DNA from: Vulcanimicrobiota bacterium
Lineage (GTDB): Bacteria; Vulcanimicrobiota; JAJTBE01
Direction of reading: 5' to 3'
Assembly (NCBI GenBank): GCA_021107945.1
Contig: JAIORV010000129.1
Span: 1 to 52,014 of the forward strand
DNA length: 52,014 bases
A program made the translations under genes and the position numbers. Shown here piece by piece: positions 1 to 52,014 of the stretch. How positions within the stretch are numbered: position 1 is the stretch's first letter; the number at the start of each line of letters is the position of its first letter. The notes beneath the pieces were generated by a model. That model was given only the letters and a program-made list of their open reading frames with translations, searched no databases and was not told where the DNA came from.

Positions 1-34
1 CGGGAATAACTGATCTCAAGGCGGCATGATTTTT

Positions 35-296
35 TGACAGAATGTATATACACCCGTATCGGGAATAAGAATAAACAAGAAAAGCTTCATTCAAATTATG
101 GAAAGGGCGGTATAAAACTGTGGGTGAGAAAGAACCGGTAAACCGTTAAAACGGTTAAACACCCAATGTTTGGGGCGTCGTCCTACCACCCGATTAAAAT
201 GCGGGTGTTGTCTTAAAAATGTCATCAAAGATTAGAAACAAGTTCAGGATGACGTATACCAGCCGGTTCTCATCAAAAATGCGTAAGTCCTGTTAG
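35..296 (-). repeat. Composite palindromic repeat, copy A1, plus a MITE-type end
   Basis: No gene is visible from 1 to 529. Bases about 45-240 are the reverse complement of a composite repeat found again near 48295-48480 and, in part, near 3085-3190. It contains the palindromes AACCGTTTTAACGGTT and an imperfect CCCGATTAAAATGCGGG. Bases about 275-293 end in ATGCGTAAGTCCTG, the inverted form of an end sequence shared with elements near 17495, 28100 and 51932. It is non-coding, and no transposase is present. Confidence 0.7.
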
Positions 297-369
297 ATTC
301 TGCGGTGGCAGGAGAGCGGATTACGGAGGACAGAGGCAAGGGGACGGTGGTCGGTAGGATGATGTGCTT

Positions 370-490
370 TTTGGTAAGCCCCTGAAAATTTATTTTAAAT
401 TCTCCGTGTACTCCGTGTCTTCGTGGTAAATATATCTTTTTCTCCGTATATCCTCTGCGAACTCAGCGAACTCTGCGTTGAAAAATATCT
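370..490. repeat. CCGCAGAG-type dispersed repeat
   Basis: Degenerate runs of the type TCCGTGTCTTCGTGGTAAA and CTGCGAACTCAGCGAACTC precede the acyl-CoA synthetase. Related strings recur at about 6355-6390, 10785-10855, 12370-12390, 12480-12510, 19577-19600, 24215-24250, 29825-29865, 31850-31885, 34855-34885, 35220-35250 and 37915-37950. It resembles a widespread class of short intergenic repeats seen in many environmental bacteria. I see no coding or regulatory role. Confidence 0.6.
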
Positions 491-529
491 TTAAACGACC
501 GAATAAATTGGAACAAGGATGTAATTAAT

Positions 530-2266
530 ATGGAAATACAGACTTTGCAGGAACTGGTGAATCTATTCAGGGACAGGAAATCAATGTGTCTGGAAGGGAA
601 TAAGGAATACTCTTACAAGCAAGCCTATCATACCATTGTTACTCTTGCCCGCGGTTTTCTTTCATCAGGGCTCGCTCCCGGCGACCGTGTGATGATAATG
701 TCCCAAAACAGGACCGAGTGGATGCTCACTTCTCTTGCGTTGAATTATGCCGGTATAATTGATGTTCCCAGGGGTGTAAATGCGTCCGACACCGAGATTA
801 ACTACATCCTCAAGCACAGCGCACCGGGGATGATTATTGTTGATAATGAGAAAGCCTACATGAGGATGAAGGGAAACAGGGAGATTATCTCCATCGAGAA
901 AATACATGGGATCCGTTGTCTTGATGATATAATAAAGAAAGGGGAAAAATCACATATATCGATTCCCGAGGTGAATCCGGATATGGTTGCCAGTCATCTT
1001 TACACATCAGGAACAACGGGTGAACCCAAAGGGGCGGAACTCACCCATCGCAACTATGCCGCAAATATCAATGCCTGCAAGAGAAGACTCCATGCCGATG
1101 ATTCAGATCTTGCCATGTCGGTTCTCCCTTTGTGGCACGTTCTTGAGAGATTGGCTGAATATGTATTTCTTTTCTGGGGTGCAAGCATTTATTATTCCTC
1201 CATTCCTTCATTGAAAAAGGATCTGAAGGTGATTCGTCCCACATGCCTGGTTGTGGTTCCCCGGATACTTGAAAAAATATATGACACCAGGGTAGTGAGA
1301 AGTCTGGAAAAAAAATCCGGGATAACAAAAGGTATTTTCAAGTTTTTCATCGGCTTGTCAATAGATTCAAGACGCGGAGGATGGAATCCGTTCAGGGCGA
1401 TTGAGAAAATCCCCCGGCAATATCTGGATAAGCAGGTTTTTTCAAAATTGAAAGAGGGACTTGGAGGAAGAATACGCCTGCTCGTCTCCGGTGGAGGGAA
1501 GCTCAGGCGCGATATTGATGATTTCTTCTTTGCCGCCGGTATTCCCATTCTTGAGGGATATGGATTGACAGAGACAAGCCCCGTTATAGCGGTAAGGTCT
1601 TTTGAGGATTTTACACCGGGAACCGTGGGAAAGCCCCTTGGCAACCTGGAAGTAAAAATCCTTGATCATGATACAGGCAATGAAATGAAAAAGACTAAAA
1701 TCGGCGTGATATTCGTCAAGGGTCCCAGCGTGATGAAAGGATATTATAAGAATGATTATGAAACCCGCAAAGCTTTCAGAAACGGATGGTTTGATACGGG
1801 AGACCTGGGATACATCGATAAGCAGGGGAATATTGTTATAACAGGCAGGATGAAGAATATCATCGTTTTGTCGAACGGTGAGAATATAAGCCCGGAGTAT
1901 ATTGAATTTGCTTTAAAAAGGTCGCCCCTGATAACGAATGCCATTGTTGTAGGGCAGGATTGGAAGGGACTGGGCGCATTGATTGAGCCGGATTTTGAAT
2001 ATCTTGAGGATATATATGGCGATGAATATGCGAATCTGGAAAGCTCGGAGATTCACAAGCTCTACAAAAGGGAAATCAGGCATAGTGTCAGTCCGCTTTC
2101 GGGGTTCAGGGAATTTGAATGTATAAAGTCTTTCCGATTATTGAAAAAAAGCCTGGAGCCGGGCAAAGAGTTGACCTGGACGATGAAGCTGCGACGATCC
2201 GTTGTCGAGAGAACTTTCAACAAGGAGATAGAGAATATAGGCGTTGATATTAACGGAAAAAGATAA
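530..2266 (+). CDS. Long-chain acyl-CoA synthetase (AMP-binding, FAA1-like)
   Basis: The 578-residue product is an adenylate-forming enzyme that would activate fatty acids with ATP and CoA. The ATP-binding loop YTSGTTGEPKG lies at about residues 158-168. The adenylate-binding motif GYGLTETSPV is near 343-352, and the block GWFDTGDLGYIDKQG followed by VITGR marks the hinge and C-terminal domain near 420-442. The sequence SVLPLWHVLER after the loop is typical of the COG1022/FAA1 branch rather than short-chain Acs. No signal peptide is seen. The ATG at 530 has an AAGGAT site 9 bases upstream. It stands alone and converges with msrA. Substrate chain length cannot be read from the sequence. Confidence 0.93.
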   Translation: MEIQTLQELVNLFRDRKSMCLEGNKEYSYKQAYHTIVTLARGFLSSGLAPGDRVMIMSQNRTEWMLTSLALNYAGIIDVPRGVNASDTEINYILKHSAPGMIIVDNEKAYMRMKGNREIISIEKIHGIRCLDDIIKKGEKSHISIPEVNPDMVASHLYTSGTTGEPKGAELTHRNYAANINACKRRLHADDSDLAMSVLPLWHVLERLAEYVFLFWGASIYYSSIPSLKKDLKVIRPTCLVVVPRILEKIYDTRVVRSLEKKSGITKGIFKFFIGLSIDSRRGGWNPFRAIEKIPRQYLDKQVFSKLKEGLGGRIRLLVSGGGKLRRDIDDFFFAAGIPILEGYGLTETSPVIAVRSFEDFTPGTVGKPLGNLEVKILDHDTGNEMKKTKIGVIFVKGPSVMKGYYKNDYETRKAFRNGWFDTGDLGYIDKQGNIVITGRMKNIIVLSNGENISPEYIEFALKRSPLITNAIVVGQDWKGLGALIEPDFEYLEDIYGDEYANLESSEIHKLYKREIRHSVSPLSGFREFECIKSFRLLKKSLEPGKELTWTMKLRRSVVERTFNKEIENIGVDINGKR

Positions 2267-2276
2267 TAACTTCGAT

Positions 2277-2406
2277 ACTGTAGGAGCCTTTTCCCAAAGG
2301 CGACATAGGCAATACTAAACGACATTAAACAACGGCGGTCAACGGTGGGATATTATCGGAATCAGGAAACCATTGGAAATCGGGGTTGGGAAACCCCTCC
2401 TACAGT
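2277..2406. repeat. REP-like element with perfect 10-bp terminal inverted repeat
   Basis: ACTGTAGGAG at 2277-2286 and CTCCTACAGT at 2397-2406 bound a 130-bp segment between the convergent acyl-CoA synthetase and msrA genes. GTAGGAG/CTCCTAC ends recur near 3376, 10993, 15536, 35080 and 43450. A non-coding repeat is the best reading; it could also act as a transcript end. Confidence 0.65.
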
Positions 2407-2427
2407 AAAAATGAATACGAAATGGTA

Positions 2428-3024
2428 TCAATCCCCCCATATAGCGTCCAGATGCTGGTCCCTGCCGGAACCATGTTTATACAGGTTATATTTCAGGGGA
2501 CATTTTTTATGATAATCCTGGTGATAGTCCTCGGCTTTATAGAATATTTTCGCCTCAAGGATTTCTGTGGCAATGGGCTTATTAAATTTACCAGATTTCT
2601 CCAGTTTCTTTTTTGACCCGACTGCCAATTTCTTTTGTTCCTCATCGTGGTAAAATATTGCCGTTCGATACTGAGATCCCCGATCAACAAACTGCCCGCC
2701 GGGATCCGTGGGGTCTATCTGTTTCCAGAAAACATCCAGGAGCTTTGAATAGCTAATTTTGGAAGGGTCGTACAAAACTTGCACGGCCTCGTAATGGCCG
2801 GTCTTCCCGGAGCATACTTCATTGTAGGTGGGGTCTTTCTTGTGCCCTCCGGTGTAACCAGATATTACTTCCTTTACACCATCGAGCTTTTCAAACGGGT
2901 TCTCCATACACCAGAAGCACCCTCCTGCAAATGTGGCTTTCTTATATTTTTGGCTTAAAAATGCGAATGATCCCGATATGAGGGTTATTAATATGATAAA
3001 TGAAAATATTATTGTATATTTCAT
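2428..3024 (-). CDS. msrA: Exported peptide methionine sulfoxide reductase A
   Basis: MsrA reduces methionine-S-sulfoxide in proteins. The catalytic GGCFWC motif sits at residues 34-39 with Cys36 as the nucleophile, followed by the family block VISGYTGGHKKDPTYNEVC and QIDPTDPGGQFVDRGSQYR. The 198-residue length is normal. Residues 1-22 are hydrophobic (a signal peptide or membrane anchor), so it probably repairs envelope proteins. A cysteine in the tail (KKCPLKY) may be the resolving residue. The start has an AAGGAAG site. It is a single gene converging with the acyl-CoA synthetase. Confidence 0.96.
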   Translation of the reverse strand: MKYTIIFSFIILITLISGSFAFLSQKYKKATFAGGCFWCMENPFEKLDGVKEVISGYTGGHKKDPTYNEVCSGKTGHYEAVQVLYDPSKISYSKLLDVFWKQIDPTDPGGQFVDRGSQYRTAIFYHDEEQKKLAVGSKKKLEKSGKFNKPIATEILEAKIFYKAEDYHQDYHKKCPLKYNLYKHGSGRDQHLDAIWGD

Positions 3025-3084
3025 TTGCTCACTTCCTTGATGTTTTCCCTAATCTTCATCGTTCAGACTCCTCATCGTAGGCTA

Positions 3085-3425
3085 ATCTTTGATGTCATTT
3101 TTAAGATAACACCCGATTTTAATCGGGTGGCGGAACGATATCCCCAAACAATGGGTGTTTAACCGTTTTAACGGTTTACCGGTTCTTTCTCAGCTACACC
3201 ATTAACCTTCAGAATCTGAAAGCCGCTGAAGCGGCTAAGATGGCGTGGTTAAGCCATACTCCCTCCCACCACAATAAATTGTGGTGTTGTTCTAAAAATA
3301 AAATGTTGAATAATTGTTAATGCACTCTAAGTATCACATCAATTTCCATAGAAATATATTTAAAGATAAGCACTGTAGGAGAGGCTTCCAGCCTCGATAT
3401 CGTGGCAAGATTCCACTCCTGCGAA
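3085..3425 (+). repeat. Composite palindromic repeat, copy A2, and adjoining hairpin element
   Basis: Bases 3085-3365 match copy A3 (about 48295-48640) over most of their length but lack an internal stretch of roughly 75 bp present in A1 and A3. Palindromes include CCCGATTTTAATCGGG, AACCGTTTTAACGGTT, GCCGCTGAAGCGGC and CCACAATAAATTGTGG. Bases 3374-3417 form a second element beginning CTGTAGGAGAGGC, whose reverse complement recurs at 15535-15585. The region is non-coding. Confidence 0.75.
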
Positions 3426-3447
3426 GGGGAGGACTGAATATTTACCC

Positions 3448-4656
3448 TTAATCTTCATCGTCATCCCAGTATTTTTCTAATCCCTTTTTTTGGTATAAAA
3501 CTGCAAGCTCCTTATAGAAGTAATTCTTCTTATACCTGTATTTCTCCCCAACAACGGAAACCACAAACTCCTCGTCGAAATTCTGTAACAATAACAATGC
3601 GCCTTCTCTTAACGGAAAGTGTATTTCATTCTGAATAAAGCTCTCATCCTTGCCTATGTAATGAACTTCAGCTTCATGGTGTCTCTCGTCATCCAGAAGT
3701 TGATATAGAAAGCCGACCACTTCAGGCTCTTTGTATGAAGAGAGAAGTCTTAATGCAATATGTGCACTTACGATATTTGCTCCCGGTTTTTTAATCTCTC
3801 TCACCAATCCCCTGTATCCATTTTCTGCCGCCACGATATTTAAATCCAGGGCGATTTCTTCAAAAGGCTCGATATCTCTAAATCCTTCAAGAATTTTGAC
3901 TCGAAAATCTTTCAGAACCCCAGTCGCCGATTCGCCTCCGATTTTCCCCAGTGAATCCATTGCCGTAAAGGGGAGAACCTCATCCTCAAGATATAGATAC
4001 TTTCGAAGAATGGGCGTGAAGTCATCCCATCCGGAGTTCCCGATCGACTCGAGAATGCAATCAAGCAGGAATCTCCTGTCATCAATCAGTTCTTCTCCCG
4101 GCATTGTTTCAATATACTCGAGGGCATCAAGGAAATATTTCATCAAAGCCTGGCTGTTAAGAAGTTTTGCAAGAAAAATATGTTCGAACCTGAAATCCAT
4201 CTTTTGAGCGCAATATTTTTGTATGAGGGAAGGTCGATCAATTACTCCCTGAATAAGATTCCTGGCCTCATCAATCTTGTTCCCATTGACGAAATCGTCT
4301 TCGAAAGTCTGCATGTTACTGCAAAGGTGAAAAAGAAAAAGCAGAACTTCATCTTTCTTGGCATGCTCCTCGAAGAAGTACCCGTTGAAACGGGCAACCT
4401 GGCATATAAAATTAAATACCGATTCCGCCTCCCTGACCATATATTCATCGGATTCCAGTCTGTTGAGAACTAATTGTGTAATTTTACATATCATATGAGC
4501 AATATGCTCATTATTTCTCAACCGGGATAATTTTTTCAAACAGGAATACAGATACCTATCCATTCGCGGCAGGTATATCATTCCGGTCAGTTTTTTTTTG
4601 TCGGTTAAAATATTAAATTCTAACCAGGACTCGTCAAAGTAAATAAATTCCATCAT
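3448..4656 (-). CDS. Hypothetical helical-repeat protein
   Basis: I do not recognise this 402-residue protein. It looks all-helical and soluble, without a signal peptide or membrane segment. Stretches such as LYLEDEVLPFTAMDSLGKI followed by GGESATGVLKDF resemble HEAT-type repeats, in which small residues alternate with leucines, so a protein-binding scaffold is possible. The C-terminus ends in an acidic YWDDDED. The tandem ATG at 4656/4653 leaves the start ambiguous by one codon, and the upstream AAAGAGAAA is a weak ribosome site. It is a single gene flanked by repeat-rich gaps on both sides. Confidence 0.75.
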   Translation of the reverse strand: MMEFIYFDESWLEFNILTDKKKLTGMIYLPRMDRYLYSCLKKLSRLRNNEHIAHMICKITQLVLNRLESDEYMVREAESVFNFICQVARFNGYFFEEHAKKDEVLLFLFHLCSNMQTFEDDFVNGNKIDEARNLIQGVIDRPSLIQKYCAQKMDFRFEHIFLAKLLNSQALMKYFLDALEYIETMPGEELIDDRRFLLDCILESIGNSGWDDFTPILRKYLYLEDEVLPFTAMDSLGKIGGESATGVLKDFRVKILEGFRDIEPFEEIALDLNIVAAENGYRGLVREIKKPGANIVSAHIALRLLSSYKEPEVVGFLYQLLDDERHHEAEVHYIGKDESFIQNEIHFPLREGALLLLQNFDEEFVVSVVGEKYRYKKNYFYKELAVLYQKKGLEKYWDDDED

Positions 4657-5396
4657 TTTCTCTTTGTTTCATTTATATTTGTTATCCATATTTTAGTTAG
4701 ATGAACAATGTATGTCAAGTAATTAAACAATAAACTTTTTTGTCCGTTCTGAATTATTGCTGTGGGAAGAGAGAGAATGGCTTAACCATAGCGTTAAATG
4801 GGCGGCGAGACGCCACCCCCACCATAATAAGAATGTTGCACCTGTCAATACAAGAATGTAGCTATGGGCGGCGAGACGCCACCCCCACCGCTGCACCCTC
4901 CCTTGTCATTATAACAATATCTGTATAACAATATCGGTAGTTGCGGCGTCTCGCCGCAGTAATATTTACTAATAATAGTTTGTAAGGTGATAACAGGGTT
5001 TTAAGCCTTTTAAGACAGCACCACAATTTATTGTGGTAAAATGAGTGTAACCCCCGCCACTACAGCGTCCTAACCACTTCAGTGGTTTACCTCCTCAAGA
5101 AATCATTGAAAAATTAAATGGGCGGCGAGAGGCCACCCCTACCGCTGCACCCACCGTAAGAGGTAGGTTTTATAGGCTTCTAACCGCCGATTAAAATCGG
5201 GTGTTGTCTTAAAAATGTTATAGGAGGTAGTTAAATGTTGGGGATTTCAAAAAACGGAAGGGAATGGGAGGGAATTGATGAATTATTTTAAAATGGCATA
5301 TAATAGCTCACACAAACTTTGTGAAAAAGTTGACAATATACAATATTAATTCTGGTTCCAATAAGGAGTTTGGGATAAAAAGCAGGAGGGAAAAAA
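4657..5396. repeat. Intergenic cluster of REP-like hairpins
   Basis: This 740-bp gap holds no convincing gene. Hairpins of the type GGCGGCGAGACGCCACCCC start near 4800, 4865 and 5120 (the last with a variant arm), and the partner GCGGCGTCTCGCCGC lies at about 4943-4957. Further palindromes are CCACAATTTATTGTGG near 5026, ACCACTTCAGTGGT near 5070 and CCGATTAAAATCGG near 5187. The spacing is irregular, so this is not a CRISPR array. A strong GGAGGG ribosome site for the next gene lies at about 5384. Confidence 0.75.
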
Positions 5397-6344
5397 ATGA
5401 CAGCAGAAATTGGAATCCTTGCGGGAAATGAAGGACCTTTCCCGGTTAAACTTATCGAGAAAATAAATGAAATGAATGTTGACGGTATCAGGGCGGAAAT
5501 GTGTGTAGTGCCCGATATAAGCCTGGAATGGAAGTCGCCATACAAGGTTATCATTGATCGTATCTCCCATGCAATTCCGTACTATTTTGAGTTCTGCAAG
5601 AAAGCGATGATCGACGGTTCATACGTGATTAACAATCCTTTCCGATTCTTCAGCGACAAGTTTTTTGGCTATTGTATCGCCAAAGAGATGGGCATCCCCG
5701 TACCCCGCACGGTTGCACTTCCATCCAAAGAGTACAAAAAAGGTATAGAGGCGGAGGATCTTATCAATTTGAAGTTTCCTATCAACTGGGAGGAGATAAT
5801 TGAATACGTGAAATTTCCGGCGGTTTTGAAGCCCGCTGACGGGTATGGCTGGAGAGATGTCACTGTTGTTCATAACTTCGAGGAGATGATGAGGGCATAT
5901 GACAAGTCAAATCAGTTGATCATGACACTCCAGGAGTTTATCGATTTTGACCAATATGTCAGGTGCTTCTGCCTTGGTAAGAAATACACAATGCCCATAA
6001 GGTATGAGCCGAAAGAGCCGCATCACAAAAGGTATGTTGTCGATCATAAGCATCTGACCCCGGAGATGGGAGAAAAAATAGTCAAATATTCAATAGACCT
6101 CAGCAAGGTGCTTGATTATGACATGAATGCTTGTGAATTCGCAATAAAGGACGGCGTGCCATACGCTATTGACTTTATCAACCTTGTTCCCGATTCACAT
6201 CCGGATTCAATCAGACACCACTATTTTGACTGGGTTGTCGAGCATATGGCGAAAGCGGCGATTGAGTACGTGCAAAAACCGGAGACCATGGGGGCATGGG
6301 ATACCATCAAGCCTTATATCAAGTCTGTATCTCAATTTGTATAA
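5397..6344 (+). CDS. ATP-grasp family ligase-like protein
   Basis: The 315-residue protein has the layout of a RimK/glutathione-synthetase-type ATP-grasp enzyme, which couples ATP cleavage to amide-bond formation through an acyl phosphate. A pre-ATP domain covers about residues 1-110 and ends in FGYCIAKEMGIPVPRT. The nucleotide-binding strand and loop FPAVLKPADGYGWRDV follows, then a central LQEFIDFDQYVRCF. The metal-binding end is VPYAIDFINLVPD, with Asp and Asn in the expected spacing. The substrate is unknown. The start is fixed by GGAGGG about 8 bases upstream. A PIG-L-type deacetylase follows 137 bp downstream on the same strand, which suggests but does not prove a shared pathway. Confidence 0.8.
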   Translation: MTAEIGILAGNEGPFPVKLIEKINEMNVDGIRAEMCVVPDISLEWKSPYKVIIDRISHAIPYYFEFCKKAMIDGSYVINNPFRFFSDKFFGYCIAKEMGIPVPRTVALPSKEYKKGIEAEDLINLKFPINWEEIIEYVKFPAVLKPADGYGWRDVTVVHNFEEMMRAYDKSNQLIMTLQEFIDFDQYVRCFCLGKKYTMPIRYEPKEPHHKRYVVDHKHLTPEMGEKIVKYSIDLSKVLDYDMNACEFAIKDGVPYAIDFINLVPDSHPDSIRHHYFDWVVEHMAKAAIEYVQKPETMGAWDTIKPYIKSVSQFV

Positions 6345-6481
6345 ATGTAATTATTCACCGCAGAGTTCGCAGAGATCGCGGAGATTTAAATTAATTAAAC
6401 GCTTTAGACAACTAAAGTGTTTCTTCCCCGAATAAACCATATTAAATAAGTTCTTTGAACACTACTGACTAAAGGCGGACT

Positions 6482-7132
6482 ATGGAGCAACGAATATTAA
6501 TGATATGCGCCCATCCTGACGACGAGCTTCTATGGATGGGGGGCACGCTTTTGAAGTATCGGGAGAATTTCAAGGTGGATTTCGCCTGTCTTACTATGCC
6601 GTTTAATAGGTCAAGGGTTAAAGGATTATTCAGAATCGAGAGACATTTCAACACAGGCGTGATTCTCTGCTTTGGTTATGAGGATGACACTGCGGTATGG
6701 CGCGAGGGAGTGAACTTCGATTTCGATGATCAATGGCTTGATTGCCTCGATTATGAGAAATACGACCTTATTTTCTCCCACAACCGGTATGGGGAGTATT
6801 ATCATCCTCACCATATTTATATTCACAATAGGTTGAAAGAAAAAGGCATCCCGTTTATCTCATTCGGACACCTTGAATTCAGCGACTTCTACGTCAATCT
6901 TGATGATAAGGAGAGAAGCGAGAAGCAAAATCTGTTAATGGAACTCTACCCCTCGGAATATGAGAGAAGTTTTCACAAATTTACATACTGGCACACAAAT
7001 ATCGAGAGGTTTAGATTCGAAATCCCTGATGAGAATAATGAGAAGAATGAGAATGAAGATGTCAGGGAGGAATTCATGAAAAAAATTGATTGTTTATGGG
7101 GTGGGGAACTTCAGCTCAAAAATGAACTTTAA
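6482..7132 (+). CDS. PIG-L/LmbE family deacetylase
   Basis: This 216-residue protein belongs to the zinc-dependent GlcNAc-PI de-N-acetylase family. The signature AHPDDE is at residues 10-15, in a Rossmann-like start (ILMICAHPDDELLWMGGTLL). A downstream histidine block, FSHNRYGEYYHPHHIYIHNR, supplies the remaining metal and active-site histidines. Family members remove acetyl groups from amino sugars in glycolipids, mycothiol or bacillithiol precursors, and antibiotics. No signal peptide is seen, so the substrate is probably cytosolic. The start has AAAGGCGG just upstream. The ATP-grasp gene ahead on the same strand is the likely functional partner, but the substrate is not predictable. Confidence 0.88.
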   Translation: MEQRILMICAHPDDELLWMGGTLLKYRENFKVDFACLTMPFNRSRVKGLFRIERHFNTGVILCFGYEDDTAVWREGVNFDFDDQWLDCLDYEKYDLIFSHNRYGEYYHPHHIYIHNRLKEKGIPFISFGHLEFSDFYVNLDDKERSEKQNLLMELYPSEYERSFHKFTYWHTNIERFRFEIPDENNEKNENEDVREEFMKKIDCLWGGELQLKNEL

Positions 7133-7193
7133 TTGATTTGGGTGCACATGTTTCCTGTCAAAAATATTTATTGCTATTCAGATCCCACCGCCA

Positions 7194-7426
7194 TGTCATC
7201 CTGAGCGGAATACGATCTCTTAATTTATTGGATAAGCTTTGGTAAGAACGGATTTTACTTACCTCCGATGTATTAATCAGCGAAGGATCTCTTCTGTGGC
7301 AACGATCTCCTTCAAGCATAGGTTCAAGAGATTCTTCGCTGTGTAAATCCCTGGACACAAGATAATCGCGTCTTTGAGAAAATCATCGGAGTCAAGTAAT
7401 TCATTCGTGATCCGCTCAGAATGACA
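7194..7426. mobile_element. MITE-like element M1, 233 bp, 16-bp terminal inverted repeats
   Basis: TGTCATCCTGAGCGGA at 7194-7209 is matched in inverted form by TCCGCTCAGAATGACA at 7411-7426 (15 of 16). Inside is a nested inverted repeat: CAGCGAAGGATCTCT near 7276-7290 against AGAGATTCTTCGCTG near 7328-7342, plus CCTCCGATG against CATCGGAG. A second, diverged copy lies at 17510-17768. There is no coding capacity. A further right-end fragment follows near 7442. The rest of the gap 7133-7570 holds nothing else I can identify. Confidence 0.75.
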
Positions 7427-7570
7427 TACTCAAGTCTTTCTTGATTCGCTCAGAAGGACAAGAAGCCTTGGGAGACTGAATAATTACGCTTGAACCTTTG
7501 ACAAAAAGTAAATGCACCCAATTGATTTTTGTTTGTCCCCTTTGTCTATCCTGTATGTTCGAATCTTATG

Positions 7571-8008
7571 TCAATTTTTTTCATTTTCCAATCGTTCCGA
7601 TAACTTTTTTGCATCTGAAACAAAATCAGGCATCAGTACAAGAGTTTCCCCGGTAAAGCCTGCTCCATAATCATTAGCGGTGAAGTTGCGATTGTCACGA
7701 TACTTGAACCAACGCTCGACCTCCTCAATCGTTAAAATACCGTGTTTTGCAGCATAACGAAAAATATCCATGAAAATCAGCCTGTCCACTTCATTGGGGC
7801 TGGAAAAATAAGGCTTTAATGCTTTGCGCAAAAGTTTACCTGAAGTCTCCAGAGTCAATTCGAAACCCTTGACAACGGCATTGCGATAAACTTCATAATC
7901 AATACTTCCTTTTTCGCTCTTGTCAAGAAGAACAAGAGAAGTCTCCAGTGTTATTATGCATCGTTCTAAATGATCTTTGTTCAAATACACTTTATTGCTC
8001 CTTCGCAT
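7571..8008 (-). CDS. HEPN-like nucleotidyltransferase substrate-binding protein (HI0074 family)
   Basis: The 145-residue all-helical protein matches the HI0074 type, the partner of small MNT-type nucleotidyltransferases. Typical features are the N-terminal DHLERCIITLETSLVLL helix, the central YRNAVVKGFELTLETSGKLL, and the RNFTANDYG block near residues 111-119, which corresponds to the family's RN-x-tx-H-like site. In MNT/HEPN modules one protein is an RNase-type toxin and the other an AMP-transferring antitoxin. Here it is last in a minus-strand run, 38 bp after the RhuM gene, whereas its partner class normally lies directly next to it. No clear ribosome site precedes the ATG. Confidence 0.82.
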   Translation of the reverse strand: MRRSNKVYLNKDHLERCIITLETSLVLLDKSEKGSIDYEVYRNAVVKGFELTLETSGKLLRKALKPYFSSPNEVDRLIFMDIFRYAAKHGILTIEEVERWFKYRDNRNFTANDYGAGFTGETLVLMPDFVSDAKKLSERLENEKN

Positions 8009-8046
8009 TGTATCGTTTCTGTTGCCGGATAAAATATATTACTCCT

Positions 8047-9078
8047 CTAATCATTGTTTCTATCACATAGTTGCTTTACCTTTTGAATTACAATATCAAA
8101 ATCACTTGAGGGATTTGAAGCTTCCACTATCTGCCTTTTTTTCAGGTGTTTGTCAAATTCCCTGTGAGCAAGGAACTTTGCCACTTCCGCCGATACCTTG
8201 CCGGGATTGTCAAGCACTTCGCACTCATTAAACTTTAGGAAAGAGTCCAATTTTTCTTTCCAGTCCTTCATTGTCATTGATACTCGTCTTTTTGCCTGAA
8301 ACTCCGCATAGTCAAGGTACTGACTTACAATTAAGTTGAGGTCTTTTAGTTCTTCCTCCGTCAGGTAATTTTTCGCAACGGTTACATCATATTTACGTAT
8401 GGGACCTCCCGGGGCGTTTTTCCAGGTGGTTAATCCTATATTCGGCTTTTCCGCATCTGCCCTTTCTTTTATTAATTCCGCCGCCGTATGACCGTGAATA
8501 GCCCAATGAAGCTTATTCTGAACAGTGGCAAAGAATTTCTTCGATATATCTGCACTGAAGGCATAATCAATACTGCATTTTGCATATATATCCGTAATTT
8601 TTTGATAAAAACGGCGTTCCGATGAGCGAATATCCCTGATCCGCTCAAGTAATTCGTCAAAATAATCCCGCCCCAGATTTCTACCCGATTTCAACCTTTC
8701 ATCATCAAGAACAAAACCCTTGATTATGTATTCTTTTAATCTATCAGTTGCCCACCTGCGGAATTGGATGCCTCTATTTGACCGGACACGATAACCCACC
8801 GCCAGAATCATATCCAGGTTGTAATAATCAATAAGCCTTTCTACTTCTCTTCCGCCTTCGATTTGAACTATTCGGAATTTCCTAATAGTTGCCTCCGGAA
8901 GCAACTCACCATCGGAATAAAGGGTTTTTATATGTTCATTAATTGTAGGAACAGATTTTTGGAATAATTCAGCTATAAGCCTTTGTGAAAGCCAGACGGT
9001 ATCATCCAGAAGCTGAACCTGGATGTGAGTATTGCCGTTATCTGCCACATACATTAAGAATTTAGTTTGATTTTGCAT
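8047..9078 (-). CDS. RhuM-family protein
   Basis: The 343-residue protein matches the RhuM (virulence-associated) family. Its opening, TKFLMYVADNGNTHIQVQL followed by DDTVWLSQRLIAELF, looks like a DNA-binding BRO/KilA-like region. The block YYNLDMILAVGYRVRSNRGI with FRRWATDRLKEYIIKGF is also characteristic. The biochemical function of the family is not established; members occur in genomic islands and near defence genes. I prefer the ATG at 9078 (MQNQ...), which has an AGAGGG site 8 bases upstream and fits the family's N-terminus, over the in-frame ATG at 9120. It lies between nucleotidyltransferase and HEPN genes with gaps of 64 and 38 bp. Confidence 0.88.
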   Translation of the reverse strand: MQNQTKFLMYVADNGNTHIQVQLLDDTVWLSQRLIAELFQKSVPTINEHIKTLYSDGELLPEATIRKFRIVQIEGGREVERLIDYYNLDMILAVGYRVRSNRGIQFRRWATDRLKEYIIKGFVLDDERLKSGRNLGRDYFDELLERIRDIRSSERRFYQKITDIYAKCSIDYAFSADISKKFFATVQNKLHWAIHGHTAAELIKERADAEKPNIGLTTWKNAPGGPIRKYDVTVAKNYLTEEELKDLNLIVSQYLDYAEFQAKRRVSMTMKDWKEKLDSFLKFNECEVLDNPGKVSAEVAKFLAHREFDKHLKKRQIVEASNPSSDFDIVIQKVKQLCDRNND

Positions 9079-9142
9079 ATTGATTCCCTCTTGCGTTAAT
9101 TTCCTGTTATTGATTTTCATTATTTACCGCTTCAAAGCAAGA

Positions 9143-9511
9143 TTAAGCAATTTTCCGTTCATATAAAATAACCCCCTCTTTTTCGACGTTCATATAAAAC
9201 GGTAAAATATCCCTGTATTCCCGGAACTGGCTGTAACTTATCAGAATAGGAGATACCAGAATTTCATATTTCATAGTTAATTCGTGATTAAAATCTTCAA
9301 GTTTTCTGTCCAGTGTTTTAATATTTTTATCGGAATCGTCTATCAGGGCTATAATGTCAATATCCGAATATTCCTCTTCATCCCCCCTTGCGTAAGAACC
9401 GATCAAAACGATCTCAATAAGTTTATCTTTAATAATTTTCTTGTATTTTTTGATTATATCATTTAAAAGATCCTTGACCTCTTCATTACCCGGAGTTATA
9501 TCTTTTTTCAT
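9143..9511 (-). CDS. MNT-type nucleotidyltransferase domain protein
   Basis: This 122-residue protein is a minimal nucleotidyltransferase. Its motif IGSYARGDEEEYSDIDI places Gly38-Ser39 and Asp50-x-Asp52 as the nucleotide and metal site. The tail FYMNVEKEGVILYERK is common in members paired with HEPN proteins. A third catalytic acid is not evident in ELTMKYEILVSP. MNT antitoxins add AMP to a tyrosine of the HEPN toxin. The start has a GGTGAGG site about 7 bases upstream. It begins 26 bp after the substrate-binding protein gene and leads into the RhuM and HEPN genes, so all may be co-transcribed. Confidence 0.88.
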   Translation of the reverse strand: MKKDITPGNEEVKDLLNDIIKKYKKIIKDKLIEIVLIGSYARGDEEEYSDIDIIALIDDSDKNIKTLDRKLEDFNHELTMKYEILVSPILISYSQFREYRDILPFYMNVEKEGVILYERKIA

Positions 9512-9537
9512 TCTTTTCGCCTCACCTTCAATTTGAA

Positions 9538-10761
9538 TTATTTCGGAACTTCCGGTGTTGAGATAACCGGCTCAGGGCTTCTTGGAGAGGCCTTGGTGGT
9601 GGGTGTAATAGCCGGGGTTTTCGTTGGTGAAGCTTCGGCGGAAGGTGTGATCACGGGTATTCCTGTTGGAGATGTTTCAGGGGTAGGGGAAATATCGGGG
9701 ATTTCCGGGGGTTTTGTCTCGTCAAAAAGCGTCTTATTAACCGTTGCATTATCCAGTAAGCTATAGTCAATAATATTGCTTGATCTTATCTTCCCTTTTG
9801 CGTTGGGAAGCCCCTCTATATCCCAGATTTGCTGGACTTTTTGTATTCTTGCCTCTATGCTTTCCCTGGAAACTGCTCTGCTGTCGGCAATGTCCATCAT
9901 ACTCACGCAATTGAGCAGGGTTTCGACCTCCTCGATTGAGCGACCCGATTGTTTTGTAATGAGACTTTTGGCAAGTCCCGGATTTGTACGTATGAGATAA
10001 ACCAGGTTGAAGTATGCGTTCAGTACGTCCTGTATGTCTTTTTTTCTATGTTCCAGGGCGAAATCGCTGGCGCATATAATTTCATCTATTGTGAAGAAAT
10101 TGCGCGTGGAGACAAATATTCTCTTCCCGGCGTCCACGCTCCTGGAGAGGTATGGCTGGGACAGTGCCGCTGAATCTATATTGCCGCCTTTTATAAAGAA
10201 GTTGAAAGCGTCATCCGTTGTGGGAGCGGGAATGATAGTAATCTCGGAAGTTGATCTTGCCTTGCTGTCAAGAGTTCTGATGAGGAAATAGTGTCCCGCG
10301 CTTCCCGGTACCACTGCAACTTTCTTGCCGACCAGATTGTCAATGCTGTTGATGTTCCCGCTTACAGCTATCCCGTCACATCCCCTTGATGAGGAAATGA
10401 ACGATATAAGTTTACCCGGGTTACATCTTGAAGCCCCCAGCACGAACTCAGGGAATGTGGCGAACGACATATCCAGCGCTCCTGCTTCCATGCGACTCCA
10501 TCGTTCGTTGGGATCCTCCAGCAGTATTGGCTTTATACGAAATTTACCGGTAGGTATGAAATGATTTGCGGCGTAAAATAGCATCCCCGTGGGGCGTGAA
10601 TCTATCCCGATTGTGAGAAGTCTGTGGTCGAAATCGGGAGTGGGTGAAGATGTGGGAGACGGAGAAGGTTTGATGATCTTGTCCTTGAAGTGGATTCCTC
10701 CTACAACGAGGCCTGCAATTATAATGAGGGCGATTATCCATATTGCAATTTTTCGAATCAA
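9538..10761 (-). CDS. Membrane-anchored NMT1/SsuA-like substrate-binding protein
   Basis: The 407-residue protein has an N-terminal membrane segment (residues about 4-24), a Pro/Ser/Thr linker (PSPSPTSSPTPD, about 33-44), then a periplasmic-binding fold of the nitrate/sulfonate/THI5 type: LTIGIDSRPTGMLFYAANH, then EAGALDMSFATFPEFVL and NLVGKKVAVVPGSAGHY. Such proteins feed ABC importers of small organic or sulfonated ligands. The C-terminal 55 residues are Pro/Thr-rich imperfect repeats (SPTGIPVITPSAEASPTKTP), perhaps a wall or envelope spacer. No permease or ATPase gene is nearby, so it may act as a sensor or use a distant transporter. The ligand is unknown. Confidence 0.85.
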   Translation of the reverse strand: MIRKIAIWIIALIIIAGLVVGGIHFKDKIIKPSPSPTSSPTPDFDHRLLTIGIDSRPTGMLFYAANHFIPTGKFRIKPILLEDPNERWSRMEAGALDMSFATFPEFVLGASRCNPGKLISFISSSRGCDGIAVSGNINSIDNLVGKKVAVVPGSAGHYFLIRTLDSKARSTSEITIIPAPTTDDAFNFFIKGGNIDSAALSQPYLSRSVDAGKRIFVSTRNFFTIDEIICASDFALEHRKKDIQDVLNAYFNLVYLIRTNPGLAKSLITKQSGRSIEEVETLLNCVSMMDIADSRAVSRESIEARIQKVQQIWDIEGLPNAKGKIRSSNIIDYSLLDNATVNKTLFDETKPPEIPDISPTPETSPTGIPVITPSAEASPTKTPAITPTTKASPRSPEPVISTPEVPK

Positions 10762-10779
10762 GCTATTTCCTCCGTTTCA

Positions 10780-11025
10780 ATTTACTACGAAGACACGAAG
10801 GACACGGAGATTTTTTATTTATATTCTTCGTGTTCTCCGTGGCTCCGTGGTGTAAAAGATAAAAGGATAAAAGAAAAAAGAAAATGGATCCGACATCCGG
10901 CCTCTGTTCTCTGTTATCTGTTATCCGTCATCTGTCCTCCGACATCCGTCATCCGTCATCCGTTTATCGGGACGGGGACGTCCCTCCTACAGACCTGACT
11001 TCTGCTCTCTGACCTCCGTTATCCA
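10780..11025. repeat. Intergenic degenerate short repeats
   Basis: The gap before the helical protein holds a CCGCAGAG-type repeat (10785-10855), then degenerate tandem strings built on CATCCGT/TCTGTT (about 10890-10965), and an element GGGACGGGGACGTCCCTCC at about 10980-10993 that recurs near 35085 and 43430. No gene is seen. Confidence 0.6.
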
Positions 11026-11421
11026 CTATCCCTCACGCGGTGCCCTGTTTATTACACCGATTATGATAAGCTCGAGACAGTCGATCCACTCCTCGATGTG
11101 TTTCATTACTTCCTTTTTTAGCTCCAAATATTCATCTTCATCGGAGCATGATCTGAGAAGCTCCATTGTTAATTGAATCTTTTGAACAATATCAGTAAAT
11201 TTTTGCAGAGCTTCATAATCATGGGAGAACTCAATGAAACGATCAACAATTCGACATTGTTCCGCAACATATTCCTCTATGAATCTGTGCACTTCATCCG
11301 CCGGAAATTCCCCGGAAACCAACAGCTTTGATACATTATCAATGCCCGAGGACACTTCTCTGAATCGTGCAAGCTCCTTTTCAAGTTCGCTTCTTATCGG
11401 TAGCTGGTCAATTTCGCTCAA
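11026..11421 (-). CDS. Hypothetical helical protein
   Basis: This 131-residue acidic protein is predicted to be all-helical, with no signal peptide or membrane segment, and I do not recognise it. Heptad-like stretches (RIVDRFIEFSHDYEALQKF, IEEWIDCLELIII) suggest a helical bundle. The start is a TTG at 11421, supported by a GAGGGGGGAT site just upstream; no ATG is available. It begins 34 bp after the TPR gene on the same strand, so the two are probably co-transcribed. Function unknown. Confidence 0.65.
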   Translation of the reverse strand: MSEIDQLPIRSELEKELARFREVSSGIDNVSKLLVSGEFPADEVHRFIEEYVAEQCRIVDRFIEFSHDYEALQKFTDIVQKIQLTMELLRSCSDEDEYLELKKEVMKHIEEWIDCLELIIIGVINRAPREG

Positions 11422-11455
11422 GATGATCCCCCCTCAACAATATGTACTGCAAATA

Positions 11456-12328
11456 TTACTGATTAAAATCGGTTATCATGACCGGGTTTCCCGATGCTCT
11501 TTTTAATCGTCTCTTATACTGCGCCGCTTTCTTGTCGTCACCCATAAGCTTGTATATCAGATGTAAGCCCTTCAGGGCGGTCTCATTTTGCGGATCCCTG
11601 GCTTGAACCTTCTTCAAAAGAGGAAGGGCGGCGTCGAATCTCTGAATATTTCCGTAAGCAATAGCCAAGCTTGTCATATTGTCAACATTGTCCGGGTCAA
11701 GCTGAACCGCTTGTTCGAATGCAAGAACCGCGTCCTGAGGTCTTTCAAGGTTGTTGAATATCTCTCCCAGAATCACGAATGTCTCAGGGTTTAAATTGTC
11801 AAGCTCAATATTCTTGTCTGCCGAGATCAGGGCTTTTTCGTATTGCTCTTTTTTTATGAATACTATAGCTTCCATCTTATACGAATCAGGCCAGTTCGGG
11901 TTCAAATCCTTCAGCTTTGCAATTGTTGTGAGAGCGGTATCGTAATGAGTGAGCCTCACTTGTGACATGGCAAGGTTGTTGATTGCGGGGAAATAATTGG
12001 GGTGTTTGTCAATGAGAGATTTGTATGTCTCGGCAGCTTTATCCCACTTTTCCAGTCCCATATACAGATTCCCCAGGTTAAGCTGATATTTCTGATTGTT
12101 AGGCGACTTTGTTATCGCCTTCTTGTAATAATTTTCAGCAGCAGTATAATTTTTCCGGAAAAACGCGAGAGTCCCTCTGGTGTCGTCTATCCTTGCGGTA
12201 TCCCCCTCGATATCCTCTAGCTTCTTTAACAGGGGCTCCACACCGGCAATATCCCCTTTTTCAATTTTCTTGAGGATATCGAAATATATCCTGTTGCTTT
12301 TTTCCTTGCCCGGCGGCTGTATATTCAT
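11456..12328 (-). CDS. TPR-repeat protein
   Basis: The 290-residue protein is made of about six tetratricopeptide repeats, visible as W/Y-x3-LGN/A-x2-Y and P32-like positions: KYQLNLGNLYMGLEKWDKAA, then YFPAINNLAMSQVRLTHYDT, then ETFVILGEIFNNLERPQDAV, then NVDNMTSLAIAYGNIQRFDA. TPR arrays bind peptides and assemble complexes. No signal peptide or membrane segment is present, so it is probably cytosolic. AAGAAGG lies upstream of the ATG. The partner is unknown; the small helical protein 34 bp downstream is the obvious candidate. Confidence 0.88.
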   Translation of the reverse strand: MNIQPPGKEKSNRIYFDILKKIEKGDIAGVEPLLKKLEDIEGDTARIDDTRGTLAFFRKNYTAAENYYKKAITKSPNNQKYQLNLGNLYMGLEKWDKAAETYKSLIDKHPNYFPAINNLAMSQVRLTHYDTALTTIAKLKDLNPNWPDSYKMEAIVFIKKEQYEKALISADKNIELDNLNPETFVILGEIFNNLERPQDAVLAFEQAVQLDPDNVDNMTSLAIAYGNIQRFDAALPLLKKVQARDPQNETALKGLHLIYKLMGDDKKAAQYKRRLKRASGNPVMITDFNQ

Positions 12329-12579
12329 ATAACAACCTTCTTTTTAGTTATTTTGACAATGGGTATCTATTCACCGCAAAGACCACAGAGTTTATAAATT
12401 ATAAATTGGGCATCATAAATTGACAGGATTTTGTCAACAGCTTTTAGCTCGGGAATAATAAGATTCTCATCTATATTTTTCTTTGCGCTCTTTGCTTCTT
12501 TGCGGTTTTTTCAAACTCCTCCTTGTATGATAACAAGCTTTCCAGGGGATTGAATAGTTACGCAATGGTAATAAGAGTA

Positions 12580-13530
12580 TTATTTTTCTATATGTCCCTG
12601 TTTTCCTGTTTGTTTTTCATCCGTTTTGGGTTTATCGGTTTCATTGTCAATATTTTGCGAGGAAATTTGTTGAACCTTATCAATGCCAAGATAGAGATAT
12701 GTCGGGATGATGAGGTAGAAAATTATGGAAGATACCGCCCATGCTCCCTGTGGCGAAACAAGCTTGCCCATTATGCGAAAAACGCCCAGGAGATGAAGCA
12801 CCGTAAGGATCAGCAACGCGGGGACGGTTGCATACATTGAGATATTAATAGCTCCACTGAAGCTCAGGGAGAGTTTCTTCTGTTTTGCCAACATAAACCC
12901 GACGCCGGCAAAAACCAGGATTAAAAAGGCGGTTGAAGCGGCTTTGAAGAGGAACCATAATATAAGCACAAGAGGAAATATGTTTTTGAAGTATGCCGTC
13001 TTTTGTCCCCGGATCATGGCGGAGTTAATCGTCATATCCTTGTCCTTGTATTTTGACAGAGGAATTTTTTCCACATTGTCCTTCGTTTGTTTATATTGAA
13101 CCTCTGTTTGGGTGAGGAGGATTCCTCTTTCGTATTTATCCAGATTTTTCGTTTCCCCAGTTGTATCAATGACGAGAGGGAGCTTGAATCCCGGCTCCTC
13201 ATAATAGATTATCAGGGGCATCCCCTTGTCGGTTAGAACCTTCGCCTCGCCTTTTTTAATTTCTATTGTGGGTATGTTTTTCTCGTAGAAAGTCGCAAGT
13301 TTATCTATCATCCTGAAAACGGTAAAAGAGAAATTAAGGGCGTTCAGGAATACTATTATGAAAAGAAACGCAAGGAAAAAGCTGGCAGATGATGATAGCT
13401 TTAATTTGCGGAACTTGTCATACATATCAAGGTCGATAATCGCACCCCGTATGGAGTCGATAAACCCGGGGCGTGATGTGTCTTCTGTATTTTCTTTCTC
13501 TTGTTTTGTCTTGTTTGTTTTTTTTGTCAT
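12580..13530 (-). CDS. DUF1189-like integral membrane protein
   Basis: The 316-residue protein has one N-terminal membrane helix after a charged start (FFLAFLFIIVFLNALNFSF, about 50-70), an extracytoplasmic stretch of about 110 residues, then four hydrophobic helices near 185-280. This matches DUF1189-type proteins, whose soluble portion carries lines such as KKGEAKVLTDKGMPLIIYYE and TGETKNLDKYERGILLTQTE. Function is not established. Both termini are rich in Lys/Asp/Thr. It is divergent from the AAA+ gene, with about 150 bp between them. An AAGGA lies immediately before the ATG, closer than usual. Confidence 0.75.
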   Translation of the reverse strand: MTKKTNKTKQEKENTEDTSRPGFIDSIRGAIIDLDMYDKFRKLKLSSSASFFLAFLFIIVFLNALNFSFTVFRMIDKLATFYEKNIPTIEIKKGEAKVLTDKGMPLIIYYEEPGFKLPLVIDTTGETKNLDKYERGILLTQTEVQYKQTKDNVEKIPLSKYKDKDMTINSAMIRGQKTAYFKNIFPLVLILWFLFKAASTAFLILVFAGVGFMLAKQKKLSLSFSGAINISMYATVPALLILTVLHLLGVFRIMGKLVSPQGAWAVSSIIFYLIIPTYLYLGIDKVQQISSQNIDNETDKPKTDEKQTGKQGHIEK

Positions 13531-13681
13531 TTCCTTATGAAATTATCTCCTTGTTTTATGAAGTAAGTTTCATTATAAAGCTAAAGCACGGTTTTTTCAA
13601 CTGAAATCGGTTAAATATTTTTTTACAGGATAACATTAAACGTAAGAGAATAAAATTCACATAAAGGAGACTGGATAATCC

Positions 13682-15376
13682 ATGCAAACACGAAGCATCA
13701 TCATAGAAGAAAAGCAGATAACCGAGGAAACCCCCATTGCCAGGCAGATTATACAATCATCGAGCTTGTTCGAGACGTTTCAGACAATCGACAGGGGCAC
13801 CTATGGAACGACCGTTGTTAACCTCGATATACTCGATGTGCTTGAACGCGCTTTGTCGGTTCTGATTGAAATGACAAAACAGCTTCAAAATATCATAACC
13901 GCCGACAGGGGGAAGGGATTTGACATATACAATGAGATGTCCGTGGAGGATATTGTTTTTACAAATATGTTCTCGCTTTATGCCGCATCGGTTGAAGCTC
14001 TGGAGCGACTGGAGGCGATGACCGACAAAGTTGTGAAAGTCGGCGGAACATTCAAGCTTAAAGAAGTTACAGATTTAATAAGACTTGATACAGGATCGAT
14101 CCCCCGCAAGCTTATCAAAGATTGCCGGGATTATATTCAGTTTTACCGGGATCATTCGAACCCCGCCAGAAGGGTGAACTCATCGGACAAGCTTCTGAAT
14201 TGCATAACAGCTTATTTCAAATTGATGAGAAATTCGCTTTCCGCCATATCCGGGGATGCCGCGTATGCAAAATACAGGAAGGCGATTGAGGACATAAATA
14301 TCAATGTTCTCGGGAAGTCTTTCGAGGGATTTACATATTCCGTGGGAGAATTCGGCGACAACAGCCACCTCATGCAGGTCAAAACATCGGACATAATCGG
14401 GAATGAGGGGTATGTGAATGGGGCGATCAAGCTTGCGAAGGACATTGCAGGCTTTGATCTTGAAGCGTGGGAAAATCCCAAACGTATAAATCCGATCCTG
14501 TTTGCGATGGGAAGCCCGGGGTGCGGGAAGACCGTAACCGCTCATGCCGTGGGCAATTTTTTCCTTGATTTTTGCAAGGAAAGGGGAATCCCCTCACGCT
14601 TTGTTATAATCCGCCGCACGGACTGGGCTTCGTCATACCAAAACGCCTCGGCAAAACAACTGATTGACATATTCAAGCGGAATGTACTGGGCTACAAGGG
14701 AGTTGTTGGAATTTATTGGCCTGATATTGATACCGCCTTTGCCGCACGGGGCGATTCGGGATTGAGAAACGAGGAGAAAAACGTTCTGGGCGCGGTATTC
14801 GGACTTTTCGACGGCACAATTCTGCCGAAAAACGGGCAGTGGTTTATGTTGTGCGACGCCAACTATCTGAATATGGACAAAGCTACAATCAGCAGGATTA
14901 CACAGGATCCATATTATGTAAAGGGACCGGTGACACCGGAGGATTTCGTTCATCTCTTCAGGGATGTGAAAATGTCGGGACACAAGGAGTTTCTGAAATT
15001 CACCGATGAAGAATGGCAGGAATTCGGCGAGAAATGTATCGAGTATAAATTGTCGGGGAGAAGCATTGATAATATATCGAGAAAGGTCGTTTCAACAATC
15101 GAGGACTTTGAATTTCCCGAAGAGTATTATAAAGCGAATATCGAGGAAAAAAGAAAGATTATAAAGGAATATTCCAATAGTGTTGACTATAAAAAAGTGG
15201 ATGAGATATTGAAGCATTACAGGCAATTCGAGAAAGAATCTGAGGAAAAATCCGCCAGGAAGAAGTTCCAGGATAGGGTTGACGAGATAACCAACTACCT
15301 TTCCGCAAAGAAGCATGTCCTGGATACATTTGTGAAATCCGGCGAATTGGAAGCCGGTATCTTTGAGGAGACATAA
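13682..15376 (+). CDS. AAA+ family ATPase
   Basis: This 564-residue protein has a helical N-terminal region (about 1-265) and an AAA+ domain. The Walker A motif GSPGCGKT is at residues 277-284. The Walker B region VVGIYWPDIDTAF aligns with the usual hhhhDEID, so the first Asp is replaced by Pro and the Glu by Asp. Then come the second-region LRNEEKNVLGAVFGLFDGT, a sensor-1-like LCDANYLNMD, and SRIT as a candidate arginine finger. The C-terminus is a charged coiled-coil-like helix (YRQFEKESEEKSARKKFQDR). It is a single gene with no substrate-recognition domain that I recognise. AAGGAG lies about 13 bases upstream of the ATG. Confidence 0.85.
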   Translation: MQTRSIIIEEKQITEETPIARQIIQSSSLFETFQTIDRGTYGTTVVNLDILDVLERALSVLIEMTKQLQNIITADRGKGFDIYNEMSVEDIVFTNMFSLYAASVEALERLEAMTDKVVKVGGTFKLKEVTDLIRLDTGSIPRKLIKDCRDYIQFYRDHSNPARRVNSSDKLLNCITAYFKLMRNSLSAISGDAAYAKYRKAIEDININVLGKSFEGFTYSVGEFGDNSHLMQVKTSDIIGNEGYVNGAIKLAKDIAGFDLEAWENPKRINPILFAMGSPGCGKTVTAHAVGNFFLDFCKERGIPSRFVIIRRTDWASSYQNASAKQLIDIFKRNVLGYKGVVGIYWPDIDTAFAARGDSGLRNEEKNVLGAVFGLFDGTILPKNGQWFMLCDANYLNMDKATISRITQDPYYVKGPVTPEDFVHLFRDVKMSGHKEFLKFTDEEWQEFGEKCIEYKLSGRSIDNISRKVVSTIEDFEFPEEYYKANIEEKRKIIKEYSNSVDYKKVDEILKHYRQFEKESEEKSARKKFQDRVDEITNYLSAKKHVLDTFVKSGELEAGIFEET

Positions 15377-15423
15377 AAACGGTGGGCAAACTTATGTGTT
15401 AAGGTTTATTAAAGATAAGGTTT

Positions 15424-15457
15424 GGGGAAGAGACTTTTATAAAAAAGTTTCTTCCCC
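15424..15457. other. 15-bp-stem hairpin after the AAA+ gene
   Basis: GGGGAAGAGACTTTT pairs with AAAAGTTTCTTCCCC across a short A/T loop; one pair is a G-T wobble. It lies 47 bp past the AAA+ stop. There is no T run after it, so it is only a possible terminator. A related GTTTCTTCCCC string follows the ATP-grasp gene near 6417. Confidence 0.45.
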
Positions 15458-15534
15458 TAATAAAGTTCCTTGGACACTATTTGTTTTCTAAGCCCGATTT
15501 CAAGATGTTTCGGGGCAAATGTTCAGCTCCTCTT

Positions 15535-15586
15535 TGTAGGAGTGGCATCTTGCCACGAAAATCGAGCCTGGAAGGCTCTCCTACAG
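15535..15586 (-). repeat. REP-like hairpin element
   Basis: Bounded by GTAGGAG and CTCCTAC. It is the reverse complement of the element at 3374-3417, with a compensatory base-pair difference: GAGCCTggaAGGCTC here against GAGGCTggaAGCCTC in the other copy when read in the same orientation. Confidence 0.65.
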
Positions 15587-15603
15587 GTCTAAACAATTAC
15601 CAA

Positions 15604-17448
15604 TCATCCGATCTTCTCCAATGCCTTTTTCATGGAATGAAGAAAACTTCCCCAGTATTGAAGATAGTTGGTGTTGCTTATTAGCCAGGGAGTTAGCACG
15701 CAGGAGCGAATTACTCTGACAGATTTCACTTTGTCCCACTCATCACCGGGAATTCCACATTCCATGACAAACTTTTTGGGAGCATCGCCATAATGTTTGA
15801 AATCAAGCTCTGTTTTTGAGGTGATAAAATCGTCCTTGAAAACTTTGCCGGATTTATAAGAACACTGATCAAAAATTCTGCCGTTTAAATCATTCATCGC
15901 TTGCAGACTTTTATTGCCTTCCTCATTGAAAGCAAAACAGACAATATTGAAATCCGGGCTAACCAGTGGTGTAATCAAGAATTTCTTACCCTTTACTTCT
16001 AAATATTCACTCTTCTTTAATGCATCATATAATCTTTCAGCCCCTTCAACACTTCTGCCAATAATTCTACCATAGCCGGTCATATTGAGTGGAATTGTTT
16101 TATGAGCTGTCCAGACTGCTCCGGCAGTAGCTCCAGGTTTGGAACCCTCCAGGATATATGAACCAAGTAAAGTTGGACTGTTAACCATTCCTTCTTCCAG
16201 CACATAGCTGGCAAAGTAAGATATCAAATCCAGTATTCTTTTGTCGCGGGCGACATAAGCCCCGGCCGCATAAGGAATATAGCCCATTTTATGTGGATCA
16301 ACGGTAATTGAGTCTGCCTGACCGGTAGCTTTATAGGCATTATAAACATCCTTTTTAGGCCAGTTGATTTCCATTACTTCTGCTTCAAGCAATTTTTGTA
16401 TCATCTCATCATATTCCATAAATTGATCATCTTCATCTAAGAATATTGTGCGGGCATAACCGCCGAAAGCGGCATCAATATGGAGATAAAATGAAATACC
16501 TTGCTTTTGATATTCATCTCGAAGTTTGACAACCTCATCAACCTTGTCAATAGCGCCTTCTTCGGTTGTTCCAAGGACTGTTACAACTGCCATGATCGGG
16601 ATCTTTTTGCTGATAAAATTATCGATCGTGCTTTTCAGATGTTCAATATCCATCCGAAAATCACTTCCGACCTGGACATTGATAAAATTTTCCTGACCAA
16701 TTCCAAGTATGTCGGCTGCTTTTGGCCATGAATAGTGTTTGCTTTGTGGAACCAGAACCTTGCCGAATTTTCCGCCCTGAGTTCCTATACCTCTTATTGA
16801 ATGATTGCGGACTTCATCGAATTTTGAACCGGCTTTTGTCTTGTCAATCAGGTCAAGAATCTCATCGGTTGTCATGTTCAGAAGCTGCCAGTCGGATTTG
16901 CCTTTTACAAGTTCCGGCATAACTTCCTTGACTGCCAAAGGAAATGATTTCGCATTTCTTGCCATCCATAAGCCTTCATAATTGGCTATTGTCCCACCTG
17001 CGGTGATATGCCCCCAAGCTTTTTTGGGATCATAGCCTAACATCTTTGCCAATTGCTTTCCGACTTCAATTTCCATCGATGTTGTCGCAGGTCCGCCTTC
17101 ATAGGCACAATTGTTTGGGTTGTAAAGAATTGTGGACATGTATCCCAGGTTTGCAGCCATGAGCGTGTCCGAGTTCATCTGGCCCAGGTAACGGGGTGAG
17201 AACCAGGGCATAGAGCTTTCTTTGAGTTTGGATGATAGCTCCAGCAATGCATTTTTCGTACGCTCAAATGTTTCCTTGTAAATCTCTTCCTTTTTTTCCG
17301 ATGTTGATATGGCCGGCTTGTCGTCAGGATGAAAATCTTTTCGCCATTGCAGATGTTCATCTATCATCATGATAAGCATTTCCTTGAAAAATTTCTCGTT
17401 TTCCGATTTTGGCCCCAAAAACAGGGCATTCACATCATCTTTTTTCAT
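15604..17448 (-). CDS. PLP-dependent decarboxylase, tyrosine decarboxylase family
   Basis: The 614-residue enzyme resembles enterococcal and lactobacillar tyrosine decarboxylase (about 620 residues) throughout. Shared features include the opening NALFLGPKSENEKFFKEML, MNSDTLMAANLGYMSTILYN, KSDWQLLNMTTDEI and LVPQSKHYSWPKAADI. HIDAAFGGY contains the cofactor-contacting Asp325, and DPHKMGYIPYAAGA contains the Schiff-base lysine at 387. Such enzymes release CO2 from an aromatic amino acid and consume a proton. The substrate could still be glutamate or another amino acid. An antiporter gene lies upstream on the same strand, separated by 398 bp holding a MITE-like element. AAAGGACGG precedes the ATG. 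Confidence 0.88.
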   Translation of the reverse strand: MKKDDVNALFLGPKSENEKFFKEMLIMMIDEHLQWRKDFHPDDKPAISTSEKKEEIYKETFERTKNALLELSSKLKESSMPWFSPRYLGQMNSDTLMAANLGYMSTILYNPNNCAYEGGPATTSMEIEVGKQLAKMLGYDPKKAWGHITAGGTIANYEGLWMARNAKSFPLAVKEVMPELVKGKSDWQLLNMTTDEILDLIDKTKAGSKFDEVRNHSIRGIGTQGGKFGKVLVPQSKHYSWPKAADILGIGQENFINVQVGSDFRMDIEHLKSTIDNFISKKIPIMAVVTVLGTTEEGAIDKVDEVVKLRDEYQKQGISFYLHIDAAFGGYARTIFLDEDDQFMEYDEMIQKLLEAEVMEINWPKKDVYNAYKATGQADSITVDPHKMGYIPYAAGAYVARDKRILDLISYFASYVLEEGMVNSPTLLGSYILEGSKPGATAGAVWTAHKTIPLNMTGYGRIIGRSVEGAERLYDALKKSEYLEVKGKKFLITPLVSPDFNIVCFAFNEEGNKSLQAMNDLNGRIFDQCSYKSGKVFKDDFITSKTELDFKHYGDAPKKFVMECGIPGDEWDKVKSVRVIRSCVLTPWLISNTNYLQYWGSFLHSMKKALEKIG

Positions 17449-17489
17449 AGCAAGACCGTCCTTTCCAGATTTAGATTATTAGATTATAT

Positions 17490-17800
17490 ATAACGGGACT
17501 TACGCATTTTGTCATCCTGAGCGGACAACGATCAATTTACTTTAATAGGCTACCTTTCTCAGGAGCGGGGCTTGCATACCTCCGATGTATTAATCAGCGA
17601 AGGATCTCTATCCATGAATAGCGATCTCTCAGGACAACATTCAGGAGATTCTTCGCTATGTGAATCCCCGTACATCAAGGAAATCCCGTCCTTCAGAAAA
17701 TCATCGGATTAAAGTAACTCTCTCGTGTATCGCTCAGAAACCTGTGCTGAACTTGTTTCAGTATGACAGGGCTAACTCCTCATTTTGCGTAAGATATATT
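17490..17800. mobile_element. MITE-like element M1, second copy
   Basis: Bases 17510-17768 repeat the element at 7194-7426: the same left end TGTCATCCTGAGCGGA and the same core CCTCCGATGTATTAATCAGC followed by GAAGGATCTCT. The inner inverted repeat is also the same, but the right end is altered, with a CTGTGCTGAACTTGTTTCAG insertion-like segment. Outer strings CTTACGCA (about 17499) and TGCGTAAG (about 17786) form a second, wider inverted repeat. It occupies the gap between the antiporter and the decarboxylase, so it may affect their co-transcription. Confidence 0.75.
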
Positions 17801-17846
17801 ATAACTATTCAGCCACCTTGTCCCCGAGCTCCTCTGTGGTGAATAG

Positions 17847-19265
17847 TCAGTCATTCTTCTGCCAGCTCGGTTTTCTGAGAGCATATATAATAAATGGAAT
17901 CGTCAACATTATAATTGTGCTCAAAGAAATAAACAGCCTATAAGTTGTTGGATTTTTTATATGAAGTTGTGCCGGTGGGAAGAATCCAACAAAGATAGTC
18001 AATAAAGAGGTTAGAATTCCGACTATGGCAACCAGCCACATTCCGGGGTTTCCTCCCGGGACTTTGTAGGCACGCTCTACTTCCGGTTCGGAATATCGAA
18101 GTTTAATCGCCGAGATAAACATAAGGATATACATGATGAGATATAGGATCATAGTAACATTTAAAACCATGATAAAGGCGGTATTGATATTCGGCACTGC
18201 GACAAAAAAGAGAATACCGATAATTGATACCAGAGATGCCTGAAGGATAAGCAATGTTGTTGGAATTTTGTTTTTATTAAGTTTTGAGAAAAGAGGAGGT
18301 ATGTCTCCATTTTGGGCAGTTGAAAGCAATCCCTTGACAGGTCCCAAAATCCACGTACTTACCTGACCAACCGCTCCCAGTCCTGTCACGATTGCCATAA
18401 CAGGGAGTAACCACTTCATATTAAACTGAGAGAAAAAATGTTTAAACGCCTCCATAAGACCGGACGCCAAGCTAATTTGATTCTGTGGTACAACAATTGC
18501 CACAGACATTGCTCCAATTACATTAATTCCGACCAAAATAAGACCGGTCAAGAGAATTGCCTTTGGAAAATTTCTCTGAGGGTTTTCTACTTCATTGGCG
18601 TGGGCAGATGAAGCCTCGATTCCTGAAAATATAAAAACAATACCTGTCATCAGGGCAATGCTATTTATGTCTTTAAATTTCGGAACAAGATTATTTAAGG
18701 TGAGAGACATATCAAACTGTACTGGACTGCCCTTTAGCAAATAGACAATTCCCAGTATAATTATTAATGCGCCGGGAATAAAAACACCGGCATTTACACA
18801 AACAGTGCTGATAAGGCTTGATGTTTTCATACCTCTCATATTAAAAAGTGTTGCGCTCCAATAAATAACCAGGATGACTGCAATAATAAACCATTTATTG
18901 GTAGCAAGTGCCGGGTTAATAACATAAGCTAGAGAGCCCGCAACAAAGCTAAGTACCGTCACCATGCCAAATACCATTTGAATCCACTGAAGCCAGATTG
19001 CCAGAAAGCCCCACCTGTCGCCAAACGCTTCCCTGACCCAGGCATAAACACCACCTTGTTTAGGCCATCCGGTTGCCAATTCCGCTGAAACCAGAGCAGT
19101 GGGTATTAAAAAGGTTAGTACTGCAATCACAGAAAAGAAAATCATTTTCATTCCTGTTTCAGCCAACATTGGAAGATTTCTGACACTGACAATAAAGGCG
19201 GCTGAAATCATAACCAGATTAAAAATACTAATCTTGCGTAATGCCGGTTTTGGTTTTCCTTCCAT
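17847..19265 (-). CDS. APC-family amino acid/amine antiporter (GadC/TyrP-like)
   Basis: The 472-residue protein has about 12 hydrophobic segments and reads as an APC-superfamily glutamate:GABA-antiporter-type carrier. Landmarks are IFNLVMISAAFIVSVRNLP, the TM2-3 block WPKQGGVYAWVREAFG, IVFIFSGIEASSAHANEV in TM6-7 and a cytoplasmic YKVPGG near 395. Together with the downstream decarboxylase it would exchange an external amino acid for the decarboxylated amine, giving acid resistance and charge export. The start is fixed by GGAGGG 5 bases upstream. The ion-exchange partner is inferred from the neighbour, not from residues. Confidence 0.9.
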   Translation of the reverse strand: MEGKPKPALRKISIFNLVMISAAFIVSVRNLPMLAETGMKMIFFSVIAVLTFLIPTALVSAELATGWPKQGGVYAWVREAFGDRWGFLAIWLQWIQMVFGMVTVLSFVAGSLAYVINPALATNKWFIIAVILVIYWSATLFNMRGMKTSSLISTVCVNAGVFIPGALIIILGIVYLLKGSPVQFDMSLTLNNLVPKFKDINSIALMTGIVFIFSGIEASSAHANEVENPQRNFPKAILLTGLILVGINVIGAMSVAIVVPQNQISLASGLMEAFKHFFSQFNMKWLLPVMAIVTGLGAVGQVSTWILGPVKGLLSTAQNGDIPPLFSKLNKNKIPTTLLILQASLVSIIGILFFVAVPNINTAFIMVLNVTMILYLIMYILMFISAIKLRYSEPEVERAYKVPGGNPGMWLVAIVGILTSLLTIFVGFFPPAQLHIKNPTTYRLFISLSTIIMLTIPFIIYALRKPSWQKND

Positions 19266-19618
19266 CGTTCCCTCCTTATCCTGATTGAGATCCGGACTGT
19301 TGTAATTAAGAAAATAATGTTTTATTATTTGGGCGGCGGGACGCCACCCCTACCGTTATAACAATGTCGGTAGCTGCGGCGTCTCGCCGCAGATCAACTT
19401 GTATTATGCACTTCTGCCAGTTCAATATTGGGCGATATACGTTGTGAACGAAAATTTTTCACAAACATAAGATGTGAGCTAATATTAAAAAGTGGCGGAA
19501 CTATAGATATATTACGAAAAAAGATAAGTGTGCCGTATAAAAAGAGATTCTTTGATACAATTGAAAATCCTTTTGACTAATCTCTGTGTCCTCTGCGGTA
19601 AATCGGATCCGGGCTGCG
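19266..19618. repeat. Double-hairpin (BIME-like) repeat in gap
   Basis: Bases 19321-19398 contain GGGCGGCGGGACGCCACCCC and GCGGCGTCTCGCCGC about 28 bp apart, and match 48841-48918 at about nine bases in ten. A related pair lies near 4865-4959. A CCGCAGAG-type fragment follows near 19577. No gene. Confidence 0.7.
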
Positions 19619-21136
19619 TTATCCCCCTAGCTCCACCGCAATCATGAGGACTCCCGCTGATATCAGGAAAATTGATACAAGCACTCTGCTCAATACATAA
19701 GCACTTGAAATTTTGCCGGGTTTCTTGTTTTTATATATTATACTTTTTACATCCAGGTATGGAATCTCTTCAAACCTTACAACACCGTCAACAACGACCT
19801 TGTCACCAATAATGTTTATCAGGGAATCCTCATTTCGTACAAGTTGCCGGAGAATGACGGGGATTATAATTTCATCAGACACGATAAAATAGTAAGGAGC
19901 TTCGATTCCCGGGTCTTCCACCACTCTCTCGATGATTTCCCCCTTTAATTCAACGCGGTGAAAATCCCTCATTCCATTTCCCTCAGCTTTTTTCTCTTTC
20001 CTGAAACGAAGAAGGAGGTGTATAATTATTCCGATTCCCAGGGTTATGAGGGGAAGTCCAAAGAATCCCCTGCTAATAACAACTGCCACAATTCCCCCCG
20101 CGAAACAAAACAGTGAGATCGCGCTCATTGCAATATCTGACTGACCTATTTTTTGTGAAATAATATCATCATGCTCATCCTTGCCTGATTCCGGGAATCT
20201 TCGGGAATCAGGAGGATGGGTGGAGAAAATTCCGAAGGTTCTATAAAATGCATTGTTTTTCTCCAGTATCTTACCCATTTCCACGAGGTCCATGTTCGTA
20301 CCGGAGAATGTTTTCCATATAACAAGATTCTGTGCTCTTGTTGTGTCAAAGGGGAGAAATACTTTTAAAGAAGCGTAAATCTTCTTCCTGAAAGGAGGTC
20401 CGCTTTGCACGGGTTTGCAGAATTCACGAGATAACTTTTCTACGGCATTTCTCAGAGATTTCTTTTCTCCAGGCTTCGCCAGCAATTCATCGGCTTTCAT
20501 GTGCCTTGACCTTGACACGAAGAGCAGAAAAAATTCCGACGCTCTATAAACATAAAAAAGTATCGCCCCCAGGAGGTATGATGCGCCTGCCCCCCTGTGA
20601 AGCCTGCTCTCGCGTGCGGTTTCTATGAACCAGTTTGACAGGAACAAAATAATAAACGGCAGGAATGTGGCGGTTGTAAATATGCCCATGTCAGCCCTTT
20701 TCAAAAAATATGACTCACGCTTCATGAGGCTTTCAATCTCCTGAGGTTCCAAAAGCTTAAAAAGCCCCGTTGATATGACAAGCCTGTTTTTGCCGGTAAT
20801 GGAGCCGTATGAGAGCATGATGGGGTGCGAATCTTCGAACAAGTTGATGCGGCATTGCACATTGAGATTTTTCATCATTTCGTTCAAAGCTTTTTCGTAA
20901 GATTTCTTCTCCTCGTTTTCTTCAGTGGTCTCATCGGGTTTTTTGAGACTGACTGAAAAGAAAAGGTCATAGATGGGAGCGCACAGGAAAAACTGGATTA
21001 TTATGAATATCACCGAGGCAATTGCTGCGTAAATAGAATCTACGTGCCACAATGACAACGGGAGATATATCAGGAAAAAGAAAATTACGGCCTGTAGTAT
21101 GAGTATGAAAATACTGGAAATTATGGACAATATCAA
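19619..21136 (-). CDS. HtpX/M48-like membrane protein lacking the zinc site
   Basis: The 505-residue protein aligns with HtpX (M48B) along its core. GLFKLLEPQEIESLMKRESY corresponds to the helix that holds HExxH, which is here RESYF (140-144). SRSRHMKADELLA (208-220) corresponds to the SR-x-RE-x-EAD block, with the zinc-ligand Glu missing. FSTHPPDSRR (304-313) is the conserved third block. All zinc ligands are absent, so peptidase activity is unlikely. Hydrophobic segments lie at 1-55, 153-170, 185-205 and two after 335. A roughly 100-residue soluble domain (RVELKGEIIERVVEDPGIEA) precedes a last helix. It starts at TTG 21136 (GGAAG upstream). It is last in a likely three-gene operon after the PEGA gene. 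Confidence 0.78.
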   Translation of the reverse strand: MILSIISSIFILILQAVIFFFLIYLPLSLWHVDSIYAAIASVIFIIIQFFLCAPIYDLFFSVSLKKPDETTEENEEKKSYEKALNEMMKNLNVQCRINLFEDSHPIMLSYGSITGKNRLVISTGLFKLLEPQEIESLMKRESYFLKRADMGIFTTATFLPFIILFLSNWFIETARESRLHRGAGASYLLGAILFYVYRASEFFLLFVSRSRHMKADELLAKPGEKKSLRNAVEKLSREFCKPVQSGPPFRKKIYASLKVFLPFDTTRAQNLVIWKTFSGTNMDLVEMGKILEKNNAFYRTFGIFSTHPPDSRRFPESGKDEHDDIISQKIGQSDIAMSAISLFCFAGGIVAVVISRGFFGLPLITLGIGIIIHLLLRFRKEKKAEGNGMRDFHRVELKGEIIERVVEDPGIEAPYYFIVSDEIIIPVILRQLVRNEDSLINIIGDKVVVDGVVRFEEIPYLDVKSIIYKNKKPGKISSAYVLSRVLVSIFLISAGVLMIAVELGG

Positions 21137-21167
21137 ATAAATTCTTCCTTTTTGATATGATGTTACT

Positions 21168-22469
21168 TTACTTCAAACTCACACTCAGGGGCGCCATGTT
21201 CATGCCATGCAATACAACCGACATGGGTTTTGAATCCTCTGGGATCTCATATACAAGGTATCCCATGTTCATACCGCCGGGACGCAGAACCACGAGCCAG
21301 AAGTTGCTTAATTTATCCAGTGCCTCAAATGATGAATTTTTCTGATCCACGAGGGAGAATTTTCCTGTATATATCTGTACCGCGTTTGAGATATTCTGTT
21401 GTTGAAGATAGACGACAACGAACTTACTCCCCGGCTTTGGCTTGTAATAATCCTTGATGGATGAAACTTCCTCGATATTTGTCGCTGTGACCTGAAAAAT
21501 GGCATTTGTCTGTGATTTTGGAATAAACGCTTCCACGACTTCAGTTCCCGCCCCGGGAGTCGGGGGTGTGTAATCTATGTGAATTTTTGTAGGAGCGGGC
21601 GTGGGAGTTTTTGGAGTGGGAGTAACCATGGCAATCGCTGTCTTTTCAAGCGTTCCCGATACTTTCGAAGATTTCCCCTTTATTACAAGCGCGCTTCCTT
21701 CCCATTTCATATCGCCTTTTTTCATCAGAACACTATGTTCACCGGGCGATATGCTTTTCAGGGTCAACGGAGTTTTGCCCTTATAAGCGCCATCAATATA
21801 GACTTGAGCCTCCGAAGGAGTTGAACTGACGGCCAGTCTTCCGGTGGTTGAGGACATTGCAGCCCTGACATTCACTACATCGTTTCCCTTGATATAAACG
21901 GATTTTCTTATTTTCGAAAAGCCCGCCTTTACAAGTGTCAGCGTATAATCGCCCTTTGGTACTCCTCTAATCTTAACCGGCGTCTTTCCCTTGTATGTTT
22001 TTTCCAGCCAGACTTTCGCACCTGGAGGATCCGAGGTTACAAAAATTACTCCCGATGCCACGCGTGATTTAAATTTTTCCAGTACAAGACGCGCGTTTTT
22101 TTCAAGATCTTTGGGATCCGCTACTTTCAGGTGGACCTTTGTGGGGAGATTGCCCCTGGCGGTAACAATACCCAGGAAAAGCAAATCGCTCTTGTGTATG
22201 CCAAGTTGTTTCTTACAATATTCCCTTACCTGCGGGTGGTTGAAATCATATACGAAAACAGGCAGGGTTGAGGAGTCATTGCCGGATTTCTGACGATAAT
22301 GCACAAGGTAGTTTTTCAGGGCGTTTTCCCGTTGAGTCATCGTCTTGTTTGAATGATCGCCTACAACAAGTATAGCCTTCTTGTACTGCGCCCGGGCAGG
22401 GGAATGTGAAAAAAGACAGACAAAGGACAGAATAAGGATGAAAATTGATATTGGGAATTTTCTATTCAT
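21168..22469 (-). CDS. Exported protein with two PEGA domains and a DUF4352-like domain
   Basis: The 433-residue protein opens with a signal peptide ending in SPARAQ (about 28). Residues about 30-135 form a domain I do not recognise. Two PEGA repeats follow: VIFVTSDPPGAKVWLEKTYK then GKTPVKIRGVPKGDYTL, and LAVSSTPSEAQVYIDGAYK then GKTPLTLKSISPGEHSV. A Pro/Thr linker (TPTPKTPTPAPT) leads to a C-terminal domain whose KFVVVYLQQQN and LRPGGMNMGYLVYEIPE resemble DUF4352. PEGA domains are surface or periplasmic beta modules of unclear ligand. It starts 19 bp after the gene upstream and ends 31 bp before the M48-like gene. Confidence 0.87.
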   Translation of the reverse strand: MNRKFPISIFILILSFVCLFSHSPARAQYKKAILVVGDHSNKTMTQRENALKNYLVHYRQKSGNDSSTLPVFVYDFNHPQVREYCKKQLGIHKSDLLFLGIVTARGNLPTKVHLKVADPKDLEKNARLVLEKFKSRVASGVIFVTSDPPGAKVWLEKTYKGKTPVKIRGVPKGDYTLTLVKAGFSKIRKSVYIKGNDVVNVRAAMSSTTGRLAVSSTPSEAQVYIDGAYKGKTPLTLKSISPGEHSVLMKKGDMKWEGSALVIKGKSSKVSGTLEKTAIAMVTPTPKTPTPAPTKIHIDYTPPTPGAGTEVVEAFIPKSQTNAIFQVTATNIEEVSSIKDYYKPKPGSKFVVVYLQQQNISNAVQIYTGKFSLVDQKNSSFEALDKLSNFWLVVLRPGGMNMGYLVYEIPEDSKPMSVVLHGMNMAPLSVSLK

Positions 22470-22488
22470 ATTGCCTCATCTCGTTCAT

Positions 22489-23853
22489 TTACAGGGAAAC
22501 GTTTTTTTTGGTATAAAACTCGTGAATTATAGGCTCACAGAACTTTACGTTAATTGATTTTATCACAAGTGTCAAGTCTTCCGGAGTTGACTCATTGATT
22601 CTGTGCACTGCTGGAAAAGTGATAATTTTCTTGAACTTGTTTTTCCTTAAATCATAGTTAATTGTACTTCCCAGGGTAGGGTATTCCTCAAAAGAGCCGT
22701 CTTCTTCCCGGACTATAAGACTTACATCCTGAAGGGAAATCCTTTCCAGCCCCCCTTCTTTGTTTGCCGTGTAAGAAATCCTCATATTCTCTTCAGAAAA
22801 TATCATTTCCAGGAAAACCAACTCACCCTTTACCTTTATATCCCCGAAATTGCGATCGATTTTCACGGTCTTCCCGGCATTGAACAAATGAAAATCAATG
22901 TCACACTCGAGAGGCTCTACCATCTTCAGATTTAATATTTCTTTTATATGAATCTCCAATTTGTCGGCGCAGATGCAATCGTCAAAGAAATTGTATATTC
23001 TATTTTGAATAACTCCCCTTGCTTCAATAAAATCGGGAGAATAAAAAGTATCGGAGGCGGGATCCCTGAGTCTGAGATTCAGGTTTGCCGGGGTATATCC
23101 AAGGTTCATTTCTTCCTTTTCCAGCTTTTGCCTGAAATCATCTGCCGTTTCCGAAGTGGCAAACTTTTCCAGCAATTTAACCTTGTAATTATTCCCCATA
23201 TTCTGAAGGTATTTATCCCTCACCTCATAGACAATGAATGATCCTGAATTACTGTTTCTGAACTCCCGGAAAACTGTCTTTTCCACTCCCAGCGTAAGCT
23301 CGAAATCGAGAGGTGTTATGAAATCAACCTCTTCTTCCTGCCATTCTCCCATCGGGATAAGAAAACTCCATTCGCCTGTTCTCATCCAGTCCGAGGCCGG
23401 GATTTCTTCGTCAACATCTGTATCTCCAAGCCATTTATCCATTTTGTCAATAAGCTTGTTGGAAAGAGGGAGCTCCGGATCCCATGGATCTATAAAAATT
23501 CTTCCTTTCATCTTGAAATCTTTCATCGTCGGAGCTTGCTGCAATCTTACTATATGAAGCTCCATCTCAAGGGTGTCAGGTGGAACCGGTCCGAATTCCA
23601 TCCAGGTGGAATATTCGCCCCGCCCTTTCCTTTCAACGGAGATCAGGCAGTATGCCCTTTCCTTGTCGTCTATGAGGAAAGCTTCTTGTACCTGGTAGTC
23701 CAGTGGGTTATCTTCAATATCATAATAAACACAGGTTCTGACGGAATCTCCCGAGAATCCTGTCAGTTTGATTTCCAGGTCGTTTTCCACTGTTGATATA
23801 TCAAGGGACTTGATGGGCAACCTCTCCTGGTATAATGTTTTTATTTCTTTCAT
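22489..23853 (-). CDS. Hypothetical beta-rich protein
   Basis: I do not recognise this 454-residue protein. No signal peptide or membrane helix is seen. Alternating hydrophobic strands (LDISTVENDLEIKLTGFSG, LECDIDFHLFNAGKTVKIDR, GELVFLEMIFSEENMRISY) suggest several beta-sandwich domains, perhaps with a central helical stretch near 225-255. It opens the presumed operon with the PEGA and M48-like genes. GGGGAGG lies about 10 bases before the ATG. Lack of an export signal is odd for a partner of an exported PEGA protein. Confidence 0.72.
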   Translation of the reverse strand: MKEIKTLYQERLPIKSLDISTVENDLEIKLTGFSGDSVRTCVYYDIEDNPLDYQVQEAFLIDDKERAYCLISVERKGRGEYSTWMEFGPVPPDTLEMELHIVRLQQAPTMKDFKMKGRIFIDPWDPELPLSNKLIDKMDKWLGDTDVDEEIPASDWMRTGEWSFLIPMGEWQEEEVDFITPLDFELTLGVEKTVFREFRNSNSGSFIVYEVRDKYLQNMGNNYKVKLLEKFATSETADDFRQKLEKEEMNLGYTPANLNLRLRDPASDTFYSPDFIEARGVIQNRIYNFFDDCICADKLEIHIKEILNLKMVEPLECDIDFHLFNAGKTVKIDRNFGDIKVKGELVFLEMIFSEENMRISYTANKEGGLERISLQDVSLIVREEDGSFEEYPTLGSTINYDLRKNKFKKIITFPAVHRINESTPEDLTLVIKSINVKFCEPIIHEFYTKKNVSL

Positions 23854-24270
23854 AATTACATTACCTCCCCGCGTATTGAAAAAATAAAGGGTCCCTGTAA
23901 TTCTTGTAACTATTCGGCCCCCTCTTGTGAGAGGAATTTTTAAACCTCGATTTCACACCGTTTAAGGCTGGCCGGAAGACCATCTTCTATCCAAATTTTA
24001 TACGGATTTATCGTGGTCAAGAAATCGCTTCTACTTGACAATGGTAACTTTGAAACAGAAACAAGGAAACCACCACACTGGAAATGAGAAATGAGAAGCG
24101 AGAAAAGAGAAGGGAAATTCCCGTCTCCCGATTCTCGTATCCCGCCTCCAGTAAAGCCGGGGATTAATCTCATGGAGAATTAAACTTACCGTTGTCGAGT
24201 CCTGTTAAATTCATTTAAAACTCTACGCCCTCCGCGTCCTCTGCGGTGAATAGTAACTAATTTTTTTGGA
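23854..24270. repeat. Intergenic repeats
   Basis: No gene is supported in this 417-bp gap. It contains TTGACAATGGTAACTTTGAA (about 24036-24055), which recurs inverted near 48660-48690. It also holds GAGAAATGAGAAGCGAGAA-type purine-rich strings like those near 28185 and 31580, and a CCGCAGAG-type fragment at 24217-24250. Confidence 0.55.
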
Positions 24271-24804
24271 TCACGAACCTTCCGGGATCGCCGGCATAAT
24301 CGGCCCGATGGGACTTTCTCCCAGGATAAATTCTTCTACTTTCATGCTATCAAGGTTTATTATCATAGCCGTGCAGAGACCTGTTATCCAACCGCAAGCT
24401 TCCCCCGGGTTCACTACCAGGGTATCGCCCTCGTGATATATTTGCCTGCGATGTGTATGTCCAAAAATTATCAGGTCAAATTTTCCGGACATAGCGTAAT
24501 CCCTGAGGTTGTCAGGCTCATGAAGCATTAATATTCTTTTTCCATCGAGAATAAACTCCCTGGGACGTTCATATATTCTGCCGATTTTACGAAACTTTTT
24601 TTTCAGAAAAGCGTGATCGCCGTCGTTGTTGCCATATATTGCAAGAATTTCGCAATTTGCCTGCTCCCATATTATGCATGTGAAAGGGGCGATATGGTCT
24701 CCTGCATGCATTATTAAATCCACTTTTTCATCGTTAAATACTTCTACCGCTCTTTTAATCATCAGGATATTGTCATGTGTATCCGCAATAATACCGATTC
24801 TCAT
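24271..24804 (-). CDS. YfcE/MJ0936-type metallophosphoesterase
   Basis: This 177-residue enzyme has the calcineurin-like metal-site series: IADTHDN near the start, HAGDHI, YGNNDGDH, then MLHEPDN in place of the usual GH, and FGHTHRR. The length fits the small YfcE/MJ0936 phosphodiesterases, which hydrolyse phosphodiesters with two divalent metals; the natural substrate is unknown. I chose the ATG at 24804 (MRIGIIADTHD), which has GGGGGTGAG just upstream, over the in-frame GTG at 24825. It is a single gene, divergent from the HD-GYP gene. Confidence 0.92.
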   Translation of the reverse strand: MRIGIIADTHDNILMIKRAVEVFNDEKVDLIMHAGDHIAPFTCIIWEQANCEILAIYGNNDGDHAFLKKKFRKIGRIYERPREFILDGKRILMLHEPDNLRDYAMSGKFDLIIFGHTHRRQIYHEGDTLVVNPGEACGWITGLCTAMIINLDSMKVEEFILGESPIGPIMPAIPEGS

Positions 24805-25008
24805 AATGCTCACCCCCAAGAACACTTCTTTTCATTCCCCGGAATTCCTTCAATTGAAAATCGCAAAACAATGTAGGGTCGGCATCCTGCTGGATACTTT
24901 TCATATTTTTTTAGAACTATTGAGGAAGCGGAATTTTTATTTTTAAAGGAAACTTGCCGGTCTGTATTAAATACTATTATTACATTAATTCCGGATGGTT
25001 ATACTTAT

Positions 25009-26838
25009 ATGAAAGTATTAGTTATAGAAGGTGAAATGGCCGGTGAGGAGATACCTCTAACCGGTAGTTTTTCGTATATAGGCAGGGAAGAAGGATCCGA
25101 GATTCAACTTCCTCTCGATTTTAGTGTTTCCCGACGTCATGCTGTTATCAGAAAGGAATTCAACAGGTATATACTGGAAGATCTGGATAGTACCAACGGA
25201 ACTTTCGTGGTCAGGGATAACGCTGAAGATGAAGAGGTAATGCATGCTATACTGACAGACGGGATGAGGTTCCGCATCGGAAAGACACTTATACAGGCGA
25301 TCATATCCGAGAAAGAGATTGAGATCGAAACCACTGAACACGACGCCCTTGAAGTGATTTCCGACACTCCTGATGATTATGCCATACGCTCTTCAATAGA
25401 TCTCGAGGAAGTCTATCACACCAGTTTTCTCTCTATCCCTGAAGATAAACGACAATTTGATGAGTTAAATCGCAAAATTCAACTTTTCTATGAACTGGGA
25501 CAAGCTCTTGGGAAAATTATGGAACTCGATCAACTCCTGGATAAAATTACGGACCATGTCTTCAGGATGTTTCCAGCGCAAAGAGGCTACCTCATGCTTC
25601 TGAATACAAAGACAAACGAGTTGGAGACAAAGGTTGTAAGAAGAGAGGTCTCATTAAAAGACACGAATGAAATGGAAAAAATTGAAGTCTCTAAAACCAT
25701 TATAAATACTGTCTTGAGAGAAAAGAAAGCCATATTGAGTGATGATGCAAGAATCGATGAGCGGTTTGGAATGCCCGATTCCGTTTTCCTCCACGATATC
25801 AGGGCGAGTCTATACGCTCCACTGATGTACGAAAGGAAGCCCATTGGGATAATATGCATCGACAGCTATACATCTTCTCATGTTTTTACCGAGAACGACT
25901 TGCGGTTACTGACCATTATTGCCAACCAAGCTGCTATCTCCATCGAAAATTCGAGACTTCACCAGAGTCTTCGCAGACTATTCTTCAATTCCATAAGAGC
26001 CCTGGCAAACGCAATTGAAGCTCGAGACCCTTATACAAGAGGTCACTCCGACAGGGTGACGGGATATTCAGTAAGAATTGCGGAAAAGATGAAAATGAGC
26101 ACGGTTGAAATAGAAAAAATCCGGTGCGCCGCGCTCTTACATGATATAGGAAAAATAAATATTAAGGAAGACATCTTAAACAAGCCCGGAAAACTCACTG
26201 AAGAAGAATATGATATCATGAGCCAACATCCGGTATTTGGCGCCAAGATAATGGAGCCGGTTGAAGAATTCAAGGAAATGCTTCCATATATGTATCACCA
26301 TCACGAAAGATTTTCCGCAGGAGGCTACCCGGAGGGACTCAAAGGTGAGGACATACCCATGGCATCAAGGATTCTTTCTGTTGCCGACGCTTTCGATGCA
26401 ATGACCTCGGATCGTCCGTACAGAAAAGCACTGTCGATAAGTCACGCCATTGAAGAACTTGAGCAAAACGCCGGAACACAATTCGATCCAAAAGTAGTAT
26501 CAGTATTCAAGGATATATTATTCAATGAAACCGATAGAATTGATCGGATAATGCATCTGGGGATGGTGAAAAAGGAAGCTCTCAAGGCGTCCGGCGGCGA
26601 AGTGAGTTCTTTTTATGCTGAACTTGCAAGTATTTCCATCGATGGTGTTCCTGATATTACTGATATTACTGATGTTTCTGATGTTAAAGTTCCAGATGCT
26701 TCCGATGAAATCAATAACGAACCGGTTATCACAAGCGGCCTGCCCCCGGATCCAATAGATAAATACAGGATGGAGGCAAACGAAGATCCCTACGGGAGTG
26801 ATGCGGCTCATTCGTCGGATGACATCTTCGGCAGGTAA
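25009..26838 (+). CDS. FHA-GAF-HD-GYP signalling protein
   Basis: The 609-residue protein combines three modules. An FHA domain (about 20-95: SYIGREEGSEIQL, VSRRHAVI, DSTNGTFV) binds phosphothreonine. A GAF domain (about 155-315: QRGYLMLL, YAPLMYERKPIGIICID) may sense a ligand. An HD-GYP phosphodiesterase domain (about 325-510) has HD at 378-379, a His-rich YHHHERFSAGGYPEGLKG near 429-446 and GYP at 439-441. HD-GYP enzymes degrade cyclic di-GMP. The usual Asp after HHE-x-x is Ser here. The tail is acidic and low-complexity (DITDITDVSDVKVPD). It would link phosphorylation and small-molecule sensing to c-di-GMP turnover. A single gene with no kinase nearby. Confidence 0.93.
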   Translation: MKVLVIEGEMAGEEIPLTGSFSYIGREEGSEIQLPLDFSVSRRHAVIRKEFNRYILEDLDSTNGTFVVRDNAEDEEVMHAILTDGMRFRIGKTLIQAIISEKEIEIETTEHDALEVISDTPDDYAIRSSIDLEEVYHTSFLSIPEDKRQFDELNRKIQLFYELGQALGKIMELDQLLDKITDHVFRMFPAQRGYLMLLNTKTNELETKVVRREVSLKDTNEMEKIEVSKTIINTVLREKKAILSDDARIDERFGMPDSVFLHDIRASLYAPLMYERKPIGIICIDSYTSSHVFTENDLRLLTIIANQAAISIENSRLHQSLRRLFFNSIRALANAIEARDPYTRGHSDRVTGYSVRIAEKMKMSTVEIEKIRCAALLHDIGKINIKEDILNKPGKLTEEEYDIMSQHPVFGAKIMEPVEEFKEMLPYMYHHHERFSAGGYPEGLKGEDIPMASRILSVADAFDAMTSDRPYRKALSISHAIEELEQNAGTQFDPKVVSVFKDILFNETDRIDRIMHLGMVKKEALKASGGEVSSFYAELASISIDGVPDITDITDVSDVKVPDASDEINNEPVITSGLPPDPIDKYRMEANEDPYGSDAAHSSDDIFGR

Positions 26839-26935
26839 GTTAGCTATGAAAAGGTTTATTCAATATTAATACTCTCAATTTATATTTTTAATTTCATTTC
26901 CTGTACACATAATAAGAAAAAAGAGCGTTAACTTA

Positions 26936-27982
26936 TCAGTCAAATTTGGACAACAGGTTTAACCAGAAATTGCTTCCTGTGTTATAAACGGTTTTTACAT
27001 CAGGTGAATCGATAAAATCATCCGCACTGATATATTCAATCCCCAGGAGACGGGAGGGCTTGACCTTTATCTCGGGAGCTCCATCAACCATCGCCTTGTA
27101 TATATATTCCTGGCAATAAAGCTTCTCCTCGGACCCCAACCTGAAGTCAAAGTCATACTTTGCCTTTCCGAAGTATTCCCTCGCTTTTTTCAGTGTCTTC
27201 TTGATTGAATCCGGGTTTTTGTAATTCGGCCTCAGAATAATCACATGATGATTTTTTGTAAATAAATTCTCGGGGGGACTTTCAGTGGGGCCGTCGGTGG
27301 AAATCAAGACTTCCAACACGGTATTGTTTTCACTGACCATTCCTATATGCGTCCAGCATCCCGATTTTCCCACCAGTTTCTGACCCAGCTCAAATTTGTA
27401 ATCCTCATCATTATTCGTGATGATAAGATCCCCGGGTTTCAGATCTTTCATCACTTTTTGAGCTTCTTCGGAATCAATTTTCTTGTGACTTGTGTGTTTT
27501 GGATTCATGAGCTTGCCAAAAAGTGATTTAAATGAAAAACCCTTCGTCTCTTCCGTCAGTGTTTTACCGGGCTTATAACCGGGTACCAGGGAGGCAAGCT
27601 TTCCAATTCCCACACCGATAGATCCTCCCACAAGGCCACCGATGAATCTTCCGACTTTTGATTTATACTCGTATATCGCACCGACTCCCAGTCCCGCCAA
27701 AGCGCCGACAACAGTCCCCAGGGGGCCTCCCACCGCCGTTCCCACCATTGAGCCGGTAAATGCGGCGGAAGCTACAGGCAACATCACACGCCCGGCAATA
27801 GCCCCTGTCGCCGCACCGACGGCGCCGAAAACATTGTGGCATGCCCTGGATTTTGATATTTCATTATCACCGATTGACACAGTATCCCGGGGAAAATTCG
27901 CCGGTTTATCCGTCTTTTTGTCTGTTTTACGGAGCCCCGGAGAATCCACCGGAGCTAAATTTATTCTATCTCTTATCTCCAT
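26936..27982 (-). CDS. YiiX/NlpC-P60-like cysteine hydrolase with glycine-rich membrane region
   Basis: The 348-residue protein has a glycine-zipper region (about 50-135, repeated GAxxG/GGPLG patterns) able to insert in membranes, then a permuted papain-like domain of the YiiX type. LKPGDLIITN (181-190) opens it, WTHIGMV supplies His212, and YDFDFRLGSEEKLYCQEYIY supplies the nucleophile Cys290. Such enzymes cleave amide or acyl bonds in peptidoglycan peptides or lipids. No cleavable signal peptide is visible, so the side of the membrane it acts on is unclear. GGAGGCG lies upstream of the ATG. Confidence 0.82.
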   Translation of the reverse strand: MEIRDRINLAPVDSPGLRKTDKKTDKPANFPRDTVSIGDNEISKSRACHNVFGAVGAATGAIAGRVMLPVASAAFTGSMVGTAVGGPLGTVVGALAGLGVGAIYEYKSKVGRFIGGLVGGSIGVGIGKLASLVPGYKPGKTLTEETKGFSFKSLFGKLMNPKHTSHKKIDSEEAQKVMKDLKPGDLIITNNDEDYKFELGQKLVGKSGCWTHIGMVSENNTVLEVLISTDGPTESPPENLFTKNHHVIILRPNYKNPDSIKKTLKKAREYFGKAKYDFDFRLGSEEKLYCQEYIYKAMVDGAPEIKVKPSRLLGIEYISADDFIDSPDVKTVYNTGSNFWLNLLSKFD

Positions 27983-28044
27983 CGGTAAAAACGCCTCCTG
28001 TTAAAGGGTAATCCCCTTATTTATATTTTACCCCCCTGGAGTCC

Positions 28045-28097
28045 TAAAATCAATATATCCTCACATATATCATGTTAGCATTATGTTAACATATAAT
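28045..28097 (+). repeat. 53-bp direct repeat, left copy
   Basis: Bases 28045-28097 match 29711-29763 at 51 of 53 positions in the same orientation. The pair brackets about 1.6 kb holding a single ATP-grasp gene. Within the left copy TATGTTAACATA is a perfect palindrome; the right copy has one change in it. It could be a recombination or insertion footprint. Confidence 0.8.
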
Positions 28098-28353
28098 AGG
28101 AGTTACGCATTTTGTCATAGCATACTTGCGAGGAGCGCAGCGGTCCTGAGCGAAGCGAAGGAACTAATCTCACTATTTGGAAGCGAGAAATGGGAGGCGG
28201 GAAGTGAGAAGTGAGGACTTCCTCTTCCCATTTCCCTTCTCCCTTTTCCCACTTCTCGTAATGGAGATTGCTTCACCTCCTGCGGAGACTCGCAATGACA
28301 ACATCCCTGGCAAAAGGTGCTAAACCATAGTTCTTAATAATGCGTAAGTCCTG
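28098..28353. mobile_element. MITE-like element with GGASTTACGCATT ends
   Basis: AGGAGTTACGCATT at 28098-28111 faces ATGCGTAAGTCCT near 28340-28352 (13 of 14 inverted). Inside are a second inverted pair built on TTGCGAGGAGCGCAGCG and CTCGCAATGACA, and a purine/pyrimidine block AGTGAGAAGTGAGGACTTCC. It abuts the 53-bp direct repeat. There is no coding capacity. Confidence 0.65.
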
Positions 28354-28357
28354 AAAA

Positions 28358-28492
28358 TCATATAAGAAGATGAATAAAGAGGATAGTAAATCGGAAGGTT
28401 AATTCGCCAGGGTGCTTCCAGTCCAGGCAAAGATTCCGGTAGTAGTCTTTCGCCCGTTTAAAACGAACCCGATAAAGAAATTCATGATACAT
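28358..28492 (-). pseudogene. Possible small ORF or gene remnant (44 codons)
   Basis: An open frame on the minus strand reads MYHEFLYRVRFKRAKDYYRN and continues LCLDWKHPGELTFRF. Its composition looks coding-like, but no ribosome site precedes the ATG and I cannot assign a family. The frame stays open for about 15 codons upstream of the ATG. It lies between the MITE-like element and the ATP-grasp gene inside the direct-repeat segment, so it could be a fragment carried with it. Confidence 0.2.
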
Positions 28493-28673
28493 CGGAAAGT
28501 TCTTGACTATTTGAACAGAGGATGAGGTGCGATTATAGAATCACTACTCATTGTATCTCTTGTGTAATTCACATTCTTGTGATACGATGGCCAGCGTAAA
28601 AGGAAAAGAGCATGCAATATAGATATATTTAATTTTCTTAAAAAAAACTAAGTTATAGAAAGATGAGGCAAGA

Positions 28674-29690
28674 ATGTTATATTCAATAGGAGCTTGTGAT
28701 GTAGATTCCGAGAAACAATTTGAAAAGTTCTCCGGTTATGAAAGAGTCATTAGTATGACTTACAAAGATCTTTTTAAAAGCAAAAAAACAATAGATAATC
28801 GCGCGGCGCTCATGCTTTTCTTCCCTTACAATCCCTGGAATGAGATAGTGGAAAACAAGCAGGATATTTATGGTGTTGGAACATTCGGAAGGAATATACG
28901 AAAACTAAAGACCAAAATGTGCAATAAACTTGAAGAAGTATTTCCGAATGCCACTTATGTTAACCATCCGAATCTGTTTGCTTTGGAGAGGGACAAAAAG
29001 CTTATGAAGGAAGTATTAAAGCGGAACGGTATCTCTGTTGCTCCTTCCATTCCTAAAGACATATCAGTTATAGATGAAGAACTGAATAAGGGCACAATAA
29101 TATTTGTAAAAGCTAGATACGGCTCAATGGGCAAAGGAATAACGAGACTATCAAAAGACAAATGGTTTACAAACTACAAATATGACGGTATTAATATACA
29201 GAATCATGAACAAGATGGAGGTTGGGAGTCCATAGACATTACAAACAATTACTCTTTTCTTGAAAAACTACTCAAAGAAGATATAATAGTAGAAAAAGGA
29301 TTAGAGGCTCCGGATTTTAAGTTTGATATAAGGGGAGTATTTGTATATGGAAAACTGCGAGAGATATATGGAAGGACAACAAAAAACTCGCATATTACCA
29401 ACTTGTCTCAAGGAGGCACCGAATTAGAATATGAATTCCTTGAAAAAGTATTAGGCAAAACAAAGCTTGCACAGGGAATCAACGAAATGCAGAAAACATG
29501 TAATTTGATATGTGCGAATCTTATAGGTGTGGATCTTATATATGACAATGAACTCAATCCATATATACTGGAAGTCAATTCGTTTCCCGGATTGGGACAT
29601 GGGAAAAAAGAAAAAGAGATACAAAGCAAGATACTTAGAGAAGTGCATTTTAGCATTGAAAATGATATATTGATGAAGAGTTTAAACTAA
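28674..29690 (+). CDS. ATP-grasp domain protein (RimK-like), in repeat-bounded segment
   Basis: The 338-residue protein has a RimK/GshB-type ATP-grasp core: NHPNLFALERDKKLMKEVL opens the domain, IIFVKARYGSMGKGI is the ATP-binding strand and glycine loop, DFKFDIRGVFVYGKL is the central strand, and LNPYILEVNSFPGLG carries the metal-binding Glu and Asn. The product and substrate are unknown, and it is not closely similar to the ATP-grasp protein at 5397. The gene is visibly more A+T-rich than its neighbours and has its own upstream region. GATGAGG precedes the ATG. The 53-bp direct repeats on either side suggest acquisition as a unit. Confidence 0.85.
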   Translation: MLYSIGACDVDSEKQFEKFSGYERVISMTYKDLFKSKKTIDNRAALMLFFPYNPWNEIVENKQDIYGVGTFGRNIRKLKTKMCNKLEEVFPNATYVNHPNLFALERDKKLMKEVLKRNGISVAPSIPKDISVIDEELNKGTIIFVKARYGSMGKGITRLSKDKWFTNYKYDGINIQNHEQDGGWESIDITNNYSFLEKLLKEDIIVEKGLEAPDFKFDIRGVFVYGKLREIYGRTTKNSHITNLSQGGTELEYEFLEKVLGKTKLAQGINEMQKTCNLICANLIGVDLIYDNELNPYILEVNSFPGLGHGKKEKEIQSKILREVHFSIENDILMKSLN

Positions 29691-29710
29691 TACTGTTGGA
29701 AAATTGTCGG

Positions 29711-29763
29711 TAAAACCAATATATCCTCACATATATCATGTTAGCATTATGTAAACATATAAT
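29711..29763 (+). repeat. 53-bp direct repeat, right copy
   Basis: Right-hand partner of 28045-28097, starting 20 bp after the ATP-grasp stop codon. The rest of the gap up to 30179 holds a CCGCAGAG-type repeat near 29825-29865. It also holds a Lys/Glu-rich open frame (about 29894-29992, MKNLRKKEKQKLKREEVWAY) that may be a gene remnant; evidence for it is weak. Confidence 0.8.
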
Positions 29764-30179
29764 CTTTCAAACTCGACAATTATCATTTAAAATGTCAACT
29801 TCATTTCAAACTCTGCGCCTGTACCGGCCTTGTTTCTGTGTCCTCTGCGTTCTCTGCGGTAAACAGCTAAGAAAAGGATTCTCAAGAATAGAGATGAAGA
29901 ATCTGAGGAAAAAAGAGAAGCAGAAGCTCAAGAGGGAAGAGGTTTGGGCATACTTGAGTCAGAAAAAAGATGAGATATTTAGCAAAACTTGACAAACAAA
30001 AGAAATTAATGTATCATGCGTTATACTTTTATATTGTGCGAATTACACTAACTAAATAAAATTAACTAATTTCAAACAATTTCAACTAATTTTACTAACT
30101 TAGTATCAAATGCCGTAGGGAATTAAACACATAATCTCGGCTAATATCTACTAATCAATAACATTCATGGAGGTGCTTT

Positions 30180-30971
30180 ATGCGAAAAAGGAATATTGCC
30201 ATAGCGATTTTTGGGCTTGTAGCAATTATGCTTACAGGCGCGGTCGCACAGGCGGACTCCCTTCTAACATCCCCTCCTTCACAATCCGGCGAAGGCGTCC
30301 TATTTATAGGTGAAGATATAAATGACAGCGGCGAACAGGAAGAAGTTTTCTGTTTAACTTTAAAGAAGAAGAAAGACAAGGTCTGGGGACCGTCCGTTCC
30401 CAAGGTGAAGAAAACAAATTCCGACAAAGAGATGTCAGGGGGCAAATATCCCCCGATTTATATCAAGTACAGGACAAAGGTCTATGTCTATCCCAAAAAG
30501 GCGGTCAGTACATCTTATAAGTATAAGAAAAAACTTTCATCCCGCCACAAGGGCAGGAATTATGGCAGCCCAAAGGTGAAGAGGGTAGTTGGAACTCTGA
30601 ATATTACTCCTATAATTGTAAGGGAAGCAAAGAAGAACGGAATTTCACCCATTCTTCTCAAAGCCGTCATTCAGACCGAGTCCACTTTCAATCCATATGC
30701 TACAAGCTACGCGGGAGCAAAGGGACTCTGTCAGTTGATGCCCCGCACGGCAAGGCTTTTGGGTGTCAGGAATCCCTATGACCCGGAACAAAGTATTGCC
30801 GGAGGCGCGAAATACCTCGGCAAACTGAAGAGGATGTTTAAATCTCAAGATCATTTTATAGCAGCATACAATGCAGGTCCCGGGGCAGTAAGAAGAGCGG
30901 GTGGAATACCCAATATTCACCAGACCCGGCGATTTGTAATTAAAGTAAAACGCAATATGAAAAAATGGTAA
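30180..30971 (+). CDS. Exported SLT-type lytic transglycosylase
   Basis: The 263-residue protein has a signal peptide (cleavage about AVAQA-D, residue 25), a basic low-complexity linker to about 135, and a C-terminal SLT domain. The catalytic Glu is Glu167 in IQTESTFNPYA. GAKGLCQLMPRTA (179-191; Cys where GLMQLMP is usual) and FIAAYNAGPGAV (226-237) complete the substrate groove. It cleaves peptidoglycan glycan strands to 1,6-anhydro ends. GGAGGTG lies just before the ATG. It converges on the thioredoxin gene across a shared terminator. Confidence 0.93.
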   Translation: MRKRNIAIAIFGLVAIMLTGAVAQADSLLTSPPSQSGEGVLFIGEDINDSGEQEEVFCLTLKKKKDKVWGPSVPKVKKTNSDKEMSGGKYPPIYIKYRTKVYVYPKKAVSTSYKYKKKLSSRHKGRNYGSPKVKRVVGTLNITPIIVREAKKNGISPILLKAVIQTESTFNPYATSYAGAKGLCQLMPRTARLLGVRNPYDPEQSIAGGAKYLGKLKRMFKSQDHFIAAYNAGPGAVRRAGGIPNIHQTRRFVIKVKRNMKKW

Positions 30972-30989
30972 TACCGGAGAAGAAAAAAA

Positions 30990-31024
30990 GAAAAAAAAGC
31001 CCGACCAATGGTCGGGTTTTTTTG
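30990..31024. terminator. Bidirectional intrinsic terminator
   Basis: CCCGACC (31000-31006), loop AAT, GGTCGGG (31010-31016), followed by seven T on the plus strand and preceded by an A run that serves as a T tract on the minus strand. It lies between the convergent transglycosylase and thioredoxin genes. Confidence 0.92.
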
Positions 31025-31051
31025 CGGGTTTTTTTAGGTTTTAATTAGAAC

Positions 31052-31465
31052 CTATTTCAGGTATCTATCCAATTCTTTTTGAAGTGCGGGTGATTTCCTG
31101 TATCCCACCAGCTTTTTTACTACTCTACCATTCTTATAAAGAATCACCGTTGGGATCCCCCTGATCTTGTATTTGCTTGCCATGCTCTTGTTCTTGTCAA
31201 TATTCAGCTTTAAAACGATCAACTTGTCACCATAATGGGAGGCCACTTTGTCTAACTCCGGTGCCATCATTACACAAGGCTTGCACCAGGGCGCCCAAAA
31301 ATCAACGAGCACATATTTCGACTGTTTGAGAACATCCTTCTCGAAATCTCTGCCGGTGGTCTTTCCTACCTTACCGCTTGCAAAAGCTTGAGCTGCCGGG
31401 ATGCTGATAATCAGTGCCATTGCAATTAAAAGAAACAGTCCGATTTTCATCTTGTTTTTCTTCAT
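31052..31465 (-). CDS. Exported thioredoxin-fold protein
   Basis: The 137-residue protein has a signal peptide ending near AAQAFA (about 29) and a complete thioredoxin domain. The redox motif WAPWCKPC has cysteines 61 and 64 (Lys in place of the usual Gly), and the cis-proline is in RGIPTV (Pro105). It would act in the periplasm or on the outer face as a disulfide reductase or oxidase; the direction cannot be decided from the sequence, and no DsbD-like partner is in the window. The start is clear: AAGGAGGT 6 bases upstream. Confidence 0.95.
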   Translation of the reverse strand: MKKNKMKIGLFLLIAMALIISIPAAQAFASGKVGKTTGRDFEKDVLKQSKYVLVDFWAPWCKPCVMMAPELDKVASHYGDKLIVLKLNIDKNKSMASKYKIRGIPTVILYKNGRVVKKLVGYRKSPALQKELDRYLK

Positions 31466-31953
31466 TTTATACCTCCTTGATTTTTATGTTTACATTTATT
31501 TCGTTTATTCACCACTCGGTATTCATTCCCTGATGAATCCGGGGATTATTCAGGCCTGCCACTCCTGCAAACGGGAGGCGAGAAATGAGAAGTGGAAAAC
31601 GGGATCCGTTCTCCGTTCTCTGATCTACACCTTCCTTATCTCCCCATCGGGAAGCCACTGAAGTGGCTGAGAGTAAGAAAAGGAGTGGGATTCCTTTCTT
31701 TCCCCCGGATAAATCCGGGGGTTATTCTCATGGGAGGTTTGAAAACCTCCGCTATCCTACCTCCGGCCTCCGAAGGGAAAATCTTGAGGAGCAGAGAAGA
31801 TGGAGGTTTAAAAACCTTCGCTACCCTACCTTCGGTCGCCCTTATTATTCCTGTCCTTCGTGTTCTCCGTGGCTTCGTGGTGAATTCCAACCTGACTTAT
31901 ACCGCTCTCAAAAGGCTTTTCCGACAGCTTCACTTCCGGTCTCAGTTCTCCGT
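31466..31953 (-). repeat. Intergenic repeat cluster, inverted partner of 34915-34983
   Basis: Bases 31686-31759 contain CCCCCGGATAAATCCGGGGG and GGGAGGTTTGAAAACCTCC, and are nearly identical, inverted, to 34915-34983. A partial extra copy follows near 31800-31835. GCCACTGAAGTGGC lies near 31655. A CCGTGGCTTCGTGGTGAA fragment sits at 31865-31885. No gene is seen in the 488-bp gap. Confidence 0.7.
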
Positions 31954-33291
31954 TTATTCCACATATTCTTTGATAAAACCGTTCTTCATTAACAAGTCTG
32001 TTGACTCCCGGGCGTTCCTGATTATGGCCTCTGACTTTTTTGTCAACTCCTCCCGGGTCATCGTGAGCCTTGCCACGCCCTGCTCTATTGCCTTCATTCC
32101 GACGGCGACAGCTTCTGCGGGATAGACTTCCCATTCATCCATTGTGGGGATGAGGTATTCCTCGTGCATTCCCTTGCGCTCGGCACATTTTGCCAGGGCT
32201 TCTGCGGCGGCGATGCACATCTCGTCGGTAATGGTGCGAGCCATTACATCCAGTGTACCCCTGAAAATTCCGGGGAATCCCAGAGAGTTGTTTACCTGGT
32301 TGGGGAAATCTGAGCGACCTGTGGCGACAATTCTTGCTCCGGCGTCCTTCGCCTCCCAAGGCCATATCTCCGGAGCTGGATTGGCACAAACGAAAACGAT
32401 GGAGTCTTTTGCCATCAGCTTGATCCACTCTTTTTTGATTGTATCGGGGCCGGGTTTTGACAGGGCTATGAGAATATCCGCACCCTTCATTGCTTCGGGA
32501 ATGCCGCCTCTTATATCATCCCGGTTTGTAACCTGGCAAATATGCCATTTTTCCTTGTATTTTTCCTGTAGTTCTACGCGATCTTTGTGGAGTATCCCTT
32601 TTGAATCAACCATTATGATATTCTCCGGGTTGAATCCGGCGGAGATCATGACGCGGGAAATTGCTATATTGGCTGCCCCCGCTCCAACCATTGCAACCTT
32701 GACATCCTTCATTTTCTTGTCAACAATTTTAAGTGCATTCATCAGCCCTGCGACGGTAACAGCCGCCGTTCCCTGCTGATCATCGTGCCATACGGGAATC
32801 TCCGCTTCCGCTCTGAGTGTATCCAGGATATGGAAGCACTTGGGCTGTGATATGTCCTCCAGGTTGATCCCGCCGAATGTGCCTTCCAGAAGTCTGCAAA
32901 CTCTTATTAACTCTTCGGGGTCCTTTGTCTTGAGGCACAGAGGGAATGCATCCACGCCTCCCAGATACTTGAAGAGAAGAGCTTTCCCTTCCATTACGGG
33001 AAGAGCGGCTTCAGGTCCTATGTCACCCAGTCCCAGAACCCTTGTGCCATCTGATACTACTGCCACCAGGTTGGCCTTGTTTGTGTGCTCCAGTACCATC
33101 TCCGGATTTTTTTCAATATCTCGACAAGGGGCGGCGACACCGGGAGTGTACCATATTGCAAAATCGTTAAAATCCCGGATGACGCATTTGGGCATCACCT
33201 GTATTTTTCCATGAAAAAAAGGATGCATTTTCATTGCATCCTGTCCTGGTTTTTTCGCTTTTTTAAGCATTTCTTCAACACTTATAGCCAT
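31954..33291 (-). CDS. Malic enzyme (single-domain, NAD(P)-dependent)
   Basis: This 445-residue enzyme converts malate to pyruvate, CO2 and NAD(P)H. Family blocks are visible: FAIWYTPGVAAPC at the malate site, SDGTRVLGLGDIGPEAALPV, GINLEDISQPKCF, the metal-site WHDDQQGTA, the cofactor loop VAMVGAGAANIAI and the late ARIVATGRSDFPNQVNN. The length fits small bacterial malic enzymes without the phosphotransacetylase extension. Cofactor preference cannot be decided here. The ATG at 33291 (MAISVEE) has GGAGGG 6 bases upstream and is preferred to the in-frame TTG at 33306. It is a single gene. Confidence 0.95.
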   Translation of the reverse strand: MAISVEEMLKKAKKPGQDAMKMHPFFHGKIQVMPKCVIRDFNDFAIWYTPGVAAPCRDIEKNPEMVLEHTNKANLVAVVSDGTRVLGLGDIGPEAALPVMEGKALLFKYLGGVDAFPLCLKTKDPEELIRVCRLLEGTFGGINLEDISQPKCFHILDTLRAEAEIPVWHDDQQGTAAVTVAGLMNALKIVDKKMKDVKVAMVGAGAANIAISRVMISAGFNPENIIMVDSKGILHKDRVELQEKYKEKWHICQVTNRDDIRGGIPEAMKGADILIALSKPGPDTIKKEWIKLMAKDSIVFVCANPAPEIWPWEAKDAGARIVATGRSDFPNQVNNSLGFPGIFRGTLDVMARTITDEMCIAAAEALAKCAERKGMHEEYLIPTMDEWEVYPAEAVAVGMKAIEQGVARLTMTREELTKKSEAIIRNARESTDLLMKNGFIKEYVE

Positions 33292-33487
33292 TTTTACCCT
33301 CCTCAATTATAAAGTTACCGAACTCGGCCATTATTAGAAAATGGCAATAACAAACTTTTACCTGAATTTCCTGCAATAAGAATACTTTTTGCATGAATAT
33401 TGACAATGTTAATTGAGAATAGATTCACAATTAACATCATTACAAAACAAACTTCACCTTTCTTATTTTTTTCCCTGTCATTAAGAA

Positions 33488-33521
33488 TTGATTTTTGAAA
33501 AAAAATGTTGTATGCTATATA
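33488..33521 (+). promoter_or_regulatory. Candidate sigma70-type promoter for the PRMT-like gene
   Basis: TTGATT (33488-33493), 17 bp, TATGCT (33511-33516); an alternative is TTGAAA with TATATA (33516-33521). It lies about 120 bp before the methyltransferase start. It rests on pattern alone. The rest of 33292-33639 is A+T-rich without a gene. Confidence 0.35.
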
Positions 33522-33639
33522 GGCAAGAAATAATAATTTGGATAGAAGGTCAACGAAGGCGGCTGAGGGATGGATAAGCTTGGTATAGTTCCCCGGCCAT
33601 AACTTCTGACATCCAGCGTATTCCTGGAGGAGAAGGCCG

Positions 33640-34506
33640 ATGAAAACAAAAAGAGAAAATTCACCCCCCCCTTACTTTCCTTTTTCTGACGAACCGGCCC
33701 CAAAGATTCTTTTTATACAGCATTTTAATTTGCTTTGCGATGACAGGATGGAGAAATGGGAAAAATCTATAAACCAGGTCGTCAGGGAAGGCGATGTGGT
33801 TCTGGACCTGGGATCCGGAACCGGCATTCTTTCAATGTTCGCCGCACGCAAAGCCAAAAGAGTCTGGGCAGTTGAAGTGGATCCCCACCTTGTACGATAT
33901 TCACAGAGCGCAATCGAAAAAAATGGCTTCTCGGACAAAATTAAGGTCATAAGTGCAAATGCAGGGGAAGTTGTTTTTCCTGAGACTCCCGATGTTATTA
34001 TCTGTGAGATGCTTGACACCGCTCTCATTAAAGAACAGCTCGTTCAGGTTATGAATTCAGTAAGGAAAAAGATAGGCGATGGAAACCCCCGCATATTACC
34101 TTCCGGTGTAATTACATCGGTTGCCCTCACTCATGTCGATTACGATTTTTCGGGATTTTATATGCCATTGCCATATTTCGAAACAAAAGAGGTAAGGAAA
34201 ACTAACGGGCTTTTCTCAGATATAATTCCATATCATGTTGTTGATACGGCGAAATTTAACCCTATAAGCGTTGATGAAAAATTGAGCATCCCCGTAACGC
34301 ACGAAGGTGAGGTCAACTCACTCAAGATTATCACCAATGTGGAAATGTGTGACGGAACCGTTTGCGCCCCCAGTCACTGGTTTAATCCGCCGTTGGTGCT
34401 CCCCATCGGATCAATGCATGTCAAAAGAGGCGATATAATAAATTTGAAAATCTCTTATGAATTGGGAGAGGGGCTCAAGACCGTTCATTACGAGGTGAAT
34501 AAATGA
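33640..34506 (+). CDS. PRMT-like SAM-dependent methyltransferase
   Basis: The 288-residue protein has a class I methyltransferase core: motif I VLDLGSGTGILSMFAA (54-69), the SAM-ribose acid Glu79 in VWAVEVDP, and IICEMLDTALI (120-130) at the active site. This arrangement is seen in predicted RNA methylases of the COG4076 type and resembles the protein-arginine-methyltransferase layout, including a beta-rich C-terminal half. Whether RNA or protein is the target is open. GGAGGAG lies 8 bases before the ATG. Its stop overlaps the next start by 4 bp (ATGA), so the receiver protein is translationally coupled. Confidence 0.82.
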   Translation: MKTKRENSPPPYFPFSDEPAPKILFIQHFNLLCDDRMEKWEKSINQVVREGDVVLDLGSGTGILSMFAARKAKRVWAVEVDPHLVRYSQSAIEKNGFSDKIKVISANAGEVVFPETPDVIICEMLDTALIKEQLVQVMNSVRKKIGDGNPRILPSGVITSVALTHVDYDFSGFYMPLPYFETKEVRKTNGLFSDIIPYHVVDTAKFNPISVDEKLSIPVTHEGEVNSLKIITNVEMCDGTVCAPSHWFNPPLVLPIGSMHVKRGDIINLKISYELGEGLKTVHYEVNK

Positions 34507-34832
34507 AAACAATTCTCTTTATTAACGATAACAAGAATATCCGCAGGGAGGCCACAGATATTCTTCTGGAGGACGGATACGCGTCGATTTTTGCCGACAA
34601 TTGCAGTCAGGGAGCGCAGATGTTGAATGAGCATATTGACGGTGTTGTTATGGTAATCCTTGATATAAATCTTCTTGTGGAGCATGGAATAGAAATTTAT
34701 GACGAGATTAAGGCGATAAATCCAAACCTTCCTGTCGTAACAACATCAACGGCCGGACACTATCGACCCAGGCTCGGATCTGACAAGAAACTGGTGAAAT
34801 ACTCCGAGGGAGATGTGAATTTCGATCAGTGA
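34503..34832 (+). CDS. Short receiver-domain (CheY-like) protein
   Basis: The 109-residue protein has a receiver fold: ILFINDNKNIRREATDIL at the start, MVILDINLLVEHG with the candidate phosphoacceptor Asp54, and LPVVTTSTAG. The usual acidic pair near residue 9 is reduced to NDN, and the conserved lysine before the last helix is not clear (GSDKKLVKY). The last helix seems short. It may bind without being phosphorylated, or be phosphorylated weakly. It overlaps the methyltransferase gene by 4 bp, and GAGGTG precedes the ATG. No histidine kinase is nearby. Confidence 0.75.
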   Translation: MKTILFINDNKNIRREATDILLEDGYASIFADNCSQGAQMLNEHIDGVVMVILDINLLVEHGIEIYDEIKAINPNLPVVTTSTAGHYRPRLGSDKKLVKYSEGDVNFDQ

Positions 34833-35297
34833 GGGAGGACGGAGGACGGGTTTTATTCACCACGAAGCCACGGAGAACACGAAGGAAATGAATGATGGAG
34901 GAGATCGGATGTCGGGTAGCGGAGGTTTTTAAACCTCCCATGAGAATAACCCCCGGATTTATCCGGGGGAAGAAAGTAATCCCACCCACCGTGTCTCTCA
35001 TACGAACCTTCAGACGCTTCAGCGTCTTCCCGAAAAGGAAAACAAATAGGATGCCGGAAAACGGAGGTCGGAGGTCAGGACTGTAGGAGGGATGTCCCCA
35101 TCCCGATAAACGGAGGACGGAGGATAGAGAACGGAGGACGGATTATGGAAAATGGATGGTTGATCCCACTTTCCATCTCTCGTTTCCCATTTCTATTATG
35201 GAGATATCAATATTTTTTCTCCGGTTATCCTCTGCGGTCTCTGCGTTGAAATAACCACTTTTTTGACAGTCTCATAACCAGGAACGGAGGACAAATA
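34833..35297. repeat. Intergenic repeats (inverted partner of 31686-31759)
   Basis: Holds a CACGAAGCCACGGAGAACAC repeat (34860-34882) and the inverted copy (34915-34983) of the element at 31686-31759. GACGCTTCAGCGTC lies near 35011. GGAGGGATGTCCCCATCCC (about 35082-35100) is a variant of an element at 10975 and 43430. Degenerate GGAGGACGGA strings follow. No gene. Confidence 0.7.
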
Positions 35298-36674
35298 ATG
35301 AAAATAGCATTCATAAGCCCTAGGGGATCGGAAAGTAATCAGCAGAACAATATATTAAACAGTATTTACCAGCGGCTGATGAAATTCCTCACATTCATCG
35401 AAATCGAGGATGTCGAGTTCATGCCCAACTTGGGACTCCTTACAATTGCCGGTTGTCTCGATGATCACCACGAGCTCCGGTATATTGAGGAAGACTATGT
35501 GGATGAATCACAGGTGGAGCCTCTCATGTTTGACGAACACTTCGACCTGGTCTGTATATCCGCCGTTAATTCACAGGCTTCCAGAGCATACGAGATTGCC
35601 GGGATTTTCCGCAAGAGGGGAATCTACACTGTCATCGGCGGACTTCATGCCAGCATGCTTCCCGACGAGGCGAAACAACATGTTGACACGGTTATAATTG
35701 GCGAGGGCGAGGATACATTCCCCAGGTTTTTCCGTGATTTTGAAAATGGCGAGCCAAAGCCTTTCTATAAATCGTCAGGGAAGTTTGATCTCCGACTCGC
35801 TCCCAAGCCCCGTTTCGATCTTATAAAAAACATAACCCGGTTTAACAAGATAACCGTTCAGGCGACCCGTGGATGTCCCCACAGGTGTGAGTTCTGTTGC
35901 CTTTATGAAGTTTATGGACACAAATACAGAAAAAAATCGCCCCGCCAGATTGTCAGGGAGATCGAATATATAAAGGAACTCTATCCTCACCCGTTTATCT
36001 CGTTTGCCGATGAGAATATGCTTGTGGATCGCAAATATTCGAAAGAGCTTCTCAGGGCGATTGCCCCTCTTGATGTGAGGTGGGAAGGATATTGTGATAT
36101 CTCCATTGCCGATGATGACGAATTACTCCAGCTTCTTGCAGATTCAAACTGTGTCCTCCAGATGATTGGACTGGAAAGCTTGAATTTAGACAACCTGAAA
36201 GATGTTGCACCGTTTAAGGCGAAGATGCTCGGCGATTATGCCTGGGCGGTAGAAAAGATACAGTCATACGGTGTCGGTGTTATGGGGTTATTCATGATAG
36301 GGTTCGATCACGACGATGAGAATGTATTTACAGAAATAAGAGATTTCATCAAGCAGACCGATATGTTTGATGTGGATTTTGCGATTGTATGTCCCATTCC
36401 CGGGACCCGCCTTTACAAGAGACTGAAAAAAGAGGGCAGGATAACCAGTGAGGACTGGGACAATTATGCCTGGTACAATGTCAACTTCCAACCCAAAAAG
36501 CTTTCCCCGAAGCAATTAAAAGAGGGTATAATGTGGCTTTTTAAAGAGTTCAACACTCCGGAAGAGGTTGGGCGCAAGAAAGAAAGATTCCAGCAGATTT
36601 ACCGCAGGCTTTATCCCGATGAGATATACCGGAGGAACAAGCTGGAGAAGCTAGGCATGCTGCAATATGGATGA
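35298..36674 (+). CDS. B12-binding-type radical SAM protein
   Basis: The 458-residue protein has an N-terminal cobalamin-binding-like domain (about 40-150: NLGLLTIAGCLDDHHEL, YTVIGGLHASMLP, VIIGEGEDTFP) and a radical SAM domain. The cluster motif RGCPHRCEFC has cysteines 193, 197 and 200, followed by FISFADENML, MIGLESLN and the late GLFMIGFDHDDE and CPIPGTRLY. The domain order is that of the BchE/MiaB-like anaerobic enzyme superfamily. The DxHxxG cobalamin ligand is not seen, so corrin binding would be base-off. The product is unknown. GGAGGA lies 7 bases upstream. It is a single gene. Confidence 0.9.
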   Translation: MKIAFISPRGSESNQQNNILNSIYQRLMKFLTFIEIEDVEFMPNLGLLTIAGCLDDHHELRYIEEDYVDESQVEPLMFDEHFDLVCISAVNSQASRAYEIAGIFRKRGIYTVIGGLHASMLPDEAKQHVDTVIIGEGEDTFPRFFRDFENGEPKPFYKSSGKFDLRLAPKPRFDLIKNITRFNKITVQATRGCPHRCEFCCLYEVYGHKYRKKSPRQIVREIEYIKELYPHPFISFADENMLVDRKYSKELLRAIAPLDVRWEGYCDISIADDDELLQLLADSNCVLQMIGLESLNLDNLKDVAPFKAKMLGDYAWAVEKIQSYGVGVMGLFMIGFDHDDENVFTEIRDFIKQTDMFDVDFAIVCPIPGTRLYKRLKKEGRITSEDWDNYAWYNVNFQPKKLSPKQLKEGIMWLFKEFNTPEEVGRKKERFQQIYRRLYPDEIYRRNKLEKLGMLQYG

Positions 36675-36677
36675 TGA

Positions 36678-37943
36678 CTAATCCCTAATCAACTCTCTGG
36701 TTTCAATAATTCTGAAAAGAGTCTCGGCGATTGCCCTGTGAGCTTCTGCAGTGGGATGATGTGTCCTGTCCTCTTTTAAGTAGAAATTATCCCTGTTGAA
36801 ATTTTTATTTGGTTTTATGCAATGAAATGTTACATCTTTATATTTCCTGTGGTTCTTCTCCTTGAGCTTCAGTTGAACTCCTGAAAATGAAGGGTCATAA
36901 GGAAGAGTGCAATATTGATGACCTTCCGGCGTCCGAATTAATTTCGTCTCTTCTGGCATACGCCATGTTATGTGATCGAATACAATCATTTCAATACCGT
37001 TTTTCTCACATTCACGGTACAACAGATAAGAATATTTATCAAATATTTCTTTAGAAGTGGCAGGATCAATTAAACCTTTCTTCTTTGACTCTTTTTCTTT
37101 CATGAAACGGGACACAGTTTTCTTGAGACATTGATAAACCGTAAAATTGCTCAGGAATTCCTTCACGGTTCCGAAAGCGCCCAGGTGTTTGATTATATCC
37201 TCATATTTTTTTATGTCTCTGTTTGCAAGGTAATTAAAGCCACAAGATATAACAATATCAGGCTTATAGATGGGATTCAATTCCTTGAAAATATAATACC
37301 CCTGCAATACGGAGTAACCGAACATCCCACCGTTTATCACCCTTATATTTTTTTTGGGGTAACGCTCTTTGAGCATCTTTCCAAGCTGTTTTACAAATGT
37401 TTCCTCATCCGTTACACTCTGGCCAATTGTCCAGGAATCGCCAAGGCATAAAATCCTGATCTCACCCTCTTCTTTCTCCGGGGGAATTTCCTCTTCTCTC
37501 AATCCTTGTGAATTGGTATTGAGAATGGTATCCACTCCCCCCACATGATGGCGGTAATTCCGTAAATTGGGCGATATGAGCCATTCGCGGGTATAATGGA
37601 TAAAAACGGGTTTCTTGCCTGTGCTGTCATAATATCTTTTTACAAGAACCTCCCATGCGCCAAAAAAAATAATGATAAGCACAAGATTCAGGACAAAGGT
37701 CTTGATAAAGGTTTTTTTCTTCTCTTTCTCCGGGTTTCCATCCCTATTTCGCTTTATATGCCCATAAATCGCAACTATTACCTGGATTAGAATTATGATT
37801 ATAAGCAATATAAAGAAAACCTTCCAGCAGTACCTCTCCACCTCACCAGGTGGATTTGAAAGGGGACTTTTTTCATATAATTTGAGATAGCGAAATAAAA
37901 TATTCAAAATGTATCTATTCACCGCAAAGACCACAGAGTCCAC
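36678..37943 (-). CDS. Membrane-anchored SGNH/GDSL hydrolase
   Basis: Two hydrophobic helices lie near residues 42-62 and 83-102, followed by an SGNH hydrolase domain. Block I is ILCLGDSWTIGQ with the nucleophile Ser near 171. Block II is probably VINGGMFGYS, block III ISCGFNYLANRD in place of the usual GxND, and block V DRTHHPTAEAHR carries the Asp-His pair. Members remove acetyl or acyl groups from envelope polysaccharides. The upstream end is uncertain: the annotated start is a GTG inside a CCGCAGAG-type repeat with no good ribosome site, and later GTG/TTG codons within the first 40 residues are possible. It is convergent with the radical SAM gene, with 3 bp between stops. Confidence 0.8.
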   Translation of the reverse strand: MDSVVFAVNRYILNILFRYLKLYEKSPLSNPPGEVERYCWKVFFILLIIIILIQVIVAIYGHIKRNRDGNPEKEKKKTFIKTFVLNLVLIIIFFGAWEVLVKRYYDSTGKKPVFIHYTREWLISPNLRNYRHHVGGVDTILNTNSQGLREEEIPPEKEEGEIRILCLGDSWTIGQSVTDEETFVKQLGKMLKERYPKKNIRVINGGMFGYSVLQGYYIFKELNPIYKPDIVISCGFNYLANRDIKKYEDIIKHLGAFGTVKEFLSNFTVYQCLKKTVSRFMKEKESKKKGLIDPATSKEIFDKYSYLLYRECEKNGIEMIVFDHITWRMPEETKLIRTPEGHQYCTLPYDPSFSGVQLKLKEKNHRKYKDVTFHCIKPNKNFNRDNFYLKEDRTHHPTAEAHRAIAETLFRIIETRELIRD

Positions 37944-38530
37944 AAAGACCGGAGGCCGGATCTCATTTCCCGTTTTCAGGCTGGTCGGGAGACCGGCATT
38001 GGTGCTCGGATAAGAAATTTAGTCAAGCTCCGGATCGTTAAATTGAATAAAATGAAACCATTTTTGGGTAGCGGCGGGTCTCCCGACCCGCCGGGTTCAA
38101 GGCTTTTTAACAGTTTCATGACCCCACCAATGACAATGTTATTATGCTTATCCGAACACCAATGAGGAGACCAACCTCTACCCAACTAAATACTATCAGA
38201 AAACACCTTGACCGAACATGGATGGGGAGACCAGCCTCTACCTGAATTATAGGGGGACTGAATAGTTTTTTTGCGGATTTTTAGATTCCTCCTTTTAGAA
38301 TGAAGAGCAATTACTGCAGCTCTAAATATTTAACCTAAAATGCCAGTTATATTTCTTTGTGGGAACCTTCTTGAAAGAAAGCTCTCAGCTTTAAGCCGCT
38401 GAAGCGGCTTGAAGTAAATCTACCTCCTCTTAAGCCGCTTCAGCGGCTTAACAATGAGGAAACTCGCTTTGCAATCAGGGGGCGTTTTTTCAAATAAGGT
38501 TACCCCCCAGGTAACTAGCATATTGAGTTA
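37944..38530. repeat. Intergenic repeats with inverted element
   Basis: CATTGGTGCTCGGATAAG (about 37995-38012) is matched in inverted form by CTTATCCGAACACCAATG (about 38147-38164), bounding roughly 170 bp with GGGTCTCCCGACCC inside. GCCGCTGAAGCGGC (about 38395) and GCCGCTTCAGCGGC (about 38434) follow. No gene is supported in the 587 bp. Confidence 0.65.
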
Positions 38531-39877
38531 CTAATTATAAATCGACAACTTCCCGGAGAGCCATTCATCCATATATTTCAATGCTCTTGCCGTTTTCGCC
38601 TCTCTTCTCTCTTTTTTCCTTCCCTTTATCTTGACAGGCGGTAAAATGCCGAAGTTGGAGTTCATGGGTTGAAATTTATTCCTGCTGTTGTCTGTAATAT
38701 AATTAACAAGGGAGCCAATCATTGTTTCTACGGGTGGCGCAGAGGTTTCTTTTCCCGTGATTCTGCCGACTGCATTAATCCCGGCAAGAAGACCCATGGC
38801 GGCGGATTCGACATAGCCTTCCACCCCGGTAATTTGCCCGGCAAAAAAGATACGTCTTTCCTTTTTAAGGCACAGTGACGAATCAAGAACCAAAGGAGAG
38901 TGAATATAGATATTCCGATGCATCACACCATACCTGACAATTTCTGCATTCTCAAGACCGGGAATCATACGGATAATCCTCTTTTGTTCTCCCCATTTGA
39001 GCCTGGTTTGAAATCCCACCGGGTTATACAGTGTCCCCTCACGATTTTCCTTTCTCAATTGCACAACAGCGGTCGCGTTATCATCCAGCCCCACAGGCTT
39101 CAACGGACCGAAAAAAAGGGTCTGCTCTCCTCTGTCAGCAATCTCCTCAATGGGCATACATCCCTCGAAAAGTTTGCCTTTTTCAAAATCACGGGGGTTG
39201 ACTCTTTCCGCGGTAATAAGTGCATTGTAAAAAAGCTTGTATTCTTCAGAGTTCATAGGACAGTTTAAATAATCCGCCGTCCCTTTTCCATAGCGGGAAG
39301 CTTCGAAGACCTTTTCAAAATTGATTGATTCCGCAGTGATAATGGGGGAGACCGCATCGAAGAAAAAAAGATAATCCTCTCCGATTAATTTTTGTATTTC
39401 TTTTGAAAGTGAGCTTGATGTTAACGGACCCGTTGCAATAATAATCAATCCATGCCGGGGAATTTCTTTTGTCTCTTCCCTCACAACCTCGATGTTTTGC
39501 ATCTCTTGAATTTTGGATTCGATATAATGGGAAAATTTCTCCCTGTCAACGGCAAGTGCCTGTCCCGCCGGAATCGAAGACTTGTCGGCGGCTTCAATAA
39601 TAAGAGAGCTGAGTTTTCTCAACTCAGCTTTCAAAAGACCCGGCGCGCTCGTTATCCTGTCGCTTCCAAGTGAATTACTGCATACCAACTCCGCAAAATT
39701 TCCCGTTTTATGCACAGGAGTCATTTCTGTCGGGCGCATTTCTATAAGTTTTACTTGCACTCCCGAGCTTGCAACCTGGTATGCCGCTTCACAACCGGCA
39801 AGACCGCCACCGATTATCGTTACGATTTCTCTTTTTCTTCTAATTCCTTTTTCTCCTCGAATTTCTGTTTCTGACAT
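38531..39877 (-). CDS. trmFO: Folate-dependent tRNA (uracil-54-C5) methyltransferase
   Basis: TrmFO uses methylene-tetrahydrofolate and FADH2 to make m5U54 in the T-loop of tRNA. The FAD-binding start is VTIIGGGLAGCEAAYQ (residues about 19-34), followed by the diagnostic blocks IEMRPTEMTPVHKTGNFAEL, VCSNSLGSD, YLNCPMNSEEY and GQITGVEGYVESAAMGLLAG. The 448-residue length is normal, with about 15 extra N-terminal residues. I use the ATG at 39877; the upstream GTG at 39892 is also in frame. The start lies inside topA, giving a 58-bp overlap. topA-trmFO adjacency is a known arrangement. Confidence 0.96.
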   Translation of the reverse strand: MSETEIRGEKGIRRKREIVTIIGGGLAGCEAAYQVASSGVQVKLIEMRPTEMTPVHKTGNFAELVCSNSLGSDRITSAPGLLKAELRKLSSLIIEAADKSSIPAGQALAVDREKFSHYIESKIQEMQNIEVVREETKEIPRHGLIIIATGPLTSSSLSKEIQKLIGEDYLFFFDAVSPIITAESINFEKVFEASRYGKGTADYLNCPMNSEEYKLFYNALITAERVNPRDFEKGKLFEGCMPIEEIADRGEQTLFFGPLKPVGLDDNATAVVQLRKENREGTLYNPVGFQTRLKWGEQKRIIRMIPGLENAEIVRYGVMHRNIYIHSPLVLDSSLCLKKERRIFFAGQITGVEGYVESAAMGLLAGINAVGRITGKETSAPPVETMIGSLVNYITDNSRNKFQPMNSNFGILPPVKIKGRKKERREAKTARALKYMDEWLSGKLSIYN

Positions 39878-42357
39878 TTTGCATCCATACACGATTTATA
39901 TACTCTTCCCTGCTTGGAGAATTTCAGAACCAGCAACTTGTCGCATTTCTTGCATCGTTCATTGAGGGGCTTGTTCCAGGAAGCGAATTTGCAATTCGGA
40001 TAATTGCTGCATCCATAGAATTTGCCTTTCTTGCTTTTCCTCTCCACTATCTGACCGCCACAACCCTCCTCAGGGCAGGGCACACCAATTTCCTGGATAA
40101 TGGGTTTTGCATTTTTGCAGTCGGGATAACCCGAACAAGCCATGAACTTACCAAAACGACCGTATTTTATGATCATCGGTTTTTCGCATTTATCACAAAC
40201 CTCATCGGTCATCTCAGGCTCTAATTCTAATTTGGGGATCTTGGCATCAGCTTCGGACAAAGTCTTAGAGAAAGGCTTGTAAAATTTATCAATCACTTCA
40301 ACCCAGTCTTTCTCTCCGTCCTCAATGAGATCCAGATTTTTCTCCATCCCTGCTGTAAAATGAACATCCAGGACATTAGGGAAATGCTCTGCAAGCATAT
40401 CCGTAACTTTGAATCCAAGGTCTGTGGGAGAGAATTTCTTTTCCTTCAGAATGACGTAGCCCCTCTTTTGTATTGTATCAACAATGGGAGCATACGTGCT
40501 GGGTCTTCCGATTCCCTTTTCCTCAAGTGTTTTAATGAGAGTCGCCTCTGTATATGATGGCGGCGGCTGTGTGAAATGCTGTTTCGGAAGGTAATCGTGA
40601 ATCTTCAGTTCCTCGCCCTCTTGAAGATGTGGAAGAAGCTTTTTATCATTACCTGGAGATTTATTATTATTTCCACTATTACTCGAATAATCATACACTT
40701 TTGTAAATCCTGGAAACTTTACCTTTGAATCGGATGCCTTGAACAAGTATTCTCCGGCGTTTATGTCAACCGATGTGGTTTCCATTATGCATGGAGACAT
40801 CTGGCTTGCCACAAACCTTTCCCATATAAGTTTGTAAAGTCTGAACTGACTGGGGTTCAGGTATGGTTTCACTTTCTCGGGAGTTCTGAATACTGATGTG
40901 GGTCTGATGGCCTCGTGAGCGTCCTGTGTTTTTCCCTTGTTTGCATACTGTTTTATCGTACCCCGGAAATCCTGACCGAGTGTGGTGCCTATAAACTCAG
41001 TCGCTTCATGCTGTGCGCCCGGCGATACTCTGACCGAGTCGGTACGCATATATGTAATAAGTCCGACGCCTCCGCCGGAGCCGACATTAATTCCCTCGTA
41101 CAATTGCTGTGCATTCATCATTGTTCTTTTAGCTTTAAAATTCAGTCTTCTGTATGCATCCTGCTGAAGCGTGCTTGTCTTGAAAGGAGGCAGTGGTCTT
41201 CGCTTCTGGTCCTTTTTCACAACTTTATTGACGAGAAATTTTTCTTGTTTAAGGTCCTTGAGAATCGAATCAGATGTTTTTTTGTCGGGAATGTCTATTT
41301 TCTTATTCTTCTTCTTGGCCAGCTTTGCTTCAAACGCATCATTTATTTTCTGCTTGAGCTTGGATGCATTCACCGCCATACTCCAGTATTCTTCAGGCTT
41401 GAATTCGTCAATTTCTTTCTGGCGGTCGCATATTAACCTGACAGCGACGGATTGAACTCTCCCTGCGGATAGACCTCCCCTGATTTTTCTCCAGAGAAGA
41501 GGGCTCAAGTTGTAACCCACGAGTCTGTCCAGGATCCTTCTTGCCTGTTGTGCGTTTACAAGGTTCATATCAATTTTTCTGGGATTGTCAACGGCATCCT
41601 TGAATGCACTCTTTGTAATTTCGTGCATCTCAATCCTGAGGGGATTTTCAACCTTCAGAAGTTTTGCTAGATGCCATGCTATGGCTTCTCCCTCGCGGTC
41701 AGGGTCAGAAGCGAGGAAAATCTTAGTTGCGCCTTTTGCACCTTTCCTGAGGGAATCTATTACTTCTTTCTTTCCGCGGATGGTCATGTACTTGGGGGTA
41801 TAATTATCGTCCACATCAACACTGATACGGGTTTTGGGAAGATCGCGAACATGTCCCATTGAAGCTTTAACTTCGTAACGACCACTTGAGAATTTCTGTA
41901 TAGTCCTGGCTTTTGCCGGGGATTCCACTATAATCAGATGTTTCTTGCTTTTAGGTTTTTTGCTTTTAGCTGATGTAGTTCGCTTTTTTGAAGCTGCTTT
42001 CGGTTTAGCTTTACTTTCATCTGATGTAGTTCGCTTTTTTGAAGTTGCCTTCGGTTTAGCTTTGCTTTTAGCTGATGTAGTTAGCTTTTTCGAAGTTGCT
42101 TCCGATTTCGTTTTGGTTGATATAGTTAGCTTTTTCGAAGTTGCTTTCGGTTTAGCTTTACTTTTAGGTGATGAGCTTGGCTTCACTAAAGCTGTTTTCG
42201 TCTTAGTTTTACTTTTAGATGTTGAGCTCGGCTTTTCTGAATCTTTTTTTGCCTTAGCTTTGCTTTTAGATGTTGAGCTTGGCTTTGCTAAAGCTGTTTT
42301 TGCTTTAGTTTTACTTTTTGGCTTTGCTTTGCTCTTTTCAGTTGTCTTGTCAGGCAA
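39820..42357 (-). CDS. topA: DNA topoisomerase I with lysine-rich N-terminal tail
   Basis: Type IA topoisomerase relaxing negative supercoils. Residues 1-139 are a Lys/Ala/Ser/Thr/Pro tail with degenerate 17-residue repeats (SKAKPKATSKKRTTSDE), like a histone H1-type or nucleoid-binding tail. The TOPRIM domain starts at HLIIVESPAKA (140-150) with DPDREGE at 218-224, and the nucleophile Tyr436 lies in GLITYMRTDSVRV. Three C-terminal four-cysteine zinc ribbons lie at about 721-747, 761-789 and 802-828. The start is a TTG at 42357 preceded by GGGGTGA. It overlaps trmFO. Lysine tails on TopA are better known at the C-terminus (actinobacteria). Confidence 0.96.
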   Translation of the reverse strand: MPDKTTEKSKAKPKSKTKAKTALAKPSSTSKSKAKAKKDSEKPSSTSKSKTKTKTALVKPSSSPKSKAKPKATSKKLTISTKTKSEATSKKLTTSAKSKAKPKATSKKRTTSDESKAKPKAASKKRTTSAKSKKPKSKKHLIIVESPAKARTIQKFSSGRYEVKASMGHVRDLPKTRISVDVDDNYTPKYMTIRGKKEVIDSLRKGAKGATKIFLASDPDREGEAIAWHLAKLLKVENPLRIEMHEITKSAFKDAVDNPRKIDMNLVNAQQARRILDRLVGYNLSPLLWRKIRGGLSAGRVQSVAVRLICDRQKEIDEFKPEEYWSMAVNASKLKQKINDAFEAKLAKKKNKKIDIPDKKTSDSILKDLKQEKFLVNKVVKKDQKRRPLPPFKTSTLQQDAYRRLNFKAKRTMMNAQQLYEGINVGSGGGVGLITYMRTDSVRVSPGAQHEATEFIGTTLGQDFRGTIKQYANKGKTQDAHEAIRPTSVFRTPEKVKPYLNPSQFRLYKLIWERFVASQMSPCIMETTSVDINAGEYLFKASDSKVKFPGFTKVYDYSSNSGNNNKSPGNDKKLLPHLQEGEELKIHDYLPKQHFTQPPPSYTEATLIKTLEEKGIGRPSTYAPIVDTIQKRGYVILKEKKFSPTDLGFKVTDMLAEHFPNVLDVHFTAGMEKNLDLIEDGEKDWVEVIDKFYKPFSKTLSEADAKIPKLELEPEMTDEVCDKCEKPMIIKYGRFGKFMACSGYPDCKNAKPIIQEIGVPCPEEGCGGQIVERKSKKGKFYGCSNYPNCKFASWNKPLNERCKKCDKLLVLKFSKQGRVYKSCMDAKCQKQKFEEKKELEEKEKS

Positions 42358-42684
42358 GAATTCACCCCATTTTCTTATGTACTTTACAAGTTTAGTATTT
42401 TACCACATTAATTACTGAAATTCAAATGACAGTATCAATAGGTTTGTTTGCAATTCCTATACAAATCACTTATTGCCGCGAATGTTGAGTCCATTGTTTG
42501 TTAATATCGAGGCAGGATACCCTTCCATCACATAATATCAATGCAGGATGCCTTTCCTGCAGGGAAAATTGTATCTTCCTTTATATGATAAAAATTTGAA
42601 ATCCAATTTTGATATAAAAATAGAAAATCCTTTATTATATTGAAGAAATATTTTTTTAATTAGAAGAAGCTACGAAAATTTTGG
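42358..42684. other. Upstream region of topA, no gene seen
   Basis: A+T-rich 327-bp stretch between the zinc-ribbon terminator and topA. It contains CAGGATGCCTTTCCTGCAGG (about 42543-42562), a short imperfect hairpin, and a related AGGCAGGATACCC nearby. The topA promoter must lie here, but I could not identify it with confidence. Confidence 0.4.
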
Positions 42685-42715
42685 TAAAAAAAATCCCACT
42701 CTTAAGTGGGATTTT
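42685..42715 (-). terminator. Intrinsic terminator of the zinc-ribbon gene
   Basis: On the minus strand AAAATCCCACT pairs with AGTGGGATTTT around a four-base loop (42690-42715), followed by a run of eight T (42686-42693 as A on the plus strand). It lies about 32 bp past the stop at 42747. Confidence 0.9.
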
Positions 42716-42746
42716 AAATCTCTTGGAACCTATCCGGGGAAATTAG

Positions 42747-43031
42747 TTAACCCATATTACGCCGGGATTCAAAGCAATCTCGGCAATAAACTGGCTTACC
42801 GCTTGTGGGCTCAAATGGAACCTGGGTCTCACAATTGCACTCAGCGCAAGTAACTGTATAGAGCTTTCTTGAACCATCACGTTTATTACGTTTTCTGGCT
42901 CTTCGGCAATCCGGGCAAAGCTTCGGTTCGTTTGTGAAACCTTTTTCCTGGTAGAATTCCTGTTCTCCAACAGTAAATACGAATTCCTGTTCGCACTCTC
43001 GGCATGCCATTGTTTTGTCAGTTAGAATCAT
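42747..43031 (-). CDS. Small double zinc-ribbon protein
   Basis: The 94-residue protein carries CRECEQEFVFTVGEQEFY, then CPDCRRARKRNKRDG, CAECNCETQVPFEP and CRDCF. The Cys pairs can form two zinc ribbons. The pattern (GEQEFYxEKGF, PVYCRDCF) matches a widespread family of small bacterial zinc-ribbon proteins without an established role; a basic middle (RRARKRNKRDGSRK) suggests nucleic-acid or ribosome contact. AAGGAGA lies 8 bases before the ATG, and a strong terminator follows. It is probably well expressed as a single gene. Confidence 0.9.
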   Translation of the reverse strand: MILTDKTMACRECEQEFVFTVGEQEFYQEKGFTNEPKLCPDCRRARKRNKRDGSRKLYTVTCAECNCETQVPFEPTSGKPVYCRDCFESRRNMG

Positions 43032-43480
43032 AGAGTTTTCTCCTTTGGAATATATCTGGTTTAATATATCAGATTTGATCGGGTCTAATTCATTTCCTGT
43101 TAAGTTTTTTAGTTCTGACCGTCAGATGGTTCCTGATTACTTTTTTTCTTTACCGAAGAAACAGGTGCAAAATCCTTTTTTCCGAATCGAATCTAATTGC
43201 CCAATTATAACACCAAGCAATGGAAAAAGCAAGAAAAAAACAGCCGGTCAAAATCGGCGCAATAGACGAAACAACAACGTAGCTCAAACCTTCAGGCTTG
43301 CTGTCTGCCCTGAAAATTACACCTTTTTCGATTCCCTCACCTCTAGACTCCACTTTCCTAATTTCCTTAGAGGTGCAATCCCTCATCTCCTCAACTTCCT
43401 GCATTTCTTATCCCGGACTTCGTTAATCGGGACGAGGACGTCCCTCCTACATGTCTGACCTCCGGCCTCCGTTCTCCTCC
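43032..43480. repeat. Intergenic region upstream of the zinc-ribbon gene
   Basis: No gene is supported. A GGGACGAGGACGTCCCTCC element lies at about 43431-43449, next to GACCTCCGGCCTCCGTTCTCC-like degenerate repeats. The promoter of the zinc-ribbon gene should lie near 43040-43100 (A+T-rich), but I could not fix it. Confidence 0.45.
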
Positions 43481-46400
43481 TTATTCCACTTCGAGCTTCA
43501 CAGGCTCTGCAACGGCTTTTACATCGGGATTGTAATACAGATATGCGTTGCTGTCGGGAGTTTTTATCTTCATCGGGAATCTTGCCCGCAGGCGGTATTT
43601 GAATTTGAGCGTCTCGCCCTCCTTCACATCATCGGTATAAACCAGGATCTGTCTTGATGTCGTTGTGTATTTTGCAAACACCTTGTTTACATACTGATCC
43701 AGATCTGATCTTACAAGGTCAAATCCGGGAGGAATTCCCAGGTCGATCATCACATTGTTCATGACTTTTGTTGTGTTATTCCTGACAAATACAGTGGCGG
43801 TTATGGTCTCGTCCTCCTGGAGCTTCGTGCGGTCATACTTTATGGTTATCGTGAGGGGCTCCTTCGCACGATCCACCTTGACCCAGGGCATATAATATTT
43901 GCCGACAACCTGGTAATAACAGATGCCCTTGCCGGTTATGGATATCTTCACATCATTCTTGCCCTTTTTCGTTACCTTGCCGAAGTCCGCCTGGTTATAG
44001 ACATCGTAGTTGTTGGAATTGATTCTGAACTCCTCGGTCTGTTTTCCGTTGACCGTTATTTTCACCTTTGCGTCTATCTTCTCCGTTGCCCTTTCCTGCG
44101 CCATAATCAGGGCTTTCATTGCAAGCATGGTGCTCTGGGTGGAATACCATGTGCCGTGGGGATCCTTTGCTTTTATAAGGTAATTCACGGCTTTTGACGC
44201 TATGCCGGCATCGCCGGGCGATTTCAATAAGGCCATTGTCGCAAGCGCAGTGCATTCGATATTGGCAACATTACCATAAGAGCGCATTACAGTGGGCTTT
44301 TTCGTTCCCCAATATGCCATGTCATTATCTATGGTCGCCTTATCTTTGAGCCTCTGTAAAACCTTCTGTGTCATCGGGTTGCCGGGTTGAATTTTAGTCA
44401 GGATATTTCCCAAAAGGGCAAGTAAATACGGGTCCTCAATCTGTCCGGCTTGTCCCTTCAGGTAATCTATCGCCTTGTTCAGGCCTCCGCCCTTGTAGCC
44501 TGATTCTGTAAGCGCCCAGGCAATATATGCGGTGGACCTCATATTTCCCCAGGAGCCGTCGGGTTTTTGCTGACTCATCAGCCAATTCTGGGAGCGGGAG
44601 GTCACATTTTCGTCAACATCCCAAACCTTCGACATGTCACGGAATTCCATGATTCCCATTGCGGTCAGGTTGACATTTGCGGGCGATTTTCCATACATAG
44701 AGAATCCGCCGCCCTGAACCTCGAACGAGAGAAGTCTCTGGTAGCCGGTGTTTATGTAACTCTCCGCCTTCATTTGTAGTTCAGGGGTGATTTTCTTTGT
44801 CTTTTTCATATATTCAAGGACAAGCACATTTGGGTAAGTGGCGGCGGTTGTCTGCTCGAAACATCCGTGAGGCATACGGAATATCTTGTCAAGTCCCTCC
44901 ACAACCTGGGTGAGTATTACCGGGTAGAGTCTGACGAGGATTTTTGAAGCTCCCGGTATTGATTTATCGGGAATTTCCATATAGACAGTCTCTTCCTGCT
45001 CCACACTTCCCGATTTACTCTTTATGAACATCCTGCCGTTGGGGAGGACATCGATTCGTCTTCTTATGGCATCGCTGAGCTTGCTGCCCTTTCCGTGGAC
45101 AGTGAAAGTATAATTGCCGATTTGTGTTACCTTTATCCTGAAATGAACCGCTTTCACATCGCCGGGATTCATTGTTATGGTTTTTATGGGCTTATCCATC
45201 AGCTTGAACCATTTCTCCGATGTATCAACGGTAAGCTTGACTGTCTGTTTTTCTTTCAGGTAGTTATAGACGGCGATGGGGACATCCACCTCGTCATTCT
45301 GCGTCAACGATACGGGGAAATCTATGTCAATAAAGAAGTCCTGGAATACCTTTATCGCCGTTGTGATGTTCCCCATCTGACCTTTCAGCGAGTTGGCAAA
45401 AGCTGAGAGCCTCCAGGATGTGATGGAGTCCGCCATTTTAACTTCGATCTCGGCGTTCCCTTTATCATCTGTTATCACCTGCGGATTCGTATAGAGCGTT
45501 TCAGGGAAATACTCACGGATTCTGACAGGCGCACCGGCTTTCTTCTTGGGCGATTCACCCTTTCTTTCTTTCATTGCATCTACTTTTAGTCTTTTTGTGA
45601 CCTTAAACTTCGCATAATCCATACTATCGGGTGCTGCCCCTGATATCGTTCTCATTTCTGATCTCAATAATGCGGGCCTCCCCTGCGGTCTTAATTTTCC
45701 AAACGCCTGGCCTATCCGGGTGAAATCCATATCGTCTTTTGTATCCTTCTTGCCGTCGGGCCCCATTGTGAAGATTTGCGGAGGCATGTTCTTTCCTTTT
45801 GGCTCTTTAAGGTAGAATTTGTTGCCCCAGGGATCGAGCATTCCTTCTTTCTTAATGAATTTCTCTTTCACAAGAACATTGAAATTATATGAAGACGGAT
45901 AGAATCTGTGCTTTCTGTAGTGCTCATAAAGAGCATTCTGAATCTTCTGCATCTTCTGAACGCATTCTTTCAGATTTTCAGTTTGACTGTCCAGGTTAAT
46001 CGTGAATTTCTCAGGTGACGGAAGCTTCGCCAGAACAATCTCCTCGATTATGTTCTTATCTCTTGATGCCTTATCATCAGCAAGGACTATATCTCTTGCC
46101 GTCATTCCTCTTATCTCGTATTTGGGATCCATAAATTGCTTCTGCAACAGGAAGTACGCTTTCTCCAGTCCGGGTCTCATCTGTCCCATCGCAAAAACGG
46201 CCTCGTCCACGATATCGACCCCCAGAGCGGCGGCGAGGGGTTTTCCATTCTTACCCTTCACATTCAGCTTTATCTTCGCATTCTCTCCGGGTTTGTATTG
46301 TTTTTTATCGAGTGTAGTCGTTATCGCCAGATCGTCCGCGTTTTTTATGAATATGTTTTTGGTGTCACGGATAAAATTATTGTTGTCTGTGAGTCTGTAG

Positions 46401-48133
46401 GCGTGTGCGGTTACCATTCCCGCCATATCGGGAGTCGCCTCGATTGAGAAGGCTTGTACCGAGCCTGATAACATAACAGCGTGGGTTGATATGATCTGGT
46501 TGTTTTTTATGAAATCGATATAGCATGATCCCTGTCCCTGCGTGCTTAATATGTCAAACTTTAACGATTCTCCCACCTTATAGACGGCCTTCTCCGCTCT
46601 CAGGATAATATTATCTTTCTTGTATGTGGTGGGCAGGTATATCGTCGTCTTTAATCTCTGACCGTCGGGCGTGTATGCGTCAATTCTTACGGGAATTCCC
46701 AACGGCCGAGAGGGGGCCCTTCCGGGTCTCGGTATTCCAACTCTTACTTTCCTTGAACTCGGAGGTTCTTCAGACAGCGTCTTTTTTTGGAGGTTCATAA
46801 CCCGTCTCGGGATAATAGAATGCTGCAAAGAGGGCTTTATCTTAAATATGCCGACCCCGGCCTTGTCAGTTACTACATTATACTTCTCGTTCGAAATCTC
46901 CAGGTTGACTGTCGCCGCTACAGGCGATCCGTCAGGATAACTTGCCAGAACATATACCCGGTTTTCTATCCCGGGCTTTAATTTACCCGATTCGGGGAAA
47001 AGCTCGACTTTGAGAGGATTGTTTGATATCGGAATTGACCTGTAAGTCCTCTCCTTGTGTCCCGCGGTGTCCCTTACGGCAACCTCCATCAATACGCTTG
47101 CCTGTCCCTTTTCAAGTGGAGTGCCGGTAATCGTGTCGGGAATCTTCATCTCGAACTTAAAATCTCCGTTCTTGTCTGTAACTCCTTTCGCTGTTGCAAC
47201 GGTTCTCGTCGCCACATCGAAAATATTAAGCCTGGCGTTAACCTTTCCGCCTGATACGGGCTTCCCGAAGAAGTAGTCGGCCTGAATCTCTCCCTTCAAT
47301 GTTTCGCCGGGTGAGTAAAATTTGCGATCCTTCTTGAATACAACTTTGAACTTTGGAAGTACATATTTCTTCACGACAACAGCCCTTGATGCCGTCTCTT
47401 TGTCTATAATAGCTTTTACCTTGTATGTGCCCATGTTGACCTCGTCGGCAAGCTCGAAAATTCCGCTTGCAACGCCAAATCTCGAGGTCTTCCCGGCATT
47501 CTTGTAAACCTTGTTTCCTTTTGAATCAAGTATCTCAATCGTTACATCCTTTTCCGATAATGGCTTCAGATCCGGAATGTTCAGCGCAAGAACCCGGATA
47601 TTTATTTTCTGCCCCGGCTGATACATGGGCTTGTCAACAGTGATGTGTATTTTGAAGCTCTTCTTTATATTGATATTCGTGTTGATTGATATATGCTTGT
47701 CTTTTGTACCGGTTACAACCGCCAATTTACAGGTTCCCTCTTTATCTGCCGGTATCCTGAAACTTGCATCCAGGGAGCCGTTCTTGCCGGTTTTACCTGA
47801 GAAAACAATCTTCCTTTTTGCCTGCTTTTCCTCTGAAAGAAAAATACTCACCGGCACGTTTTCGATAGGATTCTGTGTCTTGGGATTATATGTGATAATC
47901 CTGAGTCCACCGACACTGCCCGCCAGAAGATTTGAATTACCCAGAATCTTAACCTCGTAATATGGAAGTTTTCCCGTTGTCGTCTGAGTAAGATCAACAA
48001 TAGGGGAGGAAACAGCGGGAATCTTTGGCCGGTCATCCTCCACCGACGGTTCTTTCTTCTGAGTGCAGTTCATAAAGAAAATAAGCATCAGCGCAATTGA
48101 AAGTAAAATCATTATAGTCCTGGTTCTTTTCAT
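43481..48133 (-). CDS. Alpha-2-macroglobulin family lipoprotein with GspG-like insertion
   Basis: This 1550-residue protein is a bacterial alpha-2-macroglobulin, a protease trap acting at the envelope. A signal segment ends at Cys23 (FFMNC, a degenerate lipobox). Macroglobulin beta domains follow (MYQPGQKINIRVLALNI near 165; KPGENAKIKLNVKGKNGKP). Residues about 718-803 resemble the C-terminal part of a type II secretion major pseudopilin: YPSSYNFNVLVKEKF, LDPWGNKFYLKEP and FTMGPDGKKDTKDDM. The A2M block ETLYTNPQVITDDKGNAEI then SITSWRLSAFA follows, and the thioester motif GCFEQT has Cys1091 and Gln1094. The last 450 residues are the thioester and receptor-type domains. AGAGGTG precedes the ATG. 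No penicillin-binding protein 1C gene is adjacent in the window. Confidence 0.92.
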   Translation of the reverse strand: MKRTRTIMILLSIALMLIFFMNCTQKKEPSVEDDRPKIPAVSSPIVDLTQTTTGKLPYYEVKILGNSNLLAGSVGGLRIITYNPKTQNPIENVPVSIFLSEEKQAKRKIVFSGKTGKNGSLDASFRIPADKEGTCKLAVVTGTKDKHISINTNINIKKSFKIHITVDKPMYQPGQKINIRVLALNIPDLKPLSEKDVTIEILDSKGNKVYKNAGKTSRFGVASGIFELADEVNMGTYKVKAIIDKETASRAVVVKKYVLPKFKVVFKKDRKFYSPGETLKGEIQADYFFGKPVSGGKVNARLNIFDVATRTVATAKGVTDKNGDFKFEMKIPDTITGTPLEKGQASVLMEVAVRDTAGHKERTYRSIPISNNPLKVELFPESGKLKPGIENRVYVLASYPDGSPVAATVNLEISNEKYNVVTDKAGVGIFKIKPSLQHSIIPRRVMNLQKKTLSEEPPSSRKVRVGIPRPGRAPSRPLGIPVRIDAYTPDGQRLKTTIYLPTTYKKDNIILRAEKAVYKVGESLKFDILSTQGQGSCYIDFIKNNQIISTHAVMLSGSVQAFSIEATPDMAGMVTAHAYRLTDNNNFIRDTKNIFIKNADDLAITTTLDKKQYKPGENAKIKLNVKGKNGKPLAAALGVDIVDEAVFAMGQMRPGLEKAYFLLQKQFMDPKYEIRGMTARDIVLADDKASRDKNIIEEIVLAKLPSPEKFTINLDSQTENLKECVQKMQKIQNALYEHYRKHRFYPSSYNFNVLVKEKFIKKEGMLDPWGNKFYLKEPKGKNMPPQIFTMGPDGKKDTKDDMDFTRIGQAFGKLRPQGRPALLRSEMRTISGAAPDSMDYAKFKVTKRLKVDAMKERKGESPKKKAGAPVRIREYFPETLYTNPQVITDDKGNAEIEVKMADSITSWRLSAFANSLKGQMGNITTAIKVFQDFFIDIDFPVSLTQNDEVDVPIAVYNYLKEKQTVKLTVDTSEKWFKLMDKPIKTITMNPGDVKAVHFRIKVTQIGNYTFTVHGKGSKLSDAIRRRIDVLPNGRMFIKSKSGSVEQEETVYMEIPDKSIPGASKILVRLYPVILTQVVEGLDKIFRMPHGCFEQTTAATYPNVLVLEYMKKTKKITPELQMKAESYINTGYQRLLSFEVQGGGFSMYGKSPANVNLTAMGIMEFRDMSKVWDVDENVTSRSQNWLMSQQKPDGSWGNMRSTAYIAWALTESGYKGGGLNKAIDYLKGQAGQIEDPYLLALLGNILTKIQPGNPMTQKVLQRLKDKATIDNDMAYWGTKKPTVMRSYGNVANIECTALATMALLKSPGDAGIASKAVNYLIKAKDPHGTWYSTQSTMLAMKALIMAQERATEKIDAKVKITVNGKQTEEFRINSNNYDVYNQADFGKVTKKGKNDVKISITGKGICYYQVVGKYYMPWVKVDRAKEPLTITIKYDRTKLQEDETITATVFVRNNTTKVMNNVMIDLGIPPGFDLVRSDLDQYVNKVFAKYTTTSRQILVYTDDVKEGETLKFKYRLRARFPMKIKTPDSNAYLYYNPDVKAVAEPVKLEVE

Positions 48134-49071
48134 TTCTCACACCTCTGTCATTTTTGTAGGTTTGGCATCCTGCCGGCTAACTGTCTGTTTTTGTTACATC
48201 AATGAATACAGGAGTCTTGTATGTTTATTCCCTGATATCCTTAGAATTCGACAAGCTCGGTGGTTTCCTCTGCCTGCCCTGAGCTTATTTCTAATCTTTG
48301 ATGATCTTTTTAAGACAACACCCGATTTTAATCGGGTGGTAAGTCGAAGCCCTAAACACTGGGTGTTTAACCGTTTTAACGGTTTACCGGTTCTTTCTCA
48401 CCCACAGTTTTATACCACCTTTTCCATCATTTGAATGAAGCTTTTCCTATTTATTCTTATTCCCGATACACCGTTAATCTTCAGAATCTGGAAGCCTCTG
48501 AAGAGGCTGAGACGGCGTGGCTAAACCATTCGCCATCCCACAATAAATTGTGGTGTTGTCTTAAAACCAATTGTTGCCTTATTGTCAATGTTACTCTAAA
48601 TATCACATCCATTTCCATGGAAATGTATATAAAGATAAGAACTTGTTTCAGGTTTTCTGTTTCAAAGTTACCATTGTCAAGTTTTTTCATAATAGTACTT
48701 CTCAGTACTGTCCAATAAAAGATTAATCTTGACTTTGCTGACATTGATAAAAAAAGATATCTTCATTGTTTGTGAAATAATTGGGCAAATTTGGATAGAA
48801 CTTATTGGAGATAGCTTAAGCTGTATTCACAAAATAATGTCTTGTTATTTGGGCGGCGGGACGCCACCCCCACCATAATAACAATGTTGGTAGCTGCGGC
48901 GTCTCGCCGCAGATCAAATTGGATAGAATATATTTGAAGATAACTAAATAGAAAAATCGGGGTTGGGAAATCCCTTATGCCAATGGGAGTAAAAGTTTAG
49001 CCAAAAGGTAAAATTGAGGAAATAGAGAAATTTACGGCATAATATAAATTAAAGATGAAAGGATGAAAAAT
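48134..49071. repeat. Intergenic composite repeat copy A3 and BIME-like repeat
   Basis: Bases 48295-48650 are the fullest copy of the composite palindromic repeat (partners near 45-240 inverted and 3085-3365 direct). They contain CCCGATTTTAATCGGG, AACCGTTTTAACGGTT, GCCTCTGAAGAGGC and CCACAATAAATTGTGG. Bases 48841-48918 are the double hairpin shared with 19321-19398. A GGGGTTGGGAAATCCC string (about 48959-48974) resembles one at 2382-2396. No gene is seen in these 938 bp. Confidence 0.75.
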
Positions 49072-49548
49072 ATGAAAAAAATTCTGAGCATTGCTGTCAT
49101 TATCGTTTTGTTGGGACTTCTCACATCGGTTCCCGTTCAATCCAGTAAGAACGTAAAGGCAAAGGTTACGCTTACTAATGGAAAAGTTTATGAAATGAAT
49201 TCTCTCTACACACAGAAAAAAGGAGCAAGACCTTCTCAACTTCTGCCATGTTATGTTGACGGTCCTGTTCCCATGAAGATTCACCTTTCAAAATTCAGCA
49301 CTATTATAAGCATGGAAGGTCATGATATGAATGTTTATAAAGACAGGTTGAGCAAGGAGTTCAGGGGATTCAACTTCCGTAAATATGTTGTAACAAGGAC
49401 ATGTTTTCGGGATGATTCCCGGGAGCGTGAGTACCTTGTCCTGTTTCGCAAAAACTTATTTATCGGCGGCACAGTCAAAAAGAAAGACGGCACACAGGAG
49501 CGCATGGTATTTCCTGTTTATAATATCGCGTTCATCATGTTCCTTTGA
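49072..49548 (+). CDS. Small exported hypothetical protein
   Basis: The 158-residue protein starts with a classic signal peptide (MKKILSIAVIIVLLGLL, cleavage near VQSS). I do not recognise the mature part. KAKVTLTNGKVYEMNSLYTQ and VRF-like beta strands suggest a small beta-rich domain, and VTLTNGKVY resembles openings seen in proteins that respond to a target sequence, but that is only an impression. Two cysteines (LLPCYVDG, RTCFRDD) could form a disulfide. I prefer the ATG at 49072 over 49063 because AAAGG is then 9 bases upstream. Confidence 0.7.
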   Translation: MKKILSIAVIIVLLGLLTSVPVQSSKNVKAKVTLTNGKVYEMNSLYTQKKGARPSQLLPCYVDGPVPMKIHLSKFSTIISMEGHDMNVYKDRLSKEFRGFNFRKYVVTRTCFRDDSREREYLVLFRKNLFIGGTVKKKDGTQERMVFPVYNIAFIMFL

Positions 49549-49603
49549 TTTTCCTGACGAGAACCGGGTATAGCTAAAAAGAAGAAAAGGGGACATGTCT
49601 TTC

Positions 49604-50788
49604 TTATTTTATACAATCAGACACAGAGAATTTGTCGTGATATGAATTCATATTGTTAAATCTTTGATACACTAGTTTCCTGAAGTCCAATTCGACCGGA
49701 AGATCCAGATCTTTATTCACCTCATGTAGAACAGCATGCAACTTCTGTCTTTGCTCACTTGAGAATGGAGCAGGCTTGAAATAGCACAGAGATATGTGCA
49801 TTCGAAGCCAATTGTCCAGGTTGACCACTTTATCGAATTGGTTGCGCAGGTTCATAATTGTTCGATAATCTTTTTCCGTCGCGGGCAGAAACCCTATAGA
49901 AACAGTCGCATCAGGACAAACAAGGGAAGGCTTCAATTTTACTACTGCCTGGTCCGGATGTTTTTTGAAATAGCCTGCTAATTCCTCAAATATCTTGTGG
50001 CAATTTGCCTTGTTTCCCTGCATTTTATCTTCAAGCTTATCAGTTTTATCCGGAGCATTGTCCAGGTCGTGGATGGTTATGTGAAAAGTTGCCGGGTCAA
50101 GTGGTTTTGCAAACACATCCGGCACAGCTTCGATAACTCTCTTTTGAACTGCGGTGGCAAGGGCGGTTTCTTTCTTCCCGGTCCGCACAACGACTGTATC
50201 ACCCCAGAAGGGAGTGAGTTTCCCGGCACCATCTACTTTCTCCTTCAAGCCCTCCGGATCATGCCAGCAGACATCGGGAGACTTCAGGGCGTCAATTGAG
50301 GATAATTGCTCTTTCCTCACGGTATCGGAGTACTCTTCGAAAGGAGTTTCAATACCTTTTAATCTTGCCGGGACGGTCAGATCTATGTCATCTGCGTCCA
50401 CTTGCGGAGTACTTTCACTTTTTAGAGGTTTGGAAGAAGGTTCGTGAGATTCAAATATCCCATCATAGAGCTTCCCAATTTCTCTGTCATTATCCCCGGC
50501 GTCCAACTCTCTGAAGAATGTGGCATCTTTCTCGATCTGCTTCTCCTCAATCACTGGAACTGGTTTCTTCGAAGTGGAAAATGCGGGCGGAAGATTTGCT
50601 CCATCCGTTTTTTTACTTAAAGAGAGCTTACTTTCATTTATATGGGGAAGTCTATCCCTGATATTTTCCGAACTTATTGAAGCTTCAACTTCCTCCGGTG
50701 CACTTCGTGATTTTTTGTTTTCTCCAATTTTCTTTGCGGATATATTGAAGGATAAGGACTTGTTTCCTGCCGGATTTATTTCTGTCAT
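49604..50788 (-). CDS. 2H-phosphoesterase-like protein with long disordered N-terminus
   Basis: The 394-residue protein has a Ser/Lys/Glu-rich, probably disordered first 165 residues. It then has a domain with two H-x-T/S-x motifs 95 residues apart: FHITIHDL (His236) and MHISLCYF (His331). That is the signature of 2H phosphoesterases (LigT, cyclic phosphodiesterase, AKAP7), which open cyclic phosphates or cleave 2'-5' bonds. The subfamily is not clear. No signal peptide is present. AGGAGG lies 9 bases before the ATG. It is convergent with the small exported protein gene. A 30-bp direct repeat flanks the gene (49525-49554 and 51078-51107, 27 of 30). Confidence 0.72.
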   Translation of the reverse strand: MTEINPAGNKSLSFNISAKKIGENKKSRSAPEEVEASISSENIRDRLPHINESKLSLSKKTDGANLPPAFSTSKKPVPVIEEKQIEKDATFFRELDAGDNDREIGKLYDGIFESHEPSSKPLKSESTPQVDADDIDLTVPARLKGIETPFEEYSDTVRKEQLSSIDALKSPDVCWHDPEGLKEKVDGAGKLTPFWGDTVVVRTGKKETALATAVQKRVIEAVPDVFAKPLDPATFHITIHDLDNAPDKTDKLEDKMQGNKANCHKIFEELAGYFKKHPDQAVVKLKPSLVCPDATVSIGFLPATEKDYRTIMNLRNQFDKVVNLDNWLRMHISLCYFKPAPFSSEQRQKLHAVLHEVNKDLDLPVELDFRKLVYQRFNNMNSYHDKFSVSDCIK

Positions 50789-51087
50789 TTTATGAGCCTC
50801 CTGAGCCGGACAAGCTATAGCCGGAAAAATTTCTTTTATTAGGAAACCGGGAATTTATGAAAGCAGGTTATTAATAGATATGACCTGATCTTCATTTTCA
50901 TATTAGCCCTTTTCCGGATTCCTTTTTTCAATACAAGAGAAGGGACGAGCCGGGTTGTTTCAGATCGAAACAACAATAAAACACGGGAGTATATCTATAG
51001 ATTCAAATTGAATAATTCTCTGATTGATTGTTTATTTCCTTTCAGTTTATGAAAGAAACATAAAGAGAAGAAAGAAGATAGCGTTCA
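50789..51087. other. Gap with short palindrome upstream of the 2H gene
   Basis: GTTGTTTC (50954-50961), loop AGATC, GAAACAAC (50967-50974) is a perfect 8-bp inverted repeat 166 bp upstream of the 2H gene start; it could be an operator or a hairpin. CTTTCAGTTTATGAAAG lies near 51039-51055. No gene. Confidence 0.4.
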
Positions 51088-51876
51088 TCATGTTCCTTTA
51101 ATCTTCCAGTATTTTCTCTTCATCCCGTCTTCAGGCTCCTCGAACCTTGACCATTTATAACCCCGGTTTTCCAATACCCGGTGTTGCTTGTTATCCTTGT
51201 CATTATTACCGGGGCATAATATAACCGTCCCACCGGTTTTTGTCACCCTCTCCATCTCGGCAATCTCTTTCTCCGGGTGCTCCCCGAATACATGCCCACC
51301 CATTGTTATATCGGCAAATTCGTCTGGAAACGGTATTCCCGTGACAATTCCATCAACAGTGTAAAAATTCGAACATCCCTTCTCATTTGCCTTTTTCTTC
51401 ATATATCTTCGAAGGTTCTCAACAGGCTCAACAGCAAATACAACCTTCGCTAGAGACGCAACTATAAACGAGAGCCTGCCTGTCCCGGCTCCCACATCTA
51501 TAACGATTTTATCACGGAAATCTGTTGTCGATAGTAATTCTTCCGAATCCCAACCCAGGAAAGGCTGATTGTCATATATGGAAGGATCTATCGCGTACGC
51601 GAGGAGATCATTTATCGTCCCGAGTATTTTCCGCTCCGCCATGTATATCTCATCTTCTCCGGGCGTCCCCACATCAATTAGAGACACTTTATCAAGCCAG
51701 ACTTTAACATCGGGGCATTTATTACGGAGAAACCACTCCACGGCAGGATTTGCTTTCAATGCAATGGCTAATTCCCTGTCGGGAAGCCATCCCGGAAGCC
51801 AGCTTATCTGCACCCTCTCCAGGAGAAGTAAGTAGTTGAAAGATAAATTGTTTGTGTCTATCCAGTCAAGAGACAT
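51088..51876 (-). CDS. Class I SAM-dependent methyltransferase
   Basis: The 262-residue protein has a standard methyltransferase core in its second half: motif I IVIDVGAGTGRLSFIVA (124-140), the acid in VFAVEPVE, then VDGIVTGIPFPDEFADITMG and VTKTGGTVILCPGN, as in UbiE/COQ5-type small-molecule or protein methyltransferases. The first 120 residues are helical and may set the substrate. The start is the ATG at 51876, with GGGAGG 6 bases upstream; the in-frame TTG at 51894 is rejected. Its 3' end overlaps a direct repeat shared with 49525. The acceptor is unknown. Confidence 0.88.
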   Translation of the reverse strand: MSLDWIDTNNLSFNYLLLLERVQISWLPGWLPDRELAIALKANPAVEWFLRNKCPDVKVWLDKVSLIDVGTPGEDEIYMAERKILGTINDLLAYAIDPSIYDNQPFLGWDSEELLSTTDFRDKIVIDVGAGTGRLSFIVASLAKVVFAVEPVENLRRYMKKKANEKGCSNFYTVDGIVTGIPFPDEFADITMGGHVFGEHPEKEIAEMERVTKTGGTVILCPGNNDKDNKQHRVLENRGYKWSRFEEPEDGMKRKYWKIKGT

Positions 51877-51931
51877 ATTTTTCCTCCCAATCAATTTTTT
51901 CTGCCGATTTGTCTATTTTCCTTTTATTCTT

Positions 51932-52014
51932 ATCAGGACTTACGCAGAAATGGCGCAAGAATGTTGTCATTGCGGTGAGCCTTTAGCCCTGAACGAAGTG
52001 AAGGGGAAGCGAAG
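51932..52014. repeat. Repeat element cut by window end
   Basis: CAGGACTTACGCA at about 51935 begins a copy of the element family seen near 17495 and 28098, followed by GTTGTCATTGCGGTGAGCC and GAACGAAGTGAAGG. The right side lies beyond the window. Confidence 0.6.

What the first reader, a model, noticed from the sequence alone, without database searches (positions are those of the whole stretch)
45700..46010. A GspG-like pseudopilin domain inside an alpha-2-macroglobulin
Seen: residues about 718-803 of the A2M protein carry YPSSYNFNVLVKEKF, then LDPWGNKFYLKEP, then FTMGPDGKKDTKDDM. Known: DPWGNPY and SLGADGxxGGEGxDxD are hallmarks of the soluble part of major type II secretion pseudopilins. 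Inference: a pseudopilin C-terminal domain has been inserted into the bait or mid region of a protease trap, with the calcium-loop-like end partly kept (DGKKDTKDD). This could give a calcium-stabilised bait, or a link to a secretion system. I know of no described case.
Basis: partly seen in the sequence, partly recalled or inferred. Interest (0 to 1): 0.7.

Follow-up and report, generated by a model that had tools for sequence, protein, structure and literature searches.

The report
Pseudopilin-fold domain in bacterial protease trap
A bacterial relative of the blood protease trap alpha-2-macroglobulin carries, just ahead of its bait, a small calcium-site domain borrowed from a secretion-machine subunit; it is conserved across many bacterial phyla, sits where human complement proteins carry their anaphylatoxin, and I found no published description of it.

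Summary
ORF 43481-48133(-), 1550 aa, is one intact thioester-type alpha-2-macroglobulin (PHGCFEQ). Residues 714-802 (45728-45994) form a pseudopilin head domain: Pfam T2SSG above its cut-off, a profile search of the PDB returning GspG/PulG first, and an AlphaFold model whose 14 best PDB fold matches are all major pseudopilins or a pseudopilus model of one. All three calcium-binding side chains of the solved pseudopilin (D117/T122/D125) are present (D793/T798/D801) and conserved in 64-66 of 66 relatives.

It is neither unique nor an assembly error: 67 of 75 classifiable relatives, from more than ten bacterial phyla, have it at the same place, including a paralogue in the same genome. The site is the bait/anaphylatoxin position of A2M, C3 and C5. 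Some relatives carry a multi-helix membrane domain there instead.

The bait is more likely the disordered, hypervariable linker after the domain (803-869). The domain lacks the pilin N-terminal helix and prepilin signal, so it should not enter a pseudopilus, and no secretion gene lies beside it.

Best reading (inferred): a calcium-stabilised spacer that holds the bait in a covalent protease trap. A new variant of a known kind.

The parts
43481..48133 (-). Thioester-type alpha-2-macroglobulin, 1550 aa, one uninterrupted ORF
   Evidence: Pfam MG2, MG3, MG4, A2M_BRD, A2M, TED_complement and A2M_recep all above their cut-offs
48068..48133 (-). N-terminal hydrophobic export signal (residues 1-22, followed by Cys23; atypical lipobox FMNC)
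   Evidence: Read from the sequence; most relatives also start with a hydrophobic export segment. Lipidation not tested
46187..46603 (-). A2M_BRD region (residues 511-649): MG5 and the first part of MG6
   Evidence: PF07703; AF2 model with high confidence
46100..46210 (-). Conserved anchor VDEAVFAM..PGLEKAYFLLQKQFMDPKYEI (residues 642-678), last MG6 strand and following helix before the insert
   Evidence: mean top-residue frequency 0.67; aligned to complement C5 and CD109
45995..46099 (-). Linker 1 (residues 679-713); one short predicted helix, otherwise low confidence
   Evidence: its start is shared with the membrane-type relative L048
45728..45994 (-). Pseudopilin-head domain, T2SSG type (residues 714-802)
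   Evidence: Pfam; PDB profile; AF2 pLDDT mostly above 90; Foldseek top hits 3g20, 5o2y, 3gn9, 4lw9
45824..45835 (-). DPWG motif (residues 767-770)
   Evidence: D767 invariant in 66 of 66 relatives, W in 54
45731..45766 (-). Calcium loop MGPDGKKDTKDD (residues 790-801); ligand equivalents D793, T798, D801
   Evidence: Ligands of 3G20 from PMC3396595; D793 66/66, T/S798 64/66, D801 65/66
45527..45727 (-). Linker 2 (residues 803-869), predicted disordered, the probable bait; 17 Lys/Arg in the window copy
   Evidence: AF2 pLDDT below 50 for residues 819-865; most variable part of the region
45497..45526 (-). VRIREYFPET (residues 870-879), invariant FPET strand that ends the bait in A2M, C3 and C5
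   Evidence: FPET invariant; one search aligned to human A2M VRKYFPET
45230..45484 (-). PF00207 A2M domain (residues 884-968)
44108..44911 (-). Thioester domain (residues 1075-1342)
   Evidence: PF07678, E 7e-45
44852..44872 (-). Thioester motif PHGCFEQ (residues 1088-1094)
   Evidence: GCFEQ invariant in alignment A6
43508..43759 (-). C-terminal A2M_recep domain (residues 1459-1542)
   Evidence: PF07677

Best explanation
The gene encodes an exported, covalent, probably monomeric protease trap of the alpha-2-macroglobulin/thioester-protein kind, whose bait site has been enlarged by a calcium-binding pseudopilin-head domain. Shown by sequence and fold prediction: the domain lies between the last MG6 strand and the FPET strand, it keeps the calcium loop, it lacks the pilin membrane helix, and it is followed by a long disordered, fast-evolving linker. 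Inferred: that linker is the bait. A protease cuts it, the trap changes shape, and the thioester Cys1091-Gln1094 couples to the protease. Inferred: the pseudopilin head is a compact calcium-stabilised spacer that stays attached to the N-terminal half, holds the bait across the opening of the trap, and with the bait forms a rapidly changing cassette. It would work like an A2M trap with a structured domain at the anaphylatoxin position, not like a pseudopilin.
For: All A2M domains and the thioester are intact. The domain is T2SSG by Pfam, by PDB profile search and by fold. Its position is fixed by alignment to CD109, A2M, C3 and C5 on both sides. Calcium ligands D793, T798 and D801 match those of 3G20 (D117, T122, D125; PMC3396595) and are conserved in 66, 64 (T or S) and 65 of 66 sequences. 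A peptide with this loop consensus binds calcium with a KD of 33-79 uM (PMC3396595). Linker 2 is predicted disordered and is the least conserved segment; it diverges more than the domain in 27 of 28 pairs. Bait disorder and untethering is the known trigger in E. coli A2M (PMC4498604). The domain has been kept across many phyla.
Against: There is no experiment. The placement of the domain relative to the MG domains is low-confidence in AF2 (pTM 0.56). That linker 2 rather than linker 1 or a loop of the head is cut is inferred. Calcium binding is inferred from ligands only. Relatives with membrane helices at the same site show that a pseudopilin head is not needed for the trap as such, so a pure spacer role does not explain why this fold was chosen. 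Own-phylum sampling is thin (7 of 149 genomes).
Confidence: 0.6

Rival explanations
1. Released-fragment model: proteases cut both linker 1 and linker 2, the pseudopilin head is freed like C3a or C5a, and it acts as a signal or binds calcium elsewhere.
For: Exact positional match to the anaphylatoxin domain of C3 and C5; both flanking linkers are low-confidence in the model.
Against: Part of linker 1 is a predicted helix and its N-terminal flank is strongly conserved. No conserved processing site was seen by eye. The head diverges fast between close relatives, unlike a ligand for a fixed receptor. Free-living bacteria have no known receptor of this kind.
Confidence: 0.12
2. Docking model: the head binds the type II secretion pseudopilus or its partners, and places the trap where secreted proteases pass.
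For: True GspG-like genes (E about 1e-10 or better) occur in most host genomes tested, while the three Chloroflexi genomes with membrane-type inserts have none.
Against: The N-terminal pilin helix and methylation motif that build the pseudopilus are absent (window residues before 714; compare the real GspG with N_methyl). No T2SS gene is a neighbour. G001, G003, G153, G347, G348 and G355 carry the domain without a strong GspG, although some are incomplete. Presence of T2SS is confounded with having an outer membrane.
Confidence: 0.1
3. Calcium switch: the head folds only above a calcium threshold, so the trap is armed outside the cell and is cut or inactive when calcium is low.
For: All calcium side-chain ligands conserved; measured affinity of such loops is tens of micromolar, well above intracellular calcium (PMC3396595).
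Against: Pseudopilin loops are mostly described as structural; nothing here shows switching.
Confidence: 0.15
4. Exchangeable bait cassette: head and linker are swapped between strains by recombination to change protease specificity, with the conserved calcium core as a scaffold.
For: In two of six close pairs tested, both synonymous and non-synonymous divergence are raised in head plus linker (L065/L088 pS 0.56-0.73 against a mean of 0.34; L098/L112 0.55-0.73 against a mean of 0.40).
Against: The other four pairs show no clear synonymous excess; L065/L088 has another peak in the N-terminal half; small numbers, simple estimator.
Confidence: 0.2
5. Artefact: chance motifs or two genes joined by an assembly error.
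For: None found.
Against: Single ORF; same-genome paralogue on another contig and dozens of independent genomes with the same arrangement.
Confidence: 0.01

Closest known systems
Metazoan thioester proteins (CD109, A2M, A2ML1, TEP1)
   Same: Best solved relatives of the whole protein: CD109 E 4e-62, 213 bits, then A2ML1, A2M, TEP1; MG domains, TED and A2M_recep domain, FPET strand after the bait
   Different: Has a pseudopilin head at the bait site; bacterial
Complement C3/C5
   Same: A folded domain inserted at the same site between the MG6 strand and the FPET strand (position of the anaphylatoxin itself from general knowledge)
   Different: The inserted domain is a pseudopilin head, not the helical disulfide-rich anaphylatoxin; nothing shows that it is released
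E. coli/Salmonella-type bacterial A2M (YfhM, ECAM)
   Same: Thioester trap of the cell envelope, disordered bait (PMC4498604)
   Different: Not among the 60 best solved matches; A2Ms with PYGCVEQ or PYGCTEQ in the same genomes (L051-L055) lack the domain and form a separate branch
GspG/PulG major pseudopilin (PF08334 T2SSG)
   Same: Head fold, DPWG and the G-x-D-G-x(5)-D-D calcium loop
   Different: No prepilin leader, no N-terminal pilin helix; embedded in a 1550-aa protein

Membership tests
Thioester alpha-2-macroglobulin family | MG domains, A2M_BRD, thioester domain and C-terminal A2M_recep domain | tested here: met
   all above Pfam cut-offs
Thioester alpha-2-macroglobulin family | CxEQ thioester motif | tested here: met
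   PHGCFEQ residues 1088-1094; invariant GCFEQ in A6
Thioester alpha-2-macroglobulin family | Protease-triggered covalent trapping | not testable with these tools
   Needs biochemistry
E. coli-type bacterial A2M | Two extra N-terminal domains, pbpC neighbour, close sequence relation | tested here: not met
   N-terminus too short for two extra domains (MG2 begins at residue 161); neighbours are topA and a GIDA-family gene; own branch in the tree
T2SSG domain (PF08334) | Score above gathering cut-off and pseudopilin head fold | tested here: met
   26.9 against 21 bits; Foldseek 3g20 probability 1.00, TM 0.69
T2SSG domain (PF08334) | Calcium ligands D117, T122, D125 of 3G20 | tested here: met
   D793, T798, D801
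GspG major pseudopilin (functional) | Prepilin leader, N-methylation motif and N-terminal pilin helix | tested here: not met
   No N_methyl hit in the protein; the genome's real GspG has it
GspG major pseudopilin (functional) | Equivalog model TIGR01710 | tested here: not met
   17.3-22.8 bits against cut-off 88.85
Anaphylatoxin domain | Small helical domain with three disulfides | tested here: not met
   A single Cys in the domain and a different fold

The most novel reading that the evidence does not exclude
A widespread bacterial sister group of the metazoan A2M/complement proteins has its own solution at the anaphylatoxin/bait site: a recombinationally exchanged cassette made of a calcium-pinned pseudopilin scaffold plus a hypervariable bait, which is interchangeable in evolution with a membrane-spanning bundle that anchors the trap by its bait. 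This would make bacterial traps fast-evolving anti-protease immune molecules and would bear on where the complement architecture came from.
Probability: 0.2. Interest if true: 0.85.

Novelty: new variant of a known kind. Interest (0 to 1): 0.62.

Why it matters
It defines a bacterial A2M subfamily, spread over many phyla, that resembles CD109/A2M/TEP more than the E. coli A2M that stands for bacteria in the literature, and that has a structured domain exactly where complement proteins carry their anaphylatoxin. It gives a clear, testable prediction (calcium-dependent trapping, bait at residues 803-869) and shows the pseudopilin head used as a general exported calcium module. It also bears on the open question of how bait regions diversify and where metazoan thioester proteins came from.

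Tried and rejected
Assembly error or frameshift: rejected (intact ORF, paralogue, relatives). Chance motif match: rejected. The bait being the pseudopilin domain itself: not excluded, but linker 2 fits better. Membrane insert as a substitute for a missing N-terminal anchor: not supported, since both types start with a hydrophobic export segment. Homology of linker 2 between domain-type and membrane-type proteins: not significant, so an early impression of a shared bait style was dropped. First dN/dS run was wrong because the tool reads an initial GTG as M and the segment was mislocated; repeated correctly. Neighbour genes: no conserved partner, no pbpC, no T2SS gene. PADLOC: no hit. The genome search needs a genome handle as centre (searches failed; solved). 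Literature: no paper in the held library joins macroglobulin with pseudopilin or T2SSG; most subscription papers are not in that library.

Full report
What is there. The - strand ORF 43481-48133 encodes 1550 aa without a stop or frameshift. Pfam finds MG2, MG3, MG4, A2M_BRD, A2M, TED_complement and A2M_recep above cut-off, and T2SSG at residues 722-801 with 26.9 bits against a cut-off of 21. The piece alone gives E 1.4e-7. The GspG equivalog model scores far below its cut-off. The thioester motif PHGCFEQ is at residues 1088-1094.

Is it really a pseudopilin head? A profile of the eight closest A2M-borne domains (A2) searched against all PDB sequences returns major pseudopilins first: 1t92/5o2y PulG E 4e-8, 29jd, 5wda, 3g20. 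A profile of 66 inserts gives the same family first, apart from one cytochrome construct that matches elsewhere. AlphaFold on residues 695-808 with 67 sequences gives mean pLDDT 86, with most of the core above 90. The 14 best Foldseek matches in the PDB are pseudopilin structures, 13 chains of GspG-type proteins and one pseudopilus model (3g20 E 1e-4, TM 0.69).

Calcium site. In 3G20 calcium is held by the side chains of D117, T122 and D125 (PMC3396595, read), and the motif G-x-D-G-x-x-[GN]-[TN]-x-D-D binds calcium as a peptide. The window reads GPDGKKDTKDD, with D793, T798 and D801 at the three ligand places. Over 66 relatives these are D 66, T or S 64, and D 65 (the last one E); D800 and D767 of DPWG are also 66 of 66. 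So the loop is kept whole, against fast change elsewhere in the domain.

How widespread. The same genome has a paralogue on contig C45 with the domain. The nearest genomes of the same phylum have it too. A scan of 84,980 species genomes with a full-length alignment, using patterns outside the domain, found 378 relatives and kept 80. Of 75 inserts that could be delimited, 67 have the domain (64 by pattern, 3 by eye: L075, L090, L120) and 8 have strongly hydrophobic segments instead (sequences). Hosts are named Armatimonadota, Hydrogenedentota, Planctomycetota, Cloacimonadota, Poribacteria, TA06, Acidobacteriota, Myxococcota, Pseudomonadota, Spirochaetota, Calescibacteriota and others. Of 66 inserts, 24 match T2SSG in Pfam at E 0.01, so ordinary annotation misses most. 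A second sample of 189 genomes in a Myxococcota phylum found 43 with related A2Ms: most high scorers have the domain, several carry membrane helices, and some distant ones have neither.

Where it sits. A profile of residues 500-985 aligns on one side to C5 and CD109 up to the strand and helix VDEAVF..PGLEKVYFLLE, and on the other side to human A2M, CD109, C3, C4 and C5 from VRxYFPET onward. This gap is where A2M has its bait and, from general knowledge, where C3, C4 and C5 have the anaphylatoxin. AlphaFold shows MG5 and MG6, a low-confidence linker, the head (pLDDT above 90), a disordered stretch at residues 819-865 (pLDDT below 50), and the next MG domain. In E. coli A2M the disordered bait, once cut, is what triggers the trap (PMC4498604). 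I therefore take residues 803-869 as the bait.

Relation to other A2Ms. The window protein matches CD109 (213 bits), A2ML1, A2M and TEP1 best among solved structures, and E. coli-type A2Ms are not in the best 60. A2Ms with PYGCVEQ or PYGCTEQ in the same genomes lack the domain and form a separate branch. In the wider tree the domain-type proteins form one nested group. Membrane-type proteins branch deepest and reappear in Chloroflexota and in G017 (quick method, several long branches). So I do not claim which insert came first.

Evolution of the cassette. Among 28 pairs with a well-aligned domain, mean identity is 0.73 in the C-terminal half, 0.84 in the MG6 helix, 0.61 in the head and 0.41 in linker 2. 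In two of six close pairs, synonymous divergence is also raised over head plus linker. This suggests, but does not prove, that the cassette is exchanged by recombination.

What it is not. It is not a pseudopilin in function: there is no prepilin leader, methylation motif or N-terminal helix, while the genome has a normal GspG with N_methyl next to a PDZ protein and a PilX_N protein. Neighbours of the A2M gene are topA, a GIDA family gene and a methyltransferase. Neighbours in other genomes are unrelated to each other. Several genomes with the domain show no strong GspG. It is not an anaphylatoxin: the fold differs and there is a single cysteine.

Verdict. Real, well supported as an architecture, with no description found in the held literature. 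Mechanism: an A2M-like covalent trap with a calcium-stabilised spacer before the bait, at moderate confidence. Calcium binding, bait cleavage and trapping remain untested.

Noticed in passing
L126, L130-L133, L136, L137, L139 (Chloroflexota, e.g. Longilinea arvoryzae L131); L159, L160, L163, L164, L167, L169; G017 L048 and L050: Related A2Ms carry a multi-helix membrane domain at exactly the bait site instead of the pseudopilin head, so the trap would be anchored through its bait region. The junction in L048 lies inside sequence homologous to the start of the head's long helix.
   Followed up: partly
L048, insert near the end of the membrane segment: The last hydrophobic helix reads LLVAFAAVAAFMVPNFLRARGGGG, which resembles a type IV pilin N-terminal helix.
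   Followed up: no
L007:427-1782 and L008:850-2163 (own genome); G002:C54 (1086 aa) and G151 (860 and 520 aa): Other large proteins with pseudopilin-like pieces detached from GspG; L008 has two CQSNMKNIGTALEMYSTDHSGHYPKNLKQL-like repeats, the first after PNFLQARG.
   Followed up: partly
L135 (Deltaproteobacteria Meg22_46_Bin_104): Two adjacent A2M genes whose inserts are about 460 aa long and seem to hold an extra domain before the pseudopilin motif.
   Followed up: no
G000 contigs C32, C45, C31, C26, C28: The window's genome encodes at least five A2M-like proteins, two with the pseudopilin domain.
   Followed up: partly
G003:C322 / L044: A copy with the domain in this genome is interrupted by a TGA stop and looks like a pseudogene or an assembly fault.
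   Followed up: no
L065/L088 around residue 400: A second peak of synonymous and non-synonymous divergence in the N-terminal half, possibly another exchanged segment.
   Followed up: no
window 43481-48133: Bacterial protein with CD109/A2M/TEP1 as best solved relatives rather than E. coli A2M, which bears on the origin of metazoan thioester proteins.
   Followed up: partly
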